Shown: piece by piece, positions 1 through 64,000 of the stretch
Layout: every line of letters starts with the position of its first letter
Numbering within the stretch: position 1 is the first letter of the stretch
NCBI RefSeq assembly: GCF_009914765.1
Contig: NZ_WYDS01000004.1
Span: 36,029-100,028, forward strand
Length of the DNA stretch: 64,000 nucleotides
Direction of reading: 5' to 3'
Source of the DNA: Halodesulfovibrio sp. MK-HDV
GTDB lineage: Bacteria; Desulfobacterota; Desulfovibrionia; Desulfovibrionales; Desulfovibrionaceae
Program-made: the position numbers and the translations under genes
Notes under the pieces: generated by a model
Database searches by the model: none
Told to the model about the DNA's origin: nothing
What the model saw: the letters and a program-made list of their open reading frames with translations, nothing else

Positions 1-6
1 TTTTTT

Positions 7-54
7 GTCTCCGACGGCTGGGGGAAACCCTTTTGGAAAAGGGTTCTCCCCCAG
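7..54. repeat. Dispersed GC-rich intergenic repeat, copy 1
   Basis: A 12-base word, gtctccgacggc, at 7-18 is followed by a long hairpin at 18-54 whose outer arms are ctgggg-type and inner arms aaccctttt/aaaagggtt. The reverse complement of the 12-mer occurs twice near 4.2 kb (4183-4194 and 4207-4218), so this looks like a genome-wide intergenic repeat family. No coding content is visible. Confidence 0.5.
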
Positions 55-65
55 ACCCCTTTCCT

Positions 66-248
66 AAAACTTTTATTATGCGAAGGAAGCCCGTTAATAA
101 ATTTTTCACGCGGCTTCATTTCACTGACTAGAGGTACAAAAAGGCTGTCCCTCAGATGAAGGACAGCCTTTTTTCATTTCTAGAAAGGTAGTGAGGCTAA
201 GCCGCGAGGTTACGGAAACAATAAGCTGGCTTCGCATAATAAAAGTTT
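66..248. repeat. Inverted repeat pair flanking a terminator
   Basis: A 19-base arm at 67-85 (aaacttttattatgcgaag) is exactly reverse-complementary to 230-248. The 145 bases between hold a terminator hairpin and no gene. Either the arms bound a small element or both are copies of a dispersed intergenic repeat in opposite orientation. Confidence 0.5.
141..174. terminator. Intrinsic terminator, probably bidirectional
   Basis: A perfect 10-bp stem (aaggctgtcc / ggacagcctt) with a 10-base loop has T-runs on the plus side and A-runs on the other. It lies about 200 bases beyond the minus-strand pilin-like gene and could also close a gene upstream of the window. Confidence 0.7.
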
Positions 249-379
249 CTGGAGATTCTTAAGAACCTCTTGCAAGTTTTAGCCGTTAACGAGTTCTTCG
301 AGTTTTACGGATAAAGACAGCAGAGCGAGGTTCTTAAGCCGCCGGAGGCAAAAAAAACAGTCAAAGACATAACTAACTA

Positions 380-823
380 TCAAGCAAGATACCCGTTATC
401 AGGCATGACGGTTATGGTTTCAGATTCCATGCCGTCTTGCAGAGTAATGGTGAGGTCGTGTGGTAACGGGGTGCTGCCGGTGATATCGGTGCAGGGAGTT
501 CCCTCTCTGTTAAAGTAGAGAGTAAAGCTCGAGATAGTGATGCTACCTTTAAGCCGATAGACTTCCTCGGCACCGGGGAGTTTTGAAATATTTTCGGGGG
601 AATTTTCGAACAGGAAGTAACCAATATTTTGGCTGCTTTGTATACCATATATATGGTTGTAACACTGGGAGAAGGTTTGGGCATGGCGGATGTGCATGCG
701 TAAAATGTCTGCCGCGCCTGCAAGGCTTTGATCATTAGGCGTAAGTCTAGAAAGGATCACAATAGTAATGAACCCAGCTAGTATGAGGATGAATAGAATT
801 TGTGGCAGAGTGAAAACATGCAT
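380..823 (-). CDS. Orphan type IV pilin-like/pseudopilin-like protein
   Basis: This 147-residue protein begins MHVFTLPQILFILILAGF, a short leader followed by one hydrophobic helix, as in type IV pilins and GspH/FimT pseudopilins. The usual Gly at -1 and Glu at +5 of the mature form are replaced here by Val and Gln, so classical prepilin-peptidase processing is doubtful. The rest is a soluble beta-rich-looking region with single cysteines near residues 54 and 111. The start is supported by an AGGAGA ribosome binding site. No pilus or secretion genes are nearby. It could be a relic, a minor pilin working with genes elsewhere, or an unrelated single-pass protein. Confidence 0.6.
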   Translation of the reverse strand: MHVFTLPQILFILILAGFITIVILSRLTPNDQSLAGAADILRMHIRHAQTFSQCYNHIYGIQSSQNIGYFLFENSPENISKLPGAEEVYRLKGSITISSFTLYFNREGTPCTDITGSTPLPHDLTITLQDGMESETITVMPDNGYLA

Positions 824-1218
824 GCACGTCTCCTGTAATCACAGAGTGTTGTTTATATATGCCCGTTATCCTTCTTGTGTATTGATATGGTTGCGTAAAA
901 GCTAACCCGAAACGCCTGTCCCTTTGCGTCTGGTTTAGCCAGCCTGTTCTTTTTGAGTAAGATTTTCTACGCTATCATGCAACCGTTTACTGTGAATGTG
1001 TGTTTCAAAATCATGTTTCAATTTTTTCTGCTGAATATTTTGTAGGATATCTGTCAGTAACAAAAAGAAAAAAAAGCAGTTGCAATTGCTTCGCGTTAGC
1101 ACTCTGTGTCACAGATAATGGAGCGTGATGAACTGGCTGTTGAAAACATACGGTTAGAATATGAATACACACTTTAGAACCTTTCTTAGTATGCCATTTT
1201 TAGAGAAGTATAAGAACC
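824..1218. other. Intergenic region without recognised gene
   Basis: About 400 bases of A+T-rich sequence between the pilin-like gene and the terminator of the RlmM-like gene. Only short shadow frames are seen, and no RNA gene or clear promoter was recognised. Confidence 0.4.
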
Positions 1219-1258
1219 AAAAAAATCCGTTGTAACGCAAGTGCGTTGCAACGGATTT
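1219..1258 (-). terminator. Intrinsic terminator of the RlmM-like gene
   Basis: A 16-bp stem at 1223-1238 / 1243-1258 with one mismatch and a 4-base loop is preceded on the plus strand by seven A, giving a U-run on the minus strand. It lies 30 bases after the minus-strand methyltransferase stop. Confidence 0.85.
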
Positions 1259-1287
1259 GTTCTTATATCAATAAAAAGAAAGTTTTT

Positions 1288-2202
1288 TTATTCTTTATCC
1301 CACTCTTCTAATTTCACCCATGTAACTTCATGCTTGTTGCATGAGAGATGAATAATTTTAGAGTTCGGAATCTGTTTGAATTTTTCCAGTGTTTCATAAT
1401 CTGTATCAGCCTGAAATTTGATGGTGCAGGCGAAGTTACGGCATTCACCGTGTTCAAGCCAGCGTTCTACAAGTGTGTAGAGGCGTTCCGGATAGCAGAT
1501 AACGTCACTGAAGAGCCAGTCGATTTTTCCAGCATGGCGTGGATCAAGCCCGAATGCGCTGCCTGTACAGAAGTTAACGTTCGGCATTGAACCGATGCTC
1601 GGGGTGATTTCTGCTTTGTCGACGCTGAAAACATGTGCGCCTGTGTTGGCGATAACCCAAGTCCAGCCGCCCGGGCAGCTACCGAGATCAAGGCAGAGTT
1701 CTCCTTCTTTCGGGCTGCGTTCCAGTACTGTGAAAAGTTCCCACAGCTTGAGGTAGGCACGGGTTGGGGACGTTTCTTTGTCTTCTACAAAGTTGAGCTC
1801 ACCATCAGGGTATGGGCTTGTGCAACGGCTTGCCGCGATGATGGTGTTAGCATCCCACAGAGTCCATGAGCCTAATGGTGCAGTAGGTTTTGGTGCGCCG
1901 TATTCAATGCGCTTTGCAGAAACATGTGGCAGCTTGGCTTGAATAAGTTTTGCACGGCGGTGGTTGTCCACAGTGTGCAGCCACCAGTTGCGCTGGATAG
2001 CTTTAAGCTGTTTTGCACCATCCCCGATTGAAGCAATAGGGATTTCGACAGGGTTTAACCAGATGTTTTGTGCCCATACGGTTTTCTGCACGCCACCTTT
2101 AGCGATAAACAGACGACCCTTGTGTGCAACAATATTTGTGAGCTCTTTTTCAAGCTCGTGTTCAAACCCGCGAGGGGCAAGATATAGCGTATTATTATTC
2201 AT
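1288..2202 (-). CDS. rlmM: RlmM-like FtsJ-domain RNA 2'-O-methyltransferase
   Basis: RlmM methylates the 2'-OH of C2498 in 23S rRNA using SAM. The roughly 304-residue protein has a divergent N-terminal half and a C-terminal Rossmann-type FtsJ domain. Its SAM motif I reads LDLGSCPGGWTWVIA around residue 170. An Asp follows in LFSDVICYPERL, then a Lys in CTIKFQ and a Glu in HEVTWVKLEEW, consistent with the K-D-K-E set of this fold. It is shorter than E. coli RlmM (about 366 residues), mainly in the N-terminal part. The ATG at 2202 is preferred over an in-frame TTG three codons upstream, although the ribosome binding site is weak. It is monocistronic. The fold is secure; the exact target nucleotide is inferred. 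Confidence 0.8.
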   Translation of the reverse strand: MNNNTLYLAPRGFEHELEKELTNIVAHKGRLFIAKGGVQKTVWAQNIWLNPVEIPIASIGDGAKQLKAIQRNWWLHTVDNHRRAKLIQAKLPHVSAKRIEYGAPKPTAPLGSWTLWDANTIIAASRCTSPYPDGELNFVEDKETSPTRAYLKLWELFTVLERSPKEGELCLDLGSCPGGWTWVIANTGAHVFSVDKAEITPSIGSMPNVNFCTGSAFGLDPRHAGKIDWLFSDVICYPERLYTLVERWLEHGECRNFACTIKFQADTDYETLEKFKQIPNSKIIHLSCNKHEVTWVKLEEWDKE

Positions 2203-2391
2203 TGTATTCAAGTACCATTTTCTGCAAATTTTTGCGGCATATCGCCGGAACGAAGTGCGGTGTACCTTAATGGTACTAGATAGGGCAAGAACGAGAATGC
2301 GCTAAATGCGATAATCGTAAAAAATATTTATTTGTAACTCACTGTACTTATTGTGATGATCTTTTCCTATAGAATTTTAGACAAAGCGCAT

Positions 2392-2434
2392 AAAAAAAAA
2401 CGAGAAGTGCCTGCTCTGCACTTCTCGTTCTTTT
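2392..2434. terminator. Bidirectional terminator-like hairpin
   Basis: A perfect 10-bp stem, cgagaagtgc / gcacttctcg, with a 7-base loop is flanked by an A-run on the left and a T-rich tract on the right. No annotated gene ends directly beside it, so it may close an unseen transcript. Confidence 0.65.
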
Positions 2435-2786
2435 TATTCCCCTCCGGTCAGCCGTTCCTGCTCAAAACAGCGCTGGAGCTATAAGGGATGAGGATGAAAT
2501 TTATATGTAACGCTTAAAGCGTTTTCTTTTTTAAGGGGGGCGGCATGCCTGCCGCCCCAACGGGAGTAGGTGTTTCAGTCGTCTACTTTAAAGAGGTGTG
2601 CGTTATACACGTTCTTAAGTGTTAACGATGCTAGATCGTTAGATGGATACTTTTTATTGCTCTATATTAACAATCACGGAGTGTGATGTGATTGGTGTCG
2701 TTTGTTATTTCTTATATAGCAGGGAGCGTGCCAAAAGTGTGAAGTCTTTTAAATCAATATGTTATGATGTAAACAAAGTTCATTGG

Positions 2787-2845
2787 TTGTGCAACTTGTG
2801 CAATAAATAGCGTGCACAAATTGCGCTTTTTTGCACAAGGTGCAC
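2787..2845. promoter_or_regulatory. Cluster of TTGTGCAA/TTGCACAA motifs
   Basis: TTGTGCAA occurs at 2787-2794 and 2796-2803, and the complementary TGCACAA/TTGCACAA at 2813-2819 and 2831-2838, with a further TGCAC at 2841. The repeats lie about 140 bases upstream of the MnmM-like start. Clustering suggests a multi-site operator; the regulator is unknown. Confidence 0.4.
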
Positions 2846-2978
2846 TTTTTTTTGGAGTTTCTGCATATTTTTTAAGAAGGTTGAGGAGTATATTGTGATT
2901 CTTTTTGAGTTCACGTATTTTGCGGAGATATTTTTTAGAATCTAGAATGCGGCATGTTCGCAGAACTCAGGAGAAATT

Positions 2979-3572
2979 ATGCGCCCTAGGCACATTCCTT
3001 CTATATTACAGTTTACGAAATCAATTTGGCAGCCAGTAGCTGCAAGTTGGTGTGATGAAGGTATCGAAGCCATTGTTGTGGACGGAACCGTCGGTAACGG
3101 TCACGATACTATGTTTCTTGCTGATCTTATCGGCGAAAACGGGCATGTGTACGGTTTTGACGTGCAGAAGCCCGGGCTTGAGAATACTCGGGAGCGACTT
3201 GAACAAAAGGGGCTTGGGGAGCGTGCCACGCTTTTTCATGCCGGACATGAGACCGTAGGTGAACATCTTCCTGAAGGAATTGTTGTTGCTGGTGCCATGT
3301 ACAACCTTGGTTATCTACCGGGGAGTGATCATGCGGTCATTACTCGCGCTGATACGACGATTACATCTTTGCAGCAGTTGTTACCTTTGCTTATGAAGAA
3401 TGGTATTGTCACCGTACATATATATACGGGACATGAGGGTGGAGTTGTCGAGGGCGACAAAATTCAGGCGTGGTCGACGACATTGCCGTGGAATCAGTTC
3501 CGTGTGGCTCAGTATGATTTTCCGAATAAGAAAGTAAACAAAGAGCACTTGCTCGTTATCGAGAAGTTTTAA
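2979..3572 (+). CDS. mnmM: MnmM/YtqB-like tRNA wobble-uridine methyltransferase
   Basis: The 197-residue class I SAM-dependent methyltransferase belongs to the YtqB/rRNA_methylase family. Its B. subtilis member (MnmM) methylates 5-aminomethyl-2-thiouridine at tRNA position 34. Motif I is VVDGTVGNGHDTMFLA at about residues 32-47, and the family signature MYNLGYLPGSDH lies near 105-118. Length matches the family. An AGGAGA site seven bases upstream fixes the ATG. A small conserved-looking protein follows 20 bases later, probably in the same transcript. The motif cluster just upstream may regulate both genes. Family assignment is strong; the substrate is taken from the B. subtilis homologue. Confidence 0.82.
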   Translation: MRPRHIPSILQFTKSIWQPVAASWCDEGIEAIVVDGTVGNGHDTMFLADLIGENGHVYGFDVQKPGLENTRERLEQKGLGERATLFHAGHETVGEHLPEGIVVAGAMYNLGYLPGSDHAVITRADTTITSLQQLLPLLMKNGIVTVHIYTGHEGGVVEGDKIQAWSTTLPWNQFRVAQYDFPNKKVNKEHLLVIEKF

Positions 3573-3592
3573 ATTTATATACGGGGTAGGGT

Positions 3593-3829
3593 ATGACTGA
3601 AGAGACTGTTTGGCCTGATAAGACTGATACTGATTTGTGGGAAGAGGTTCGTGCTGCGATTATTGAGAAGCACGGTGACCGGTTTGATGATGCGCACATG
3701 CGCAAGGCTTTTGATCTTACGTGTGATCATTTTGAAGATTATGTTTCGCGCAGCCGGTTCTTCAAGAAAGCTCTCATGAATTGTGTATGGGAACGGCCTA
3801 TTATCTCCAAAGAGCAACAAGTCTACTAG
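3593..3829 (+). CDS. Small hypothetical protein downstream of mnmM
   Basis: This 78-residue acidic/basic mixed protein (MTEETVWPDKTDTDLWEEV) is probably all-helical and has no signal peptide or membrane helix. It starts 20 bases after the MnmM-like stop with a purine-rich site (ggggtaggg) before the ATG. It ends at the outer arm of a large inverted repeat containing a terminator-type hairpin, so the two genes form a short operon. No family was recognised. Translational coupling makes it likely real. Confidence 0.65.
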   Translation: MTEETVWPDKTDTDLWEEVRAAIIEKHGDRFDDAHMRKAFDLTCDHFEDYVSRSRFFKKALMNCVWERPIISKEQQVY

Positions 3830-3955
3830 AAAAATTGAGTCACGCCCGCACATCGCGACGTTACTTCGAAAAAGCTAAACTCTCGTGTAGGCTTACTACA
3901 CGTCGAGCTTAGCTTTTTCTTGTGCCTTGCGCTGCACAGACGTGACTCAATTTTT
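3830..3955. repeat. Nested inverted repeats with internal terminator
   Basis: An outer 15-bp arm, aaaaattgagtcacg at 3830-3844, is exactly complementary to 3941-3955. Inside, aaaaagctaa (3869-3878) pairs with ttagcttttt (3909-3918) and cgtgtag (3884-3890) with ctacacg (3896-3902), forming a terminator-like hairpin followed by T5. The inner hairpin probably terminates the mnmM operon. The outer arms make the whole 126-base unit resemble a miniature inverted-repeat element. Confidence 0.65.
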
Positions 3956-4130
3956 CCGTTATGTACTTCGTACAGAGTGCGCACCCCTAGGGCACTTGTT
4001 CCCGCATGGTGTCAAAGACACACCAACGGTTGAATGCCGCTGCCAACAATATGTAATCAACCATGAATATGACATTGACCCTAGAGCGCTGACCAAACAC
4101 TCCCCTAACCAGCCGATACATAATCGCGGT

Positions 4131-4218
4131 CAAGGGGGCGTCCCCCTTGCGGGTACAGGGCAGAGCCCTTGTCCCTCGGAGAGCCGTCGGAGACACCTTT
4201 GGTGCCGCCGTCGGAGAC
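4131..4218. repeat. Dispersed GC-rich intergenic repeat, copy 2
   Basis: This region has a caaggggg / cccccttg hairpin (4131-4149) and two direct copies of gccgtcggagac (4183-4194, 4207-4218), the reverse complement of the 12-mer at the left window edge. Both strands are open here (87 and 109 codons) without protein-like features. The open frames are therefore treated as by-products of the repeat, not genes. Confidence 0.5.
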
Positions 4219-4255
4219 TCATTGAAGGTGCAAAGAAAATCAAAATTCAAAAATA

Positions 4256-4294
4256 AAAAAAGGGATGCAGTCGCATAAGCGATTGCATCCCTTT
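4256..4294 (-). terminator. Intrinsic terminator of the glycine-riboswitch symporter gene
   Basis: A stem of about 15 bp (aagggatgcagtcgc / gcgattgcatccctt, one wobble) with a 4-base loop is preceded by A7 on the plus strand. It reads as a minus-strand terminator about 110 bases after the symporter stop. Confidence 0.8.
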
Positions 4295-4407
4295 CGTATT
4301 ATTTGAGAACAGCTTCGATTTAAACAACAAATCTATAAGAAAGCAAAAGAGTTGAGAGCAATAGATCTGAGAGCTTCATTCGAGGAGCTGTCTCAAAAAT
4401 ATTGTGA

Positions 4408-5799
4408 TTACATTTCAGTAAGAACAGCGCCTGCTGATGCCTTCTTAGCATTTTCTTTTGCGAAAAACTCACGAGTTTCGTTCACTACTACACCGGAAAG
4501 ACCGAGCAGACCGATAAGGTTCGGGATAGCCATGAGGCCGTTCACGATGTCTGCAAGAATCCAGATGAGATCAAGCTTGAGGAATGCACCGCAAGCGATG
4601 AGAGCAATGTAGATAAAACGGTACGGCATGATGGCTTTAACACCGAAGAGATACGCTGTGCAGCGTTCGCCGTAGTAGTTCCAGCCGATGATTGTTGTGA
4701 ACGCAAAGAACATGAGACCGATAGTAACAGCGTACTTACCGATGTCACTTCCAAGACCCATTGCAAATGCGGAGTTTGTCATGGCTGCGCCTGCAAGACC
4801 CGGTGTGTTCCATGCGCCTGTGAGAACGAGCACGATACCTGTCATGGTACAAACGATAATGGTATCGAAGAAAGTACCTGTCATGGCGATAAGACCCTGA
4901 CGTACGCAGGAATCAGTCTGTGCTGCGGCTGCTGCGATAGGTGCGGAACCAAGACCGGATTCGTTGGAGAACACGCCTCGGGCAACACCGTTACGCATTA
5001 CCATAAGTACGGTAATACCCGTTGCACCGCCGAATGCTGCGGATGGATTAAACGCACTGTCGATGATGAGGCTGATTACAGCCGGAATCTCAGACAGGTT
5101 CAGTAAGATAACTGAGATGGAAGTAATGATGTAGAGAACTGCCATGAATGGAACAATGCGACTGGCTACAGCAGCGATGGAACGAATACCACCGAGGGTA
5201 ACAACAGCAACGAGAACTGTAAGAAGTGTGGCAGTGAGCCAGATCGGGGAATCGAAGGTAAGCCTTGCAGCATCTGCAATAGCGTTAACCTGTGCGAATG
5301 TACCAATACCGAAGAAGGCAACACCGATACCGAAGAGCGCAAACATACGTGCGAGCAGCTTGTTGTTTAAGCCGCGCTCAAGGTAGTACATCGGGCCACC
5401 GGCCATCTGACCGTTTTCATCAACTACACGGTATTTGATAGCGAGCAGTGCTTCAGCATACTTGGTAGCCATTCCGAAAAATGCAGCAACCCACATCCAG
5501 AAAAGTGCACCCGGGCCACCAGCGGTGATCGCAGTTGCTACGCCGACAATGTTACCTGTACCGATGGTAGCGGACAAAGCCGTACACAGAGCAGCAAAAG
5601 GAGTAACGTCACCAGCTTTAGTGGAAGCTTTACGTGAAGCAGGGGAAAAAACGAGTTTTAACGCTTTTGGCAGGTGTACAACCTGTAATGCGCCAAGACG
5701 AATGGTGAGGAACAGGCCGGTTCCTACGAGTAGGATAAGCAGCGGTGGTCCCCATACGAGGGAATCAATTGTGTTGAGAAGTTCTGTAATATTTTGCAT
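4408..5799 (-). CDS. AGCS-family Na+:alanine/glycine symporter
   Basis: The 463-residue inner-membrane protein has about ten hydrophobic helices and typical AGCS signatures: ALCTALSATIGTGNIVGVATAI at about 70-90, FWMWVAAFFGMATKYAE near 100-115, and GGPMYYLERGL near 135. These proteins couple Na+ uptake to import of glycine or alanine. A tandem glycine riboswitch in the leader argues that glycine is the physiological substrate, with the switch sensing glycine to control uptake. The start ATG has an aggagacg site seven bases upstream. It is monocistronic, with its own terminator downstream. Family is certain; the substrate is inferred from the leader. Confidence 0.9.
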   Translation of the reverse strand: MQNITELLNTIDSLVWGPPLLILLVGTGLFLTIRLGALQVVHLPKALKLVFSPASRKASTKAGDVTPFAALCTALSATIGTGNIVGVATAITAGGPGALFWMWVAAFFGMATKYAEALLAIKYRVVDENGQMAGGPMYYLERGLNNKLLARMFALFGIGVAFFGIGTFAQVNAIADAARLTFDSPIWLTATLLTVLVAVVTLGGIRSIAAVASRIVPFMAVLYIITSISVILLNLSEIPAVISLIIDSAFNPSAAFGGATGITVLMVMRNGVARGVFSNESGLGSAPIAAAAAQTDSCVRQGLIAMTGTFFDTIIVCTMTGIVLVLTGAWNTPGLAGAAMTNSAFAMGLGSDIGKYAVTIGLMFFAFTTIIGWNYYGERCTAYLFGVKAIMPYRFIYIALIACGAFLKLDLIWILADIVNGLMAIPNLIGLLGLSGVVVNETREFFAKENAKKASAGAVLTEM

Positions 5800-5908
5800 C
5801 TCGTCTCCTAAAAAATTAATTAATCAGGATGGATGAGATGAGTCTCTGAGCGGAAGGGAATAGATATGCGCAGCCACGGGCGTTGGATACACCTGTGCTG
5901 ATACACCA

Positions 5909-6065
5909 CTCTGTCCATGGTACCTGAGAGTTTCACCTTGCACAGCAAGGCTTGCTCCTTCGGTGCTTCGCAACATGCGAAGTCTCTCCAGAGGCTCGTC
6001 GGGAAGCAGTCCTTTTGCCTGAAAGATTTACTTCTTCGGCGGTGTCTTGCGACACTCTCTCCTGC
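5909..6065 (-). promoter_or_regulatory. Tandem glycine riboswitch
   Basis: Read on the minus strand, two consecutive glycine-type aptamers are visible. Aptamer 1 (6065-6006) opens gcaggagagagtgtc and continues with gacaccgccgaag and a closing ggactgc. Aptamer 2 (5994-5909) has ctggagagact, gcaccgaaggagcaagcc, then ggtgaaactctcaggtacc and ggacagag. This is the classical cooperative two-aptamer arrangement. The expression platform lies between 5909 and the symporter start at 5799. Between 6066 and the NhaC start at 6426 on the other strand no gene is visible. Confidence 0.93.
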
Positions 6066-6425
6066 AACCGTCATCCGAAATTGTGAAATGGCTGTTTATA
6101 TAACCAAATAATTTTTTGCAAGGAGAAAGCGGTAAGAAAAGAAAGTAAGTACTCTATTTCAAGAAATCTTAATAAATAGAAAAAATTATTTCAATATATG
6201 CAAATTAAGTGAATTAGGTGCAAAATCAATCAGTTAATAGGTGAGAATTGAGTTTTTTGACAATAATGTAAGTAGACAGGGTTTCAAAGTGTGTCTAGAA
6301 AGGCTCATCAGTTGTCGAGATGTCCTTGTTTGATATGAATGAGGGCACAAACAATGTCGCTTGTTACTGTAAAGACTGGTGATGTTAGGCAGAAAAATTG
6401 TTGTCGCAATAAGGAAATTGAAGAA

Positions 6426-7769
6426 ATGAGTTTGTTAGACAAGACGCACACAACAGAGGCTCAGCAGGGCAATGGTATTGCTTTGCTCCCCCTTCTTATC
6501 TTTCTGGTGCTTTTTATCGGCACAGGCTCTGTTCTGATGATGTCTGGTGTATCTATGGCGTTCTACCAGCTTTCAGCAACAGTGGCCGTGATTCCGGGAA
6601 TCATGGTTGCATTGTGGATGGGAAGAGAATCTTTTGAAGAAAAAATTACTATCTTCCTTAAAGGCGCTGGCGACATAAACATCATGACCATGTGTGTCAT
6701 CTACCTGCTTGCCGGTGGTTTTGCTGCTGTAGCAAAAGCGGTTGGTGGTGTTGATGCTACTGTAAACATGGGGCTCTCTTTAGTTCCTGCTTCACTCGTT
6801 TTGCCTGGTTTGTTTATTATCGCTGCATTTGTTGCGACAGCAATGGGTACCTCAATGGGTACTATCGCAGCAATCGGACCGATTGCCGCTGGCGTTGCTG
6901 GCCATTCCGATATGTCTATTGCACTGCTTATGGGTGCGGTTGTCGGGGGTGCAATGTTCGGTGATAACTTGTCTATGATCTCTGATACCACCATCGCAGC
7001 TACTCGTACGCAGGGTTGTAACATGCGTGATAAATTCCGCATGAACTTGCTGATTGCGCTACCTGCCGCGATTGTGACGATTATTCTTTATGCAACCACT
7101 GGTTCAACAGGCGCTGTTGCGAATGCAGGTGATTGGCAGTTCATTAAGGTGTTGCCATACCTTGCAATTCTTGGATTAGCTGTAGCTGGCGTTAACGTGT
7201 TTATCGTACTGACCACCGGTATTGTTTTCGCTGGTGCTGTGGGTCTTGCAACTCTGCCAGATTACGCACTGCTTACATTTGGCCAGGACATTTACAGCGG
7301 TTTTGTTGGCATGCACGAGATTCTCGTTCTTTCCATCCTCGTGGGCGGACTTGGTGAACTTATTCGTCATAACGGCGGCCTGACATGGCTTGTTCGTAAA
7401 ATTGGCGACATCGCTAAACGCTTCAGCAAAACTGGTGAAAGCAAAAAAGCTGGTGAATTCAGCATCGCGGCTCTGGCTGCCTTGGCTGATGGCTGTATCG
7501 CTAACAACACTGTTGCGATTATTCTTTCCGGCGGCATGGCAAAAGAAATTGCAAAGCGCAGCGGAATTTCTGCAAAGCGTAGCGCAAGTCTGCTCGATAT
7601 TTTCTCCTGTGTAGTACAGGGCTTGGTTCCTTACGCAGCACAGGTTCTGCTTGCCGGTTCCCTTGCAAAGGTATCCCCTGTGGATATCGCAGTGAGCAAC
7701 TGGTACTGCCTGATCCTCGCATTTACCGGTGCAGCAGCTATCTTCTTAGGCAAACCGTCTGAACGATAG
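6426..7769 (+). CDS. NhaC-family Na+/H+ antiporter-like transporter
   Basis: The roughly 447-residue polytopic membrane protein has the NhaC/ion-transporter-like signatures MGTSMGTIAAIGPIAAGVAG and GGAMFGDNLSMISDTTIAAT near residues 140-190, and a second half containing ADGCIANNTVAIILSG. The family exchanges Na+ for H+, or malate/lactate in MleN. It sits divergently from the glycine symporter. The start is ambiguous: the frame is open from ATG 6339, another ATG at 6354 follows gaggg, and 6426 has aagga eleven bases upstream and begins close to the first hydrophobic helix. Cation specificity cannot be read from sequence. Confidence 0.85.
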   Translation: MSLLDKTHTTEAQQGNGIALLPLLIFLVLFIGTGSVLMMSGVSMAFYQLSATVAVIPGIMVALWMGRESFEEKITIFLKGAGDINIMTMCVIYLLAGGFAAVAKAVGGVDATVNMGLSLVPASLVLPGLFIIAAFVATAMGTSMGTIAAIGPIAAGVAGHSDMSIALLMGAVVGGAMFGDNLSMISDTTIAATRTQGCNMRDKFRMNLLIALPAAIVTIILYATTGSTGAVANAGDWQFIKVLPYLAILGLAVAGVNVFIVLTTGIVFAGAVGLATLPDYALLTFGQDIYSGFVGMHEILVLSILVGGLGELIRHNGGLTWLVRKIGDIAKRFSKTGESKKAGEFSIAALAALADGCIANNTVAIILSGGMAKEIAKRSGISAKRSASLLDIFSCVVQGLVPYAAQVLLAGSLAKVSPVDIAVSNWYCLILAFTGAAAIFLGKPSER

Positions 7770-7798
7770 TTTTTGCCGACCTTACAAAGACCAATTCG

Positions 7799-7836
7799 AA
7801 GGGTTCCTTGCATACGCAGGGAACCCTTTTTTTTGC
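7799..7836 (+). terminator. Intrinsic terminator after NhaC-like gene
   Basis: The stem aagggttcc / gggaaccctt with an 11-base loop is followed by a run of eight T, about 30 bases after the antiporter stop. Confidence 0.88.
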
Positions 7837-8016
7837 TATTTTTTAGATTGATATGGATGACGACACCTAAAATGGCTGCTTTTGCGCTCTTGATGCTCTT
7901 AGTCACCAGTATTCTCATTATAAATAGCTAAGAGCTATACAAAATAGCATTAAAATCATCTCGAGATACTTCGAAACTAAGTAATATCCTTACGATATTT
8001 CAGTTTTGAGGTGAGT

Positions 8017-9027
8017 ATGAGTATACAATGTATTCGAGTGATCGTTGTTGCATGCTGCTTAACCTATAGCGTTACAGCATACGGTGTTACTTTTATCCCA
8101 CCGGTTGCTCCACCAGATAGCGGTTACTGTTTTATTCAAAATTATGTCGATGTTGATCCTGAACACGGTGGTCAGGATTGTTATACCCATGCCCGAAGTT
8201 ATGAGAAGCATAAGGGAACAGATTTTCGTGTGTCTTACGACGCAATGCTCGCAGGGGTCGATGTTCTCGTAGCCGCCAATGGTACGGTGCTTCGGACTCG
8301 CGACGGCATGGATGATGCCTTCTTTCAGGATGGAATGGTTGATGTTGAAGGCCGTGAATGCGGAAATGGCGTGATTATTGATCATGGAGATGGATGGCAG
8401 ACCCAATATTGTCATTTGAAGAAGGACTCTGTTCAGGTTGTTCAGGGAGAATCGGTAAAGGCGGGCAGTGTGCTTGGTCAGGTCGGCCTTTCTGGAAAAA
8501 CAGCGTTCTCGCATGTGCATTTTCAGGTAATCTGCCGTGGTGAGATCGTTTGCCCGTTTTCTGGTGCACGGTTGGAGTCAGTGGAAACAGAGAATGCGAC
8601 AGGATTGCAGAAGATAGAATCCGGCACTTCCTTATGGCAAAACGAATCAAACGAAGTATTGCAATATGTCCCGTCTCAATTGTTGAAGGTTAATTATTCA
8701 ACGTCGCCTCCACGTTCTGCGCGGGAGATTCTTCAACGTCCTAATTACATTGAAACGGTAAAGGCAGGACGTAACCCCTTTGTTTTTTCTGTGGTTACAG
8801 CGATGCTTCGGAAGGGCGATTTGCTGATTCTTAGATTGAAAACTGAAGCAGGAACGTTGCTTGCGGAGAAAGTTGTAAGTATTTCTTCGTACACTGCACA
8901 GCGGGTCGATTGTATTGGACGCAAGAATTCTGCAATGTATGCACATATGGAATTAGAAGGCATTGTAGAATTACGGCGGGGGAATGTGCAGGTTTTTGAG
9001 CACAAATCTCGCGTTTCGGTGCAATAG
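8017..9027 (+). CDS. Secreted M23 (LytM-type) metallopeptidase
   Basis: The 336-residue protein has a signal peptide (hydrophobic VIVVACCLTYSVTAYG) and an M23 endopeptidase domain at about 45-175. The zinc-ligand patterns are HKGTDF (His and Asp) and SHVHFQ near residue 165. These enzymes cut peptide cross-bridges of peptidoglycan in the periplasm. The domain has four Cys in the catalytic half (YCFIQ, QDCY, RECG, QYCH), so disulfides are plausible. A C-terminal part of about 150 residues has no recognised domain. The ATG at 8017 follows gaggtgag by a normal spacing, although an in-frame GTG lies two codons earlier. Monocistronic. Confidence 0.85.
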   Translation: MSIQCIRVIVVACCLTYSVTAYGVTFIPPVAPPDSGYCFIQNYVDVDPEHGGQDCYTHARSYEKHKGTDFRVSYDAMLAGVDVLVAANGTVLRTRDGMDDAFFQDGMVDVEGRECGNGVIIDHGDGWQTQYCHLKKDSVQVVQGESVKAGSVLGQVGLSGKTAFSHVHFQVICRGEIVCPFSGARLESVETENATGLQKIESGTSLWQNESNEVLQYVPSQLLKVNYSTSPPRSAREILQRPNYIETVKAGRNPFVFSVVTAMLRKGDLLILRLKTEAGTLLAEKVVSISSYTAQRVDCIGRKNSAMYAHMELEGIVELRRGNVQVFEHKSRVSVQ

Positions 9028-9040
9028 CCGTTCGAGCAAT

Positions 9041-9068
9041 GCCTCTTCTGTAGGGGCTTTTTTTTTTG
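9041..9068 (+). terminator. Weak intrinsic terminator after M23 peptidase
   Basis: A short stem, gcctc / ggggc (one G-U pair), with a 7-base loop leads directly into a run of eleven T. Confidence 0.55.
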
Positions 9069-9551
9069 TTCTCGTTTTCAAAATGTAAAAACCGCAAGGC
9101 ATGGAGGGAATGTTTGAAGTTGAAGGCTATAACGTAGCTATTAATCCAGAATATAAAGAAAAAATGAGATGATAACTGATGATAGCCTTGCAATGAGCAA
9201 GGCTTTTTTTATGTTAAATTACAGTATATTGAGCGTTATTTTTTAATTTTGCAAGAGCCTATAACGCGTCGGCGTGGCGAAAAATCTATAACGCCAAAAG
9301 GAGTCAGTATTTCATTGGGTTTTGATTACGGGGCAGAAAACGGGCGAAATTGTGTTGAGCAAGCTGTACTCTCTGCTACAATGGCGATGAAAACTGTTAG
9401 TGGATCGCGAGATGCTTGTTCTGAATGTTGCAGCACAAAGTTTCGTATTCAAGATCTTTTAATAATAAAGATGTTGTAGATAAGTTACTTTCTGTGCGTC
9501 ATCATGGATGTGCTGCAACAGTTCAGGATTCTGGTATAAAAGGAGAGAATT
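9069..9551. other. Intergenic region with possible tiny or decayed coding sequence
   Basis: A 23-codon frame at 9101-9172 (MEGMFEVEGYNVAINPEY...) ends just before a terminator at 9184. A second open stretch at 9249-9479 (TTG start, 76 codons) has no ribosome binding site and changes to another plausible frame near 9425. Neither resembles a known family; they could be remnants of a longer gene. Confidence 0.3.
9184..9211 (+). terminator. Intrinsic terminator
   Basis: A perfect 7-bp stem, agccttg / caaggct, with a 7-base loop is followed by six or more T. It follows the tiny frame at 9101-9172. Confidence 0.7.
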
Positions 9552-9947
9552 ATGCGACAGGAAAAGCTTATTGCTATTGCATTTGTAGTTGCAGCATTGA
9601 TTTTTTCAACTGTAACATACTCATTTGCTGAAAGAGTTATCGTAATCCAGAAACTGACTCCCGTTAGTGTACAGACGGTCGATATCAGTATGTACCGTGT
9701 ATCCCCTTGTAATATTGGTGCGGTCGTCGTCCGGCCGATGATGCCGCGCCCACGGGGATACCAACCAATGTACATGTCTCCGATATGTCCACGATACATG
9801 ATGATGTGTCCTTGCACGAAAGCATATCCAGACGTAAGTCGAATTAGGACTCACGGAAGTGAAAGAGCAGCGATGGTCCCTAATCTTCATAACAGAACAT
9901 ATGGGGTTAAATACCATAACCTGCATGGAGATTATGTTGCTCAGTAA
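9552..9947 (+). CDS. Small exported Met/Cys/Pro-rich protein of unknown function
   Basis: The 131-residue protein has a clear signal peptide (KLIAIAFVVAALIFSTVTYSFA) with a likely cleavage after SFA. The mature part has a central segment dense in methionine, proline, cysteine and tyrosine (PMMPRPRGYQPMYMSPICP then RYMMMCPC), followed by a His-containing tail ending KYHNLHGDYVAQ. Met/Cys/His clustering in a periplasmic protein recalls copper-binding proteins, but no known family was recognised and the idea is inference. An aaaggagag site seven bases before the ATG supports expression. It converges on the chemoreceptor gene, with a hairpin between. Confidence 0.65.
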   Translation: MRQEKLIAIAFVVAALIFSTVTYSFAERVIVIQKLTPVSVQTVDISMYRVSPCNIGAVVVRPMMPRPRGYQPMYMSPICPRYMMMCPCTKAYPDVSRIRTHGSERAAMVPNLHNRTYGVKYHNLHGDYVAQ

Positions 9948-10029
9948 CTGGTAATGACGGCTGTGTCCGTACCCTGCCTTATGTAGCGGCTAGTGGCTAT
10001 TTTAGGTCGCGCAGGGTGTTAATATACAT

Positions 10030-10061
10030 GAAGCCCCGCATACTATACTATGCGGGGCTTC
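10030..10061. terminator. Strong hairpin between convergent genes
   Basis: A perfect 13-bp stem, gaagccccgcata / tatgcggggcttc, with a 6-base loop lies between the exported protein and the chemoreceptor. It lacks a good T-run on either side, so termination is probable but not certain. Confidence 0.6.
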
Positions 10062-10109
10062 TCTATGTGACTGCGTTTGCAGTGCGGGGGTATGCAGTAG
10101 ATTCAGTTA

Positions 10110-12524
10110 CTATCTGGATAAAGAATCCAGACGTTGTGCCAGTTTTGAAAGATCCTTAACGTTTTGAGCAGATTCTTGCATTTCTGTCGTAACGCTTCCT
10201 ACAAGGATATTGATATCTTCCATTGCGCGGGTCATCTGCTCAGAAGTGGAAGACTGTTCTTCTGCTGCAGTGGCAATAGTTCCAATTTGACTGGCAGCCT
10301 CATTCGCAAGGCCTACGATTTCGGAAAGGGCGTTTCCCGATTCGTTTGCAAATGATGTAGCTGTTTCTACGAGCGTCATAGTATCTTGAGTTGTCTGTAT
10401 TGAAGCGACAGCATGTTGTTGAATAGCAGCAATCGCGCGGTTTACTTCCTGAGTTGCCGTCATGGTTTTTTCAGCAAGCTTACGGACTTCATCTGCAACA
10501 ACAGCAAAGCCTCTTCCTGCATCTCCTGCACGCGCCGCTTCAATGGCGGCGTTCAGTGCCAGTAAGTTTGTCTGATCTGCAATATCTGAAATGACACCCA
10601 GTACCGTTCCAATTTCATCTGCCTGAGAGCCGAGCTGCGTCATGGCACCATTCATGGTGTCTGCATGCTGGTGGAGGCTTTCAATGGATTCAATTGCATT
10701 TGAAACAATGTTTGCTCCCTGTTCTGCCCGTTCTCGCGTGGCTTCTGACTGCTGGGCAGCCCGTGAAGCGCTTTGCGCAACTTCAAAAACAGAAACGTTC
10801 ATCTGCTCCATTGCGGTGGAGGTTTCACGAATACGCATTTGCTGAGAATCAACGGAGCCGGAAACATCAGTAATTTTTGATTCCAGTGACGTAGCAGAAT
10901 CCAGCAATTCGTGCGCTACCTCTTTTGTTTCTTCGTAAACACCTTCGATAGTGAAGAGCTGCTGATTTATTTCACGCTCGGAAATAACAAGATCTGTCAC
11001 GTTTCGAGCAACTTCGATGTATCCGGCACGATTACCTTCAGCATCATACAAAACATCTGCCACAGGCTGAATGTAAATAGGGCCTTCTTCGCCTGGGACG
11101 GTAATGATGTCCGCGACCACACGTTTCTGTGTTCGTTTTACTTGCTCAATAGGGCAATTTGAAGTCGTACATACTTCAGTATTGAACACATCATGACATT
11201 GCAGGCACATGAGTCCTTGCTGGTCTGTTCGCGCGGCTTCTTCCACTGCTTTGTTGGCAAGCAGCAGGTTGTAGTTGTCATCAACAGCGAAGATAGGGTC
11301 CGGAACAGTATTCAGAACGTTTTTGAATCCTTCCATCTCATTCAGCATGGTTGTGAGGCGTTCCATGAGGGTGTTGAACCAAAGAGTCAGGTCGCCCACT
11401 TCATCTTCCTGATTTACGGTAATGCGGTCTTTGAGATCAGCCTTGTCTTCGGCGAGCATTTGGATTTTTGTTGTGATGCTGTTGAGTGGTGCAGTGATAT
11501 ATTTTTTGAGCACTAAAATTATACCTAGAAGCGGTAGCAGTAGGATTGCTGCAAGAGTTGTTGCCAGTGATGTGTTTGCTGTGCTGGCAAGGCTGAGCGC
11601 TTCTGAAGAATCAATGGCACCAATGAGTGTGCCGATGCGTTGCCCTCTGTAATCTAGCATCGGGGAGCCGATTAGCGTGTAGTTGCCAATCCGCTCGGAT
11701 GTTTTTTGACGTGATGCCGTGGCGAGAAATTGCTCAGATACCATTTCTACAAACGGCTGATTGTCCGAATTTTTGTTTACAAGAATGGTATTGTAGACAG
11801 ACGGATACTTTGATGAATTATTAAGGCGTGTGGTAATGTTGAGGAACTTTTTGTCCATAAAGAGCATCATAGGGATGTTCTTTTGTTTTGCGATGTCGAA
11901 TACAGACGCAAAGCTTTTAAGGACTTCGGCAGAACCTACGGTGACGCCGTTATCGTCTTTAACCGGAACAATGCCGCGCATGACAAATCCGCCGCGCCCA
12001 AGCTCAATGCCGCGAACAGGGGCACCTGTGCTGTTTACATCCAGCACTGTGCGTCGGAATGAAGAAATGTCGTCAGAAATATCAACCCAGCTTCCGTTCT
12101 TTTTTGTCTGTTTTTTACGCCAAAGACGGACAAGACTTCTGCCGTTGGGCAGGTGAAAGTGCAGCTTCAGTTTTTTGCCTGTTGTAGCTTTATAACTTGT
12201 TAGCTGTGGTGCGAGTTCGTTACGAAGCATTGTACGGGCTTCTTGTGACTCTATTGATGTAGCATCATCAATATCTCCTGTATGAGCAAGCTGATAAGCA
12301 GCCAATACTTCTGGAGAACGTGCAAATAGGGATGCAGTTTCTTGAGCAGATACACTTACCTGATCAATGTTTTTTTCAATAGCAATGAATGTATCATCAA
12401 TAATGTATTCAAGATTATGCTGTTGAATAGCTATAAAACAGTTACTGATGAGAATGTAGCTTATGATACCAAGTATCGGTACCAATATCATCTGGGGAAG
12501 AGAGAGTTTCCAAAAAAGTTTCAT
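10110..12524 (-). CDS. Methyl-accepting chemotaxis protein with four-Cys PAS domain
   Basis: This 804-residue chemoreceptor has, in order: a transmembrane helix (about 8-30), a periplasmic Cache-like sensor (about 35-310), a second helix (about 315-337), HAMP (about 338-395), a cytoplasmic PAS domain (about 398-515) and an MCP signalling domain (about 560-780) with the highly conserved hairpin tip. The PAS domain carries C440xxC443-H444, C452 and C457. That pattern could bind a metal or heme or act as a redox switch; this is inference. No C-terminal CheR/CheB pentapeptide is seen. No che genes are adjacent, so it must feed a pathway encoded elsewhere. Confidence 0.9.
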
Positions 12525-12838
12525 AGCGTAACCTCCATCACAGTTGTGCTATTATGGGCATATGTTGTGCGTTAAAAATATGCCGCATGGAATAAGTGAT
12601 GCATTAAACAAATTTAGCTGCTGAAAATTGCTTTGTAATAGCGTGCAGTGTAATAAATAATCAAAAAACAATGTAATAGTTATTTTTACATTGTGAAATT
12701 TTTAACAATATGTACAGCACTATTTACTACTGTGGAGGTAGGTTATGATGAAATAGAGGTTTTTTTGTGACAATAATCACAATATAAAGTTTTTTAACAT
12801 TCGGGCGATAAAGTTCTGTGTCGGGAAATTGGACATAA
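12525..12838. other. Intergenic region upstream of the chemoreceptor
   Basis: About 310 A+T-rich bases containing the chemoreceptor leader and presumably its promoter. No gene, RNA or convincing sigma-54 or sigma-28 site was recognised. Confidence 0.35.
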
Positions 12839-12870
12839 AAAAGCCTCTAGTCTTTACTAGAGGCTTTTTT
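12839..12870. terminator. Bidirectional intrinsic terminator
   Basis: A 13-bp stem, aaaagcctctagt / actagaggctttt, with a 4-base loop has an A-run on one side and a T-run on the other. It separates the chemoreceptor leader from the flavodoxin-like gene, about 180 bases after that gene's stop. Nothing else was recognised between 12871 and 13051. Confidence 0.85.
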
Positions 12871-13051
12871 TGTTTTCTGTCAGCGGGAACTGATAGTGTG
12901 ATGCACGAGTTGGCTGTAAATAAAACTTGAGCCGCTTGCTCTATGGCTTGAGTCTGCTCGACCGCAACTGCGCTGCTTTATGTGCTGAATAAGAATATGG
13001 CAGCGAGAATAGGGACGAGATCTGTCCCTTCAGTCGCTGAAGATAGTAGCT

Positions 13052-13618
13052 TTACGCTACAAGGTTTCGCGCAAAGGCAAGAGCACGTTTTTCAGTGTCT
13101 TCAGGACGGTTGCCGTCAATAGTACATTTTTCAATGAACAGTTCGCCAACGTTCTGAGTTTTGTAGAATGCCTGAAGCTTATTGAAAGCAAAGCCTAACC
13201 CTTCAGCATTGTTTTCGTACGTACCGCCGCCTGTGAGCAGAACAGCCTGACGCTTACCTTCGAGTAACGACACATGATTTGGTTTATGGTAGTTGCAGAC
13301 AAGGCTCCAGCTTCTGTCCATAAGTGCTTTTACCGGTGCTGTGTAGCCCCAGAAGTATGTCGGAGATGAGAAAAGAGTCACATCAGCGTCGATCATTTTT
13401 AGTAGAATTTCTTCTGCATCATCTTTCTGAATACAGTTAATTTCTGTTTCAGATTCTTTGCATTTGGCGCAACCAAGGCATGGTTTGATATCTTTTTTTG
13501 TCAGGTTTATGCGTTCTACTTCATGCCCCATTGTACGTAATTCATCTTCCACCCAGCCAAGAATAGTTGCGGTGTTACCGTTTGCTCTGGCGCTGCCGAG
13601 CAGTGTTACTATTTTCAT
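13052..13618 (-). CDS. Flavodoxin-like NADPH-dependent FMN reductase family protein
   Basis: The 188-residue protein has a flavodoxin-like fold. The N-terminal GSARANGNTATILGWV is the FMN phosphate-binding loop, SSPTYFWGYTAPVKALMDR is the second flavin loop, and TGGGTYENNAEG follows. A CLGCAKCKE segment plus NCIQ near residues 48-68 resembles the cysteine motif of iron-sulfur flavoproteins, so an Fe-S cluster is possible. It is cytoplasmic, with an inferred electron-transfer or quinone/nitro reductase role. The start at 13618 is chosen for its aagga site and alignment with the family; an upstream in-frame extension to 13690 is unlikely. It is divergent from the LysE gene. Confidence 0.82.
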   Translation of the reverse strand: MKIVTLLGSARANGNTATILGWVEDELRTMGHEVERINLTKKDIKPCLGCAKCKESETEINCIQKDDAEEILLKMIDADVTLFSSPTYFWGYTAPVKALMDRSWSLVCNYHKPNHVSLLEGKRQAVLLTGGGTYENNAEGLGFAFNKLQAFYKTQNVGELFIEKCTIDGNRPEDTEKRALAFARNLVA

Positions 13619-13841
13619 TGTAATTCCTTGTAATTTGAATGGTCGATTAGAGGTGAAAAAAGCTATGCAGAAAATGCACTGTAAATTCAATGTTCAGCAG
13701 TATATTGCGGTTCAAGAATACTGACAATTCCAAATTGTCATTTGCAAAAGTTTTCTGCAATACATAGAAAATAGTTACTTGCGCACTCGCGCCGGAGAAC
13801 AAAGAAAGCGCATAAGCGCACGTTAAGTTGGGAGAGATTGG

Positions 13842-14456
13842 ATGACGTTAAGCGTTTGGGTTTCACTGGTATTAATTTGTATTCTCGGAGCAATGTCTCC
13901 GGGGCCTAGTCTTGCTGTTGTAGCAAAAAACTGTCTAGGCGGTAGCTGGAAGAATGGTGTTGTAACTGCGTGGGCGCACGCTTTGGGTGTGGGAATGTAT
14001 GCGCTGGCTTCCGTTCTGGGGCTTGCTATTGTTTTGCAGCATAACCCAAACCTGTTTAAAGGAATTGCATATCTTGGCGCTGGCTATCTATTCTGGCTGG
14101 GGATAAACGCTGTTCAGTCTAAAGGCGGTGTTGCTGCGAAGCTCACAGCGGGCGGGCAGAGCTCTTTGCTTCAATCTGCTCGTGACGGGGCTATGATTTC
14201 GATGCTTAATCCTAAGCTTGCCTTGTTTTTTCTGGCTTTGTTCAGCCAGTTTGTAGCAGCAAGTAATGCTTCAGAAAGCAGAGCGATTGTTATAGCTACA
14301 CCGATGCTGATTGACGGATTGTGGTACACAATAATCAGTTTTTTACTCACCAGACCGAGTATCCTTGAAAAGATCAAAGCACGTGCAGTGATGGTGGACA
14401 GATTAACTGGTGTAGTTCTTATTGGATTAGCATTGCGAGTTGTCTACACCATTTAG
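13842..14456 (+). CDS. LysE/RhtB-family amino-acid exporter
   Basis: The 204-residue inner-membrane protein has six hydrophobic segments. The family N-terminus reads MSPGPSLAVVAKNCLGG, with the characteristic GVVTAWAHALGVGMYALASVLGLA and SMLNPKLALFFLALFSQF. Members export basic or neutral amino acids or homoserine lactones. The ATG follows a gggagag site. Transcription ends at a strong terminator 30 bases downstream. The substrate is not predictable. The next gene, on the other strand, is a LuxR-type regulator, but there is no direct evidence of a functional link. Confidence 0.85.
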   Translation: MTLSVWVSLVLICILGAMSPGPSLAVVAKNCLGGSWKNGVVTAWAHALGVGMYALASVLGLAIVLQHNPNLFKGIAYLGAGYLFWLGINAVQSKGGVAAKLTAGGQSSLLQSARDGAMISMLNPKLALFFLALFSQFVAASNASESRAIVIATPMLIDGLWYTIISFLLTRPSILEKIKARAVMVDRLTGVVLIGLALRVVYTI

Positions 14457-14483
14457 ACCTTATGTTTATTATATAGATTTTCG

Positions 14484-14520
14484 AAAAAGCCTGAATGTAT
14501 CATTCAGGCTTTTTTTTGAA
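14484..14520. terminator. Bidirectional intrinsic terminator
   Basis: The stem aaaaagcctgaatg / cattcaggcttttt with a 3-base loop is followed by T8. It closes the LysE gene and may also serve the convergent LuxR-type gene. Confidence 0.85.
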
Positions 14521-14647
14521 ATTTGCATTGGGGTTTATCCGATCAGTGTAACCAGAACGATTAAAAAGAGTAATTTGAATACATCAAGTGACTCAGTCGT
14601 TTCAACTGGGGAATCGCTTTGATCGGGGCAATTGTAACAACTAGGTA

Positions 14648-15373
14648 TTACGGGATGCTTATTAGACCGGCTGTGAGCGCTTTGGCTACTGCCTGAATTC
14701 TAGTTGTTGCGCCTAATCGTTCTTTTGCAGAATCAATGTGCATTTTTACAGTATGATGACTAATACCGATTTTATCTGCAACTTCGTGAGAAGTAAGTCC
14801 ACCAGCCAGCCATGTAAGGCATTCCTGCTGACGGGGAGTCAAAGATATAGCGTGCGTATTTTTTGATGTCAGAACATAGAGTCGCTCGTGTGCTGTGCTT
14901 GATACGAGAAGCAGTTCTAAAATTCTGTCAGTCGGAACATCATTAAGTTGCGAGACTGTTTCAGGGAAGCAAACGTTAATACCACCTATACGTTTATTGT
15001 TGTAAAATGAAGGCATTGTGATGCCGCTGCTATAGTTGAACTCAGACGTACTTATCTGAATGAGTTTTTGCGCTTTTTCGCAAAGAAGCGGATTACCAAT
15101 ATCTTGATCACATCCATATAATAACGGGCCATTGCCTGTAAGGGTGTGATTAATAATAGAGTCATACTCGATTGCGTTGGTTTCTATGTAGTTGCGGTGC
15201 CACCATTCGGGTACCGTAGAAAACCAACTAATATTGCTATTAGTATTTTTAAACCAAGTATGAAGCTGGGCTACTCCCATATGTTTTGCATATTCAACAA
15301 ATTTTTCCCACAAATAGTCATGGGAATCAGAAGTAACAATTGTTTCTAATATCTCGTACAGTTTGTCGTTCAT
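14648..15373 (-). CDS. LuxR-type regulator with autoinducer-binding-like domain (solo)
   Basis: This 241-residue protein has an N-terminal domain like acyl-homoserine-lactone receptors (about 10-160) and a C-terminal LuxR helix-turn-helix at about 176-238 (LTPRQQECLTWLAGGLTSHE, then VADKIGISHHTVKMHIDSAK and RLGA). The sensor keeps several aromatic residues (WFSTVPEWW, NYIE, YDSI). The canonical D-P pair of AHL pockets is not evident, since YDSI replaces YDPV, so the ligand may not be an AHL. No luxI is in the window. A hairpin and a perfect 12-bp palindrome lie just upstream and may be regulatory. Confidence 0.8.
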   Translation of the reverse strand: MNDKLYEILETIVTSDSHDYLWEKFVEYAKHMGVAQLHTWFKNTNSNISWFSTVPEWWHRNYIETNAIEYDSIINHTLTGNGPLLYGCDQDIGNPLLCEKAQKLIQISTSEFNYSSGITMPSFYNNKRIGGINVCFPETVSQLNDVPTDRILELLLVSSTAHERLYVLTSKNTHAISLTPRQQECLTWLAGGLTSHEVADKIGISHHTVKMHIDSAKERLGATTRIQAVAKALTAGLISIP

Positions 15374-15410
15374 TTCAGTCTCCCATTGCTGGATATGAAA
15401 GGCTGTGTGA

Positions 15411-15431
15411 CCTCCCTGTTTAGGGAGGTGT
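15411..15431. promoter_or_regulatory. Hairpin in LuxR-type leader
   Basis: The stem cctccc / gggagg with a 6-base loop lies about 40 bases upstream of the LuxR-type start. It has a short T-run on the plus side only. It may be a leader structure or an end signal for something on the plus strand. Confidence 0.35.
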
Positions 15432-15454
15432 TTTAAGCAACGTTATGATGTATA

Positions 15455-15466
15455 GGTGTGCACACC
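15455..15466. promoter_or_regulatory. Perfect 12-bp palindrome, candidate operator
   Basis: The sequence ggtgtgcacacc is a perfect palindrome 82 bases upstream of the LuxR-type start. Its position suits an autoregulatory operator. It is shorter than a classical 20-bp lux box. Inference only. Confidence 0.4.
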
Positions 15467-15831
15467 ATTACGTGTCGAAGTTGCAGTGCATGTAAGCGAG
15501 TAAGTTGCTTTCTCGCGAGCCTGTTTCTTCGGCATATAGTTCAGATTGTTAGATCCATTTATATACGCGTGTCAGCACGGTTTATGTGGCGTGTGATACC
15601 AGCATTAGCCCATAAAACATGCTGTGCTTTTCCTTTTAATGCTTTGTTTAGAAGTATTGCCCCTCTATACCCTTGGTAGGTGTGGCGTTTTTTATCTACC
15701 AGGCGGTTTATATCGACACAGAACGTATATGTAGGGAAAGTGGATCAACTTAGGAGCCGTTGTGTCTCTCAACGGCTCCTTAATTTTAAATATTCTTTTA
15801 TTTTCTGCCAATAAAATTAGCAAAAAAACAA
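15467..15831. other. Intergenic region with terminator-like hairpin
   Basis: About 360 bases without a supported gene. A perfect 11-bp hairpin (aggagccgttg / caacggctcct, 15752-15780) followed by taatttt suggests that a plus-strand transcript ends here, possibly a small RNA. A 73-codon open frame at 15458-15679 has no protein-like character. Confidence 0.35.
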
Positions 15832-15867
15832 AAAAAGACCGGACAAATCGTTGTTCGGTCTTTTTTT
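15832..15867 (-). terminator. Intrinsic terminator of PhnA-like gene
   Basis: The stem aaaaagaccggacaa / ttgttcggtcttttt with a 4-base loop has poly-A on its left (a minus-strand U-run) and T7 on its right. It lies just after the PhnA-like stop. Confidence 0.88.
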
Positions 15868-15885
15868 ATATGATTTGAAAAGTCG

Positions 15886-16095
15886 CTAAGCTTTTTTCAG
15901 GAAGCAAGTCTTAAGGACGATCTGTCCTTTACCTACGCGACATTCAATGTGTTCTGGATTAGAAGTAGTCTGAATTTTTTTGATAACAGTTCCGCGCTTC
16001 AGAGTCATGGAAGCACCTTTAACTTTAAGGTCTTTAATTACAAGAACGCTATCGCCGTCGTTAAGAACGTTGCCGTTTGAATCTTTAGTTTCCAT
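15886..16095 (-). CDS. Short PhnA/YjdM-like protein
   Basis: The 69-residue protein corresponds to the C-terminal PhnA domain only. It begins METKDSNGNVLNDGDSVLVI and ends VLKTCFLKKA, matching the family's DSNGN-L-DGD-V and L-T-FLKKA ends. Full-length YjdM/PhnA proteins (about 110 residues) add an N-terminal zinc ribbon that is missing here, a common short variant. Despite the name, the family is not a demonstrated phosphonate hydrolase; its function is unclear. It is monocistronic with its own terminator. Confidence 0.8.
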   Translation of the reverse strand: METKDSNGNVLNDGDSVLVIKDLKVKGASMTLKRGTVIKKIQTTSNPEHIECRVGKGQIVLKTCFLKKA

Positions 16096-16204
16096 ACAAT
16101 CCTCTTTTTTATAACGTCGGTAGTATCCTACCGGTGTGTTTTTTGCTCGCGCCGATTATGGCAGATGTGGCAAACAAAAGAAAGTTGTTTGAAGCTCCTG
16201 ATTA

Positions 16205-16645
16205 TTAAGCAACTACTGCAACAGGCGGTGGAAAAACCCTGTCGTAGACTATGTTGTATCCAAACGCATATACAGGAACAAACGCTGCAAAACCGATATC
16301 AACCATCAATGCTTTCATGAATGGGAAGTTGAGCATCAGCATAACAGCTGGAACCGTGATAACTAACAGTGTTATCTCAAAAAGTATTGCGTGGAATACT
16401 CGGAGCATTCCACTTCGAGGATAGAGCGGTTTGTTGAACCGAACCAATGCGTGATCGAACAGGTAGTTGTACATGTAGTTCCATGATGCACCGGCGAGAC
16501 TGAGCATAACGCTCATGGCGCCAATCTCTTCTACCGGTTTGCCCAGCGCGAAAGTCATGATTGGAATACAGAGTAGTAAAAGGAAAAATTCAAAGAGAAG
16601 TGTGTGACGCAAACGGTCTTTAGGGGTACGCATTACAATAGTCAT
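16205..16645 (-). CDS. PACE-family multidrug (biocide) efflux protein
   Basis: The 146-residue protein has four transmembrane helices arranged as two bacterial-transmembrane-pair repeats. Each repeat opens with R-x-x-H-xx-LFE (RLRHTLLFEFFLL; RVFHAILFEITLL) and closes with an N-x-x-(F/Y)D pattern (WNYMYNYLFD; YNIVYDRVFP). This is the PACE/AceI family, which exports chlorhexidine, acriflavine or short diamines using the proton gradient. A second Met at residue 5 is an alternative start. It is transcribed divergently from a LysR regulator 156 bases away. In this family the adjacent LysR gene usually controls the pump. Confidence 0.88.
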   Translation of the reverse strand: MTIVMRTPKDRLRHTLLFEFFLLLLCIPIMTFALGKPVEEIGAMSVMLSLAGASWNYMYNYLFDHALVRFNKPLYPRSGMLRVFHAILFEITLLVITVPAVMLMLNFPFMKALMVDIGFAAFVPVYAFGYNIVYDRVFPPPVAVVA

Positions 16646-16717
16646 GTTGAAAGCCTTTATTATTGCTGATTTTGTTTTTTACACGAATCATTATTCTTTT
16701 TATTCAACAGATATATA

Positions 16718-16767
16718 TCTCTTGAAAAGAGATTGTTCTAATTAGATACTATCCGAAAAGCGGATAG
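16718..16767. promoter_or_regulatory. Two palindromes in PACE/LysR divergent promoter region
   Basis: The sequence atctcttgaaaagagat (16718-16734) and ctatccg-aaaag-cggatag (16749-16767) are both perfect inverted repeats with 3- and 5-base centres. They lie between the divergent PACE and LysR genes, the place where a LysR regulator normally binds. Inference from position and symmetry. Confidence 0.5.
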
Positions 16768-16801
16768 ATAAAATCAGAAACGCGGTCGGCAGGAGGGTGA
16801 G

Positions 16802-17686
16802 GTGCTATTTTCTATTGAACAGCTAGAGGCTTTTGTGGCGGCAGTGGAGCATGGGTCGTTTTCAGCAGCAGCCAGATATTTAGGCAAAGCGCAGAGCAGG
16901 GTAAGTACGTCGGTTGCGAACTTGGAAATTGATCTAGGCGTGACTTTATTTGATCGTTCAGGAAAATTTCCTGTGCTGACCAGTGAAGGCGAACGGATGT
17001 TGAGCACCGTGCGGGCTGTGCTGTACCAGTGCAGAGTTGTCACAGATACAGCAGATCAGATTATTGAAAAGCCACAGGTTCTGCTTAGGCTGGCGGTAGA
17101 GGAGCTTGTTTCTTCTGAAGTCATCGGCGGCGTTCTGGCGGAATTTTCAAAAGAGTTCGACTATATTCAGGTAGAGGTGCTGTGGGCTGCTATTGGTGAC
17201 GTAAAAGAATTGGTCCTGAAAGATAGAGTGGATGTAGGTATTGCCATGCCTGCATCTGGCCTTCCGGACGAGGAGTGTTCATGGGAGCAGCTTGGCAGTG
17301 AAAAATTTTGGCCTATGGTCGGTTCAGTGCATCCCCTTGCAAGATTAACTTCTGTGACTGCCGATGACTTATGGGAGCACACGCAACTAGTTGCTTCGAG
17401 TAAAGATGGAGTGCGCGAAGCAGATTCAGGGTTGTTCAGTGAGAAAACATGGTTGTGTGAAGACAGCCAGTTGATGATAGATCTAGCCCGTCGCGGTGTG
17501 GGCTGGGCATGGCTTGCAGAATCGCAGACATTGCGGCTGCGTCAGCGAGAAGAAATGGTTTCGTTGCCCCTGACGTTTTTACAGGAAGGCTACAGCAATT
17601 CTTTTTATCTGTTGTGGAAAAAAGACTATCCGCTACGTCCTGCCGAAAAGTGGTTGGCAGCGCGATTGCAGAATGTGCTGACATAA
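16802..17686 (+). CDS. LysR-family transcriptional regulator
   Basis: The 294-residue regulator has an N-terminal winged helix (about 2-60; LFSIEQLEAFVAAVEHGSFS, AAARYLGKAQSRVSTSVANL) and a C-terminal periplasmic-binding-protein-like effector domain (about 88-290). It starts at GTG with a strong caggaggg site. It is divergent from the PACE efflux gene, with two palindromes in the shared intergenic region, so it is probably that pump's regulator. It resembles the other LysR protein of this window (37542-38435) around the DLEIDLGV-FDR segment, so the two belong to the same subfamily. Confidence 0.87.
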   Translation: MLFSIEQLEAFVAAVEHGSFSAAARYLGKAQSRVSTSVANLEIDLGVTLFDRSGKFPVLTSEGERMLSTVRAVLYQCRVVTDTADQIIEKPQVLLRLAVEELVSSEVIGGVLAEFSKEFDYIQVEVLWAAIGDVKELVLKDRVDVGIAMPASGLPDEECSWEQLGSEKFWPMVGSVHPLARLTSVTADDLWEHTQLVASSKDGVREADSGLFSEKTWLCEDSQLMIDLARRGVGWAWLAESQTLRLRQREEMVSLPLTFLQEGYSNSFYLLWKKDYPLRPAEKWLAARLQNVLT

Positions 17687-17735
17687 CGATATGTCATGTT
17701 TAGCATTCATTAGTTCAGTCCTTAAAGGTAGATAC

Positions 17736-17772
17736 AAAAAAAGGCGGACAACTTACTGAGTAAGTTGTCCGC
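17736..17772 (-). terminator. Intrinsic terminator of tRNA-Thr
   Basis: A perfect 12-bp stem, gcggacaactta / taagttgtccgc, with a 5-base loop is preceded by A7 on the plus strand. It follows the minus-strand tRNA after eight bases. Confidence 0.88.
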
Positions 17773-17779
17773 TAAAATA

Positions 17780-17855
<76 letters not shown>

Positions 17856-17931
17856 TTCTATAAGAGACCTTGACTGTGTCTAAGGTCAATAGTGCTGTAT
17901 TGTGAGCACGAGTAACGTGCTGCGAAGAGGG

Positions 17932-17960
17932 TGTTTATATGGAACGCATGTAGCCGTCAA
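17932..17960 (-). promoter_or_regulatory. Candidate sigma-70 promoter for tRNA-Thr
   Basis: On the minus strand TTGACG (17960-17955) is followed after 17 bases by TAAACA (17937-17932), about 77 bases upstream of the mature tRNA 5' end. The spacing is ideal; the leader is rather long. Confidence 0.45.
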
Positions 17961-17994
17961 CAAGAAAAAGTTTTTTTACTGTAAAAAACTCAAA

Positions 17995-20900
17995 CTAGGA
18001 CTCTTCCTGTGTTTTTTCGACTGAAGGTTCACTTTTAGCGTTTGTTTTTTTACCGACAAATTCGAGCCAACGTTGTAATTGATAGTAAAATCCTGGAACA
18101 AGTAGCGGGGCAAAGAGCGTTGCGGTGATCATACCGCACATTACGGCGATACCAAGAGAGTGTCTGCTTGCAGAACCCGGACCGGATGCTACCACCAAAG
18201 GTGAAACACCAAGTATAAAGGAGAACGCTGTCATAAGTACAGCGCGGAAACGTAGCTTTGAGGCGGAAAATGCTGCTTCTTTAGCTGTTTTGCCTTCTTT
18301 GTAGAGATCCATTGCAAATTCAACAATAAGAATAGATGTCTTGGCAGCCATACCAATTAGAAGAATTACCCCTACCTGCGCATAGATGTTGTTGCTCAGT
18401 TCATAAATAGGTGCCCAGTAGTGGATACCCGCGATTGCGCCAACAATTGCTAAAGGAACAGACCCCACAATGGCGATAGGCATAATCCAGCTTTCGTACT
18501 GCGCCACGAGGAACAGGTATACGAAAGTGAAGGAAAGAAGAAAAATGAGCGGTGCAAGGTTGCCTGCTTCAATCTCCTGAAGAGAAAGTGCTGTCCATTC
18601 AAATGTATAGCCGGGGGGAAGCTTTTGGGAAAGTTTTTCCATAGTTGCGATGGCATCACCGGAGCTATATCCGAGTGCCGCTCCGCCATTGATAGCTACA
18701 GTGCTATAGAGGTTGTAGTGGAATACCTGCGCAGGGCCGAGGATCGGGCTGATTGCGGCAACGGAACTGACCGGAACCATTTCATCTTTGCCGTTGCGTA
18801 CGTAGAAAAGTCTAAAGTCTTCAGGCGTGGCACGGAATTGTGCGTCAGACTGAATATTAACCTGATAGATTTGTCCTTCCTTCACAAAGTCATTCACATA
18901 TAAAGATCCGAACTGAGCTTGCAGTGTTGCGTAAATATCTCCAAGGGAAATTCCCAGAACCATCGCTTTGTTTCTGTCTACCTCAAGGAAATATTGAGGA
19001 ACATCTGTGCGGAAAGTGGTGTATGCCAGCTGTACTGCGGGATCTTGTGTTGCATCAAAGGCAAGTTGCTGAGCAACTTTGGCGATGTTTTCCGGCGGAC
19101 GACTTAATGTATCCTGAAGCTGATATGCGAACCCGTTAGTGGTACCGATCCCCGGAATAGCCGGCAACTCAAATGCCCTGAGTGATGCATCAGGGTATTT
19201 TCTGTATAGCTTGTTAGCTTCACGCATAATACTTCGTAGCGTTGCTCCGTCCGGCCTGCTGTCCCAATCTTTCAACATGACAATAATGAGGCCGGTGTTG
19301 GACAAGTTACCGGAAAGAAAACTACGACCGGAAACTGTAATTACTCGTTCTACGCCGCTCACTGTTTGGGTTATATCTGTAATTTCAGTCAAAACTCTCT
19401 GGGTTCTATTTAATGATGCAGCTTCAGGAAGTTGAGCATCAACAAAGAAGAACCCCTGATCTTCATTCGGAATAAATGCAGTTGGAGTATTGTTGTACAA
19501 ATAACCTGTGAATCCGAAGATAGCGACTATTGCCACAAGTATGAGAAAGCCTCTACGCAGGATGAACGTAATAACTGTTCCGTATCGTTCTGTTGACCAT
19601 TTAATGGCGCGATCAACTGGTCGTAGGAAAAAGATAGGCTCAAGCTGTCCTTCTTTAAGGATGAGTGAGCATAGTGCAGGGCTTAACGTAAGTGCATTTA
19701 CCGATGAAATAAGAACAGACACGGAAATTGTTACAGCAAATTGTCGATATAAGCCGCCGGTAATGCCCGGCATGAACATAACAGGAACGAATACAGCCAG
19801 CAGAACAAGTGTAGTTGCAATGATCGGGCTTGTTACTTCTGACATGGCGATGCGTGCCGCCTCTTTTGGCGGCAATTTCGAGTCTACCATATGCCGTTCT
19901 ACGTTTTCGATAACCACAATGGCATCGTCAACGACGACCCCGATGGCAAGCACAAGTCCAAATAGCGAGATGGTGTTAATGGAATATCCAAGGGCCTGCA
20001 TGACGGCAAAGGTGCCGATGAGGGATACCGGGATAGCTACTGTTGGAATAAATGTGGCGCGTACGTTTTGCAGGAAAAGGAAAACAACCAGAATAACAAG
20101 CAATACGGCTTGAAGAAGTGTGGTCACAACTTCATCAATGGAGCGGCGGATAAATATTGTTGTATCGTAAGGAATTAAGTAATCGACTCCGTTAGGAAAC
20201 TGTTTGGATAGAACTTCCATTCTTTTGTAAATATTATCTGCAATATCCAACGCATTGCCGTTACTTGTCTGATAAACAACAACAAATGCCTGCGGCTTAT
20301 TATTCAGATTTGCATATGAGTCATACGACTTGTCACCTAGTTCTGCGCGTCCGATATCTTTGACACGAACAATCGCTCCATTGGGCGATGTGCGAAGAAT
20401 GATGTTGTTAAATTCTTCTGCGGTAACTAATCGCCCCTGAGCCTGTACGGTGTATCTGAACTGTTGCTGCGGAACATTGGGACCGCCGCCAATACTACCG
20501 GCAGCAACAATAATGTTCTGTTGTTCCAGAGCATCTTGAACATCGGACGTGGTCATGCGGTACGATTCCATGAGCTTTGGATTAAGCCAAATACGCATGG
20601 AATATGGCGAACCGAAAATCTGTACGTCTGAAACGCCGTTAATTCGTTTAAGCGGGTCAACAATAAATTGTTTTGCGTAGTTGTTTAGAAACAGGCTGGA
20701 GTACGTGTTGTCCGGTGAAATAATGCTGACACCGAGCAGCATGGTTGTGGACTGTCTTTTAACAGTTACGCCCAGCCTTCGGACTTGTTCCGGAAGGTTA
20801 GCTAACGCCTGTGAAACTCGGTTTTGTACGTTTACCTGCGCAATATCCGGATCAGTTTTGGGGGCGAAGGTAATTGAAGTTGTAGATGTCCCTGTGGTGT

Positions 20901-21153
20901 CGGCGGTAGACGATATATAAATCATGTCTTCAACACCGTTGATATTGTCTTCGAGGGGTTTGATGACCGTACGTTCTAAAATTTCAGGACTCGCACCTGG
21001 GTAATTAGCCGTTACAGTAACAACTGGCGGTGTAATATCTGGATATTGAGCAACAGGGAGTACTATCAGCGCCAAAGAGCCCACAAGGGTAATGACGATG
21101 GCTATGACAATGGCGAACTTTGGCCGGTCAATAAAGAAATGACTGATTGTCAT
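17995..21153 (-). CDS. RND multidrug efflux permease (HAE1, AcrB/MexB-like)
   Basis: The 1052-residue inner-membrane pump matches AcrB in length and layout, with twelve membrane helices and two large periplasmic loops. The N-terminus MTISHFFIDRPKFAIVIAIV is typical. The proton-relay aspartate pair is in GLVLAIGVVVDDAIVVIENV near residue 400, and a C-terminal half helix carries GVILLIGMAAKTSILIVEFA with the relay lysine. The trimer extrudes amphiphilic drugs or solvents using H+. Its gene lies two bases after the adaptor gene, so the two are cotranscribed and coupled. No TolC-type outer-membrane gene is in the window. Confidence 0.95.
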   Translation of the reverse strand: MTISHFFIDRPKFAIVIAIVITLVGSLALIVLPVAQYPDITPPVVTVTANYPGASPEILERTVIKPLEDNINGVEDMIYISSTADTTGTSTTSITFAPKTDPDIAQVNVQNRVSQALANLPEQVRRLGVTVKRQSTTMLLGVSIISPDNTYSSLFLNNYAKQFIVDPLKRINGVSDVQIFGSPYSMRIWLNPKLMESYRMTTSDVQDALEQQNIIVAAGSIGGGPNVPQQQFRYTVQAQGRLVTAEEFNNIILRTSPNGAIVRVKDIGRAELGDKSYDSYANLNNKPQAFVVVYQTSNGNALDIADNIYKRMEVLSKQFPNGVDYLIPYDTTIFIRRSIDEVVTTLLQAVLLVILVVFLFLQNVRATFIPTVAIPVSLIGTFAVMQALGYSINTISLFGLVLAIGVVVDDAIVVIENVERHMVDSKLPPKEAARIAMSEVTSPIIATTLVLLAVFVPVMFMPGITGGLYRQFAVTISVSVLISSVNALTLSPALCSLILKEGQLEPIFFLRPVDRAIKWSTERYGTVITFILRRGFLILVAIVAIFGFTGYLYNNTPTAFIPNEDQGFFFVDAQLPEAASLNRTQRVLTEITDITQTVSGVERVITVSGRSFLSGNLSNTGLIIVMLKDWDSRPDGATLRSIMREANKLYRKYPDASLRAFELPAIPGIGTTNGFAYQLQDTLSRPPENIAKVAQQLAFDATQDPAVQLAYTTFRTDVPQYFLEVDRNKAMVLGISLGDIYATLQAQFGSLYVNDFVKEGQIYQVNIQSDAQFRATPEDFRLFYVRNGKDEMVPVSSVAAISPILGPAQVFHYNLYSTVAINGGAALGYSSGDAIATMEKLSQKLPPGYTFEWTALSLQEIEAGNLAPLIFLLSFTFVYLFLVAQYESWIMPIAIVGSVPLAIVGAIAGIHYWAPIYELSNNIYAQVGVILLIGMAAKTSILIVEFAMDLYKEGKTAKEAAFSASKLRFRAVLMTAFSFILGVSPLVVASGPGSASRHSLGIAVMCGMITATLFAPLLVPGFYYQLQRWLEFVGKKTNAKSEPSVEKTQEES

Positions 21154-21155
21154 AC

Positions 21156-22544
21156 TCAGCTCCCACTATTTGGCGTGGCAGATGGTGATGTTTTCTTGGA
21201 TGAATTGGTTGGTGGTAAAATCGTATTCGGTTTAGCCGGAGGTAACGGCTTTGCATTTGGATCGGCGTCAGATGACGTATTTTTTTTGTTCGGATCTGTT
21301 TCAGTCCAACGCGGGTTTTCAGGAGTACCTTTTTTTGAACCGGTTTTTTTAGGAACAATTTTCGTCGGACCGGAGCCGCTTTTTTCCTTTGCTGAATGTT
21401 TTGTAATAACACCTGTTTTGGGGTCAACATTAACAAGGTGTGGATCAACAGGTTTGCCCTGCTGAACTTTTTGTAATCCTTCTACAATAATACGTTCTCC
21501 GGCATGGAGCCCGCTTATTACAACCCACATTGCATCAAGGCGCATTCCCAGTTCAACTGTACGGGATGTTGCAACATTATCTTTATCCACAACGACAACG
21601 GTGTAACCGGATTGGTTTTGCTGCACGCTTGATTGCGGGATGACAGGCATAAGTTTTTTTTCAGCATCTTCTACAATAACAGATACATACATTCCGGAAA
21701 GAAGTAGACTGTCAGGGTTCGGAAAAACACAGCGCAAATCAATTGTGCCGGTATCTTTATCAATAAATGGCTGTGCGAAATCCAGCTTTCCTTCCAGAGG
21801 GTACGAAGTGCCGTTAGGAAGCTTGAGCATAAATTTTAATTTTGGTGATGATCCGTAACCCCATTTTTCACGGTATGTGACGACGTCTTTTTCATCCACA
21901 GTGAAATACACGTAGATTGGGTCAATGGAATAAATAGTCGCCAGTGTGCCGCTTGAAGGGGAAATCAGGTTGCCGACGGAGTACACAATTTTACTTATAC
22001 GGCCTTTGAACGGGGCAGTAATAGTGGTGTATCCAAGATTGATGGCAGCAGAATAGACCTGTGCTTTGGTTGCATCGACTTCCGCTGCGGCTTGTCGTTC
22101 TGTACTGGTGTATGCATCCAACTCAGATTTACTGATATTTTTTCCTGCATACAGCTCTGCGCCGCGTCGGAGATTTTGTTTTGCTTCAACAAGGGCTGCT
22201 TTTGCTTTTTCAACATTAGCCTTTGCCAGTTGAAGATCGGCTTCAAACGGTTTGGGGTCTATTTTGAAAAGTACCTGATCTTTTTCGACAATATCACCTT
22301 CTTTGAAACCCTGTGTTAACAAAAAGCCTTCCACGCGTGACTTAATCTGCACGATATCTTTTGAATCAACACGCCCCACGGCGTCCCATTTATTGGCGAC
22401 TGGATATTCTGAAACAGAAATAACATCCACACTCGGTGCAGGGCGTTGTTGCGGAGCGCCGTTATCGGAACAGGCTGCAAGTGTGAATACGCACATGCAA
22501 CATACCGCTAAGGATAATATTTTCTGATGGTAACAAACTGCCAT
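21156..22544 (-). CDS. RND periplasmic adaptor lipoprotein with long basic tail
   Basis: The 462-residue membrane-fusion protein has a lipobox FTLAAC with the modified Cys at residue 25. It then has a lipoyl half, an alpha-hairpin (LQLAKANVEKAKAALVEAKQ), a second lipoyl half, a beta-barrel and a membrane-proximal domain to about residue 385, as in AcrA/MexA. It links the RND pump to an outer-membrane channel. Unusually, about 75 further residues are low-complexity and rich in Lys, Pro, Ser, Thr and Asn. AcrA homologues usually end near 380-400 residues. The gene is first in the operon with the pump. Confidence 0.92.
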   Translation of the reverse strand: MAVCYHQKILSLAVCCMCVFTLAACSDNGAPQQRPAPSVDVISVSEYPVANKWDAVGRVDSKDIVQIKSRVEGFLLTQGFKEGDIVEKDQVLFKIDPKPFEADLQLAKANVEKAKAALVEAKQNLRRGAELYAGKNISKSELDAYTSTERQAAAEVDATKAQVYSAAINLGYTTITAPFKGRISKIVYSVGNLISPSSGTLATIYSIDPIYVYFTVDEKDVVTYREKWGYGSSPKLKFMLKLPNGTSYPLEGKLDFAQPFIDKDTGTIDLRCVFPNPDSLLLSGMYVSVIVEDAEKKLMPVIPQSSVQQNQSGYTVVVVDKDNVATSRTVELGMRLDAMWVVISGLHAGERIIVEGLQKVQQGKPVDPHLVNVDPKTGVITKHSAKEKSGSGPTKIVPKKTGSKKGTPENPRWTETDPNKKNTSSDADPNAKPLPPAKPNTILPPTNSSKKTSPSATPNSGS

Positions 22545-22912
22545 GCCGCCTCCGGATGATGTCTCAATACTTTTAAAGTCACTGATCTTCGGAATAAATG
22601 GAAAGCTGACGAGTTGAAGAAAATGTCAGACAGTGTGGCATGTTACCATAGTTTCTATACAAAGCTAAGAGAGAAGTGTGTTATATCCATGAGGCAAAAT
22701 AAAAAATACAGGGAACTAAGTTCGTTTCGAAGATTAATTGAAATATCAAATAGTTATTTAAAAACCTGTAGAGTTGACAATTGGGGATAACTGGTATGAA
22801 TTAGGGAGCGTTTTCCGTATCAAGGATATAATGCGCTTTTTTGGGTGCTCTTCACACTTTCTTGAGCCTTGAACTTGCGTGATCATTGTATATTGTTTTT
22901 GTGAGGTCTATT
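22545..22912. other. Intergenic region between RND operon and GT39 gene
   Basis: About 370 A+T-rich bases between divergent transcription units. They must hold both promoters. No palindrome resembling a TetR or MarR operator and no RNA gene was recognised. Confidence 0.35.
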
Positions 22913-24501
22913 TTGAATAACACGGCTATTTGGCAGCGACATCCATATCTTGTGGCTGCTGCGATTATTGTATGCACAACTTGTATTCGCATCGCGTTTT
23001 TATCGAGTAATCAGCTTGATCTTGTGTACGACGAAGCCCAGTATTGGGATTGGACTCGTCACATGCAGTTTTCTTACTACTCCAAAGGACCTCTGATTGC
23101 ATGGATCATTAAAGGTTGGACAACGCTTTTTGGTAACACACAGTTTGGTGTTCGTTTTGGCGCTGTTTTTAACTCCTTTTTGACTCAAGGTATTCTGTTG
23201 TACGGCATGGGACACATAATGAAGCGTCCGATTGCAGCCCTCTGGGCAGTAATTCTTGCCAATACAATTCCATTGTTCCTCGCTTCCGGCGTATTGATGA
23301 CAACAGACAGCCCTCTACTTGTGTGCTGGCTTACGTCTCTATTCGCAATCTACGCTGCCAGTGAAAATCCAGAACGAAAAGCACCGTATGTAATACTCTG
23401 TATTGCGGTGGCTCTTGGAATCCTTGCTAAATACATGATGCTTGCCATGGCGGGTGTTGTGTTCTTTTATTGTATCGGGCTGTGGCGCAGAAAGATGCTT
23501 AGTCCCGTGTTTGTAAAGCGTGCAGCCATTGCCATTGCTATTGGCACGGTTATCGGTTTCTTGCCGATTCTTATCTGGAATATGCAGAACGACTGGGTGG
23601 CTTCCGCCATGTTGCCAAGCTTGCAGGGGTTACCTCCACTGCTAGTGCAAAACCGTTTTTCCGTTTTGACCGCTTTCCTGAATATTTCGCCTCTCAGATC
23701 GGCTTAATAACCCCGTGGTGGTTCGCTTTCCTTATCTTTGGCGGTTGGACTGCTCTTAAACAGGGGTGGACGAAAAAAGGCGCCGAAGCTCTCGGAGATG
23801 ATAGCCGGGTGCGTCAGGCACTCTTGTTAAGTGTTGGTTTCTGGATGTTGTGGTGCTTCTTTATTTTCTGGAGTTTCCATACCCGCATCTATCCGAACTG
23901 GTCCGCAATGAGCTACGCAGCGGGCATTATGCTTGCGGCACTGGCTGCTGAGCAGGGACATGTTTGGGGCAAAACTGCACTGGTTATCCGCAGCAAACGC
24001 ATTCCGCTTCGTAAAATGGGCGTTATTATCGGGGTAGTGCTGTTTCTTGTGATGCATTCACTGGGAGAACTGCCGTTTAGAACCCGTTCTTTTAACCCTG
24101 CTATGCGTTTGATGGGTTGGACAGATATGTCCAGTAAGCTTCAGGAGCTTACTGATAATATGCCGGACCCTGATAAAGTTTTTTATTTTTCTGACCGCTA
24201 TGGTGTGACTGCAAACCTTTCATTCTACGCACCTAAGCAGCCGCAGGCGTTTTGCGCGGATTTCGGACGTCGAAAAGCACAATATGACCTGTGGGAGACC
24301 CCTGAAGCCAAAAAGGGCTGGGACGCAATATTTGTCCGTCATAAACCTATTGATCTTCAGCCACTTAAGAAGCTGTTTGAATCCGTCGAAGTTATGGAGT
24401 ATCAAACAACGCATACGAATGGCTACGGTCCCAAATATTATATTGCTATCCTAAAAAATTATAACGGCGAATGGCCAAAACGTGACAGCGGAAGTTATTA
24501 A
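22913..24501 (+). pseudogene. GT39/ArnT-like glycosyltransferase, frameshifted
   Basis: GT39 enzymes are polytopic inner-membrane transferases that use undecaprenyl- or dolichyl-linked sugars, for example L-Ara4N onto lipid A. The N-terminal part has the catalytic loop VYDEAQYWDWTRHMQFSYYS. As read, the frame breaks at NDWVAS near 23604, where the run reads ttccgcc. Adding one C restores ...SRHVAKLAG... and continues without a stop through FFRFDRFPEYFASQIGLITP to 24501, giving about 529 residues. The TTG start at 22913 follows gaggtc. It is either a recent pseudogene or a sequencing error. The cysteine-cluster gene overlaps its stop by one base. Confidence 0.8.
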
Positions 24502-25043
24502 TGACTGCATCTATCTCTACGAAAATTGATCCAACTGTTTGCGAACGTTGCGCAGAAAAATACGACACCTGTTGTCATGCAGACCCCCAAGATATCGAGC
24601 TTTGCTTCCCTTTGTCGGACGCAGAGTGGGCTAAAGTTAAAGCGGCAGCTCCTGACGTTTCAGGGGCAAATGACGTTATTAACACGCCTGAATTTATCAA
24701 GACATTAAAACGACTTTTTCCTCATGATGGATTAAAAATAGATACACAATTCCCTGCAAACGAGACTCATAGGGTTCTGCAATCCAATGAAAAGGGATAT
24801 TGTGTTTATCTGACAGAGCAGGGGTGTAGACTCCCGAGAGAAGCGCGCCCATGGTTCTGCCTGCTGTTTCCCTTCTGGGTACGCGGCAAAGAGTTGACTA
24901 TGTTCACGGCACAAGGGTGTCTTGTATGCCGTGAAACCGACACCGTAGAAGAATCGCTGGAACTGCTAGGAATGGACAAACCCCAGGTTAGGGAGTTGTT
25001 TGCATTACTGCGTTCAGCGTGGGGCTTCGATAAAGGCGAGTAG
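24501..25043 (+). CDS. YkgJ-family cysteine-cluster protein
   Basis: The 180-residue protein has an N-terminal C14ERC17AEKYDTC24C25 motif and further cysteines at YCVYL, GCRLP, FCLLF, GCLVC, typical of the YkgJ/CxxC-CC zinc- or iron-binding family of unknown function. The central GCRLPREARPWFCLLFPFWV is the characteristic second block. No membrane helix or signal is seen. Its ATG overlaps the GT39 stop codon (taATG), so the two are translationally coupled. The PBP1A gene follows after 26 bases, suggesting an envelope-related operon. Confidence 0.85.
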   Translation: MTASISTKIDPTVCERCAEKYDTCCHADPQDIELCFPLSDAEWAKVKAAAPDVSGANDVINTPEFIKTLKRLFPHDGLKIDTQFPANETHRVLQSNEKGYCVYLTEQGCRLPREARPWFCLLFPFWVRGKELTMFTAQGCLVCRETDTVEESLELLGMDKPQVRELFALLRSAWGFDKGE

Positions 25044-25069
25044 CCACCCTGCAAACGAGATTAAACTTT

Positions 25070-27496
25070 ATGAAAAAAATATTCCTGTATGCTTGTATCT
25101 GCGTTGCGCTTGTGGCGGCATTGGGTACTTTAGCTGCTTCCGGTTTATACTGGTGGGCATCTAAAGACTTACCAAGTTTTACCCGTATCAATGACTATCA
25201 GCCGCCATTGGTCACAACTGTATATGCTCGTGATGGGCAAGTGCTCGGGCACTTTTATCGGGAAAAACGTTTTCTGGTTTCTCACGAAAATATGCCGGAT
25301 CTCGTTAAACGAGCTTTCCTTGCTGCTGAAGATGATAGTTTTTACGACCATGATGGAGTTGACCCGAAAGCAATTTTCCGCGCGTTTATCAAAAACATGC
25401 GTGCTGGCTCTATCAGACAGGGTGGTTCCACAATCACTCAGCAGATTATCAAGCGACTGCTTCTTTCCTCTGAAAAAAGCTATGAGCGTAAAATTAAAGA
25501 AGCAATTCTCGCATTTCGTCTTGAGCGTTATCTGACGAAAGACGAGATTCTTACTATTTACTTAAACGAAATTTATCTTGGTGCTGGAGCTTACGGTGTA
25601 GAAGCCGCTGCCCGCACCTATTTTGGTAAACATGTTAATGAACTGACCATTGCGGAAGCCACAATCTTAGCAGGGCTTCCACAGGCACCTTCAAAATACA
25701 ACCCATTACGTGCTCCGGGGTCTGCTAAGGCTCGTCAGCGTTACGTGTTGGGTCGAATGCTTGATCTTAACTGGATTACTCAGGAACAGTACAACACCGC
25801 TATTACAACCCCACTTGTTTACAAAAGCATGGAAGATCCAAGCTGGAAACGTGGAGCATGGTATTTAGAGGAAGTACGCAGGAAGCTTATTAACTACCTG
25901 AGTGAAGATAACATGCGTAAGCTTGGTATCGAACTTCCTCGTTACGGTGAAGACGCTGTCTATGAAGCTGGCCTTCAAGTACATACAGCTGTTGATCTAG
26001 ACTATCAGGATGCTGCTGAAGTGGCTTTACGCTCTGGTTTGGAAGCATCTTCCAGACGCCGAGGCTGGCAGGGTCCTATTCAGTCGATTGAACCGGAAAT
26101 GGTAGAAGATTTCTTGCAGCAGCAGGAAGTTATTCCAGCAGTTCTGACAGATAAAAAATGGATTCAGGTGTTGGTCACCCGGGTTGAAAAATCCGGTGTG
26201 GATGTACGATTCGGCGAAATGAAAGGTCGTATCCCTGTATCAACCATGAATTGGTGTCGTAAGCCGAACCCAAGAGTGGCGACCGATCACGTTCCATCTA
26301 TTAAAGATGCACGAAGAGTTCTGAAAGTCGGAGATGTTGTCTGGGCTTCTATTGCAGTGCCTGACCGTCTTAAAGACACTTGGGAACCACGTTTGCTGAC
26401 AGAACAAGACGTTGTGCCGTTGGCTTTGGAACAGCATCCTAATATACAGGGTGCGGTTGTTTCAATGGACCCACGCACAGGTGATGTGCTTGCATTGGTT
26501 GGCGGTTATTCTTTTACAGAAAGCCAGTTTAACCGTGCCACACAGGCAAAACGTCAGCCTGGTTCTGCATTTAAACCGATTGTATATTCCACTGCGATAG
26601 ATAATGGGTACACCCCTGCCTCCATCGTGCTGGATGCACCGATTGTATATACAGATCAGTCGACTTCCAAAGTATGGCGTCCTCAAAACTTTGAAGGTAT
26701 TTTCTACGGACCGACCTTGCTGCGTACTGCACTTGTTAAGTCCCGTAACCTCTGTACTATCCGCGTTGCAAAATCACTCGGTATTCCAAAGGTTGTAGAA
26801 CGTGCTAAAGCTATGGGGCTTGAAGGGCCGTTCCCGTATGACCTCTCTGTGTCGCTTGGTTCCGTTGCGGTTTCACCGATCAACTTAACCGAGGCATACA
26901 CAACCTTTGCCAATGGTGGCCAATGGTCAAAAGGACGTCTCATTAAATCTGTAAAAGATGCATGGGGTGATGATATCATCTCCATTGAGACTCAGCGCAC
27001 TCAGGGCATGGACCCTGAAACATCCTACATAATGTCTACCTTGCTTAAGGAAGTTGTACAGGATGGTACTGGCTGGCGTCTTAAAGTCCTCAAGCGTCCT
27101 ATCGGCGGCAAAACAGGTACAACAAACGATGAAAAAGATGCATGGTTTGTCGGGGTGACTCCTTACCTCGTAACAACCGCATACGTTGGCTTTGACCAGT
27201 TAGCCCCTATGGGTAAATGGGAAACAGGCTCTCGTGCTGCATCTCCTGTTGTACGTGACTATCTGCAAAAAGTTATTAATGACTTCCCTGAGGAAGATTT
27301 TGAAATGCCTGCAGGGGTTATTCAGGTTCGGATTGATGCCGGTTCCGGCAGAGTTGCCAGTGCATATAGTGGTAAAAGCTACTTCCTGCCGTTTAAGCAG
27401 GGAACACAGCCGACCATTATGCAAGGTCAGCGCCTGACCCGTGAACAACGGGACCCTGTTGAAAGTGGTGAAGATTTGCTTAAGCAGATGTTCTAA
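25070..27496 (+). CDS. mrcA: Class A penicillin-binding protein 1A
   Basis: This 808-residue bifunctional peptidoglycan synthase has an N-terminal membrane anchor (about 5-27). The GT51 glycosyltransferase domain has AAEDDSFYDHDGVDP with catalytic Glu at 87, followed by RQGGSTITQQIIKRL and YLNEIYLGAGAYGVEAAA. The transpeptidase domain has the serine motif in RQPGSAFKP (about residue 500), then KSRN, and KTGTT at 681-685. It polymerises and cross-links glycan strands on the periplasmic side. Length is typical of Gram-negative PBP1A. It is last in a three-gene run with the GT39 and YkgJ-type genes and is closed by a strong terminator. Confidence 0.95.
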   Translation: MKKIFLYACICVALVAALGTLAASGLYWWASKDLPSFTRINDYQPPLVTTVYARDGQVLGHFYREKRFLVSHENMPDLVKRAFLAAEDDSFYDHDGVDPKAIFRAFIKNMRAGSIRQGGSTITQQIIKRLLLSSEKSYERKIKEAILAFRLERYLTKDEILTIYLNEIYLGAGAYGVEAAARTYFGKHVNELTIAEATILAGLPQAPSKYNPLRAPGSAKARQRYVLGRMLDLNWITQEQYNTAITTPLVYKSMEDPSWKRGAWYLEEVRRKLINYLSEDNMRKLGIELPRYGEDAVYEAGLQVHTAVDLDYQDAAEVALRSGLEASSRRRGWQGPIQSIEPEMVEDFLQQQEVIPAVLTDKKWIQVLVTRVEKSGVDVRFGEMKGRIPVSTMNWCRKPNPRVATDHVPSIKDARRVLKVGDVVWASIAVPDRLKDTWEPRLLTEQDVVPLALEQHPNIQGAVVSMDPRTGDVLALVGGYSFTESQFNRATQAKRQPGSAFKPIVYSTAIDNGYTPASIVLDAPIVYTDQSTSKVWRPQNFEGIFYGPTLLRTALVKSRNLCTIRVAKSLGIPKVVERAKAMGLEGPFPYDLSVSLGSVAVSPINLTEAYTTFANGGQWSKGRLIKSVKDAWGDDIISIETQRTQGMDPETSYIMSTLLKEVVQDGTGWRLKVLKRPIGGKTGTTNDEKDAWFVGVTPYLVTTAYVGFDQLAPMGKWETGSRAASPVVRDYLQKVINDFPEEDFEMPAGVIQVRIDAGSGRVASAYSGKSYFLPFKQGTQPTIMQGQRLTREQRDPVESGEDLLKQMF

Positions 27497-27510
27497 AAAA
27501 CGTCATATAG

Positions 27511-27545
27511 AAGCCGGTACAACTTAGTTGTACCGGCTTTTTTTA
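27511..27545 (+). terminator. Intrinsic terminator of PBP1A gene
   Basis: A perfect stem, aagccggtacaa / ttgtaccggctt, is followed by T7, fifteen bases after the PBP1A stop. Confidence 0.9.
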
Positions 27546-27591
27546 TGGCGAAATTTTATTCTGATATTGCGTCACAAATGCTTTCCGTTGA

Positions 27592-27623
27592 AGCGCCCCG
27601 ATGAACGTGTTCATCGGGGCGCT
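27592..27623. repeat. Perfect 15-bp hairpin without U-tract
   Basis: The sequence agcgccccgatgaac / gttcatcggggcgct with a 2-base loop is a perfect cruciform-type palindrome between the PBP1A terminator and the C-terminal end of the ATP-grasp gene. It may be a factor-assisted terminator for the convergent gene; no T-run is seen. Confidence 0.5.
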
Positions 27624-27662
27624 GTATATTCAGTAGTAGGAACGGATGGGTAATCGACGCAC

Positions 27663-29037
27663 CTACTTGATGATCCGTTTTGGTCGCTCGGGGGACAATC
27701 CCTGAGGATAGATGGTTATGCTCTGCAGGAAGGTGTCGGCAATGAACTTTCCTGTTTCGTTGAGTGATCCGTTTGCCCGCAATAAAGGTTCAGTCCAGTC
27801 CAGTGTGCTTATGGGCCCCCGGGGCAACCGAGACCATGGCCTCTGGCGTTTGTGTTACGCCAAATGGTAGTTTTTCATATTCAGTCAGGTTCTTTTGTAC
27901 AGTTACTAGGTGGGGCTGTGTATTATGGAAGATCATCTGCCCCAATTGTGGTTGTTTAGTTGTCAGTTCTCTCAGTGGAATTTGTGGCGGCGGTGGAAGT
28001 CCTAAAAACGCTGCCATGTGTGTCATGTACACATCCGGTCTATCCAATACCTTGTCGACGCTAGCGCACATTTTTGATGATCCAAGGAAGCGCGGGTTAG
28101 CTTCAATAAAGTAAAGCTGCTCATCATGCAGCAGGGCGTCTATACCAAAGGCACCCATAAAGCCTTTTGAAGCAAGCCACTGTCCAACGTCACGAATCAT
28201 CGCTTCTAATTGGTTAATGATATGTTCAGGCAGATCGTGAATCATACCAAAATCGTTGCCTGAATAGCCTGCGTTTAACGGCGTGAGTTCCGGCACGCCA
28301 ATGCATTGGAGACTAAGCGGGTGTAATGAGACTCTTCCGTCTGAAAATACTGTTGCTGACGCAGACAAAGAGGATGCACCTGAGAAATACGGTGAATAGG
28401 CGACAAGTTGAGTATCGTGCTTTTGGAGCCATTCCCATGCTGTTTCAAAGCTCTCCTTGGAGTCGACTCGCACAAGGCCTGAGCGTGCCGATGCTGCGTG
28501 AATACGGAGCATGACAGGGTTTTCCATGGCCGCACGGTAAATTTCCTGCTTAGCGGCTTCCGTTATCTCAAGATATTTCCAAGGAATAATACGTATGCCT
28601 TTGTCGTGCAGTGCTGTTTCTATCCATGTTTTATGGTTAAACGGGTGCTGGAATTCAGAAAACAATCCTAAAAGCATTGTGTGCCTATGGTGTAGAAAAT
28701 AAGCCGTGTCGATGAAGGCCATAGGCTTGTACGGAATCAGGCAAGAAGGTTCTTCCAGCTCTTTAATCAAAATACGGCGCAACTCTTTAATACCCTCCGA
28801 TGTGTCTGCAGAGGCGTCGTAGGTGTACGGGTTCACTCTATGGTGCATCATGCTTTCATAGGTGTACTCGGTAATTGCTTCGTGCTGCGCGGGGCTTCCG
28901 TAGCAAATCGAAACAATTGGGTTTTTAAATTCGGTAAGGGGGATAGCATCGCACCCTCTACTCCCGACCCAGACGATCTTTCGATCCTTGATCTTTCCAC
29001 TAATACGCTTTCGGTATGTCGTACGTTCTGTAGGCAT
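27663..29037 (-). CDS. ATP-grasp protein of unknown substrate, apparent late frameshift
   Basis: The protein has a clear ATP-grasp C-lobe: KGFMGAFGIDALLHDEQLYF followed by IEANPRFLGSS, with the Mg-binding Glu and Asn. The N-terminal half is unassigned. ATP-grasp enzymes ligate a carboxylate to an amine or thiol via an acyl-phosphate. ATG 29037 is chosen for the tgaggtag site. As read, the frame stops at 27790. Removing one base from the gggcccccgggg run (27813-27824) extends it by about 50 plausible residues, beginning PISTLDWTEPLLRANGSLNE, to a stop at 27663. The N-terminal core is unaffected. The family is secure; the product is unknown. Confidence 0.75.
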
Positions 29038-29335
29038 AACTACCTCAGCTCTGGAGTTTGGGGTTAATGACAAAATGAAATCTCGATGCGACAGGGCACA
29101 TCGTCCCTAAGAGTGTATTGCAGGTAGAATGAGGCAGAGTATTATAGAATGAACGAAGTGGTGTTTTTTTGTGATTTGAAAAAAAGTAAGTTGACAGCGA
29201 TGAGGATTTGAGTACAGGATATACTAAGCCATTGTGCGCGCGATTTGGTGCGCACGTCGCTTAAGGCTGTTTTTCCCCGTGTTTTGTGGGGGAGAATACA
29301 GCTTGGGCTAAATAGAATGTTTGGAGATTGCTACT

Positions 29336-30724
29336 ATGTCTAACAAGACAGATTTTGATGTTATTATTGTTGGCGGCGGCCCTGCTGGGCTGTTCGCTTC
29401 CTACTATCTTGCAGAAAATTCTAATCTTTCTGTATGTATGATTGACCGCGGCCCGGCGGTAAAAAATCGAACATGCCCAATTGGAAAAACCCAGAAGTGC
29501 GTGAAATGTAAACCCTGCCATATCCTCTCCGGTATCGGTGGAGGCGGCCTTTTTTCCGATGGTAAGCTGAATTATATCCACAAGCTTGGAAAGACTGATT
29601 TGACCCAGTTTATGGGACTGCAGGAAGCAAAAGATCTGATTGATGAAACAGAAGTGATCTTTAACAAGTTTGGTATGGATGGCCCTGTGTATCCTTCCAA
29701 CATGGAAACAGCAAAAGCCATTCGTAAAGAAGCAAACAAGAATGGTATTGATCTTCTGTTGATTAAACAGAAGCATCTCGGTTCTGACTGTCTTCCGGAT
29801 CATATCGACAATATGTCCAGCTACCTTGCTGAACGTGGTGTTGATATTAGAACTAAGGAAGAAGTTAAACGCGTTGTTGCTGAAGACGGAAAAGTACAGG
29901 GCGTTGAGACTAACAAAGGTACTTACACCGCCAAGCAGGTAATTCTTGCTCCGGGTCGTGTAGGCGCAGATTGGATCAGCACAGTATGTAAAGAATACGA
30001 CTTAAATGTTTCTCAGCGCGGCATCGAAGTCGGTGTACGTGTTGAAACACATAATGACGTAATGTCTGATATCACCGATGTGGTATACGATCCTACGTTC
30101 TTTGTACGTACTTCTAAATACGACGACCAGACTCGTACTTTCTGTACAAACCCGGGTGGCTTTATCGCGCTTGAAAACTATCAGGACTTTGTGTGCGTTA
30201 ACGGGCATGCATTCCGCGATAAGAAATCAGACAACACCAACTTTGCGTTCTTATCCAAAGTAGTGCTGACTGATCCTGTTTCAGACAACACAGGCTACGG
30301 TACAGCTATTGGTAAGCTTGCAAGCATCATTGGTGATGGTAAGCCTATTTTACAGCGTCTTGGTGATTTACGTCGTGGTAGACGTTCTACATGGACTCGT
30401 ATCAACAACGGTCACATTGCCCCGACTATGACAAACGTAGTTCCTGGTGACATCGCTATGGCGCTTCCTGAGCGTATTGTGACCAACCTTGTTGACGGTC
30501 TTGATCAGCTCAACTCCGTAATTCCTGGTATCGCTGATGACGGAACCCTGTTGTACGCTCCAGAGATTAAATTCTTTGCAACTCAGGTTGAAACTTCCAA
30601 CGAACTTGAGACATCTATCGATGGTCTCTACGTTGCTGGTGACGGCCCCGGTGTAGCAGGCAACATTGTTTCTGCTGCTGCTACCGGTATTGTTCCGGCT
30701 AAGGCTATTATCGCAAAAAATTAA
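29336..30724 (+). CDS. FAD-dependent dehydrogenase (COG2509-like)
   Basis: The roughly 462-residue flavoprotein has an N-terminal dinucleotide-binding motif VIIVGGGPAGLFASYYL and a C-terminal FAD motif GLYVAGDGPGVAGNIVSAAA. A cysteine-rich patch, CPIGKTQKCVKCKPCHILSG, near residues 50-67 is followed by GIGGGGLFSDGKLN, a signature of the uncharacterised COG2509 dehydrogenases. The four cysteines could bind a metal or Fe-S cluster. It is cytoplasmic with unknown substrate. ATG 29336 has a ggag site nine bases upstream; an in-frame TTG at 29321 is rejected. It is monocistronic, with a terminator 50 bases downstream. Confidence 0.85.
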   Translation: MSNKTDFDVIIVGGGPAGLFASYYLAENSNLSVCMIDRGPAVKNRTCPIGKTQKCVKCKPCHILSGIGGGGLFSDGKLNYIHKLGKTDLTQFMGLQEAKDLIDETEVIFNKFGMDGPVYPSNMETAKAIRKEANKNGIDLLLIKQKHLGSDCLPDHIDNMSSYLAERGVDIRTKEEVKRVVAEDGKVQGVETNKGTYTAKQVILAPGRVGADWISTVCKEYDLNVSQRGIEVGVRVETHNDVMSDITDVVYDPTFFVRTSKYDDQTRTFCTNPGGFIALENYQDFVCVNGHAFRDKKSDNTNFAFLSKVVLTDPVSDNTGYGTAIGKLASIIGDGKPILQRLGDLRRGRRSTWTRINNGHIAPTMTNVVPGDIAMALPERIVTNLVDGLDQLNSVIPGIADDGTLLYAPEIKFFATQVETSNELETSIDGLYVAGDGPGVAGNIVSAAATGIVPAKAIIAKN

Positions 30725-30774
30725 AACATCAAGCGGCACCATACGTGTCGTTGGTCAGTTCTATATAATGATAG

Positions 30775-30805
30775 GCTGCGTTCTGAAAGGGACGCAGCTT
30801 TTTTT
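30775..30805 (+). terminator. Intrinsic terminator after FAD dehydrogenase
   Basis: A 7-bp stem, gctgcgt / acgcagc, with a 10-base loop is followed by T7. Confidence 0.8.
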
Positions 30806-31166
30806 GGGATGAAAAAAGGTCAAAAAAAAGTCAAAAAAAAGACCACCAAATGGTGGACTGCATTATTTAAGACAAAAGAAGAGAGAATCTACCTACAAAG
30901 TCTGTTAGCGTATTGCTGCTTGGTTCGGCCTTGTCATGCACTGTGTGCATCGGCTCCGAATCCTAAATCTTTTTATTCAGTAGATTCTCTCACTGTCTGT
31001 TCGTTCTTTTTACCCATTAGCCTTTCTTATCCTCCGTTAGGGTTGATGACTATATCTTCTGGAAGGTATATCGATATGTGCTTCCTTACAGTTCTAAGAT
31101 AAGACCCCTTGAGCTATGTGGCAAGAGGGAAAAAAAATTTTCCATAGAAAATAATGAAAAATCTAG
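30806..31166. other. Intergenic region left of tRNA-Glu
   Basis: About 360 bases with A-rich direct repeats (three copies of a gtcaaaaaaaa-like word near 30818-30840) and a ccaccaaatggtgg palindrome at 30843-30856. A 97-codon open frame that starts inside the terminator's T-run is not protein-like. No gene is supported. Confidence 0.4.
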
Positions 31167-31195
31167 TTGACAGCGCAGCCTGTTTTCCATAAATA
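31167..31195 (+). promoter_or_regulatory. Sigma-70 promoter of tRNA-Glu
   Basis: A perfect -35 hexamer TTGACA (31167-31172), a 17-base spacer and TAAATA (31190-31195) lie 41 bases upstream of the tRNA 5' end. Confidence 0.75.
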
Positions 31196-31236
31196 CCTCT
31201 TCGCACGTGAGGGAACTCACGAAGCACATATGAAGC

Positions 31237-31314
31237 GTCCCCATCGTCTAGCCTGGCCCAGGACACCTGCCTTTCACGCAGGCGACAGGGGTTCAAATCC
31301 CCTTGGGGACGCCA
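31237..31314 (+). tRNA. tRNA-Glu (anticodon TTC)
   Basis: The 78-base gene has acceptor arms gtcccca / tggggac, a D-arm with cgtctagcctggcccaggac, the anticodon stem-loop cctgc-ctttcac-gcagg giving anticodon TTC, a T-arm with gttcaaatc, discriminator G and an encoded CCA. It has a strong promoter and terminator. It forms the left boundary of an A+T-rich island whose right end carries a decayed partial copy of the same gene. Confidence 0.95.
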
Positions 31315-31322
31315 AGCAATTT

Positions 31323-31356
31323 AAGCTCTTACACGAAAGTGTAAGAGCTTTTTTGT
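31323..31356 (+). terminator. Intrinsic terminator of tRNA-Glu
   Basis: A perfect 12-bp stem, aagctcttacac / gtgtaagagctt, with a GAAA loop is followed by T-run. The same hairpin recurs at 37293-37327. Confidence 0.9.
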
Positions 31357-31454
31357 GTTTCTACCACATGGGGTGTAGGCCAGCAGCGTAAGTTTTCAAG
31401 TTTTTTTCAGGCTGAATTCGCTACACCACTTTTCCTATCATTTTTCCAACTCTT

Positions 31455-31640
31455 CGTTCCTTTTTTTCTTCAAGCTCCTTCGTTCGCTTTGTGTCAAATG
31501 TTATCAGTCCACCATTTTTCTATTTTCATTTGTAAGATGTCGTAGGATTGGAACCTTGTTTATGATTGACTTCGGCAACTTTCCGTTCGCTTTCAACCTC
31601 ATTGAGAATTCGAAAGATCTGTTGTTCCGTAATTCGAGAA
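31455..31640 (-). pseudogene. IS3-family OrfA remnant
   Basis: Translation of the minus strand gives RITEQQIFRILNEVESERKV followed by AEVNHKQGSNPTTSYK, two in-frame stops, then KNGGLITFDTKRTKELEEKK. This matches the layout of IS3-family OrfA (EEQI-RILKEVE-GRKVAEVC; YYKWK-KYGGM; KELEEEN). The helix-turn-helix region is recognisable but disrupted. It is oriented opposite to the OrfB remnant next to it, so the element has been rearranged. Confidence 0.7.
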
Positions 31641-31647
31641 TGTTGGG

Positions 31648-32225
31648 TTGATTGCCCTTTTGGGATTGATGCGTTTCGAAAATACCTATTTGGGCTGGTC
31701 TTACTCTACGGGAGGTTACATCTACTGAGTTTGATTTATGATGTAAAACCTATTATATTTAAGGAAGATTGTGGATTAGACTGGGAAAAAGAATCAAATC
31801 TATATTCTAAACATCTAGGACGACATATTTCAGCTACGCCCCGCATGGGGCGACCAGAACATTCTAGTATTGATCAGTGTTGGTCCATGGATCTGATGGG
31901 TGATAACCTGTTCAATAGACAATGAATTCGTGCTTTAACTGTGGTTGATAATTTTAGTCGTGAGTGTCTAGTAAACCCATGTGGAGCACGCCGGAAAAGG
32001 GCAATGGATTGTGAGTAGAATTGGGTGGCCTCGGCTGTTCCCTGAGCGTAAACCGAAACGTATTCAAATGGATAATTGTGGCGAATTTATTTACAAAGCA
32101 CTTAATAGCTCTGCCAACGATGTAACTTAAGCAGGACTTCTTGATACCCTGAAAATTTACGGCAAACGTTTGTCGCATCTTATGAAGAAATTTTTCGAGA
32201 TGAGTTCTTAAAACGCATAGGTGTC
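31648..32225 (+). pseudogene. IS3-family OrfB (DDE transposase) remnant
   Basis: The plus strand encodes HISATPRMGRPEHSSIDQCW then SMDLMGDNLFNRQ, a stop, and RALTVVDNFSREC in the same frame. These correspond to the N-x-x-W-S-M-D-F-x-D-L and R-x-L-T-V-V-D-x-F-(S/T)-R-E-C segment of IS3/IS407-type transposases, including the first catalytic Asp. Further on, several stops interrupt sequences reminiscent of the IQ-DNG-EF and F-DE-L motifs. It is inactive. Ends and target duplications were not identified. Confidence 0.72.
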
Positions 32226-32812
32226 TGTCACTTGCAGATGTTCGAAATAAAATTGGAACATGATGGAAGGAAGCTAAGAATTTTGTCTTTGTTCTTCTCT
32301 TGAAAATATGGCCACAAACGACTTTTTGTTTGTGTGAATTGATCATTCAGCTGGCTTAATTTAGCTAAAATTTACCGATACAGATCAGAGGGAGACCTCA
32401 TATTCAATCATCGTATTGGCGATGATTGTCGTATTCTTGATGTCGGATATATTCTTCATAAGTACAAATTAGATTTGTTTTTTTCAGCTTGTTAATGTCT
32501 TTGAATGGGATGTGTCTGCTGTTGGGCAAGGCCAGAAGCACTTCATTTTTCAGAAAAGTACCCCAAGAACATACGTGATATAATTTTACCTGTCTGTCTA
32601 ATGATCTCAGATCATGTCTCTTTATTATTCAGATACATAAAAAATAGATAAATCGATTGGTTTTGAAAGAGGTTCTATCTAAATTATCATGAAATGGAAG
32701 GCGGTGTATTTTTTTGGATATGTTGATTGAAGGGAGTACTGGTTGTTATTGTCTATATTAGCGGAAGATAGAGCAAGTATTACCAAAATTTAATATAACA
32801 AGGGTTTTTAAT
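32226..32812. other. A+T-rich intergenic region upstream of the dlt-like operon
   Basis: About 590 bases without a supported gene. The left part may hold further transposase debris (a tail-like SWLNLA stretch near 32350). The right part should hold the operon promoter, but the A+T richness prevents a confident call. Confidence 0.35.
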
Positions 32813-34249
32813 ATGTATTTTTGTCTTGAGAAACTAAGTTTTGAAGAGTGTGATGTAGAAAGCAATAAGATAGCAGTGTCTGGTAGTGACCGTGATCTTA
32901 CTTGGCAGGAATTCAAATTTGAGGTCGCTGAGCTGATTGAAAAGCTTTGCTCATATAACTTACCAAGTGGACATCCGGTTGTTATTTATGGTCACAAAGA
33001 AGTCCAATTTATAGTAAGTATTGTTGCCTGCATCTCTTTAAAGTTACCTTATATCCCTGTTGATACAATTTACCCTAACAATAGACTGAATAAAATTATT
33101 GATATTGTGAAATCTTCAGTATTAATTGACACAATTTCTGGAGAAATAATTAGAAACACGAGTAATAATCTTGTGTCTTATGTTGAGAATGATCCAATTG
33201 CATACATAATGTTTACTTCAGGAAGTACGGGTGAACCAAAAGGAGTTCAAATTACACACGGTGCTGTTGCCGACTTTGTGAAGTGGCTTAAGAATGATTT
33301 TAATATATCCAGTGAAAGTGTTTTTATGAACCAAGCTCCTCTTAGTTTTGATTTGTCTGGGTATGAGCTTTTTGGTTTTTTATCCTTTGGAGGCACTGTT
33401 GTATTGAATAGCAGGGCACAGATTCAAGATATTAAAAGCTATTTTGATAGGATAAAAAGCTATGCGTGTAATACTTGGGTGTCAACTCCTTCTTTTATTA
33501 GTAAATATTTGATGTCATCAGAGTTCGATCAACTTAACTTTAATAATTTAAGGAAGTTTATTTTTTGTGGAGAAGTGCTTCCTGTTAAAACTGCTAGGAA
33601 AATTCTAAGTGCTTTTCCTGAAAGTCAACTTATAAATTCGTACGGACCAACCGAAGCAACCGTAGCCGTTACAATGGTTACGATTGATGCCGAGATGCTT
33701 GATGCTTTTTCGAAAGAGAGTTTGCCGGTTGGGCGTGTAAAATGTGATGAAAAGGTTCGTATTGATAGTGTTGAAAATTCAAATGCAGGTGAAATCATAG
33801 TTTATGGAGAGAATGTTTCTATAGGCTATTTTGATAACCCTGATTTAACTGATCTAAAGTTTGGAAGTTTTAACGGCATGAAGTCGTTTAACACTGGAGA
33901 TTTTGGGTATATTAAAGATGATCTGTTATTTTTTGCCAACAGGGCAGATGATATGATTAAATTACACGGCTATCGAATCGAGCTGGGTGAAATAGATAGT
34001 ACAATGATGAATGTTAATGGTGTAGAGTGTTCTGTTACTATTCCATTAAAGCGAGGTGGTGAAATTGTTAAGTTGGTTTCTTTTGTAATTTCTACTGGAA
34101 CATCCGTCGATGAATTAAAGAAGGAGATTAAGAATAAGTTGCCATATTACATGATACCTTCTGACATTGTATTTATTGATGATTATCCAAAGACGATTAA
34201 TCACAAAATAGATAAACAAAAATTAGTTCAACTCTATATTTCATCTTAA
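32813..34249 (+). CDS. dltA: DltA-like amino acid:carrier-protein ligase
   Basis: The 478-residue adenylating enzyme of the AMP-binding superfamily shows core motifs in order: A3 FTSGSTGEPKGVQITH (about 135-150), A5 NSYGPTEATVAVT, A7 FNTGDFGYI, A8 RADDMIKLHGYRIELGEID, and A10 lysine in NHKIDKQKL at the C-terminus. Length and single-module layout match DltA, which activates D-alanine with ATP and loads it on the carrier protein DltC. It heads the operon A-D-X-B-C in an A+T-rich island. The actual amino acid is not provable from sequence. Confidence 0.88.
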   Translation: MYFCLEKLSFEECDVESNKIAVSGSDRDLTWQEFKFEVAELIEKLCSYNLPSGHPVVIYGHKEVQFIVSIVACISLKLPYIPVDTIYPNNRLNKIIDIVKSSVLIDTISGEIIRNTSNNLVSYVENDPIAYIMFTSGSTGEPKGVQITHGAVADFVKWLKNDFNISSESVFMNQAPLSFDLSGYELFGFLSFGGTVVLNSRAQIQDIKSYFDRIKSYACNTWVSTPSFISKYLMSSEFDQLNFNNLRKFIFCGEVLPVKTARKILSAFPESQLINSYGPTEATVAVTMVTIDAEMLDAFSKESLPVGRVKCDEKVRIDSVENSNAGEIIVYGENVSIGYFDNPDLTDLKFGSFNGMKSFNTGDFGYIKDDLLFFANRADDMIKLHGYRIELGEIDSTMMNVNGVECSVTIPLKRGGEIVKLVSFVISTGTSVDELKKEIKNKLPYYMIPSDIVFIDDYPKTINHKIDKQKLVQLYISS

Positions 34250-34278
34250 GTGACTATGTTAAATAAGTTAGGTGACTT

Positions 34279-35472
34279 GTGTCTTCAATGTTAAAGCATG
34301 TAGTGTCCTTTATATTGGCTTTTTTTGTATTAGAAATGTTTCTGGTTTTTGGTGGACAGGATCATATTTTTAATTTTTTGGATTACAATCCAAAAAAGAT
34401 ATCTCAACTTAAATCTCAACTTAAATCTCAAACATTGAGAAATGATTTAGAGACAGGAAAGGTCGTGGTTTTTGGTTCCTCCGAACTTTCTGCAGGCAGC
34501 AAGAAGACACTAAGATATATGGTGTCTAATTTTTTTAATGATAATAATCAGCCTGTTAAAACGATCGGAAAGGGGGGGCATCAATTATTTATCATTTTGT
34601 CCGAATTGTCAGCATTGCATAGCTCTAAAACTATAGATCAAGCTAGAATAGTAGTTCTGTTAAGTCCCACATGGTTTACCGGAAAGCATGCAAATGGTGC
34701 GAAAATGTCTGTCTTCTTAAAATATATGACTAATGACATGATGTATAAATTGTATACCAACAGTGAACTCGACGATCATTATAAATTTTTAGTAAGCGAA
34801 TATATAAAAGCTAATGAAAAGGAAATGTCCGGTAGCAGTAGATCTTACGATATGATTAAAAATTATGGTAAGAACCCTTCTTCTGTTAATTATGATGACG
34901 TGTTGATTTCATGTCTTTCAGATAAGTTTTTGCTTTTCTCTAAAATTGATTTTTATAATGAAAAAGATAATTATCAATCTGGACAGATGGTTAAGTATGA
35001 TTTTCCTTCGTTGAATTATGATTTGCTATATAATCAAGCAAAAAAAAATAACAAAGATGCGTCAACCAACAATGCATACGGAATTAGAAATGGTTATTTT
35101 AATAGACATATTTTAAGGAAAGATAAGAGCATTAGATTTTCGAATGTTGGCGAAATTAGAAATATGTCTGAAAATCGCGAATACGAGGCTCTAATAAATT
35201 TGCTAGCTTTACTTAAGGAATATAAAATTAAGCCATTATTTGTTATGCAAGATCTCCACCCATCCATATATACCGAGGGCAGAGAAGAAATATTACCCTT
35301 GCTGGCTTCAATTAAGGGTTCAGTTGTTGGTGCAGGGTTTGAATACTTGGATATGTGGTCTTATTGTGAAGCAGATTATGAAAATGGAAAATTAAAAGAT
35401 AAAATGCACCTAGGAGAATTAGGCTGGGTGAAGATTAATAAGAAAATTATTGAACATTTTAATCTGGACTAA
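34279..35472 (+). CDS. dltD: DltD-like membrane-anchored SGNH-type protein
   Basis: The 397-residue protein has one N-terminal membrane helix (about 7-25) and a large extracytoplasmic domain. The nucleophile motif is VVVFGSSELSAG with Ser at about 67-68, then LLSPTWF. The C-terminal Asp/His motif is DKMHLGELGWVKI near residue 380, as in DltD. DltD accepts the amino acyl group or transfers it to the final acceptor outside the membrane. The GTG start follows an aggtga site, 30 bases after dltA. An 18-base stretch encodes an exact LKSQ repeat (SQLKSQLKSQ) near residue 45. Confidence 0.85.
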   Translation: MSSMLKHVVSFILAFFVLEMFLVFGGQDHIFNFLDYNPKKISQLKSQLKSQTLRNDLETGKVVVFGSSELSAGSKKTLRYMVSNFFNDNNQPVKTIGKGGHQLFIILSELSALHSSKTIDQARIVVLLSPTWFTGKHANGAKMSVFLKYMTNDMMYKLYTNSELDDHYKFLVSEYIKANEKEMSGSSRSYDMIKNYGKNPSSVNYDDVLISCLSDKFLLFSKIDFYNEKDNYQSGQMVKYDFPSLNYDLLYNQAKKNNKDASTNNAYGIRNGYFNRHILRKDKSIRFSNVGEIRNMSENREYEALINLLALLKEYKIKPLFVMQDLHPSIYTEGREEILPLLASIKGSVVGAGFEYLDMWSYCEADYENGKLKDKMHLGELGWVKINKKIIEHFNLD

Positions 35473-35492
35473 GTTCTAACTTTGGGTGAATT

Positions 35493-35630
35493 ATGAGTTT
35501 TGTTAAATGGTTTGTGGTCTACTTTTTAATCATACTTGGGTTAAGAATCTTATATATTGAGAATGAAATGGCTGAATATTTAAGCAGTAACCTTCAGTCT
35601 ACTGTGAAGTTTGTTTATGAGGCATTTTGA
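35493..35630 (+). CDS. dltX: DltX-like small membrane protein
   Basis: The 45-residue protein has one transmembrane helix (VKWFVVYFLIILGLRILYI) and ends KFVYEAF. Gram-positive DltX proteins have the same size, one helix and a C-terminal F-(I/V)-Y-(N/E)-x-F motif, thought to be the acyl-carrying or docking segment between DltB and DltD. Its stop overlaps the dltB ATG by one base (tgATG), so translation is coupled. The position beside dltB, the length and the C-terminal motif make this a confident call despite the tiny size. Confidence 0.85.
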   Translation: MSFVKWFVVYFLIILGLRILYIENEMAEYLSSNLQSTVKFVYEAF

Positions 35631-36773
35631 TGGATGTAGCTTTACCCTTTTCTGGAATTGATTTTTTTCTGTTGTCGTTCGCATCAGTTGCGATCTTGTT
35701 ATTTTGTAAACGTTTTTTTATCTAGCTACCTTAAATATAAATACATTCTTTTTTCACTTATTGCTGTTTATATTACCTTCTTTTTGCCGTTTCAAGCGAC
35801 GATAGGAATATTATTATTCTCAATTTATATTTATTTGATCTACTATGTCTTTTCTTACAATGACTATCGCAAGACACTACTCCCTATTTTGCTGGTATCA
35901 TTGCCTATGATTTTGTTTAAATTAGATGTTGATGTTATGTATAAAGTTATAGGGATATCATACATAACGTTTAGAGTTATCCAAGCCATCTCTGATCAGA
36001 AAAATTATGGTAGTCTTGATTTCTTTGAATTCACATCTTATTTATTTTTCCCTCCAACATTATTAGCTGGCCCAATAGATCGATCATATAGATTCAAGAG
36101 TGACTTAGATAATGGGTATAATAACATTTCAACTAGTAACTTCGTTCGTGGGTGGGAGTTGCTAGTTATAGGTGGCTTGTTTAAATTTGTATTAGCTGAG
36201 TTTGTCGCCAAATTTTGGTTGGGTGAGATTGATGCAACTAGTACATCTATTGCTACTATGGTAAACAGTGCATATTCTTATACTGCTTACTTTTATTTTG
36301 ATTTTGCTGGTTATAGTGCAATGGCTATGGGTGTTGGAATTATGCTTGGTATAAGTGTTCCGAAGAATTTTGATAAACCTTATTTGGCCCAAAATCCTCA
36401 AGAGTTTTGGAGAAGGTTTCATATTACTTTAGGTGCATGGTTAACAGATTATTTTTTCAAACCTATCTATATGTATCTACAACGCTTCTCATATCTCCGA
36501 GGACGCCGCCTTCTTGTTCAGAACATCTCAATCACTTTGACTTTTTTATTGATGGGGATGTGGAATGGGCTAGTGTGGCATTATATTTTCTCTGGGTTGC
36601 TGTTTGGGTTATATTCTTCCATTCACAATTGTTATGTTCATTATGTAAAGAAAGGAGGGGCAGATATCTTTTCAGTGTCCTCCAACATATTGTCATTAAG
36701 CATGAAAAGATTAATTATGGTTAATTCAGTTGTTTTAGCCTTATATGTTTTTAGTGGAAGAGTACCGTTGTAA
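35630..36773 (+). pseudogene. dltB: DltB-like MBOAT acyltransferase, frameshifted at T7
   Basis: DltB is a polytopic MBOAT protein that passes the aminoacyl group from DltC across the membrane. Starting at ATG 35630 the protein begins MDVALPFSGIDFFLLSF but hits a stop after the T7 run at 35713-35719. With six T it continues CKRFLSSYLKYKYILF and runs to 36773, giving about 380 residues. Conserved parts include FWRRFHITLGAWLTDYFFKP and the invariant MBOAT His (about 317) in VWHYIFSGLLFGLY. Downstream, a 371-codon frame from 35658 stays open, but its first residues are out-of-frame noise. Sequencing error, phase variation and true loss are all possible. Confidence 0.85.
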
Positions 36774-36816
36774 TACGGTTTATTATAAAACGTTTAATAA
36801 TGTTGATGGTATTATT

Positions 36817-37047
36817 GTGAATTTGAATGAAAGAATAAAAAAACTGGTTGAGGAATTGACATTTAAAAAAGTATCAATTGATGAACCGTTGTATACATCA
36901 AACTTAATAGATAGCATGGGAACAGTTGACCTTGCTTTAATGTTGGAAGATGAATTTAATATTAAAATAGGTACGGAAGATATAATAGAACCTAACTTTG
37001 ATAGTATTGAAAAATTAAGCAATTATGTGACAACTAGAATATCATAA
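36817..37047 (+). CDS. dltC: DltC-like carrier protein
   Basis: The 76-residue acidic carrier protein has the phosphopantetheine site LIDSMGTVDL with Ser33, and the typical four-helix pattern with LALMLEDEFNIKI. Size equals DltC (about 78). It carries the activated amino acid as a thioester for DltB. The GTG at 36817 is taken as start from alignment; an open frame extends upstream into dltB but is not family-like. It is last gene of the operon, 43 bases after dltB. Confidence 0.85.
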   Translation: MNLNERIKKLVEELTFKKVSIDEPLYTSNLIDSMGTVDLALMLEDEFNIKIGTEDIIEPNFDSIEKLSNYVTTRIS

Positions 37048-37219
37048 GTTTTTGGATTTATTTTCTTTTTGTCTTATTCATTTAAGGCAAAAAAGCTCTT
37101 GTTTCGAATTGGTTCCCTAACGTATTTTTGTAGTGATTTTCGTTTCAAAACGAAGTCATTGATACACGCGGATTCGTCACTTACTAGCTATGGAAGTTTT
37201 AATTTCAATACGTAAATTT

Positions 37220-37285
37220 TTGCTAGATGTTACACTTGCTTTTCATGCAGATAACATGGGCTCACCCCTCACTAAGGGATGCTAA
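37220..37285 (+). pseudogene. Decayed tRNA-Glu copy at right island boundary
   Basis: Bases 37233-37262 match the anticodon and variable region of tRNA-Glu (31261-31292 area) at 22 of 30 positions, and seven of the eight differences are transitions. The 3' part is less similar but ends in the same aagcaa, followed by the identical terminator core. The acceptor stem is no longer able to pair. It is either the second att copy of the island or an old duplicate of the tRNA gene. Confidence 0.65.
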
Positions 37286-37292
37286 GCAAGAA

Positions 37293-37327
37293 AAGCTCTT
37301 ACACGAAAGTGTAAGAGTTTTTTTTGT
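37293..37327 (+). terminator. Intrinsic terminator, duplicate of the tRNA-Glu terminator
   Basis: The sequence aagctcttacac-gaaa-gtgtaagag followed by T8 is identical in its 25-base core to 31323-31347. It may also terminate the dlt-like operon. Confidence 0.85.
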
Positions 37328-37541
37328 CCAAATTTCTGGGGAACGTCTTGGGTGCATGAGGTGCGCTTCTTAAAGGGAAGCTTACGGATTAATGTCATCG
37401 ATGATTTTTGCAAGCTAAAGAAATGATGAAGCTGTTACGACGGTATGAGTGACTAACTTAACATATGAATGTATGTTGAATTTAACTAGTGATATTGTAA
37501 TATAACTGCAAATTAACGTATGGTTAGGTTGGTGTAGCTTG
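37328..37541. other. Leader region of LysR gene
   Basis: About 210 bases between the island's right end and the LysR gene. No feature beyond presumed promoter sequence was recognised. The 170 bases from dltC to the tRNA relic likewise show no gene. Confidence 0.3.
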
Positions 37542-38435
37542 ATGAATTTATTGCATTTGAAAGCTCTTTTATTAGCCGCAGAAAAAGGCTCAATTTCTTC
37601 TGCGGCCCGTAAATTAGGAAAGAAACAGCCTCAAGTAAGCCAATGGATCTCTGACTTGGAGATTGACCTTGGCGTAGTTTTTTTTGATCGAACAGGAAAT
37701 AAAACTAAGTTAAGTAAAGATGGAGAACAGTTACTTCCTTATCTTTCACATGCCATGAGTCAATTTGAAAAATTTGTTCAAAGTGCAGAGATGATCGCTC
37801 AAAAAGAACCGATAGTGCTGACTATTGGGATTGAAAACTATATTCCTGATCTTGCTTTTGCTTTGCCGCTCTCAGCAGCATTGGATTTACCCTATGTAAG
37901 TGTCGAAGTGTGTCGCGATGAAAGACTCCAGTTGATGCAAGCCTTAATTGAAGGCGATATTGATATCATAATGATTCATGAGTCAGATACTATTCATCAT
38001 CAGCATTTTGAGTATTGCCGTTTAGGTCATTATAAAGAAGTGCTGATATGTAGCCCTGATCATCCACTCGCAACTTTTGCGGTAGTAACTCCCGACGATT
38101 TGAGTCTTTATCGAGAGTTAATTTGGGGAGAGCTCTCTCAGGGTGATGTAGGGGATAATGGTGAAGGCTATAGCCCTAGCTATGGCGTGTTTTCTGACAT
38201 ACAGTTGCTTATTACGATGCTAAAAAACAATAAAGGCTTTGCGTTCTTACCGGCGGAAAGCGTCAACCACTACATAGAAAGTGGTCAACTACTCGTTGTA
38301 AATTGTGATTTTGAGCCTGCAGGTATCGATCGTAGAATAGAGTTATGTTGGCGTAATGGGCTAGTGTTGTCGGAACACGGTAGTAAAGTGATAGATGTAT
38401 TTAGAGCTATGCATGAACTTGCCGGTGTATCTTAA
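37542..38435 (+). CDS. LysR-family transcriptional regulator
   Basis: The 297-residue regulator has an N-terminal winged helix (LLHLKALLLAAEKGSISSAA, RKLGKKQPQVSQWISDLE) and an effector domain from about residue 90. It resembles the LysR protein at 16802-17686 in the DLEIDLGVVFFDRTG segment. ATG 37542 is preceded by an in-frame TTG; the ribosome binding site is poor. It converges on an exported amidohydrolase gene, and the shared terminator lies between. Whether it regulates that gene, or the island beside it, is open. Confidence 0.85.
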   Translation: MNLLHLKALLLAAEKGSISSAARKLGKKQPQVSQWISDLEIDLGVVFFDRTGNKTKLSKDGEQLLPYLSHAMSQFEKFVQSAEMIAQKEPIVLTIGIENYIPDLAFALPLSAALDLPYVSVEVCRDERLQLMQALIEGDIDIIMIHESDTIHHQHFEYCRLGHYKEVLICSPDHPLATFAVVTPDDLSLYRELIWGELSQGDVGDNGEGYSPSYGVFSDIQLLITMLKNNKGFAFLPAESVNHYIESGQLLVVNCDFEPAGIDRRIELCWRNGLVLSEHGSKVIDVFRAMHELAGVS

Positions 38436-38691
38436 TCAAGAGACATCTTTGCTTCAGGGGGCGAATTTGGATCTGAGTTTTTGTTTCCAATAAGTTACTT
38501 CAAAGATGCCAATGCACCTTCGCCCTTAATAGCCAGTTTTTGATTGTGTTGTAGATTGATTACTTTTCTTTATATGGCGCATGTAGTTAAAAGAGTAATT
38601 AAGTTCCCCGGCACAATGAAAATCTGTGAAACCAGCAGCCTGACTGTTGCTTCAACATAAAAAAGCTTTTGTTGCACTCAGTTTTTCATGG
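38436..38691. other. Convergent intergenic region
   Basis: About 255 bases between the LysR stop and the shared terminator. No gene or RNA was recognised. Confidence 0.3.
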
Positions 38692-38727
38692 AAAAGATGG
38701 TGCAAAGCATGCCTTGCACCATCTTTT
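38692..38727. terminator. Bidirectional terminator between LysR and amidohydrolase
   Basis: A perfect 14-bp stem, aaaagatggtgcaa / ttgcaccatctttt, has an 8-base loop. A/T ends on both sides allow termination of both convergent genes. Confidence 0.8.
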
Positions 38728-38729
38728 GA

Positions 38730-40403
38730 TTATTCTTCTGAGTCGAATACAACCTCACCTTGTAGCACTGTCATCAGGATTTCTGTATCCGCAATATCAT
38801 CGGCTGATAACTGAGTAATGTCCTGCTCTAAAATGGCAAAGTCGGCTGATTTTCCAACAGTTATTGATCCGGTAATATCACTGATTCCTAAACTTTCAGC
38901 AGCATTGATCGTGTAGGCATTGATAGCGGAATGCACATCTGGCAACCCCGTTTTTCCCATTTTCAGGCTATTCGCAATTCCAATTAATGGATTAATATCA
39001 TGCACATTCCAATCACTGCTTAATGTGACATTCGCACCTGTATCAAAAATGGCTCTTGGGTTCATCAACGCCTTGGAGCGCTCAGCCCCTATAAAGGGTT
39101 CTGCCCACTGGTGATCGTGTTCTGCTACGTAATCAGAACCGACTTGGAAGTCGGCTGTTACATTCAGTTTTGCGAAGCGAGGCACGTCCGTTAAGTTTAC
39201 CAATTCAACGTGAGTAAGGGTGTAAGGTTTTTTTGAACCTTTGTTACGAATATGTTCTACGGCATTTAATGATTCGCGAACCGCACCATCACCAATTGCA
39301 TGGATGTGGGCGCTGAAGCCTATCTTGTCTAGTGCCTCCAGCCAGTTTTTCATTTGATGTGGTGGGATATAGTTGATGCCATGAGGCTCATCCGGAACAT
39401 AGGTATCCAAATACGGTGCTAGTGTTTTCGCCGTGCCATTAATAATGATCCCGTCGCTATACATTTTGACCTGATCTACTAATAGTAAGCGTGAGTGGTC
39501 GCTCGATTGCACTTTCTTCAAAAATTCTAGTTGAGGTGCCATTAGGTCTGTTGGGTAAATCCACGGACGTAGTGAAACACGGGCGGTCAAATCATCGTTT
39601 TTTTCGGCTTGTTCCCACACCTTATACCAACCGCGTTTCCAATAAAGTCGCCCATCCCCAATGGTGGTGATGCCATGTGCTGCTGCTTCTTCAAGGCCAA
39701 TCATTAGTCCTTCATAGCTTTGGTCGAACTGCTTTTCTAAGCTATTCCACGCAATCTCCATGATGATATCGCCAGCGTTATCAAATAGAATTCCATTTAG
39801 TTCACCGCTTTTTTCATCTTTAAGGATCTTTCCCCCTTGAGGCTCGGGAGAGTCTTTGGTGATGCCTGCCAGTTTAAGTGCTGCGGAGTTGACCCACATT
39901 GAATGCGAAGTTTGCTCCATGAACACGACAGGTTGTTTTGGAAAAACACGGTCAATCACTTCAAGCGGTGTGTATCGATTGTCTTCATTTAAGATTGCAT
40001 CCAAAGAAAACCCATAGCCTATCAGCCAGCCATCAGGTTTTGCTTTTTTACTGCACGCCATTAAATAGGGAATTTGTTCTTCAAGTGATGCATCCATATC
40101 TAATTCACAGTTACCGCCAATTTCTGAAGCTGCCTCAAACACATGGTTGTGATTATCAATAAAGCCCGGCATTACATACGCCTGCTCAAGATTAATGATT
40201 TCGGTGTGTTTATTACGGTATGTATCCATTGCTTTTGCTTTGCCAACAAAAACAATATTACCATTGTGAATGGCTATTGTATCGGCATTCTTGTGACCGT
40301 ATATTTGGGCGTTTGTAAGAATCATATCTGCTTGTTCGACAGCCATTGCATTAGGACTCATTAGTAGACTCGCTATTACTGTCAAAAGGTAAATTCGTTT
40401 CAT
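38730..40403 (-). CDS. Exported YtcJ-like amidohydrolase
   Basis: The 557-residue metal-dependent hydrolase of the amidohydrolase superfamily (YtcJ/NfdA-like) has an N-terminal signal peptide (IYLLTVIASLLMSPNAMA), so it acts in the periplasm. Metal-ligand motifs are PGFIDNHNHVFEA near residue 85, a carboxylated-Lys-type segment VDQVKMYSDGIIING, HIHAIGDGAVRESL, THVELV and SSDWNVHDINP. Relatives cleave N-substituted formamides or related amides. It converges with the LysR gene. A second, cytoplasmic member lies at 46744-48372. The substrate is unknown. Confidence 0.85.
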   Translation of the reverse strand: MKRIYLLTVIASLLMSPNAMAVEQADMILTNAQIYGHKNADTIAIHNGNIVFVGKAKAMDTYRNKHTEIINLEQAYVMPGFIDNHNHVFEAASEIGGNCELDMDASLEEQIPYLMACSKKAKPDGWLIGYGFSLDAILNEDNRYTPLEVIDRVFPKQPVVFMEQTSHSMWVNSAALKLAGITKDSPEPQGGKILKDEKSGELNGILFDNAGDIIMEIAWNSLEKQFDQSYEGLMIGLEEAAAHGITTIGDGRLYWKRGWYKVWEQAEKNDDLTARVSLRPWIYPTDLMAPQLEFLKKVQSSDHSRLLLVDQVKMYSDGIIINGTAKTLAPYLDTYVPDEPHGINYIPPHQMKNWLEALDKIGFSAHIHAIGDGAVRESLNAVEHIRNKGSKKPYTLTHVELVNLTDVPRFAKLNVTADFQVGSDYVAEHDHQWAEPFIGAERSKALMNPRAIFDTGANVTLSSDWNVHDINPLIGIANSLKMGKTGLPDVHSAINAYTINAAESLGISDITGSITVGKSADFAILEQDITQLSADDIADTEILMTVLQGEVVFDSEE

Positions 40404-40781
40404 TCTTCATTCCTTTCATGCCTCGGAATTATAAAAGTATAGAGGAGTGTGTGGGATGAAGAGAGTCTATTGCAGCTCAAAAACAAAAGCAAAATAGTGA
40501 GTATAAGAATATTGGGATACTAAAATTAACTTAGTGTAAGCTCATATGGCTAAGTTAAGTCGACCATCATTTGCTGGACACAGTTACGTTGTAGTCGGCT
40601 TAAAATATTTTACAGACGTGAATAAAGTGTAAGCTTTTTGTTAAAATCTCAGATGAGACATCCAAGTGGCGGAGCTGATTTTTTATCTTAAAGGTGAATC
40701 TGCGCTTCGTTCTTTTCAACCAGTCGTCTCATCACCTTCATTTGTAGTTTTCGTTGCAACTTTGCTTACACAAAAAGCTCT
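40404..40781. other. Intergenic region between amidohydrolase and PsiE-like gene
   Basis: About 380 bases containing the amidohydrolase promoter region and the 3' end of the PsiE-like transcript. No hairpin with a U-tract and no gene was recognised. Confidence 0.3.
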
Positions 40782-41255
40782 CTACTCTTTCTTTCCAAGA
40801 AGCCAGTATGTCACGCCAAGGCATAGAACTACCAAACCGATAGCACCAATATCTTCCGCTTTGGTATATTCAAGATCCAACACAATAACTTTTCGGGCTG
40901 CGGCCATAAGAGCGGTAGCGACAACCATGCGGATATGCAACACGTCTTCGCGCAGGTACATGGTTATATTGGCGAATATTTCAATGGCGATAAGCACAGC
41001 CATAAATGCACCGAAGGTTGCCAGTATGTCGTGGATACTAAGCAATAAAAAGGGTGGTTCAAGCATTCGTTGATACAGAATCCATACAACATCTAATATT
41101 CCCCAAATAATCACAAACGTCATTAGTATTGCCAAGCATCTCACTGCCAGCCTGATTTTCTTTTCCAGTAAGTTTATAAGCGGATCTTCTTTACCTAGAA
41201 TGTTGCACTTAGCATTTAATGTAGTGTCAGGACCCTGCTGTTTTTCATTATGCAT
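40782..41255 (-). CDS. PsiE-family membrane protein
   Basis: The roughly 157-residue protein has four hydrophobic segments (LAILMTFVIIWGILDVVWIL; LLLSIHDILATFGAFMAVLI; a helix at VVATALMAAARKVIVL; IGAIGLVVLCLGVTYWLL) and the family's FANITMYLREDVLHIRMVVATALMA region. PsiE is phosphate-starvation-inducible in E. coli but its function is unknown. The ATG at 41255 follows gagagga; an ATG six codons upstream is an alternative. It is divergent from the P2-type ATPase gene. Confidence 0.8.
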   Translation of the reverse strand: MHNEKQQGPDTTLNAKCNILGKEDPLINLLEKKIRLAVRCLAILMTFVIIWGILDVVWILYQRMLEPPFLLLSIHDILATFGAFMAVLIAIEIFANITMYLREDVLHIRMVVATALMAAARKVIVLDLEYTKAEDIGAIGLVVLCLGVTYWLLGKKE

Positions 41256-41393
41256 GATTTCCTCTCGTGACATATTCTGTATCGTACATATATAGCAGTG
41301 TAGTTATGATTCGTACAAACTGTTTTGATTATCTTGTTCCGATCAAGAATTGTGATATGTTCTTATGGATGCCACCTTCACAAGGAGAGGACT

Positions 41394-44051
41394 ATGGAAT
41401 GGTACACCCAATCTCAAGATGAAATATTTAAATCGTTTGTTGTCGATTCTAAAGGGTTAACTCCTGAACAGGTAGAGTCCCAGCGTAAGCGTTATGGTGA
41501 AAACAAGGTTGGAAAAGAAGAGGGCGTTAACTACGCGCGTATCGCGCTTCATCAGTTAAAAAGCCCCCTTATTTTAATATTATTAATTGCTGTTGTGGTT
41601 ACTCTTCTCCTTGCCGAGTATGTTGATGCATTGGTTATTCTGGCTGTTATCGTTCTGAATGGAGTTATCGGCTTCGTTCAAGAGGCTAAAGCAGAACAAA
41701 GCGTCCGATCTCTGCAACAAATGATTACTCCGAAGACCATAGTCACTCGGGGCGGAAAGGAAATGGAAATACCCAGTGCGTCTTTAGTACCGGGTGATAT
41801 CGTTTCATTGGTTTCAGGAGCCATGGTTCCTTCAGATATCAGATTGTTTTCGATCACAGAGTTACGAGTCGACGAGTCTATGCTGACAGGGGAGTCTGTT
41901 CCAGCGATCAAGACGACTGAGACTTTAAGTGACAGCGGATTGTCTCCCGGTGATCAGACGAATATGGTCTTCATGGGAACGATTGTTGTGAATGGCAGAG
42001 CCAAGGGGGTTGTCGTAGAAACTGGCGATCGAACAATGCTCGGTATTATTGCCAGTACTATTCGCTCGGCAGGAAAAGTCGTCGCTCCAATTCAAGAAAA
42101 AATCGAGAGGCTTGCAAAGTACATCGGCCTCCTCGTTATGATTTCGACTTCCTTGTTATTTGTCTTTGGTCTTGTTTTAGGAGCATCCGTCAAGGACATG
42201 TTCCTGACTGCCGTTGCAGCAGCCGTTGCTACGGTTCCCGAAGGCTTGCCTATCGTCGTTACCATTGCGATGGCTGTCGGCGTTAAGCGCATGGTGAAAT
42301 ACAACGCAATTATCCGTAATCTTCCTGCCGTGGAAACTCTTGGTAGCACAACGGTCATTTGCTCAGACAAAACAGGTACTCTCACTGTAAACCGTATGAC
42401 GGTGACCCGTCTGTTTGACGGAATCAACGACTTAGCTGTGAGCGGTATTGGCTATACCCCTGAAGGTGCGTTTGATGATATGCAAGGGAATCTTTTCCCT
42501 CTAAGTGACCAGCAGTTACAGGTATTACGTGTGGGACTTCTGTGTAACGAATCTCGACTGGTTCAGCGCGATGGCGCGTGGGAAGTAGAAGGAGATCCGA
42601 CGGAAGGGGCACTTATCGTTTCAGCGATGAAAGCGGAACTGAGGGTGGAAAAGGAAATTTTGGATTGGCCCCAGATAGCCATTTTGCCGTTCGAATCAGA
42701 ACGCGGCTTCATGGCAACGTTGCATGAAAAAGATGGAAAAGCTTTTATGTTCGTAAAAGGTGGTCATGACCGCCTTATGGAATTATGCACGGAATGCGTT
42801 TACAGTGAAGGGTTGAACCGCGATGCCATTCTGGAGAAAGCTAAAGAGTATGCTTCTCAGGGAATGCGGGTACTTGCCTTTGCTATTAAAGAGATGCCCG
42901 CAGGCACCACAAGTATAAGTGATGATGATGTGTCTACTGGCCTAGTGTTTATTGGCTTACAGGGAATGCTCGACCCACTTAGACCGGAAGCTATAGAAGC
43001 TGTTGGTAAGTGCCACGATGCGGGAATTCGTGTTGTTATGATCACTGGGGATCATGCTGAAACGGCAACAGCTATCGCACGCAATTTGGATTTAGAGGTT
43101 GCTGATTCGGGTGCGGTCACAGGTACACGCCTTATTGATATTGACGAGAAGGGATTGGATTCTCTGGTACGCGAGACTTCAGTTTTTGCCCGCATTGCAC
43201 CGGAAGATAAGTTTCGTATTGTTAATGCTCTCAAACGTCAGGGAGAGATTGTTGCCGTGACCGGCGATGGCGTGAACGATGCACCTGCTCTTAAGACTGC
43301 TCACATCGGAGTAGCAATGGGCAAGGGGGGCACGGACGTCGCTCGCGAAGCTTCGGATATGGTTCTTGTAGACGATAATTTTTCAAGCATATTTCATGCG
43401 GTACGTGAAGGCCGCATTGTGTTCGACAACCTGCGGAAGGCTGTTTTCTTTCTACTCCCAACCGGCCTTGCGGCGATTTGGTCCATCTTGTTGACCATGA
43501 TAGCGGGTATTCCGATTCCGTATGTCCCTGCTCAGTTGCTGTGGATCAACATAGTGACAAATGGATTGCAGGACGTGGCCTTTGCTTTTGAACCAGGCGA
43601 GAAGGATGTTGAGCAGCGCGCCCCGAGACCGACAGGTGAGGGGATTGTGAACGGCCTGCTAATACAACGCACGGCTATAGTCAGTGTGTGCATCGCGTTA
43701 GGTGTCTTTTTTATATTCACCCTCGCATTAAATTCTGAGTATGAGTTGGAAAAGGCTAGAACCATGGCCATGACAACTATGGTGCTTTTCCAATTTTTCC
43801 AAGCCTTCAACTCTCGCTCTGAGTATACCTCGGTATTTCAGATGAATCCATTTTCGAACAGGTTCCTTTTCATCAGTATGACACTTGCGTTGTTGGCTCA
43901 GATTTGGGTGGTTTCATCCCCTACGATGGAAGTGATATTCCGGACAAGACCTTTGAGTGTTGTAGAGTGGGGGATGTGTACCTCGGTTGCGGTGTCTGTT
44001 GTTCTGGTGGTAGAATTCGATAAGTATTTGCGAAGAAAATTTCGCCGTTAA
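41394..44051 (+). CDS. P2-type cation-transporting ATPase (Ca2+-ATPase-like)
   Basis: The 885-residue P-type ATPase has an N-terminal cation-ATPase domain, TGES in the actuator, PEGLP in the fourth membrane helix, the phosphorylation site CSDKTGTLT with Asp325, and TGDGVNDAPAL in the hinge. This order and the ten-helix layout match bacterial Ca2+/PMR1-like P2A pumps, which export Ca2+ or Mn2+ from the cytoplasm. The ATG at 41394 is fixed by an aaggagagg site. It is monocistronic with a strong terminator. A universal stress gene converges on it. Ion specificity is inferred from family only. Confidence 0.92.
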   Translation: MEWYTQSQDEIFKSFVVDSKGLTPEQVESQRKRYGENKVGKEEGVNYARIALHQLKSPLILILLIAVVVTLLLAEYVDALVILAVIVLNGVIGFVQEAKAEQSVRSLQQMITPKTIVTRGGKEMEIPSASLVPGDIVSLVSGAMVPSDIRLFSITELRVDESMLTGESVPAIKTTETLSDSGLSPGDQTNMVFMGTIVVNGRAKGVVVETGDRTMLGIIASTIRSAGKVVAPIQEKIERLAKYIGLLVMISTSLLFVFGLVLGASVKDMFLTAVAAAVATVPEGLPIVVTIAMAVGVKRMVKYNAIIRNLPAVETLGSTTVICSDKTGTLTVNRMTVTRLFDGINDLAVSGIGYTPEGAFDDMQGNLFPLSDQQLQVLRVGLLCNESRLVQRDGAWEVEGDPTEGALIVSAMKAELRVEKEILDWPQIAILPFESERGFMATLHEKDGKAFMFVKGGHDRLMELCTECVYSEGLNRDAILEKAKEYASQGMRVLAFAIKEMPAGTTSISDDDVSTGLVFIGLQGMLDPLRPEAIEAVGKCHDAGIRVVMITGDHAETATAIARNLDLEVADSGAVTGTRLIDIDEKGLDSLVRETSVFARIAPEDKFRIVNALKRQGEIVAVTGDGVNDAPALKTAHIGVAMGKGGTDVAREASDMVLVDDNFSSIFHAVREGRIVFDNLRKAVFFLLPTGLAAIWSILLTMIAGIPIPYVPAQLLWINIVTNGLQDVAFAFEPGEKDVEQRAPRPTGEGIVNGLLIQRTAIVSVCIALGVFFIFTLALNSEYELEKARTMAMTTMVLFQFFQAFNSRSEYTSVFQMNPFSNRFLFISMTLALLAQIWVVSSPTMEVIFRTRPLSVVEWGMCTSVAVSVVLVVEFDKYLRRKFRR

Positions 44052-44060
44052 CTGAAAAGA

Positions 44061-44094
44061 ATAAAACCCCCGACCAGAAGGTCGGGGGTTTTAT
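44061..44094. terminator. Bidirectional intrinsic terminator
   Basis: A perfect 15-bp stem, ataaaacccccgacc / ggtcgggggttttat, with a 4-base loop is T-rich outward on both strands. It is shared by the ATPase and the convergent universal stress gene. Confidence 0.92.
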
Positions 44095-44110
44095 TTTTTA
44101 TTGTGTTTGC

Positions 44111-44572
44111 TTAGACGAAGCAGGCTTGATCAGGATAATATTCGCGCAGTTGTCTGGTTACAAGCACTGGGCATTTAGCTCCGTGGAGCACCTTGATGGC
44201 AACGCTGCCCATTATAGCTCCTTCAATGGCTGAGTGGCCACGGGAACCCATGACAATGAGGTCACAGCCTATTTCGTCTGCGACATTGAGAATCACGTTG
44301 CCGGTTCCGCCAGCTCGAGAAATGGTGGTTACTGAAGCGCCACAGTCTTCTAGAAGTACTTTGTACTCTTGCAAAAGCTTTTCTGCGTGGCCCGAAAGCT
44401 CTTCCTTGACTAGTTGTAGACCTTTTCCTGAAAGTAACTGACTAATTGGCCCATATACATGAAGAAGTATAACTTTGGCGCCATTTTGGCTAGCAAGGGA
44501 AGCTGCGTACTTGGCTGCATTCTTGGAAGGAATGGAACCATCTATGGGAACAAGTATCTTTTGGGGCTTCAT
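44111..44572 (-). CDS. Universal stress protein, UspA family (ATP-binding type)
   Basis: The 153-residue cytoplasmic protein has an N-terminal KILVPIDGSIPSKNAAKYAA and the ATP-binding loop GSRGHSAIEGAIMGSVA (G-2x-G-9x-G-S/T type), so it should bind ATP, unlike UspA proper. Such proteins form dimers and modulate stress survival. It is monocistronic and ends at the terminator shared with the P2-type ATPase gene. Confidence 0.9.
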   Translation of the reverse strand: MKPQKILVPIDGSIPSKNAAKYAASLASQNGAKVILLHVYGPISQLLSGKGLQLVKEELSGHAEKLLQEYKVLLEDCGASVTTISRAGGTGNVILNVADEIGCDLIVMGSRGHSAIEGAIMGSVAIKVLHGAKCPVLVTRQLREYYPDQACFV

Positions 44573-45022
44573 TCATCTGCTCCTTAGTTGTAGTCTCTTA
44601 AAATTACGGTGTATTAAAAGAATAACATACTCCGAATTAACAGCAAGGGCTCTTCGTTGAAAATAAGATCTCCTTGCCTTTAGTCAAGCCGGAGGACTAG
44701 TTGGAACTTTAACTGATTCTTTTCCAATAAATTATCTCTAATTTCGTGCTTCATTCATATCTAAAAAGATAAGAATTATACCGAGTAGTACACACAAAAA
44801 AGCCCTATTGGCATGTTGTCCAATGGAGCTTTTTTATGTTCAAGTTTGATAGGTAGGAAATAAATTTTTATTCTTTGGCGCGCAGAAACTATGAATGAGG
44901 CTGCTGTTTGTGCAGTTTATCCAACGAACGATCTATGATGAATTTCGTAGCGTTCGTTGATGTGAGAATACATATGAAAAGCCCCCCTTTTGTTGCAGAA
45001 GGGGGGCTTTAAAGTCAGAAGC
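44573..45022. other. Intergenic region with two hairpins
   Basis: About 450 bases without a gene. An imperfect hairpin near 44796-44836 (aaagccctattgg-like arm pairing ccaatggagcttt) is followed by T6 and looks like a terminator without an assigned transcript. A stronger hairpin at 44978-45010 serves the BCCT gene. Confidence 0.4.
44978..45012 (-). terminator. Intrinsic terminator of BCCT gene
   Basis: A 12-bp GC-rich stem, aaagcccccctt / aaggggggcttt, with a 9-base loop begins ten bases after the transporter stop on the minus strand. The U-tract is short. Confidence 0.7.
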
Positions 45023-46612
45023 TTAGGCGGCTTCTGAAGGACATACAATATTTTCTTGATACTCAGTTCGTATGAGCTGTTTGGACTCTTCTTTTGCTGC
45101 TTCAGAGCGCAGAGTTTTCATCAGGGACCAGAACATGAAGAGCATGGCAACGCCAAATGGCGCCCCCGCTACAATGCTTGCTGCCTGTAGCGCTTGAAGT
45201 CCTCCACTGATAAGAAGAACGACAGCAAGTGAACCGAGGAATACCCCCCAAACTACTTTCATAGCCGTCTTTGGCTCATATGCACCTTTTGACATAAGCA
45301 TAGCTACAAAGAAGGAAGCAGAGTCTGCTGATGTAACTAGGAAGAGGATCATGTTCACAAACACTACTACGTTCATGAAAGAAGAAAGCGGGAAGCTACC
45401 GAGCAGGGTGTAGATACCAGCTCCAACGTCAGCGGATACAGCTTCCCACATTGGTGCAGTTTGGTTGATTTCAGCCAAAACAGCAGAGCCACCAACGATT
45501 GTGAACCAGACAAGGCTGAAAGCGCTTGGTACCAGTACAGCGCCAAGGATAAATTCGCGGATGGTTCGACCACGGGAGATGCGGGCAATAAAGCCACCTA
45601 CAAATGGTGCCCATGAGATTACGAGCAACCAATAGAAGATACTCCAGTTGGTAATCCACTTACTAGATTGAAGCGGGTCAGTGTAGAAGGTCATCGGAAT
45701 AAGTTCGCTTAAGTAGGAACCTACGTTGTTGACCATAAGGCGGAGAAGAATGTTTGTTTCTCCGTTGAAGAGAATGAAAGCACACCAGGATATTGCAACA
45801 ACGATGTTGATATTACTAAGAATAGTCATGCCGCGTTGCAAGCCTGTCATGGTGGAAATAATGTAGATGCCGATAACAATGCTCATCAGAATTACTTTAC
45901 CAATAATACCTGTTTCCACACCGAAAATCAGTTCTACACCAAAATTAAGGGAGATGATGCCAAGGCCAAGGGCTGTGCTTAACCCGCCAACTGTTGCAAT
46001 AGCACCAAGGGTATCGAGAATTTTGGAGCAGATGTGGCCTTCTACTTTGTCCCCTAGAATGCCGTGAAGGGAAGTAGAAAGGGTCATTGGGCGCCCCAGA
46101 CGGAAAGCAGGAAACGCGATACAAAGGCCTACAATTGAGTACCCCATCCATGAGTGGAAGCCCCAGTGTAAGGATGCAATGCGGATAGCAACTGGTAACG
46201 CAGCTTTTGTCCCGCCAACTGCATCGTACGGGGTATTCATGAAGTGGAACATTGGCTCGGCTGCGCCCCAGAGAACGTAACCAACGCCGATGCCGCAGCT
46301 AAAGAGCATGGCAATCCATGTAGTTGTGCTGAATTCCGGCTTGTCACCGTCCTTCCCGAGGGTCATTTTGCCGTATTTGCTGAAGCCGATAAAGAAACCA
46401 AAGAATATATAGATTGCTGTTACAGCAACGAAAAACCAACCGAATGTGTTTGATATGTAGTTACGTGCAATGTTTGCATAGTGCCCGAGAGCTTCCGGAT
46501 TTGTTGCGCCGATTACTACGATAGTGAGTGTGAAAAGTGCCGTGACGTAAAATAAAACTGGATCATACTTTCCGAGTAGACGGGTAAGCATCCCCTGATC
46601 TTTCTGTGACAT
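45023..46612 (-). CDS. BCCT-family betaine/carnitine/choline-type transporter
   Basis: The 529-residue protein has twelve hydrophobic helices. Family landmarks are LFSCGIGVGYVLWGAAEPMF near residue 110, LHWGFHSWMGYS, and SWAPFVGGFIARISRGRTIREF near residue 340, the BCCT signature. These carriers import quaternary amines driven by Na+ or H+. It is third in a minus-strand cluster after a GntR regulator and an amidohydrolase, which suggests that the imported compound is a substrate or product of that hydrolase. The downstream terminator is strong; a 13-bp palindrome lies just upstream. Confidence 0.9.
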   Translation of the reverse strand: MSQKDQGMLTRLLGKYDPVLFYVTALFTLTIVVIGATNPEALGHYANIARNYISNTFGWFFVAVTAIYIFFGFFIGFSKYGKMTLGKDGDKPEFSTTTWIAMLFSCGIGVGYVLWGAAEPMFHFMNTPYDAVGGTKAALPVAIRIASLHWGFHSWMGYSIVGLCIAFPAFRLGRPMTLSTSLHGILGDKVEGHICSKILDTLGAIATVGGLSTALGLGIISLNFGVELIFGVETGIIGKVILMSIVIGIYIISTMTGLQRGMTILSNINIVVAISWCAFILFNGETNILLRLMVNNVGSYLSELIPMTFYTDPLQSSKWITNWSIFYWLLVISWAPFVGGFIARISRGRTIREFILGAVLVPSAFSLVWFTIVGGSAVLAEINQTAPMWEAVSADVGAGIYTLLGSFPLSSFMNVVVFVNMILFLVTSADSASFFVAMLMSKGAYEPKTAMKVVWGVFLGSLAVVLLISGGLQALQAASIVAGAPFGVAMLFMFWSLMKTLRSEAAKEESKQLIRTEYQENIVCPSEAA

Positions 46613-46686
46613 GTGAAACCTCTAACTTCTTGTTGTACACTAAACACCAACGCTGTTGACTGCCGCAGCGAAGGTGTCGAAAGAGA

Positions 46687-46719
46687 GCAGTATAGCTGTA
46701 AAATATATACAGCTATACT
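46687..46719. promoter_or_regulatory. Perfect 13-bp inverted repeat upstream of BCCT gene
   Basis: The sequence cagtatagctgta, a 7-base spacer and tacagctatactg form a perfect inverted repeat between the amidohydrolase and BCCT genes. It lacks a U-tract, so an operator or transcript-processing hairpin is likelier than a terminator. Confidence 0.5.
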
Positions 46720-46743
46720 GGGTCAGAACGTAGTAGCGAAAAA

Positions 46744-48372
46744 TTAGGCGGTGTAAACTACCTGACCATCTAACATGGTTATTTCAACTTTTACGTCGAG
46801 GAGCTTTGCAGGATCTTCATGTAAGATATCTCTGTCGAACAGAATGATATCAGCGCGTTTTCCTTCTTCAAGGGAACCGATACGGTCTTCCCAGAAGAAA
46901 GATTTAGCAGCGAAGTAGGTGTGGCACATGATCGCTTCTTTCATGGTAATGCGCTGTGCTTTACCCATGTCACGACCATCGTCGGAGATACGTTCTACAG
47001 CACCACGACAGGTGCTGAGCGGATTGAAAGACTGTACGAAAGCATCGGAGCTGATAACAGCTTCAATACCGTTGTCGAGGAATTCGCGGAGAGGATAGAT
47101 GCGGGATGCACGGTCTTCGCCGTAGTTGTCTACAAGATTGAGACCTGCTTCACGGAGCTGACCCGGCTGGGTGATAGGTACCATGCCGTATTCGGCTATA
47201 CGTGTCACCTGATCAGGACGTGGATAGCCACTGTGCTCAATGCGGTGACGGTGGTCAACTCGTGGGTGTTTTTTCAGAATTGCTTCCACACTGTCGAGCA
47301 TAATGTCGTGTGCACGGTCGCCCTGAGTGTGGATGCCGAACTGGAAACCGGTGGTGTGGGTTGTGTTCAAGGATTTAGCGAGATCTTCATCTTTTTCCCA
47401 GTAAAGTGCACCGGTAAAGCCGTCAGGACGGTTGTTAAGAGGCTCAGTAAATGCTGCGGTACCACCTACAATTGCGCCATCGCAGTAGTACTTAACAGGG
47501 CCGATCGCGAGAAAATCATTACCGAAAGGTTCATGGATTCCGGTTTCAATGAGTGCTTCCAAGTGGTTGGAAAGGTACATGCAGACGGTACGAACACCGA
47601 GTCCGCCTTCGTGCTGAGCACGAACGAGGCCAACCATTTCACGGGTAGTGACTTGTGGGTCAACCACTGTCGTGACACCTACAGCTCGCAGTGCGTCGGA
47701 TGCGCACTGAATGTCACCAACAAGTTCTTCGGTCGGGGTGTCGTAGCCAATATCCGGACCGTGATGTTTTACTTTCACGGAAGTTGGAACAACCATCTGC
47801 TGGGCAGCGTCCTGTGCAAGGCCGGTCAGACGTCCTTGTTCATCACGGATGAAACGGCCACCTTTTGGATCTTCAATAGAATCATCAATACCTGCAATTT
47901 CCAATGCTTTGGAGTTAACAAGCACGTAGTGGCCTGTGTAGTGAACAATAGCAACTGGATGATCTGGAGAAACTTTATCTAGATCAAAGCGGGTTGGCGG
48001 GGTCGCATTAGGGAATTTCCCATAATCAAGACCCCAACCACGAATCCATTCGCCTTTTTCTTTCTGTTCAGAAGCTTTTTTAACAACGTCAACCACATCG
48101 TTAATGCAGGACACTGCTGGGTAGTGGAATTTAGAAGCGCGTAAGGATGCGCCAAGCAACGTTACGTGGTTGTGTGCGTCAATAAAGCCTGGTGTCAGGC
48201 TTTTATTTTCACAGTCGATAATCGTTACTTTCTTTTCAGCAAGAGCTTTGCACTCTTCAAGAGTCCCCAGCTTTACGATGATGTTTTCGGTGACAAGGAG
48301 GCTGTCGTGTGGACACTCTTCGTTTTTACCGGTTTCAATGTTGGCGTTGGTAAAAATAGTGCTTTTGAACAT
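46744..48372 (-). CDS. Cytoplasmic YtcJ/NfdA-like amidohydrolase
   Basis: The 542-residue amidohydrolase-superfamily enzyme lacks a signal peptide. Metal-ligand motifs are TPGFIDAHNHVTLLGA near residue 60, the Lys segment GPVKYYCDGAIVGGTAAFTE, FGIHTQGDRAHDIMLDSVEA, HRIEHSGYPRPDQ and SSDAFVQSFNPLS. YtcJ-like enzymes hydrolyse N-substituted formamides or related amides. The gene lies three bases after the GntR regulator stop and upstream of a BCCT transporter, so it probably processes an imported quaternary-amine-type compound (inference). It is distantly related to the exported enzyme at 38730-40403. Confidence 0.87.
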   Translation of the reverse strand: MFKSTIFTNANIETGKNEECPHDSLLVTENIIVKLGTLEECKALAEKKVTIIDCENKSLTPGFIDAHNHVTLLGASLRASKFHYPAVSCINDVVDVVKKASEQKEKGEWIRGWGLDYGKFPNATPPTRFDLDKVSPDHPVAIVHYTGHYVLVNSKALEIAGIDDSIEDPKGGRFIRDEQGRLTGLAQDAAQQMVVPTSVKVKHHGPDIGYDTPTEELVGDIQCASDALRAVGVTTVVDPQVTTREMVGLVRAQHEGGLGVRTVCMYLSNHLEALIETGIHEPFGNDFLAIGPVKYYCDGAIVGGTAAFTEPLNNRPDGFTGALYWEKDEDLAKSLNTTHTTGFQFGIHTQGDRAHDIMLDSVEAILKKHPRVDHRHRIEHSGYPRPDQVTRIAEYGMVPITQPGQLREAGLNLVDNYGEDRASRIYPLREFLDNGIEAVISSDAFVQSFNPLSTCRGAVERISDDGRDMGKAQRITMKEAIMCHTYFAAKSFFWEDRIGSLEEGKRADIILFDRDILHEDPAKLLDVKVEITMLDGQVVYTA

Positions 48373-48375
48373 TCA

Positions 48376-49050
48376 TTACTCCAGATTGTACTCAACTTTG
48401 ATTGAGTTTTTACAAAGTTCGTATCCCCAGTGAATATCTTTCAGCGCGTGGCTGATCTGGGATACATCTTTGGCTTCGATGGCACGGATGATTGCTTCGT
48501 GTTCATCAAAAGCCTTCAAGTACCATTCGTGAAGAAAGTTGCGTCTAGGGAAATCCCAGAGGCGGTGCTTGATTGGAGTAAGGATTCTTCGTGCAAAGAG
48601 ATTGTCGCACTGTTGAAGGAAAATATCATGAAACGCGTAATGATATTCGTCATATAAAGACATCTTATAGTCAGTTATGGCCTGTTTCATTTTTGCGTTT
48701 AACTCACGCATTTGTGCAATCACATCCGGTGTATACGAGTTCAACCCTTCAATAATAAGTGTGCACTCTATGCCACCGATAACGTTGTATAAGAATGGAA
48801 AATCTTTAATTTCCAAAGTGTTAACAGTTACTCGGCTGCGTGGATGAATTGTGACAAACCCTTCTGACTCAAGTTTTATGAGTGCGTCACGCAGTGGTGT
48901 ACTGCTGACGGTGAGGGTGTCTTTAATACGTTTTAAGTCGATACTGCTGCCGGGAAGTAAGGTTCCACGGTGCATTTCTTTCATCAGATATTGGTAAACT
49001 CGATCTCTTGCGGAAAGAGTCGAGGTATCGTTTTGCTTGTCTTTGGACAT
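48376..49050 (-). CDS. GntR-family regulator (FCD type)
   Basis: The 224-residue regulator has an N-terminal winged helix (RVYQYLMKEMHRGTLLPGSS, DTLTVSSTPLRDALIKLESE) and a C-terminal all-helical FCD ligand domain with DEYHYAFHDIFLQQCDN and DEHEAIIRAIEAKD, whose His residues usually bind a metal. It is first gene of the cluster with the amidohydrolase and BCCT transporter, so it is likely their autoregulated repressor. Two copies of the palindrome tgatgcatca lie 51 and about 200 bases upstream of its start. Confidence 0.88.
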   Translation of the reverse strand: MSKDKQNDTSTLSARDRVYQYLMKEMHRGTLLPGSSIDLKRIKDTLTVSSTPLRDALIKLESEGFVTIHPRSRVTVNTLEIKDFPFLYNVIGGIECTLIIEGLNSYTPDVIAQMRELNAKMKQAITDYKMSLYDEYHYAFHDIFLQQCDNLFARRILTPIKHRLWDFPRRNFLHEWYLKAFDEHEAIIRAIEAKDVSQISHALKDIHWGYELCKNSIKVEYNLE

Positions 49051-49100
49051 AGCGCCTCCTACGGTTTATTCGATATGAACGTAGAAACTGATGTTTGTAG

Positions 49101-49110
49101 TGATGCATCA
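49101..49110. promoter_or_regulatory. Palindrome TGATGCATCA, copy 1
   Basis: A perfect 10-bp palindrome 51 bases upstream of the GntR start, in the expected promoter region. The same word recurs at 49251-49260, which supports an operator role. Confidence 0.5.
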
Positions 49111-49249
49111 GGTCTGGCGCAGCAGTTACCTCTCGTCTTCCCTTTTGTGAAGTGTCTCACTCCCTCTTTCTTCAAAAAAATAACAACAAAACTTTTTATT
49201 GGTGCTGAGCGAGCAGCAAAAGTTGATGAAAAAAATGTTTCAACATCAA

Positions 49250-49261
49250 CTGATGCATCAG
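49250..49261. promoter_or_regulatory. Palindrome CTGATGCATCAG, copy 2
   Basis: A perfect 12-bp palindrome containing the same 10-base core as 49101-49110, 150 bases away. It is preceded by a gttgatg / catcaac inverted repeat (49222-49250). Candidate second operator for the GntR regulator. Confidence 0.45.
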
Positions 49262-49696
49262 ATGATGTTCTAAAGTGAGTGCCGTGTAAAGTGAAAAAGC
49301 ACGTGGGCCTGATAGGAAAGGAAGAGGTGGAGGAAGTTTTTTGTGTAAATACTATTTTAAAACAGCATGTTAACTTTTTTTTGGAATGGATATTTTTTTG
49401 CGTTTGATGAAAACGGTACAGAATTGGGTATTGTTGTTTTGAGATGAACTTTTCGTTACCTAGATTCAGTGCTTTTAAGAAGAAGCTGGAATGAATAAAC
49501 TTGGGCAACTATGAATGTGGTAATAATCGGCAAATAGTTGTAGCTAAATCAGGCTTTGTATTGAGGTAAGTATGGTTAGCGGGGGGAACTGGTGTGTATT
49601 TTTCCCTTCGTGTTTGACTCCCGAAATAGTATATGGATTGCCATTCGCGATCACTGTGCGATAAAGTTACGACCTGAAAAATATTTGGATGAAAAA
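49262..49696. other. Intergenic region between GntR and ABC ATPase genes
   Basis: About 430 bases between divergent units. No supported gene is seen; minus-strand open frames here have no family resemblance or ribosome binding site. Confidence 0.3.
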
Positions 49697-51265
49697 ATGG
49701 ATCACCAATCTTTATATATACCGATTCTTCGGCTCGACAATGTAAGTGTTCGAAGAGGGGAGACAATGGCTCTCTCGAATGTTTCCTGGGAACTGAAATC
49801 TGAGGATAATTGGGCAGTCATTGGTGGCAATGGAGCGGGCAAAAGCACGTTTCTTTCTCTTGTGCGTGGCGATATTTGGCCAACTCAGACTATGGGACAG
49901 CGTCATTATTTCGATAAAGACGGCAAACCATCCTTGTCGCCTATAGGTTTTAGAGAATACACAACCACAATTTCTGCCGAACTCATAGATCATTACCTTC
50001 GTTTAGAGCGTGTTCTTGATGGCAAGACTTTGCTTATGACCGGTCTGCATAATACGCCTCTGGTGTATACCCCGCCTACGCAGGAGGAATGGGATAAGGT
50101 TCATGCCCTTGCAGAGCGTATGGGTGTTGTTGAGTTTTTGGATAAGCCCCTGCCGGAATGTTCCAGTGGTCAGATTAAGCGACTTTTTCTCACTCGTGCT
50201 ATGGCCTGCAATCCACGTATACTTTTTTTAGATGAATATGCTGATGGACTTGATCGCCAGTCCCGATTGGAAATAGTGGCTCTTATCGATCGAATGGCAG
50301 AATCGGGAGTGCAGGTTATTTGTGCTACGCATCGCGCAACAGAGCTTCCGGCCTGCATTAACCGTATTCTCATGCTAGAAAGCGGGCGTATTGTTCATGC
50401 GGGAGCTCGAACTGTGGGTACTTCAAGCAGTAATGAGTTTTCTTCAAAAAGTCAGACAGGGGCACAGGGAGTTCTAGATAAGAATTCTGAATTATCTGGT
50501 CATTCAGTGGCAACTCCGGAAGATATTCCCCAGACGGCAGTCATGAATCTTTCGTTATTGCCTGCTCCTAAGCCAGTTTCTCCTTCCACTCCTGTGTTAT
50601 CCCTTACCAATGCTACAGCTGGAATTGTTAGCAATGCCAACTTGGTTGTTAAAGCCGGTGAACGTTGGATGCTCACAGGTCCTAACGGTGCAGGCAAGTC
50701 TACGCTGTTACGTATGATTGCAGGAGAGCTGCCTGCTGCCTATGGTGGTGAGGTGCGTTGGTTTGGACAGGGGCGCATTCCGACTGATGGCGAATATAAG
50801 GATTTTTGGAGCATCAGAAAACGCATGGGCTTGGTATCTCCTCGTTTGCAGACCTTGCATCGGATGGAGTTACGCGTTTTTGATATGGTTCTTTCCGGAT
50901 TCTGGCAGCATATCGGATTGCATAACTATCCAACTCCGACAATGGAGCAGGCCGCTCATGATACCCTCACTGCTCTGGGGATTTCTAACCTTGCCGAGCG
51001 TAATGCAAACACACTTTCCTACGGTCAACTCCGTAAGGCTCTCATTGCCCGTGCTCTTGTAAATAGTCCTAGCCTGCTTATTCTAGACGAACCTTTCAGC
51101 GGACTGGACGCGCCGTCTCGTCACGATATGCGCGTCATTCTCAGTGGGCTTGCCGATGAAGGACTCACTATGTTCCTTGCAACACACCATCCTGAAGAAT
51201 CACAAAATTGGGCGACGAACACGGCAACTATTGAGGACGGTATTGTTACAGTATTGCCGGAGTGA
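49697..51265 (+). CDS. ModF-like double ABC ATPase
   Basis: The roughly 522-residue cytoplasmic protein has two ABC ATPase domains. The first has Walker A GGNGAGKST, signature CSSGQIKRL and Walker B ILFLDEYADGLD. The second has Walker A GPNGAGKST, signature LSYGQLRKA and Walker B LLILDEPFSGLD. A linker of about 50 low-complexity residues (near 235-285) separates them. There is no membrane partner and the layout resembles ModF (PhrA), whose role in molybdate physiology is unclear. ATG 49697 is chosen with a ggatg site; an upstream extension to 49592 is unlikely. It is monocistronic. Confidence 0.85.
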   Translation: MDHQSLYIPILRLDNVSVRRGETMALSNVSWELKSEDNWAVIGGNGAGKSTFLSLVRGDIWPTQTMGQRHYFDKDGKPSLSPIGFREYTTTISAELIDHYLRLERVLDGKTLLMTGLHNTPLVYTPPTQEEWDKVHALAERMGVVEFLDKPLPECSSGQIKRLFLTRAMACNPRILFLDEYADGLDRQSRLEIVALIDRMAESGVQVICATHRATELPACINRILMLESGRIVHAGARTVGTSSSNEFSSKSQTGAQGVLDKNSELSGHSVATPEDIPQTAVMNLSLLPAPKPVSPSTPVLSLTNATAGIVSNANLVVKAGERWMLTGPNGAGKSTLLRMIAGELPAAYGGEVRWFGQGRIPTDGEYKDFWSIRKRMGLVSPRLQTLHRMELRVFDMVLSGFWQHIGLHNYPTPTMEQAAHDTLTALGISNLAERNANTLSYGQLRKALIARALVNSPSLLILDEPFSGLDAPSRHDMRVILSGLADEGLTMFLATHHPEESQNWATNTATIEDGIVTVLPE

Positions 51266-51288
51266 AAAGCATACGGATAAATTTTTGT

Positions 51289-51325
51289 TTATTGTGGAGG
51301 TTGTCTGTTACAACCTCCACAATAA
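51289..51325 (+). terminator. Long hairpin after ABC ATPase
   Basis: A perfect 15-bp stem, ttattgtggaggttg / caacctccacaataa, with a 7-base loop lies 23 bases after the stop. The following T-run is poor, so termination is probable only. Confidence 0.65.
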
Positions 51326-52048
51326 ATACTGATTACTTCTGATCAATAAAAAGAGTTCTGAGCTAACCTTTCGTTGAGTTACAAAAAAACATGTCACCAC
51401 GAAAGCTTGGAACGTATGTCACATCTTTTTTAGCAACATATTCTGTGAATTTTCTCATGATTCACATGCCATCCTTCCCTGCGCAATTGAGTATATATTT
51501 CTTGGAAACGATATTCATTGCATCTGAATTTTCCCATCTGATTTTTATAACGCAGTATATATCTAATTATCTATACAGAAGGGGCAAACTGCCCTAAGTC
51601 TTGTAGTTATCTGCTCCCTGAGTCTTTGGAGCAGTTTGGCGATATTGTATTTCGTTTTATAAGAAACGATTTCTCTACTTATAATTATTCATGTATTCAA
51701 TGCTGTTATTGTTGTGTTACTGGGGAGCAAGTCGGATTTATTGCTGCTACCTCTTGCAACTAGCAAGTATTATAGAATCCGGTATTTTTTCAGTGCAATT
51801 TCCTGCTATTCTCGCTGTGAATCTTGATGAGAGCAATAGTACTTCGTTGACAGTACCCTTACTGTATATCGGTATTTGTGTCGGTAAACACAGGTGGAGG
51901 GTTCTCTGTTGCCAACGTTGTATTTTATTGTTTTGTGCGGTTTTTAAGACTCATCGTTACAACATACTATCCATACATTGCACTGTATCTATCAAAATTG
52001 TTTCTTGGAATTGAATATAGGTATGACAAAGCAACATAAGGAACCAGT
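51326..52048. other. Long intergenic region upstream of serine dehydratase
   Basis: About 720 bases. A 68-codon hydrophobic open frame (51391-51597) and a 107-codon frame (51691-52014) have no ribosome binding site and no family resemblance. Either a decayed membrane-protein gene or a long untranslated leader is possible. No riboswitch fold was recognised. Confidence 0.35.
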
Positions 52049-53683
52049 ATGACAAAACTTCCATCAAGTATCTTCAACGAAGTCATAGGGCCAGTAATGA
52101 CCGGTCCCTCCAGTTCTCATACAGCAGCTCCATCACGTATTGGAAATCTTGCAGGTCAATTAGCAGGCGGTAAGTTATTACGCGTCCAAGTGACATTTGA
52201 AACCAATGGTTCTTTTGCCACAACATACAGAGGGCAGAAATCAGATCAGGGATTAGCAGCAGGGTTAATGGGTATGTTCCCACCAGACCCGAGGTTGTCT
52301 GACGCTCTTTCGCTCATAGAAGCTTCAGGAGTAGATCTGACTTTCGTAATAAAAGATTTTAAAGCTGATCATCCAAACGTTGTGCTCTTGGACATCGTTG
52401 ATGAGCATGGCGGCTTTGTTTTTGTGAAAGCATTGTCCACCGGCGGCGGGCGGATAGAGTTGAATGAAATTAATGGTTGCCCGATCTATATGGCTGGCGA
52501 CTATCATGAACTTGTTATTCTTCTTCCAGAGCAAGTAACAACCTCTATGGAACAACTTTGTAGCAAGGTAGAAGGACTGCTTGGAAAATCCGGCGTTGTT
52601 GTTCACGGAAGTACTGTGAGTGACAACAATAAAAAAGACGACGCATGGCGAGGGGTGATTGTTATTCATACTCGTCAGACGCTGTCTTCTGAGTTGCTCA
52701 GTAGTGTAAAAGCGCTTTGCGGCAAAGCTGAGATTCGGGAAGTTGCGCCAGTTATGCCGGTGCTTGCTTCTGCCAAGTGCGAAGTTCCATTTACTCGTGC
52801 AGAAAAATTGCTCGAATGGTGCGCGGAACATGATGATGCACCGTTATGGAAAGCAGCTGCGGTCTATGAGGCAGCGCGTGGTAATGTTGATGAGGAAACT
52901 GTTCTGAATATGATGAAAGATATTGCTGTGGTAATGGAAGCGGCCATTACAACGGGCATGACCGGTAATTTCTCAATGAGAGGTTTTCTTACACCGACTG
53001 CCGGTAAGCTGTGCAGTGCTGCTGAGAAGGGCAAATTTATTCCGACCGGAATGCTGAATAAAGGAACGGTGATGGCTGTTGCTGTGATGGAATTAAATTC
53101 AGCAATGGGCTGCGTTGTAGCTGCTCCAACAGCCGGTTCCTGCGGAGTATTACCAGCGGCTGTTTTTAGTACACTTGATGAACTCGGTGTGCCTGAAGAT
53201 TTACGAATGGAAGTTGCAGCAAAGGCTATGTTATCTGCTGGTCTTATCGGCGTATTTATTAGTGAGCAATCGACATTTGCCACTGAAGTTTGTGGTTGTC
53301 AGGCGGAGTGTGGCTCTGCAGCCAGTATGGCAGCAGCTGCTTTGGTGGAAATGGCTGGTGGATCAGCACTGGCTGCTTGTGATGCAGCGGCACTTGCTAT
53401 GCAGAACTCTTTAGGGCTTACGTGTGACCCCGTGGCAGAGCAGGTAGAAGTTCCTTGCATTGGGCGTAATGTCGGGGCGGTAAGTAACGCTGTTTCTTCC
53501 GCAAATTTAGCCATGTTTGGCTTTAAGGGCAATTTGCCGCTTGATGACGTAATTTGCGCTATGTGGGAAGTGGGGAACGCTCTTCCGGATACGCTACGAT
53601 GCACAGGAAAAGGTGGATTATGCACCACTCCTTCTGGCGTCAAAATTAAAGAAGAAGTCGATAGAATTCGTTTTGCCTCATAG
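52049..53683 (+). CDS. sdaA: Iron-sulfur L-serine dehydratase (single chain)
   Basis: The 544-residue enzyme converts L-serine to pyruvate and ammonia with a [4Fe-4S] cluster. The N-terminal beta-domain starts SIFNEVIGPVMTGPSSSHTA. The C-terminal alpha-domain has the MGCVVAAPTAGSCGVLPAAV block and the cluster cysteines in CGCQAECGSA and in LTCDPVAEQVEVPCIGRNVG. Alpha and beta domains are fused as in E. coli SdaA. An ACT-like insert may exist near 150-230. The ATG follows aagga with normal spacing. Monocistronic. Activity on a related beta-substituted amino acid cannot be excluded. Confidence 0.88.
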   Translation: MTKLPSSIFNEVIGPVMTGPSSSHTAAPSRIGNLAGQLAGGKLLRVQVTFETNGSFATTYRGQKSDQGLAAGLMGMFPPDPRLSDALSLIEASGVDLTFVIKDFKADHPNVVLLDIVDEHGGFVFVKALSTGGGRIELNEINGCPIYMAGDYHELVILLPEQVTTSMEQLCSKVEGLLGKSGVVVHGSTVSDNNKKDDAWRGVIVIHTRQTLSSELLSSVKALCGKAEIREVAPVMPVLASAKCEVPFTRAEKLLEWCAEHDDAPLWKAAAVYEAARGNVDEETVLNMMKDIAVVMEAAITTGMTGNFSMRGFLTPTAGKLCSAAEKGKFIPTGMLNKGTVMAVAVMELNSAMGCVVAAPTAGSCGVLPAAVFSTLDELGVPEDLRMEVAAKAMLSAGLIGVFISEQSTFATEVCGCQAECGSAASMAAAALVEMAGGSALAACDAAALAMQNSLGLTCDPVAEQVEVPCIGRNVGAVSNAVSSANLAMFGFKGNLPLDDVICAMWEVGNALPDTLRCTGKGGLCTTPSGVKIKEEVDRIRFAS

Positions 53684-53814
53684 CAAGCCGTTACTTATTT
53701 AGAAAACAGTAAAATACTGTGGCAGAAATGAACATCTGACTGACTGATCGCTCCTTATCGTGAGGTTCGGAATATTCCGATTGGTCACTTTTCAAGGTTT
53801 GTTTTGAAGATATA

Positions 53815-53847
53815 AAAGCTCTTGCCTGTAAAGGTGAGAGCTTTTTA
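53815..53847 (+). terminator. Intrinsic terminator after serine dehydratase
   Basis: The stem aaagctct / agagcttt with a 14-base partly paired loop is followed by T-run, about 130 bases after the stop. Confidence 0.65.
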
Positions 53848-53910
53848 TGTGTTCAAAAAATACAGATTCAGTTCCTATTCCCAGACTAGCAGAACAAAAT
53901 ATTCTGAGTA

Positions 53911-53958
53911 AAAAACAACTCCCCTCGCTATAGTGATTCTATAATGAGGGGAGTCTTT
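53911..53958 (-). terminator. Intrinsic terminator of His-rich gene
   Basis: The stem actcccctc / gaggggagt encloses a smaller ctatag pairing and is preceded by an A-rich run on the plus strand. It lies about 20 bases after the minus-strand His-rich gene. Confidence 0.75.
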
Positions 53959-53975
53959 TGCTGTATATCGACCGA

Positions 53976-54245
53976 CTAATTTTCTTCTTTTTTTGGCTTA
54001 TGATGTTCTCTGGTGTGTTCTTTGTGGTCATGTTTTTTTACATGGTGGTGTTTGTCATCAGAATGAGAGTGCCCTGAGTGCGGTGCAGGATGTTTGTGGC
54101 CTTCAGATGATCCGCCGTGTTCGGTCTGGGGATGGCTCTTTTCATGTTCCCGATATTCCATATGATCTTTGTTGTGTTTATGTTCATGCTCATCATCATA
54201 CTTTCGTTTCATCTTTTCACTAGTTTTCTTAGATGTATGTTGCAT
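53976..54245 (-). CDS. Histidine-rich low-complexity protein, probable metal binder
   Basis: The 89-residue protein contains 21 histidines (about 24 percent) along with abundant Lys, Glu and Asp, in patterns such as HEHKHNKDH, GHKHPAPHSGHSHS and KHHHVKKHDHKEH. It has no hydrophobic segment, signal peptide or cysteine. Such composition binds Ni, Zn, Cu or Co in nickel-storage and metallochaperone tails, but no folded domain is present. The ATG has a taagga site seven bases upstream and the gene ends at a terminator, so it is likely expressed. Function is unknown; metal buffering is inference from composition. Confidence 0.7.
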   Translation of the reverse strand: MQHTSKKTSEKMKRKYDDEHEHKHNKDHMEYREHEKSHPQTEHGGSSEGHKHPAPHSGHSHSDDKHHHVKKHDHKEHTREHHKPKKEEN

Positions 54246-54372
54246 TTTTTTTCCTTAAAAAAGTGTTCTGTTTTGACAACGACAGAGCGGGAAAATGTGA
54301 CTGTACTTTGTCTGAAGAAGTTGTCTTTTTTATTTGATCAAGCCGTGTCGGTTATGCGCAATAACTTTGGCG

Positions 54373-54756
54373 TTACATTGTCAGCGCAAGGAATAATCCT
54401 GTGCAACCGAGAAATACTTCGAGAGCAAGATAAATCACCAGCAGCATGTTTGCTTTGCCATCGACACACCAGCTGACGGTGCGGCCAAATGCTAGTCCGA
54501 GCATAAATACCGTGAGTGATCCAAGTGCTGCCCTTGTGCCTATAAAACCCCAAAAAGCAAGCATCCAATACGCAATGTTGGCAAGATACAGACCCATTAT
54601 TGCACGGAAAATATTAGCCATATTTATTGTACGAACTTCAACGTTGTAGAGTTTTTTCAACGTCGTTTTCGGATAGAGCCCATAGCAAAGTGCAATAGGG
54701 AGCAGGCCTATTGAACTTATAAGTAAGAGCATCTCAGCAGGAGTCATCTCGGTCAT
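54373..54756 (-). CDS. DUF4345-like small membrane protein
   Basis: The 127-residue protein has four hydrophobic segments and the family-like motif YNVEVRTINMANIFRAIMGLYL after the first helix, as in DUF4345 proteins of unknown function. A second Met at residue 4 is an alternative start. It is upstream of the His-rich gene on the same strand with a gap of 127 bases, so cotranscription is possible. Assignment rests on the N-terminal pattern and topology. Confidence 0.7.
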   Translation of the reverse strand: MTEMTPAEMLLLISSIGLLPIALCYGLYPKTTLKKLYNVEVRTINMANIFRAIMGLYLANIAYWMLAFWGFIGTRAALGSLTVFMLGLAFGRTVSWCVDGKANMLLVIYLALEVFLGCTGLFLALTM

Positions 54757-54982
54757 TTCAACCCCCTGACAAACGGATTTGAGTTATTTTGTTAATCGTC
54801 TGTTACTGCCGCAATGAGCGGTAGGCAGATGACATGTGTCTCTGTGCTCCTCCTATTTTGGCAGGCTGTGGCTTCTCCCGCATTTATATAAAGTAATCTA
54901 ATAACGAGGGCAGATTAACATCTTGACTATGATAATGGATTTCAATATCAAAAAAAGCGATACAAAAAGGTAGGGACGGTTT

Positions 54983-56098
54983 GTGAAAGAAAACGTGTTT
55001 AACCGCGAGGCAAAAGTTATCCGTAAAGCACGCTCGTTATTGTCGGGAGATGTGTTTCAACAGGAAGACGGAAAACAAAGCTATCGGGACTTGCTTATGG
55101 AGTACGAGAAATTAGTACGTCAGAGTAAGCGGTTATTGAAGATGGGGGACAGGATGCAACACGCACTATCTTCATTAAATGAAGAATTGCAATTGCGTGA
55201 GCAGACGTATCGGGGAATTTTTGAAAATGCGACGGAGGGCATTTACCGTACAGATGCACAGGGGACATTGCTTGAGGTAAATACGGCGCTTGCGAATATG
55301 CTGGGTTATAAATCTGCAGAAGAATATTTAGTCAGTGCGGATGAAATTGGGACTGCTTTTAATAATCATCATGTGCTTGGTCAGTACAACGAAATGTTGA
55401 ACAGCAAACAGGTGGTGAAGGGGATGCAGGCAAAACTGCGTTGCGCAGAAGGCGATACCGTTTGGGCAGAAATTAATGCCGGTGTTATTGAGTCCCAGTC
55501 TGCTGAAGGGAAACAGGTTGCCGGTGTTGTAGGCGTTATTGCGGATATTACAGAACGTAAACGGATGATGCGCGAAATGTGCAGACTTGCCCGTACGGAT
55601 TGCCTGACCAGCCTCTGGAATCGAGGATACTTTGTAGAACTTGCAACACAGGAAATTGTTCGTTGTAAGCGATTCGATAACGATCTCTCCATACTTCTTG
55701 TGGATGTTGATTACTTCAAACGGGTGAATGACAGATTCGGGCATGACGTAGGTGACAAAGTTCTCGTGGGCGTCGCTGATACTCTGCGGGAAACATTGCG
55801 AGAAGTGGATGTTATTGCACGGTTCGGGGGGGAAGAATTCGTTGTGATGCTGCCGGATACAGGACTTCAGGCAGCACAGCAGGCAGCGCGCAGAGTGCGT
55901 AATGCCATGCGTGAGCAAGTTTTTGCGTATGATCAGAAGCATCCTATAAAAGTCACGGTGAGCATTGGCGTAACAGCGTATCAAGATTCGTCAACGAGTT
56001 TGGACTTGCTTCTTAAACGTGCTGATACCGCAATGTATTCTGCAAAGCATAAAGGGCGTGACAGGGTGGAATATTGCCCTTTGGATTCTGTGGGGTAG
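54983..56098 (+). CDS. PAS-GGDEF diguanylate cyclase (SiaD-position)
   Basis: The 371-residue protein has an N-terminal helical region (about 30-75), a PAS domain (about 75-190; IFENATEGIYRTDAQGTLLE) and a GGDEF domain (about 205-365). The active-site motif is ARFGGEEFVVML, with upstream LLVDVDYFKRVNDRFGHDVGD, so it should make c-di-GMP from two GTP. No RxxD inhibitory site is evident just before GGEEF. The GTG start follows agggacgg. It leads the cluster DGC-siaB-siaC-HD-siaA. In Pseudomonas SiaABCD, the cyclase SiaD is activated by unphosphorylated SiaC. By position this is the SiaD equivalent. Confidence 0.88.
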   Translation: MKENVFNREAKVIRKARSLLSGDVFQQEDGKQSYRDLLMEYEKLVRQSKRLLKMGDRMQHALSSLNEELQLREQTYRGIFENATEGIYRTDAQGTLLEVNTALANMLGYKSAEEYLVSADEIGTAFNNHHVLGQYNEMLNSKQVVKGMQAKLRCAEGDTVWAEINAGVIESQSAEGKQVAGVVGVIADITERKRMMREMCRLARTDCLTSLWNRGYFVELATQEIVRCKRFDNDLSILLVDVDYFKRVNDRFGHDVGDKVLVGVADTLRETLREVDVIARFGGEEFVVMLPDTGLQAAQQAARRVRNAMREQVFAYDQKHPIKVTVSIGVTAYQDSSTSLDLLLKRADTAMYSAKHKGRDRVEYCPLDSVG

Positions 56099-56165
56099 AT
56101 GGAAATGACAAATAAACGAGATGGCAGAGGGCGTAATGGTCACATGCGGCATTGAGAGGGAACAG

Positions 56166-56711
56166 ATGGATTTCGAACACCAGAGACAGCAGTTCGAGCG
56201 GGATGAAGGTGTCATTTTTTATTTTAATGGGCCGGTTTCCCAGAGCGTTGTGGAAGGAATTGGCGATGCCGTTCGGGCTAAGATGCGCCATGATGCTGTG
56301 GGAATTGGTGTTACGCAAAAAGTGTTCACCATTCTTATCGAACAGATGCAGAACATTGTTCGGTATTCCACTGACCGGTTGATGGAAGACGAATTCGGTG
56401 CAGAGGCAGCTCGAGGGCAGGTAATTATCGGGCAGAATGGTGACGGTTCATACTTTATTTCAAGTGGTAATAGAATCCGTAGCGAAGATGCCACTGATTT
56501 GTATAAGCGCATTGAGCACGTCCGGTATATGTCTCCTGATGAGCTAAAGGTGCTCTATAAGGAGCAGCGTCGAAAGGCGAAAAACGGTTCAGAAAAAGGC
56601 GCCGGACTCGGTTTGATTGAAATGGCTCGCAAGTCCGGAAAGCCGCTTGATTTTGCCATAGAGCCGCTGGATGACGAGACATCTTTTTTTTCAATGAAGG
56701 TAACAGCATAG
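56166..56711 (+). CDS. siaB: SiaB-family protein kinase
   Basis: The 181-residue protein resembles SiaB (DUF6272), a GHKL-type kinase that phosphorylates SiaC. Visible features are an N-terminal VIFYFNGPVSQSVVEGIGDA, the N-box-like EQMQNIVRYSTDR, and the glycine-rich lid GSEKGAGLGLIEMARKSG. The start at 56166 has a strong gagaggg site; the frame is open 15 codons further upstream, but the added residues are not family-like. The siaC gene follows after nine bases. Confidence 0.87.
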   Translation: MDFEHQRQQFERDEGVIFYFNGPVSQSVVEGIGDAVRAKMRHDAVGIGVTQKVFTILIEQMQNIVRYSTDRLMEDEFGAEAARGQVIIGQNGDGSYFISSGNRIRSEDATDLYKRIEHVRYMSPDELKVLYKEQRRKAKNGSEKGAGLGLIEMARKSGKPLDFAIEPLDDETSFFSMKVTA

Positions 56712-56720
56712 GTCGTTCTG

Positions 56721-57104
56721 ATGGAAGAATTTATTGTTGTTGAGACAAAGTCCTCACCACGAATAGCGTTTAATCCTTTGACGCATTGTCATGAGATTAC
56801 CGGTGAATCGTACCCTGAAAATTGTTCAAAATTTTATGGCCCCATGTTTGAGTGGCTTGAAACATATTTGGGTAATGTCAGCAGTGTCAGGCTCGAGCTC
56901 TCAATAGATATTTTGTACTTTAATAGCTCCAGTTCAAAAGTTTTTATGGATTTGTTTGATCTTCTCGATGATGCCGCGTCGTTAAACACGGATGTTGTTG
57001 TTAATTGGCGCTACCATGAGGATAACGAACTGGCTTTGGAATGCGGTGAAGAATTTATGGAAGATGTTCAAAACATACATTTTAATCTGGTGAGCTATCA
57101 GTAG
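56721..57104 (+). CDS. siaC: SiaC-family regulatory phosphoprotein
   Basis: The 127-residue protein matches SiaC (DUF1987). The conserved segment LSIDILYFNSSSSKVFMDLF, near residues 60-80, holds the phosphorylation region; SiaC of Pseudomonas is phosphorylated on a Thr at the equivalent place, here likely one of the serines. Unphosphorylated SiaC activates the diguanylate cyclase; SiaB phosphorylates it and SiaA removes the phosphate. It is nine bases after siaB, so cotranscribed. Confidence 0.87.
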   Translation: MEEFIVVETKSSPRIAFNPLTHCHEITGESYPENCSKFYGPMFEWLETYLGNVSSVRLELSIDILYFNSSSSKVFMDLFDLLDDAASLNTDVVVNWRYHEDNELALECGEEFMEDVQNIHFNLVSYQ

Positions 57105-57154
57105 GCGGGGTGTCTTTTGTCTTTGCATTTACGCCACTCTTTGTGCGGTGACAT

Positions 57155-57841
57155 ATGACAATAATGGATGTTCCCATGGCAATAGGTGCTCTAGCTCAAC
57201 GTGAAGATAACCGGGTGCAGAGCGAGGTGCTCCGCTCGCTTCATTTGTTTGCAGAATCTTTGGGTAATGCCATTGATGCGAAAGATCACTGCACCTGTCT
57301 CCATTCTGAGGAAGTCGCAATTATTGCTCAGGCAATAGGAATACAACTGGAACTTTCGTCGATGGAAACACGGTTGCTCCATATTGCAGGACACTTGCAC
57401 GATATCGGAAAGATAGGGATTCCTGATTCCATTTTAAAAAAAGACAGTGCTCTCACGGATGAAGAGTATCAGGAAATTAAACTTCACCCGCAATTGGGTG
57501 CGGAGATTGTTACGCCAGTCATGGGGGCGGTGGGCAATGGCGAAATAGTCAAAGTCATCCTGCATCACCATGAGCGTTTTGATGGCAAAGGGTATCCAGA
57601 TGGCATTAGTGGATTCGATATTCCTTTAGGTGCGCGGATTATTGCCGTGGCTGATAGCCTTTCTGCCATGCTGCAAAACAGGCCGTATCGTGACGCTATG
57701 GAATATGGAGATGCTGTTGAAGAAATAATCCGATGTGCAGGAACGCAATTTGATCCTGTGATTGTCGCAGCCTTTGTGGAGATTAAGGACGGTGTGCACG
57801 ACCTTATTCAATCCATTCGCGGCGTCGGCGTTGCTGTGTGA
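57155..57841 (+). CDS. HD-GYP-like phosphodiesterase embedded in sia cluster
   Basis: The 228-residue single-domain protein has an HD pair in HIAGHLHDIGKIGIPDSILK near residues 78-95 and the HD-GYP hallmark HHHERFDGKGYPDGISG near 132-148, with GARIIAVADSLSAM after it. HD-GYP proteins hydrolyse c-di-GMP to pGpG or GMP. There is no receiver or sensor domain. Its place between siaC and siaA is not part of the Pseudomonas arrangement and suggests paired synthesis and degradation of c-di-GMP under the same switch. Start ATG 57155 has ggtgac upstream; Met4 is possible. Confidence 0.85.
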   Translation: MTIMDVPMAIGALAQREDNRVQSEVLRSLHLFAESLGNAIDAKDHCTCLHSEEVAIIAQAIGIQLELSSMETRLLHIAGHLHDIGKIGIPDSILKKDSALTDEEYQEIKLHPQLGAEIVTPVMGAVGNGEIVKVILHHHERFDGKGYPDGISGFDIPLGARIIAVADSLSAMLQNRPYRDAMEYGDAVEEIIRCAGTQFDPVIVAAFVEIKDGVHDLIQSIRGVGVAV

Positions 57842-57889
57842 CATCGATGACAAGTTATACGTAGTTTTATGAGCAGAGAGGGGGAGAAG

Positions 57890-59071
57890 ATGACTGTGCT
57901 GAGAAAAATTGTGGATACCATCGCATGGTCTACGATCAGCGGAAAAATGACCAGCCTGTTACTACTGCTGATTGTGGGAATACCATTGTGTATTCTCGTT
58001 ACAGGAGAAGAGCTTGGTCGAATAGAATTATACAATACTCTCGGAGCATGGGCGATTTTGGGGTTGATTGCTACGTGGCCTCTTTCGCGAGTATTATCGT
58101 ACTTGATTGCGCTGCGTCCTATTCAGGAGTTGAACGGGCTTTGCGTGGGAATGCAGAACGGAAATTTTACGCCCTTTGAAGAGTGTCCGCCCGAACCTTC
58201 CAATCAGGACGAATTACAGAAGTTACGGCATAATTTGTTCTGGATGGGGCATGTGATTGGTCGTCGGCAGTGCGAGTTACAAACAACAACGAATAAGTTG
58301 GAAGAAGCCCAACGGCAAAATAGAAGCTCGTTGGATTATGCAGAGGTAATTCAAAAAGCTTTTTTACCTCCAGCTGACGGGTTTACTGACCTGTTCAGCG
58401 ATTTCTTTTTGCTGTGGGAACAACGTGACGGTGTTGGCGGTGATGCATACTGGCGTAAAGAGACTGCGAACGGTTTTTTTGTGGCGGTTATTGATTGTAC
58501 CGGCCACGGAGTTCCCGGTGCTTTTATGACGCTGATTGTTCATTCCCTGCTGGATGGAATAGATATTCAGGCATATGAAAAAAATCCTGCAGGCGTCCTT
58601 TCGGCAATGAATGTTGCTATTAAAAAAGCGTTTCATTCGGACACAAAAAATGAGCGTCCAGATGATGGAATGGACTGCACCCTGTTGTATGTGGATAACA
58701 AACGAAATTCTATGTTTTTTGCGGGGGCACGTAACTACCTGTTTGTACGTCGACCTGACGGCAGTATCGAAGATTACAAGGGCGATAGAAAAGGTGTGGG
58801 AAATGAGCATACGCCAACGGATGCCGTTTTTACGAACCATGAAATTGAAATAGAAACCGGTACACGAATCTATATGCTCACGGACGGATTCATCGACCAG
58901 ATCGGAGAAGAGCGACGGTTGCCGTTTGGTCGAAAATTATTCCGCAATTTTATCGCGCAAGATTATGCCAGCTTTGAGGAACAGCGAGAGCAACTTCGAT
59001 TACTTTTTATTAGGTATCAAGGAACAGAAAAAAGGCGGGACGATTTACTCGTTCTGGGAGCGGAGTTGTAA
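57890..59071 (+). CDS. siaA: SiaA-like PP2C/SpoIIE protein phosphatase
   Basis: The 393-residue membrane protein has two hydrophobic helices near residues 20-40 and 55-80, a linker with a HAMP-like region, and a PP2C/SpoIIE phosphatase domain (about 165-390). Metal-binding motifs are RDGVGGDAYW, IDCTGHGVPGAFMTLI and MLTDGFIDQIGEE. SiaA dephosphorylates SiaC and so switches on the cyclase. Unlike Pseudomonas SiaA there is no large periplasmic sensor between the helices, so the input may be different. The start at 57890 follows a ggggga site; an ATG seven codons upstream is possible. Last gene of the sia-like cluster. Confidence 0.85.
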   Translation: MTVLRKIVDTIAWSTISGKMTSLLLLLIVGIPLCILVTGEELGRIELYNTLGAWAILGLIATWPLSRVLSYLIALRPIQELNGLCVGMQNGNFTPFEECPPEPSNQDELQKLRHNLFWMGHVIGRRQCELQTTTNKLEEAQRQNRSSLDYAEVIQKAFLPPADGFTDLFSDFFLLWEQRDGVGGDAYWRKETANGFFVAVIDCTGHGVPGAFMTLIVHSLLDGIDIQAYEKNPAGVLSAMNVAIKKAFHSDTKNERPDDGMDCTLLYVDNKRNSMFFAGARNYLFVRRPDGSIEDYKGDRKGVGNEHTPTDAVFTNHEIEIETGTRIYMLTDGFIDQIGEERRLPFGRKLFRNFIAQDYASFEEQREQLRLLFIRYQGTEKRRDDLLVLGAEL

Positions 59072-59209
59072 TTTAATTTTGCAAAGCGGTGTGGTTCACC
59101 TGCTGCGATGTTTGATTTTGTGTTTTGTTGGCAAAAAATAGTATATGGTAGGGACTCATACCTGCGTAATGACATTTGACACACTTTTTTAAAAGACAAG
59201 GTGTTTTGC

Positions 59210-60553
59210 ATGGTTAAAAATATTCTTCCCAAATCTCCTATTGCAGCAGCCGGAGTCGGCATTCTTGTGGGAGCTGGCATTGGCGGCATTAAAGGATGGT
59301 TAGGTGTCAGGCGCGGCGACACAACACAAAAAGAAGCTGTTGCAGGGGCTATTAAACAGGGATTGATGTTTGGTGGTATTGCAGCTGTTTCTACCCTTGC
59401 TTCTGGGAGTAAAGGTGGCGGTGCCGGACTGGCGACAATGGCAGTTATGGGTTTGAGTCGTGGGAGCAATGCGTTGCCTACGATGCTTATGGGCATGACT
59501 GGTGGTCGTGGCGGTGGCGGCGGAATGGGTGCCGGAGGCATGGGCGCAAGCAGCTTGGATTTTGGCAGCATGTTTAAAACAGGCGGCGGCCAAAGTGCTC
59601 AGGGTGGTCGTTCTGGGCAGAAAGGGCAAGGCGGTTCTTCTGGCAAAGGTGGACAAGCTGGTAACAATCAGCAGAGAACTCAGTCCGAAGATCGTAAAAA
59701 TATGTCAGGCACACCGTCTTCCGGTTCAATTTTGGATACGATTTCAAACGCTGTTGCTGACATGATCATTCCGGACGCCAAAACAGATACAACCCAAACT
59801 GCGCAGGTCGTTTCTGAGCCTGAAATGGTTCAAGATGAAGTGTCGGAGAAAGTAGAACCTACTGTGCAATCTGTTGTGATGGAATCAGAAGGTGATGCCG
59901 AAGGCATGCACGAAGACGGCATGGCTCTGCTAAACCAGAAAGGTCAAAAAGATCAGAAAGCTCAGGCAGACCAGAACAATCTGGCTGAGCGAACAAATCT
60001 GGCAGGCCAAAGAGATCAGACAGATCAAATAGATCCGGAAGACCAAACAGGCCCAATAGACCCAATAGACCCAATAGACGAGGCAGAGCAAACAAAGTTA
60101 GCAGGTCAAACAGATCCGGAAGATTTGATAGATGCAGAAGATTCTCGTGCTAAAAAAAATAAAATTAAAAAAGCCAAAGCAGGGCAAGCAACAAAAGCCG
60201 TAGCCTGCAAGGTATTCAGCATACAGTTTTATGGAGAATTTATGGATTTTACTACCGTAGCAAAATTGCGGAAATATTTATCGGTGAAACATCACCTTCC
60301 GGGCAGAATTCGTATCGCATTCGACAAATCAATTATCACAGATCCGGAAGCACTTGCGCTTGTAAAATCACCACCGAAAATGCCGGACGCAGTAAAAAAG
60401 ACCAGCCTGAATATTTTTTCTAAATCAATTGTTATTGAATACGACGCAAACCGCATTCCACCGCAGATGCTTGAGGATTTGATAAATGCACCTTCAGATG
60501 AAGTTGCGAGTGGTATTGTGGAAAAATTGTATGCTCTTTTATATGAAAGCTAA
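59210..60553 (+). CDS. Gly-rich, low-complexity protein with HMA-like C-terminal domain
   Basis: The roughly 447-residue protein has four parts. An N-terminal hydrophobic Gly/Ala region (VGILVGAGIGGIKGWLG, LMFGGIAAVSTLASG) could insert in membranes. A glycine-rich stretch covers about 95-155. A Gln/Asp/Pro-rich repeat region (about 245-315) is built on the DNA unit ccaatagac, present three times at 60053-60079. The last 90 residues (VKHHLPGRIRIAFDKSIITD...) resemble the HMA_2-type domains preceding P1B ATPases and the N-terminus of the ATPase at 61732. ATG 59210 follows aaggtg. Function is unknown; metal handling is inferred from the C-terminus and the neighbours. Confidence 0.7.
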   Translation: MVKNILPKSPIAAAGVGILVGAGIGGIKGWLGVRRGDTTQKEAVAGAIKQGLMFGGIAAVSTLASGSKGGGAGLATMAVMGLSRGSNALPTMLMGMTGGRGGGGGMGAGGMGASSLDFGSMFKTGGGQSAQGGRSGQKGQGGSSGKGGQAGNNQQRTQSEDRKNMSGTPSSGSILDTISNAVADMIIPDAKTDTTQTAQVVSEPEMVQDEVSEKVEPTVQSVVMESEGDAEGMHEDGMALLNQKGQKDQKAQADQNNLAERTNLAGQRDQTDQIDPEDQTGPIDPIDPIDEAEQTKLAGQTDPEDLIDAEDSRAKKNKIKKAKAGQATKAVACKVFSIQFYGEFMDFTTVAKLRKYLSVKHHLPGRIRIAFDKSIITDPEALALVKSPPKMPDAVKKTSLNIFSKSIVIEYDANRIPPQMLEDLINAPSDEVASGIVEKLYALLYES

Positions 60554-60573
60554 ATAGTTACTGTAATAACAAG

Positions 60574-60608
60574 TCCTTGCTTTGTGTGCAAAGCAGGGGC
60601 TTTTTTTA
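60574..60608 (+). terminator. Intrinsic terminator
   Basis: A 10-bp stem, ccttgctttg / caaagcaggg (one G-U), with a TGTG loop is followed by T7, 20 bases after the Gly-rich gene. Confidence 0.8.
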
Positions 60609-60623
60609 TATGTAAATAAGTTG

Positions 60624-60652
60624 TTGACGATGATAATCGTTTTCACTACAAC
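60624..60652 (+). promoter_or_regulatory. Sigma-70 promoter overlapped by a Fur box
   Basis: TTGACG (60624-60629), 17 bases, TACAAC (60647-60652) forms a promoter. The 19 bases 60626-60644 match the Fur consensus GATAATGATAATCATTATC at 15 positions and cover the end of the -35 and nearly all the spacer, the classic place for repression. It predicts iron-dependent repression of the gene at 60684 and perhaps those behind it. Confidence 0.65.
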
Positions 60653-60683
60653 GAGAGTATGAAATGCATGGAGGGACACACTG

Positions 60684-60953
60684 ATGGATAGAAATATTCA
60701 AGAAAGAGCAAAACGGTTTGCAGCGCAGTGCGATACATTGTCGTTTGTAGAAAGCTCCTGCGCATGCTCTGTTGGTGATGTTAAAAGACGCTCACGGAGC
60801 AGGGACTACGGTCTGTTGTTATCACTATGTGGTGTGATGGTTTGCAACCAGTTGAACCTTGGTGTCGGGCAGGCTGTATGTCATGGTGTTATGAAGGTGT
60901 GCATGAATAATATGTCGCATCAAGCGTACAATAACCAGTCATACAATAACTAG
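60684..60953 (+). CDS. Small cysteine-containing protein behind a Fur-type promoter
   Basis: The 89-residue protein has a CAC motif (SFVESSCACSVGDVKRRSRS) and a hydrophobic stretch (YGLLLSLCGVMVCNQLNLGV) followed by more Cys (AVCHGVMKVCMNN) and an Asn/Gln/Tyr-rich end. Seven cysteines in 89 residues with a possible membrane helix suggest a metal- or redox-linked role, but no family is recognised. A ggaggg site before the ATG and a Fur-box promoter 30 bases upstream support a real, iron-regulated gene. A terminator follows, so read-through would be needed to reach the ATPase genes. Confidence 0.65.
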   Translation: MDRNIQERAKRFAAQCDTLSFVESSCACSVGDVKRRSRSRDYGLLLSLCGVMVCNQLNLGVGQAVCHGVMKVCMNNMSHQAYNNQSYNN

Positions 60954-61025
60954 GCAATACTTCGTAGTCGTTGGTGTCCCTTTATATGAATACATATTTC
61001 TAGGTAGAGATCTTTTTGTCATAAG

Positions 61026-61062
61026 GTCTTTGCGATACAATCTATCGCAAAGGCTTTTTTTT
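61026..61062 (+). terminator. Intrinsic terminator between Fur-regulated gene and ATPase operon
   Basis: A 12-bp stem, gtctttgcgata / tatcgcaaaggc (one G-U), with a 5-base loop is followed by T8. It lies 73 bases after the small Cys-containing gene and 22 bases before the next start. Confidence 0.85.
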
Positions 61063-61083
61063 ATCCATATGGAGGCGCTTAGC

Positions 61084-61290
61084 ATGAAAGACATTTCAGA
61101 AAAATTGTTGTTAGTGGCGGCCGGCGCGGCTTTAGGGGCTGTCGGCTATCTTGCGTGGAAAAACAGAGACGAGCTTCATGAGTTACTAGATGTAGCTCTT
61201 GATAAGGGAAAGGAGCTCATGGAGCAGCAAGTGGAAGATTTAGGAGATCTTGTTCCTGAGTCAACGGTTGCAGAAGAAGGAGGTAACTAA
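61084..61290 (+). CDS. Small single-helix membrane protein upstream of P1B ATPase (1)
   Basis: The 68-residue protein has one Gly/Ala-rich membrane helix with GxxxG-type spacing (LLLVAAGAALGAVGYLAW) followed by a charged, probably helical tail (RDELHELLDVALDKGKELME) ending acidic. ATG 61084 has a perfect ggagg site. The next gene overlaps its stop by one base. Small single-helix proteins encoded beside P1B ATPases are known as PacL/DUF1490 chaperones in mycobacteria. The analogy here rests on size, topology and position, not demonstrated homology. Confidence 0.75.
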   Translation: MKDISEKLLLVAAGAALGAVGYLAWKNRDELHELLDVALDKGKELMEQQVEDLGDLVPESTVAEEGGN

Positions 61291-61652
61291 TGGCGGTGAA
61301 TAGATTAGCATACTTTTTTGCAGGCGCAGTGCTTGGTGCCGCAGGGCTGGCAATGGTCAAAAGCGGTAAGGGGCAGCAGCTTGTTTCCGGTATGATTCAT
61401 GGTGGCTGTGGGCTTACAGAAAACGTTCTTGCCCGTGTGGAAACCGTTAAAGAAGATATCGAAGATTACATGGCAGAGATCAAATACAAGGCTGAGCAAG
61501 GAAAAGAAGCCGCTTCTGGTGCAGATAAGCCAGAAGAACCTACCGCTCAGTCTGAATCTGCGTCAAAGAAAAAGCCGAATGTTGAGACGGACGAAGAGTT
61601 CGACGAAGAGTCGGAACTGCAGGGGGAAGATCCACGACAATTCTTTCGATAA
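61290..61652 (+). CDS. Small single-helix membrane protein upstream of P1B ATPase (2)
   Basis: The 120-residue protein has an N-terminal Gly/Ala-rich membrane helix (RLAYFFAGAVLGAAGLAMVK), a helical middle (TVKEDIEDYMAEIKYKAEQG) and an acidic tail (ETDEEFDEESELQGEDPRQF) that could bind cations. The helix resembles that of the preceding protein, so the pair may be a duplicated or hetero-oligomeric unit. Its ATG overlaps the previous stop (taATG) behind a strong aaggaggt site. The P1B ATPase starts 79 bases later. A chaperone or scaffold role for the pump is inferred. Confidence 0.75.
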   Translation: MAVNRLAYFFAGAVLGAAGLAMVKSGKGQQLVSGMIHGGCGLTENVLARVETVKEDIEDYMAEIKYKAEQGKEAASGADKPEEPTAQSESASKKKPNVETDEEFDEESELQGEDPRQFFR

Positions 61653-61731
61653 GAGGACTCAGTAATTTTTATATTCGCACGGAATATTGTGTGAGTTGTG
61701 GTGCATACGCACAACTAGTGGCGGAGAATAC

Positions 61732-63867
61732 ATGACGGTTATACGAAGTTTTCCGGGGCGTATCCGGTTCTCGGCGCAATCTCCTGCTGCTGTCCAGCTA
61801 TTACAGCAGCAGGCGGAAGTTGCGCTCGATCAGATTAAGACACACATAGCAGTAGAATATAATCCTCGCACAAAGCGTGGTTTGTTGACGTTTGAAAGAA
61901 ATGCTGACCTTACAACCCTGCTTGTGGATGTAGTTGAAGGTATGGCGCAGAAACTTGCGTCGTCCAACATTCTTACAGAAGCAGAGGGAGCATCAGGCAG
62001 CCTTGTGCCTGTAGAAACACAGGTTTCCGAAGCTGGGAACGATGTGGAGAATCCTGTCTGGATTATCTCCCAAAAAGTTATGAATCATTACATGGCACGC
62101 ATGTTCATGCCTGCCACACTTCGTCCTTATTGGACTGCGTTTAAAGTGGCTCCACTTATGTGGGCAGGTTTACAGTCACTGCGTCAGCGCAAGCTGGATG
62201 TAAATGTGCTGGATGCAGCCGCTGTCGGCGCTGCTCTTGCCATGCGTGACTTTAATACCGCAGGAACAATTAACCTGCTGCTCGACATCAGTGAAACTCT
62301 TGAAGAGTGGACAAAAGAAAAATCCCGCAGTGACATTGCAGCACTATTTAACGGTGATAAGAAACCGGTATGGGTGATGCGCAATGACGAGCCGGTTTCC
62401 GTTTCTCCAGATGACCTTGTCGTGGGTGATCTTGTGGTTGTGCGTTCAGGCGCACGAATACCTATTGATGGTGTTGTTGCTGAGGGCACAGCCCTTGTGA
62501 ATCAGGCATCAATGACAGGTGAACCACTTGCGGTTGAAAAGAGCATGGATAGTGAAGTGTACGCAGGAACCGTCGTGGAGGAAGGGCGTATTATTGTATA
62601 CGCCGAATCCGTCGGTAATGAGACGCGCTTTGCAAAGATTGCTCAAATTCTGACAGAATCTGATGATCGTAAAGCAGACATTCATAGTCAGGCTGTAAAA
62701 ATGGCAGATAAAATTGTGCCATTTTCCTTTATCCTTTCAGGACTTGTTTTTGTTGTGACTCGCAACATGACGCAGGCTGCAGCTGTTTTGCTTGCGGATT
62801 ATTCTTGTGCAATTAAGCTTGCGACTCCGCTTGCGGTGCGTTCTGCAATGCTTGAAGCGGCACATAACGGGGCGGTCATTAAGGGCGGAAAGTATCTGGA
62901 ACACTTGTCCAAACTGGATGCAATTGTTCTGGATAAAACAGGAACCCTCACAGAAGCGCGTCCGGAAGTTGTGAAAGTCTGTGCTGTTAACGGTTATACT
63001 GAAGAGTTTGTATTGCAGCAGGCTGCATGCATGGAAGAGCACTTCCCGCATCCGGTTGCCGATGCCATTGTGCGCAAGGCGGACGAAGCAGGATTAGTGC
63101 ATTCTGAAGATCATGCAGAGGTTGAGTACATTCTGGCGCACGGTATTGCGACTTCCTTGGACGGTCATCGTACCGTTTTGGGCAGTAAGCATTTTGTGCA
63201 TGAAGATGAAGGTATTTCGTTTGAAAATGCAGATGAAGTGATTGCTGAGTGCTCCGGCGCAGGGCTTTCTTTACTGTACTTTGCGTGTGGCGGAGAACTT
63301 GCCGGTGTTTTTGCGATTAAAGATCCAGTCAGGGAAGATGCGAATCAGTTTATTCGAAAGCTTGAACGTAGAGATGTGGAACGCATTATTATGCTGACAG
63401 GTGACGGAGAAGAAACTGCTGCCTCGGTTGCGAAGGATTTGCAAATAGAAGAATACTATTCGCAAGCATTACCGGATGAGAAGACTGCGTTAATCAAGAA
63501 TCTTCAGGCTCAGGGGTATACTGTAGCCATGGTGGGTGACGGTATTAACGATTCCGCAGCACTGACCACTGCTGATGTAGGTGTTTCAATGAAGCACGGT
63601 GCGGACATTGCCCGCGAAGCGTGTGATATTATGCTTACAGGCGAACGGTTGGATAGTTTGACGGATGCTATAGATATCTCAAAAAGTGCAATGCAGCGGA
63701 TCAGGCGCAACTTTATGTTTATTGTTGCAAGTAACACTTTGTTTATTGGACTCGGTGTTTCTGGAGTAATTACGCCAGCCTTGATGGCGTTGCTGCATAA
63801 CTCCGGTACGGTTTTAACATGTGTACACTCAATGAGACCAATGTTGTCAGAACGCGATCACGCGTAA
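61732..63867 (+). CDS. P1B-type metal ATPase with HMA_2-like N-terminus and SCA motif
   Basis: The 711-residue pump has an N-terminal HMA-like domain without the CxxC metal site (IRSFPGRIRFSAQSPAAVQL), few predicted membrane helices, TGEP in the actuator, the ion-path motif DYSCAIKLATPLAV with S358-C359-A360 replacing CPC, phosphorylation site DKTGTLTEA with Asp401, an HP motif in EEHFPHPVADAIV, and GDGINDSAAL. The family includes Mn2+/Zn2+-type CtpC-like pumps, so Fe2+, Mn2+, Zn2+ or Co2+ efflux is plausible. ATG 61732 is fixed by ggag. Two small membrane proteins precede it and a Fur box lies 1.1 kb upstream. Confidence 0.88.
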   Translation: MTVIRSFPGRIRFSAQSPAAVQLLQQQAEVALDQIKTHIAVEYNPRTKRGLLTFERNADLTTLLVDVVEGMAQKLASSNILTEAEGASGSLVPVETQVSEAGNDVENPVWIISQKVMNHYMARMFMPATLRPYWTAFKVAPLMWAGLQSLRQRKLDVNVLDAAAVGAALAMRDFNTAGTINLLLDISETLEEWTKEKSRSDIAALFNGDKKPVWVMRNDEPVSVSPDDLVVGDLVVVRSGARIPIDGVVAEGTALVNQASMTGEPLAVEKSMDSEVYAGTVVEEGRIIVYAESVGNETRFAKIAQILTESDDRKADIHSQAVKMADKIVPFSFILSGLVFVVTRNMTQAAAVLLADYSCAIKLATPLAVRSAMLEAAHNGAVIKGGKYLEHLSKLDAIVLDKTGTLTEARPEVVKVCAVNGYTEEFVLQQAACMEEHFPHPVADAIVRKADEAGLVHSEDHAEVEYILAHGIATSLDGHRTVLGSKHFVHEDEGISFENADEVIAECSGAGLSLLYFACGGELAGVFAIKDPVREDANQFIRKLERRDVERIIMLTGDGEETAASVAKDLQIEEYYSQALPDEKTALIKNLQAQGYTVAMVGDGINDSAALTTADVGVSMKHGADIAREACDIMLTGERLDSLTDAIDISKSAMQRIRRNFMFIVASNTLFIGLGVSGVITPALMALLHNSGTVLTCVHSMRPMLSERDHA

Positions 63868-63883
63868 CTTTCATTTAATTTAA

Positions 63884-63918
63884 AAAAAACATGCGGCATT
63901 AATGCCGCATGTTTTTTT
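63884..63918. terminator. Bidirectional intrinsic terminator
   Basis: A perfect palindrome centred on catgcggcatt / aatgccgcatg is flanked by A8 on the left and T8 on the right. It closes the ATPase operon and the convergent partial gene. Confidence 0.9.
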
Positions 63919-64000
63919 TAATTAAATAGAGTGCGTTTGTTTTGGTAGATATGTGTTGCAATCAGAGAAAGCCAGACAACTCCAGCAATCGCGTGTTTAT
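63918..64000 (-). CDS. 3' end of a membrane-protein gene, truncated by window edge
   Basis: The minus strand reads KHAIAGVVWLSLIATHIYQN followed by KRTLFN and a TAA stop at 63918-63920, directly before the terminator. The hydrophobic, His-containing C-terminal helix resembles those of small cytochrome-b-like or DUF4405-type membrane proteins. Only 27 codons are visible, so this family idea is tentative. Confidence 0.5.
   Translation of the reverse strand, partial: KHAIAGVVWLSLIATHIYQNKRTLFN

Follow-up and report, generated by a model that had tools for sequence, protein, structure and literature searches.

The mechanism by which SiaC acts on a helical stalk has been published for one cyclase of Pseudomonas aeruginosa (PMC8457831, PMC7647112), and the SiaD docking motif is given as R80-I81-S82-D83-R84-Y85-Q86 (PMC8457831). 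The same paper leaves open, as a remark, whether proteins with a SiaC domain may generally modulate their neighbours. For clusters of PP2C, STAS-kinase and STAS genes in Campylobacterota, the section describing them proposes a switch that controls either a chemoreceptor or an enzyme of c-di-GMP turnover (PMC9239204). Literature searches combining Halodesulfovibrio with c-di-GMP, and SiaC with partner switching and c-di-GMP, found no paper. The locus considered here lies in a stretch of 64,000 nucleotides from Halodesulfovibrio sp. MK-HDV (contig NZ_WYDS01000004.1), referred to as the window. At 54983-59071 it carries genes for a stalk-PAS-GGDEF cyclase, SiaB, SiaC, a stand-alone HD-GYP protein and SiaA, all on the + strand. 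All five genes of the order proposed in the preliminary description were found:

54923..54951, + strand: promoter-like element with a Fur-box-like palindrome (alignment of five Halodesulfovibrio species)
54983..56098, + strand: diguanylate cyclase (stalk at about residues 35-70, PAS 76-192, GGDEF 204-361)
56121..56711, + strand: SiaB family kinase (NF038262; 6kko_A)
56721..57104, + strand: SiaC phosphoprotein (PF09345; 6kko_C)
57155..57841, + strand: stand-alone HD-GYP protein, 228 aa (PF13487; fold matches 4mcw and 4r8z)
57869..59071, + strand: SiaA-type PP2C phosphatase (NF038263 positions 391-654; 6k4e)

The intergenic gaps along this row are 22, 9, 50 and 27 bases, which upholds the earlier view that the HD-GYP gene sits among the Sia genes in an operon-like arrangement. 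The kinase scores 187.5 bits against NF038262 (cut-off 85) and falls under the SiaB equivalog cut-off (137 vs 225). It matches 6kko_A (E 4e-28), retains the Glu of IE.xQN as read from the alignment, and is the sole SiaB found in the source genome. SiaC matches PF09345 (E 8e-41) and has 6kko and 7e6g as PDB relatives (6kko_C, E 7e-18), with a score under the SiaC equivalog cut-off (100 vs 150). Its acceptor position, Thr68 in P. aeruginosa (YLNTSS), is occupied by Ser (YFNSSS), and Ser stands there in 12 of the 13 aligned SiaC sequences.

The phosphatase matches 6k4e (E 3e-45) with its catalytic Asp residues retained. The match covers only positions 391-654 of the 658-position NF038263 model (193 bits vs cut-off 700); therefore the N-terminal sensor half of SiaA is absent. 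A short hydrophobic N-terminus is present in place of a large periplasmic sensor, as the preliminary description had noted, and the PAS domain that it assigned to the cyclase was located between the docking-type stalk and the GGDEF domain. The further suggestion that input may have shifted from SiaA to the cyclase was borne out in part. The reduced SiaA and the PAS domain agree with it, and the combination is a trait of the family, found also in other Desulfovibrionaceae. PAS inserts occur only alongside a short SiaA (8/8 de-duplicated clusters), but 9 of the 24 clusters lacking the insert have a short SiaA as well.

Analysis of the cyclase (PF00990, E 4e-48) revealed, on reading the sequence, a catalytic GGEEF motif and an RxxD I-site. 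The stalk sequence KMGDRMQ, aligned by eye with the SiaD docking motif, has D, R and Q in common with it, and this D-R-x-Q motif lies in the stalk common to SiaC-linked cyclases. The best NCBIfam model is SiaD (NF038266), which covers the GGDEF part only (192 bits vs cut-off 290), and a search of the stalk alone against the PDB gave four matches at E<=10, none of them a SiaD chain (7e6g). The prediction that the stalk is of the SiaC-docking type therefore draws on the motif, on where it lies and on the operon context.

The HD-GYP protein (PF13487, E 2e-37) has complete HDIGK and HHERFDGKGYP motifs, relatives in the PDB (5z7c, 4mcw and 4r8z) and a Foldseek match to 4mcw (E 2e-11, TM 0.79). It carries neither a sensor domain nor a docking stalk: the stalk profile scored -0.4 bits on this protein and -0.8 to 0.9 bits on its four orthologues at the locus, while the same profile gave 66.7 and 66.2 bits on stalk-HD-GYP fusions outside its training set and 15.3 to 66.7 bits across four stalk-HD-GYP proteins. 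Lacking the handle by which SiaC is known to grip its target, the HD-GYP protein would more plausibly serve as a constant brake than be switched as a further target.

Whether this protein hydrolyses c-di-GMP bears directly on such a role. Relative to PmGH, it retains seven of the eight metal ligands together with D183 and K225, and carries three replacements (E185 to C46, R192 to E53 and D308 to S170). The D308A substitution in PmGH is reported to reduce activity as severely as the loss of a metal ligand, so that, with R192 and D308 both replaced, activity is not assured. The protein might accordingly be a slow or inactive receptor, or act on another cyclic dinucleotide; among proteins of solved structure, the one closest to it in sequence is the cGAMP-specific V-cGAP3 (5z7c), and DvhD, whose name suggests an origin in Desulfovibrio, is described in PDB titles as a c-di-GMP-bound HD-GYP domain. 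We regard this alternative as improbable in view of the retained ligands, the canonical GGEEF and RxxD motifs of the adjacent cyclase, and how often D308 is replaced by Ser or Thr, as in 16 of the 30 HD-GYP domains retrieved from the genus (5 of the 30 being the window protein and its orthologues).

Our preferred interpretation, held with somewhat better than even confidence, is a SiaABCD-type switch that targets the stalk-PAS-GGDEF cyclase and shares its transcript with a distinct HD-GYP phosphodiesterase that is itself ungated. SiaB would phosphorylate SiaC at the residue corresponding to Thr68, here a Ser, and SiaA would take the phosphate off. Unphosphorylated SiaC would then dock onto the cyclase stalk and turn c-di-GMP synthesis on, and a further input may come through the inserted PAS domain. 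Expressed from the shared promoter, the HD-GYP protein would hydrolyse c-di-GMP steadily, which would lower the basal level and remove the signal whenever the cyclase is inactive.

Comparison of this locus among five Halodesulfovibrio species found the HD-GYP gene in 5/5, the cyclase in 4/5, SiaC in 3/5, and SiaB and SiaA in 1/5 each. The preliminary description had allowed for an HD gene inserted here by chance and found nowhere else; instead, two other species have the cyclase-SiaC-HD arrangement at this locus, all within a single clade. When the intergenic sequences of G001, G002, G005 and G008 were searched for traces of lost genes, the only matches were short and at chance level, apart from shared upstream sequence. 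SiaB and SiaA may have been lost in the relatives or gained in the window species. The loci form a series of natural deletions in which no genes strictly travel together and the HD-GYP gene is the constant one. Codon positions 1+2 of rpoB left the species unresolved (supports 23-67 within the clade); all rpoB positions grouped G000 with G005 (support 97; other inner nodes 36-58), and rpoB+SDH+HD gave support 100. Plasmid searches for SiaC relatives returned 19 records, all below 60% identity, and viral contigs searched with short patterns, which reach close relatives only, held no SiaC relative.

The preliminary description had hinted at reciprocal control, in which the phospho-state of SiaC sets both enzymes by direct contact so that the cyclase is on while the HD-GYP protein is off. 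Several findings are consistent with it: the 50-base gap between SiaC and HD-GYP is preserved in three species, the SiaC of this module is present only where cyclase and HD-GYP both are (3/3 loci), and HD-GYP and SiaC occur together in 32 family genomes vs 20.5 expected (Fisher p 2e-4, kinship among genomes uncorrected). SiaC could also bind the HD-GYP protein via a non-stalk surface. Against these stand the missing stalk and the predicted structure, in which residues 1-15 have a pLDDT under 50 and are followed by a lead helix (10-43), the N-terminus being modelled at low confidence and with no long helix; the model of one stalk-HD-GYP protein (L164) has a 66-residue stalk helix. In addition, orthologues exist without SiaC: no SiaC or SiaB was found anywhere in the genome of G005, which keeps the HD-GYP gene behind the conserved upstream element, and G008 has it at this locus without SiaC. 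Adjacency alone proves little, because SDH and HMA2/P-ATPase are just as constant as neighbours of the three loci. Reciprocal control through SiaC is thus unlikely here; in 25 of the 32 family genomes that have both genes, the two did not lie within 15 kb of each other on one contig.

A survey of the family bears on another view, that an ordinary family-wide HD-GYP gene shares locus and promoter by chance and contributes nothing particular to the switch. Homologues (E<=1e-58) occur in 87 of 199 family genomes and adjoin SiaC in 3, and 55 of those 87 genomes have no SiaC above the cut-off. HD-GYP homologues lie at unlinked loci in G003, G004, G006 and G007, and in four genomes of one genus (g5) a stretch of 9-13 kb containing other genes separates them from the Sia cluster. 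Nevertheless, the short one-strand gaps, the conserved 50-base gap, the position of the HD-GYP gene within the Sia gene row and not at its edge, and neighbouring products that make and presumably break the same messenger lead us to consider this view, too, to have a low probability.

The element at 54923..54951 (TTGACT, 17 bases, TATCAA) is promoter-like and conserved, and is overlapped by a Fur-box-like palindrome, TGATAATGGATTTCAATATCA, at 54930-54950. In the alignment it precedes the cyclase in four Halodesulfovibrio species and the HD-GYP gene in G005, where the 96 bases directly before that gene match the upstream sequence of the operon at 75% (E 2e-13). Scored against the 19-position Fur consensus, the palindrome has 4 mismatches in the window, G002 and G008, 5 in G001 and 2 in G005; five or fewer arose in 1.5% of 2000 mononucleotide shuffles of the window promoter. 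FeoB loci provide a weak control, because the best match per 3.0-3.5 kb locus had 4 to 6 mismatches of 19. A sigma-70 consensus scan returned 6 hits vs 13.9 expected and so carries no weight; the element fails the rule of that scan and is absent from its list.

In other lineages the stalk is found on different cargo. It is fused to HD-GYP in two SiaC clusters, from SAR324 and an unclassified bacterium, and in weaker cases from Gallionellaceae and Sulfurimonas; these fusions make SiaC control of a phosphodiesterase plausible in lineages other than that of the window. With diguanylate cyclases, class III adenylate cyclases and kinases also bearing the stalk, one SiaA/SiaB/SiaC switch would have different outputs. 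We tentatively suggest, at slightly less than even confidence, that SiaC serves generally as a phospho-switched clamp that holds a portable helical stalk, with c-di-GMP made, broken or replaced according to the cargo, and that the window HD-GYP protein, travelling beside the switch, may represent an intermediate stage, either ungated or gated in some other way. The survey turns the remark in PMC8457831 into a sequence test, in which one finds the stalk and sees its cargo; it leads us to expect SiaC-gated phosphodiesterases in SAR324, perhaps also in Sulfurimonas, but not in the window.

Set against SiaABCD of P. aeruginosa (PMC8457831, PMC7647112), the window shares the SiaA-type PP2C, SiaB and SiaC, and its GGDEF cyclase likewise has a predicted helical stalk with a docking-type motif. 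It differs in the HD-GYP gene added inside the cluster (order cyclase-B-C-HD-A), in the PAS domain between stalk and GGDEF, in a SiaA without the large sensor, in Ser for Thr68, and in one docking motif on the stalk where the SiaD stalk has two. The section describing the Campylobacterota clusters (PMC9239204) names neither an HD-GYP protein nor a docking stalk, and it concerns other organisms. The stalk-HD-GYP proteins encoded near SiaC (L132, L164; weaker L114, L138) carry on the HD-GYP protein itself the stalk that the window protein lacks. Other Desulfovibrionaceae Sia clusters (such as L197-L200, L028, L048) resemble the window in having a stalk-PAS-GGDEF cyclase and a short SiaA near SiaC, but contain no HD-GYP gene, the homologue, where fetched, being elsewhere or 9-13 kb off. 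In Halodesulfovibrio module 2 (SiaB-SiaC2-MCP-SiaA; L035, L038, L041) there is no cyclase, and a methyl-accepting chemotaxis protein (PF00015) takes the place of the HD-GYP protein. SiaB and SiaA of the window are 57-63% identical to those of module 2, a distance exceeding that within module 2 (74-84%), which favours their being old paralogues. Module 2 has the same B-C-X-A frame as the window, and its SiaB and SiaA group with those of the window (support 100 and 100).

Gene calls, together with family and PDB comparisons, confirmed the five genes of the preliminary description in both their coordinates and their families:

54983-56098, + strand, cyclase
56121-56711, + strand, SiaB
56721-57104, + strand, SiaC
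57155-57841, + strand, stand-alone HD-GYP protein (HD, 228 aa)
57869-59071, + strand, SiaA

All five lie on one strand with intergenic gaps of 22, 9, 50 and 27 bases. Downstream of the cyclase start, no strong terminator-like + hairpin occurs before 60571-60602, 3' of the HMA2 gene, and the weaker + matches ahead of it all fall within genes. As read from alignments, the window SiaA retains its catalytic Asp positions and the window SiaB its Glu. The window SiaC has Ser at the position of the phosphorylated Thr68 of P. aeruginosa, and Ser stands there in 12 of 13 aligned SiaC proteins.

The HD protein displays the HD-GYP fold and signature. Compared with the HD-GYP enzyme PmGH, it retains 7 of 8 metal ligands as well as D183 and K225, while E185 is replaced by Cys, R192 by Glu and D308 by Ser. 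The PmGH mutant D308A suffers an activity loss as severe as that from losing a metal ligand; among the 30 HD-GYP domains retrieved from this genus, Halodesulfovibrio, Ser or Thr at this position is common (16). The window HD is probably, though not certainly, an active phosphodiesterase. All 16 aligned members of its subfamily carry HSEEVA and either AD.LSAM or AD.FSAM (window residues 53 and 170), and the subfamily is thereby without both sides of the PmGH R192-D308 pair.

The SiaC-SiaD crystal structure shows SiaC gripping motifs of the SiaD stalk (an N-terminal helical segment) via S82, D83 and Q86, plus R84 and others (PMC8457831). The window cyclase has KMGDRMQ at the place corresponding to the docking motif. 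Scored against a profile of 13 such stalks, the window cyclase's among them, the window HD reached -0.4 bits and four orthologues at the same locus -0.8 to 0.9. HD-GYP proteins from other SiaC neighbourhoods, none of them used in profile building, scored either high (L132 66.7, L164 66.2, L114 29.3 and L138 15.3 bits) or low (L150 1.1, L130 -0.4, L122 -0.5 and L145 -1.1 bits). The predicted structure of the L164 protein is a single 66-residue helix leading into the HD-GYP domain; the window HD model begins at low confidence, and its lead helix is shorter. Under the single docking mode that we know of, the window HD-GYP thus does not qualify as a target of SiaC, and the proposed control of it by SiaC is not supported. 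Contact through another surface is possible; most likely the HD-GYP is an ungated partner opposing a presumably SiaC-gated cyclase.

A family sample of 199 genomes, with at most 14 candidates scored per genome, contained an HD homologue (E<=1e-58) in 87, SiaC above the cut-off in 47 and both in 32, against 20.5 expected under independence (p 2e-4, kinship uncorrected), an excess that somewhat favours an HD-SiaC link. HD adjoins SiaC in three of these 32: the window and its relatives G001 and G002. Other genes separate the two in G144, G155 and G215, where the distance is about 9 kb, and in G173, where it is 13 kb; in the remaining 25 they are on other contigs or more than 15 kb apart, although in a broken assembly a separate contig is no proof of distance. 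Adjacency at the three loci is no tighter evidence than that for the flanking serine dehydratase (SDH) and HMA2/P-ATPase genes, because these are equally constant there. In the four genus-g5 genomes (L197-L200) the HD homologue lies 9-13 kb from the Sia cluster, followed in L197 and L198 by an ABC-ATPase-like gene.

The locus is flanked upstream by SDH in 5/5 species and downstream by the HMA2 and P-ATPase genes in 4/5, the exception being G005.

Gene content of the locus, and of the second Sia locus (module 2), in the window and its relatives
Window: cyclase-SiaB-SiaC-HD-SiaA
G001 and G002: cyclase-SiaC-HD
G008: cyclase-HD
G005: HD only
Module 2 (L041 of G001, L035 of G002, L038 of G008): SiaB-SiaC2-MCP-SiaA (MCP by PF00015)

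Searches of the G005 genome for SiaC, SiaB and a close cyclase homologue found none. The cyclase absence is most simply a loss, because G005 and the window genome are sisters (support 97 with rpoB; 100 with rpoB+SDH+HD, unrooted five-species tree), and because the operon's upstream element, placed before the cyclase in four species, is found in G005 ahead of HD (75% over 96 bases). In the SiaC tree the window, G001 and G002 form one clade (support 96) and the module-2 proteins another (98), the joining of all six being supported by 69 only. Window SiaB and SiaA each join their module-2 counterparts with support 100, branching outside the module-2 clades (93 and 99). These trees fit a duplicated switch followed by losses; the alternative is one relocated, fast-evolving Sia copy. 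No genome among the 8 with SiaB has a second copy, which in G001 and G002 means that a single SiaB must serve two SiaC proteins or leave one unserved. In module 2 a membrane chemotaxis receptor without a stalk sits between SiaC2 and SiaA, and SiaC may act on this receptor. G003, G004, G006 and G007, placed in the same genus, form a deep separate branch (support 100) with the order cyclase-SiaA-SiaB-SiaC, a cyclase without PAS, and HD homologues of 54-61% identity at unrelated loci. The tenth genome of the genus, G009, gave no SiaC, and its best match to HD, at 41%, was not a close homologue.

The suggested shift of input from SiaA to the cyclase is possible. In a set of 127 loci, a stalk-GGDEF protein occurred together with SiaA in 38; in 10 of these an insert of PAS size separated the stalk from GGDEF, every time with a short SiaA, which was also present in 12 of the 28 loci without the insert. 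Dropping four duplicates and two fragments left 8/8 versus 9/24 (Fisher p 0.003, kinship uncorrected). The shift would, however, be a trait of the family, and short SiaA is also seen without PAS. The conserved upstream element contains a palindrome (54930-54950) behind TTGAC, kept in 5/5 species, that resembles a Fur box by the consensus we assumed for scoring. A second such palindrome (60626-60644), also behind TTGAC and kept in 4/4 species, precedes the small genes and P-ATPase. A check of the consensus on FeoB loci was weak, the best match in each 3.0-3.5 kb locus having 4 to 6 mismatches of 19. Iron control of the Sia operon is put forward as a hypothesis. The region 59201-63867 (HMA2-domain protein, small proteins, heavy-metal P-type ATPase) presumably resembles ferrosome (fez) clusters; FezA/FezB of C. 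difficile are reported to be Fur-repressed.

A wider survey covered 102 loci, 22 from relatives and 80 named (the best 80 of 333). SiaC was annotated in 97, of which 89 were distinct, and 11 of these 89 had an HD-GYP-type gene within six reading frames of SiaC, one of them (L163) encoding a protein without canonical motifs. The stalk was found on four HD-GYP proteins, clearly in L132 and L164, more weakly in L114 (7 kb from SiaC) and below the survey threshold in L138. Three lie in SiaC/SiaB clusters:

L132:9005-9877, stalk-fused HD-GYP, strong
L164:9028-9900, stalk-fused HD-GYP, strong
L138:6609-7436, stalk-fused HD-GYP, weak

By Pfam, stalk-bearing proteins near SiaC also include class III cyclases (L047, L119, L120, L137), kinases or kinase-type ATPases (L122, L130, L145, L144, L117) and a double cyclase (cyclase-GGDEF, L125). 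The stalk proteins of L137 and L144 are encoded on the opposite strand. The Sulfurimonas locus L138 has the gene order SiaA, HD-GYP, SiaB, SiaC, and a search within six frames found no cyclase.

The open-access literature searched, including matching passages of papers containing both SiaC and HD-GYP, did not describe any action of SiaC on HD-GYP proteins. A 2022 proposal has Campylobacterota PP2C/STAS switches controlling a c-di-GMP turnover enzyme or chemoreceptor; its section 10 on these switches names neither HD-GYP nor stalk (PMC9239204). The window Sia row is a real locus with ordinary parts in an unusual combination, and constitutes a new variant of SiaABCD.
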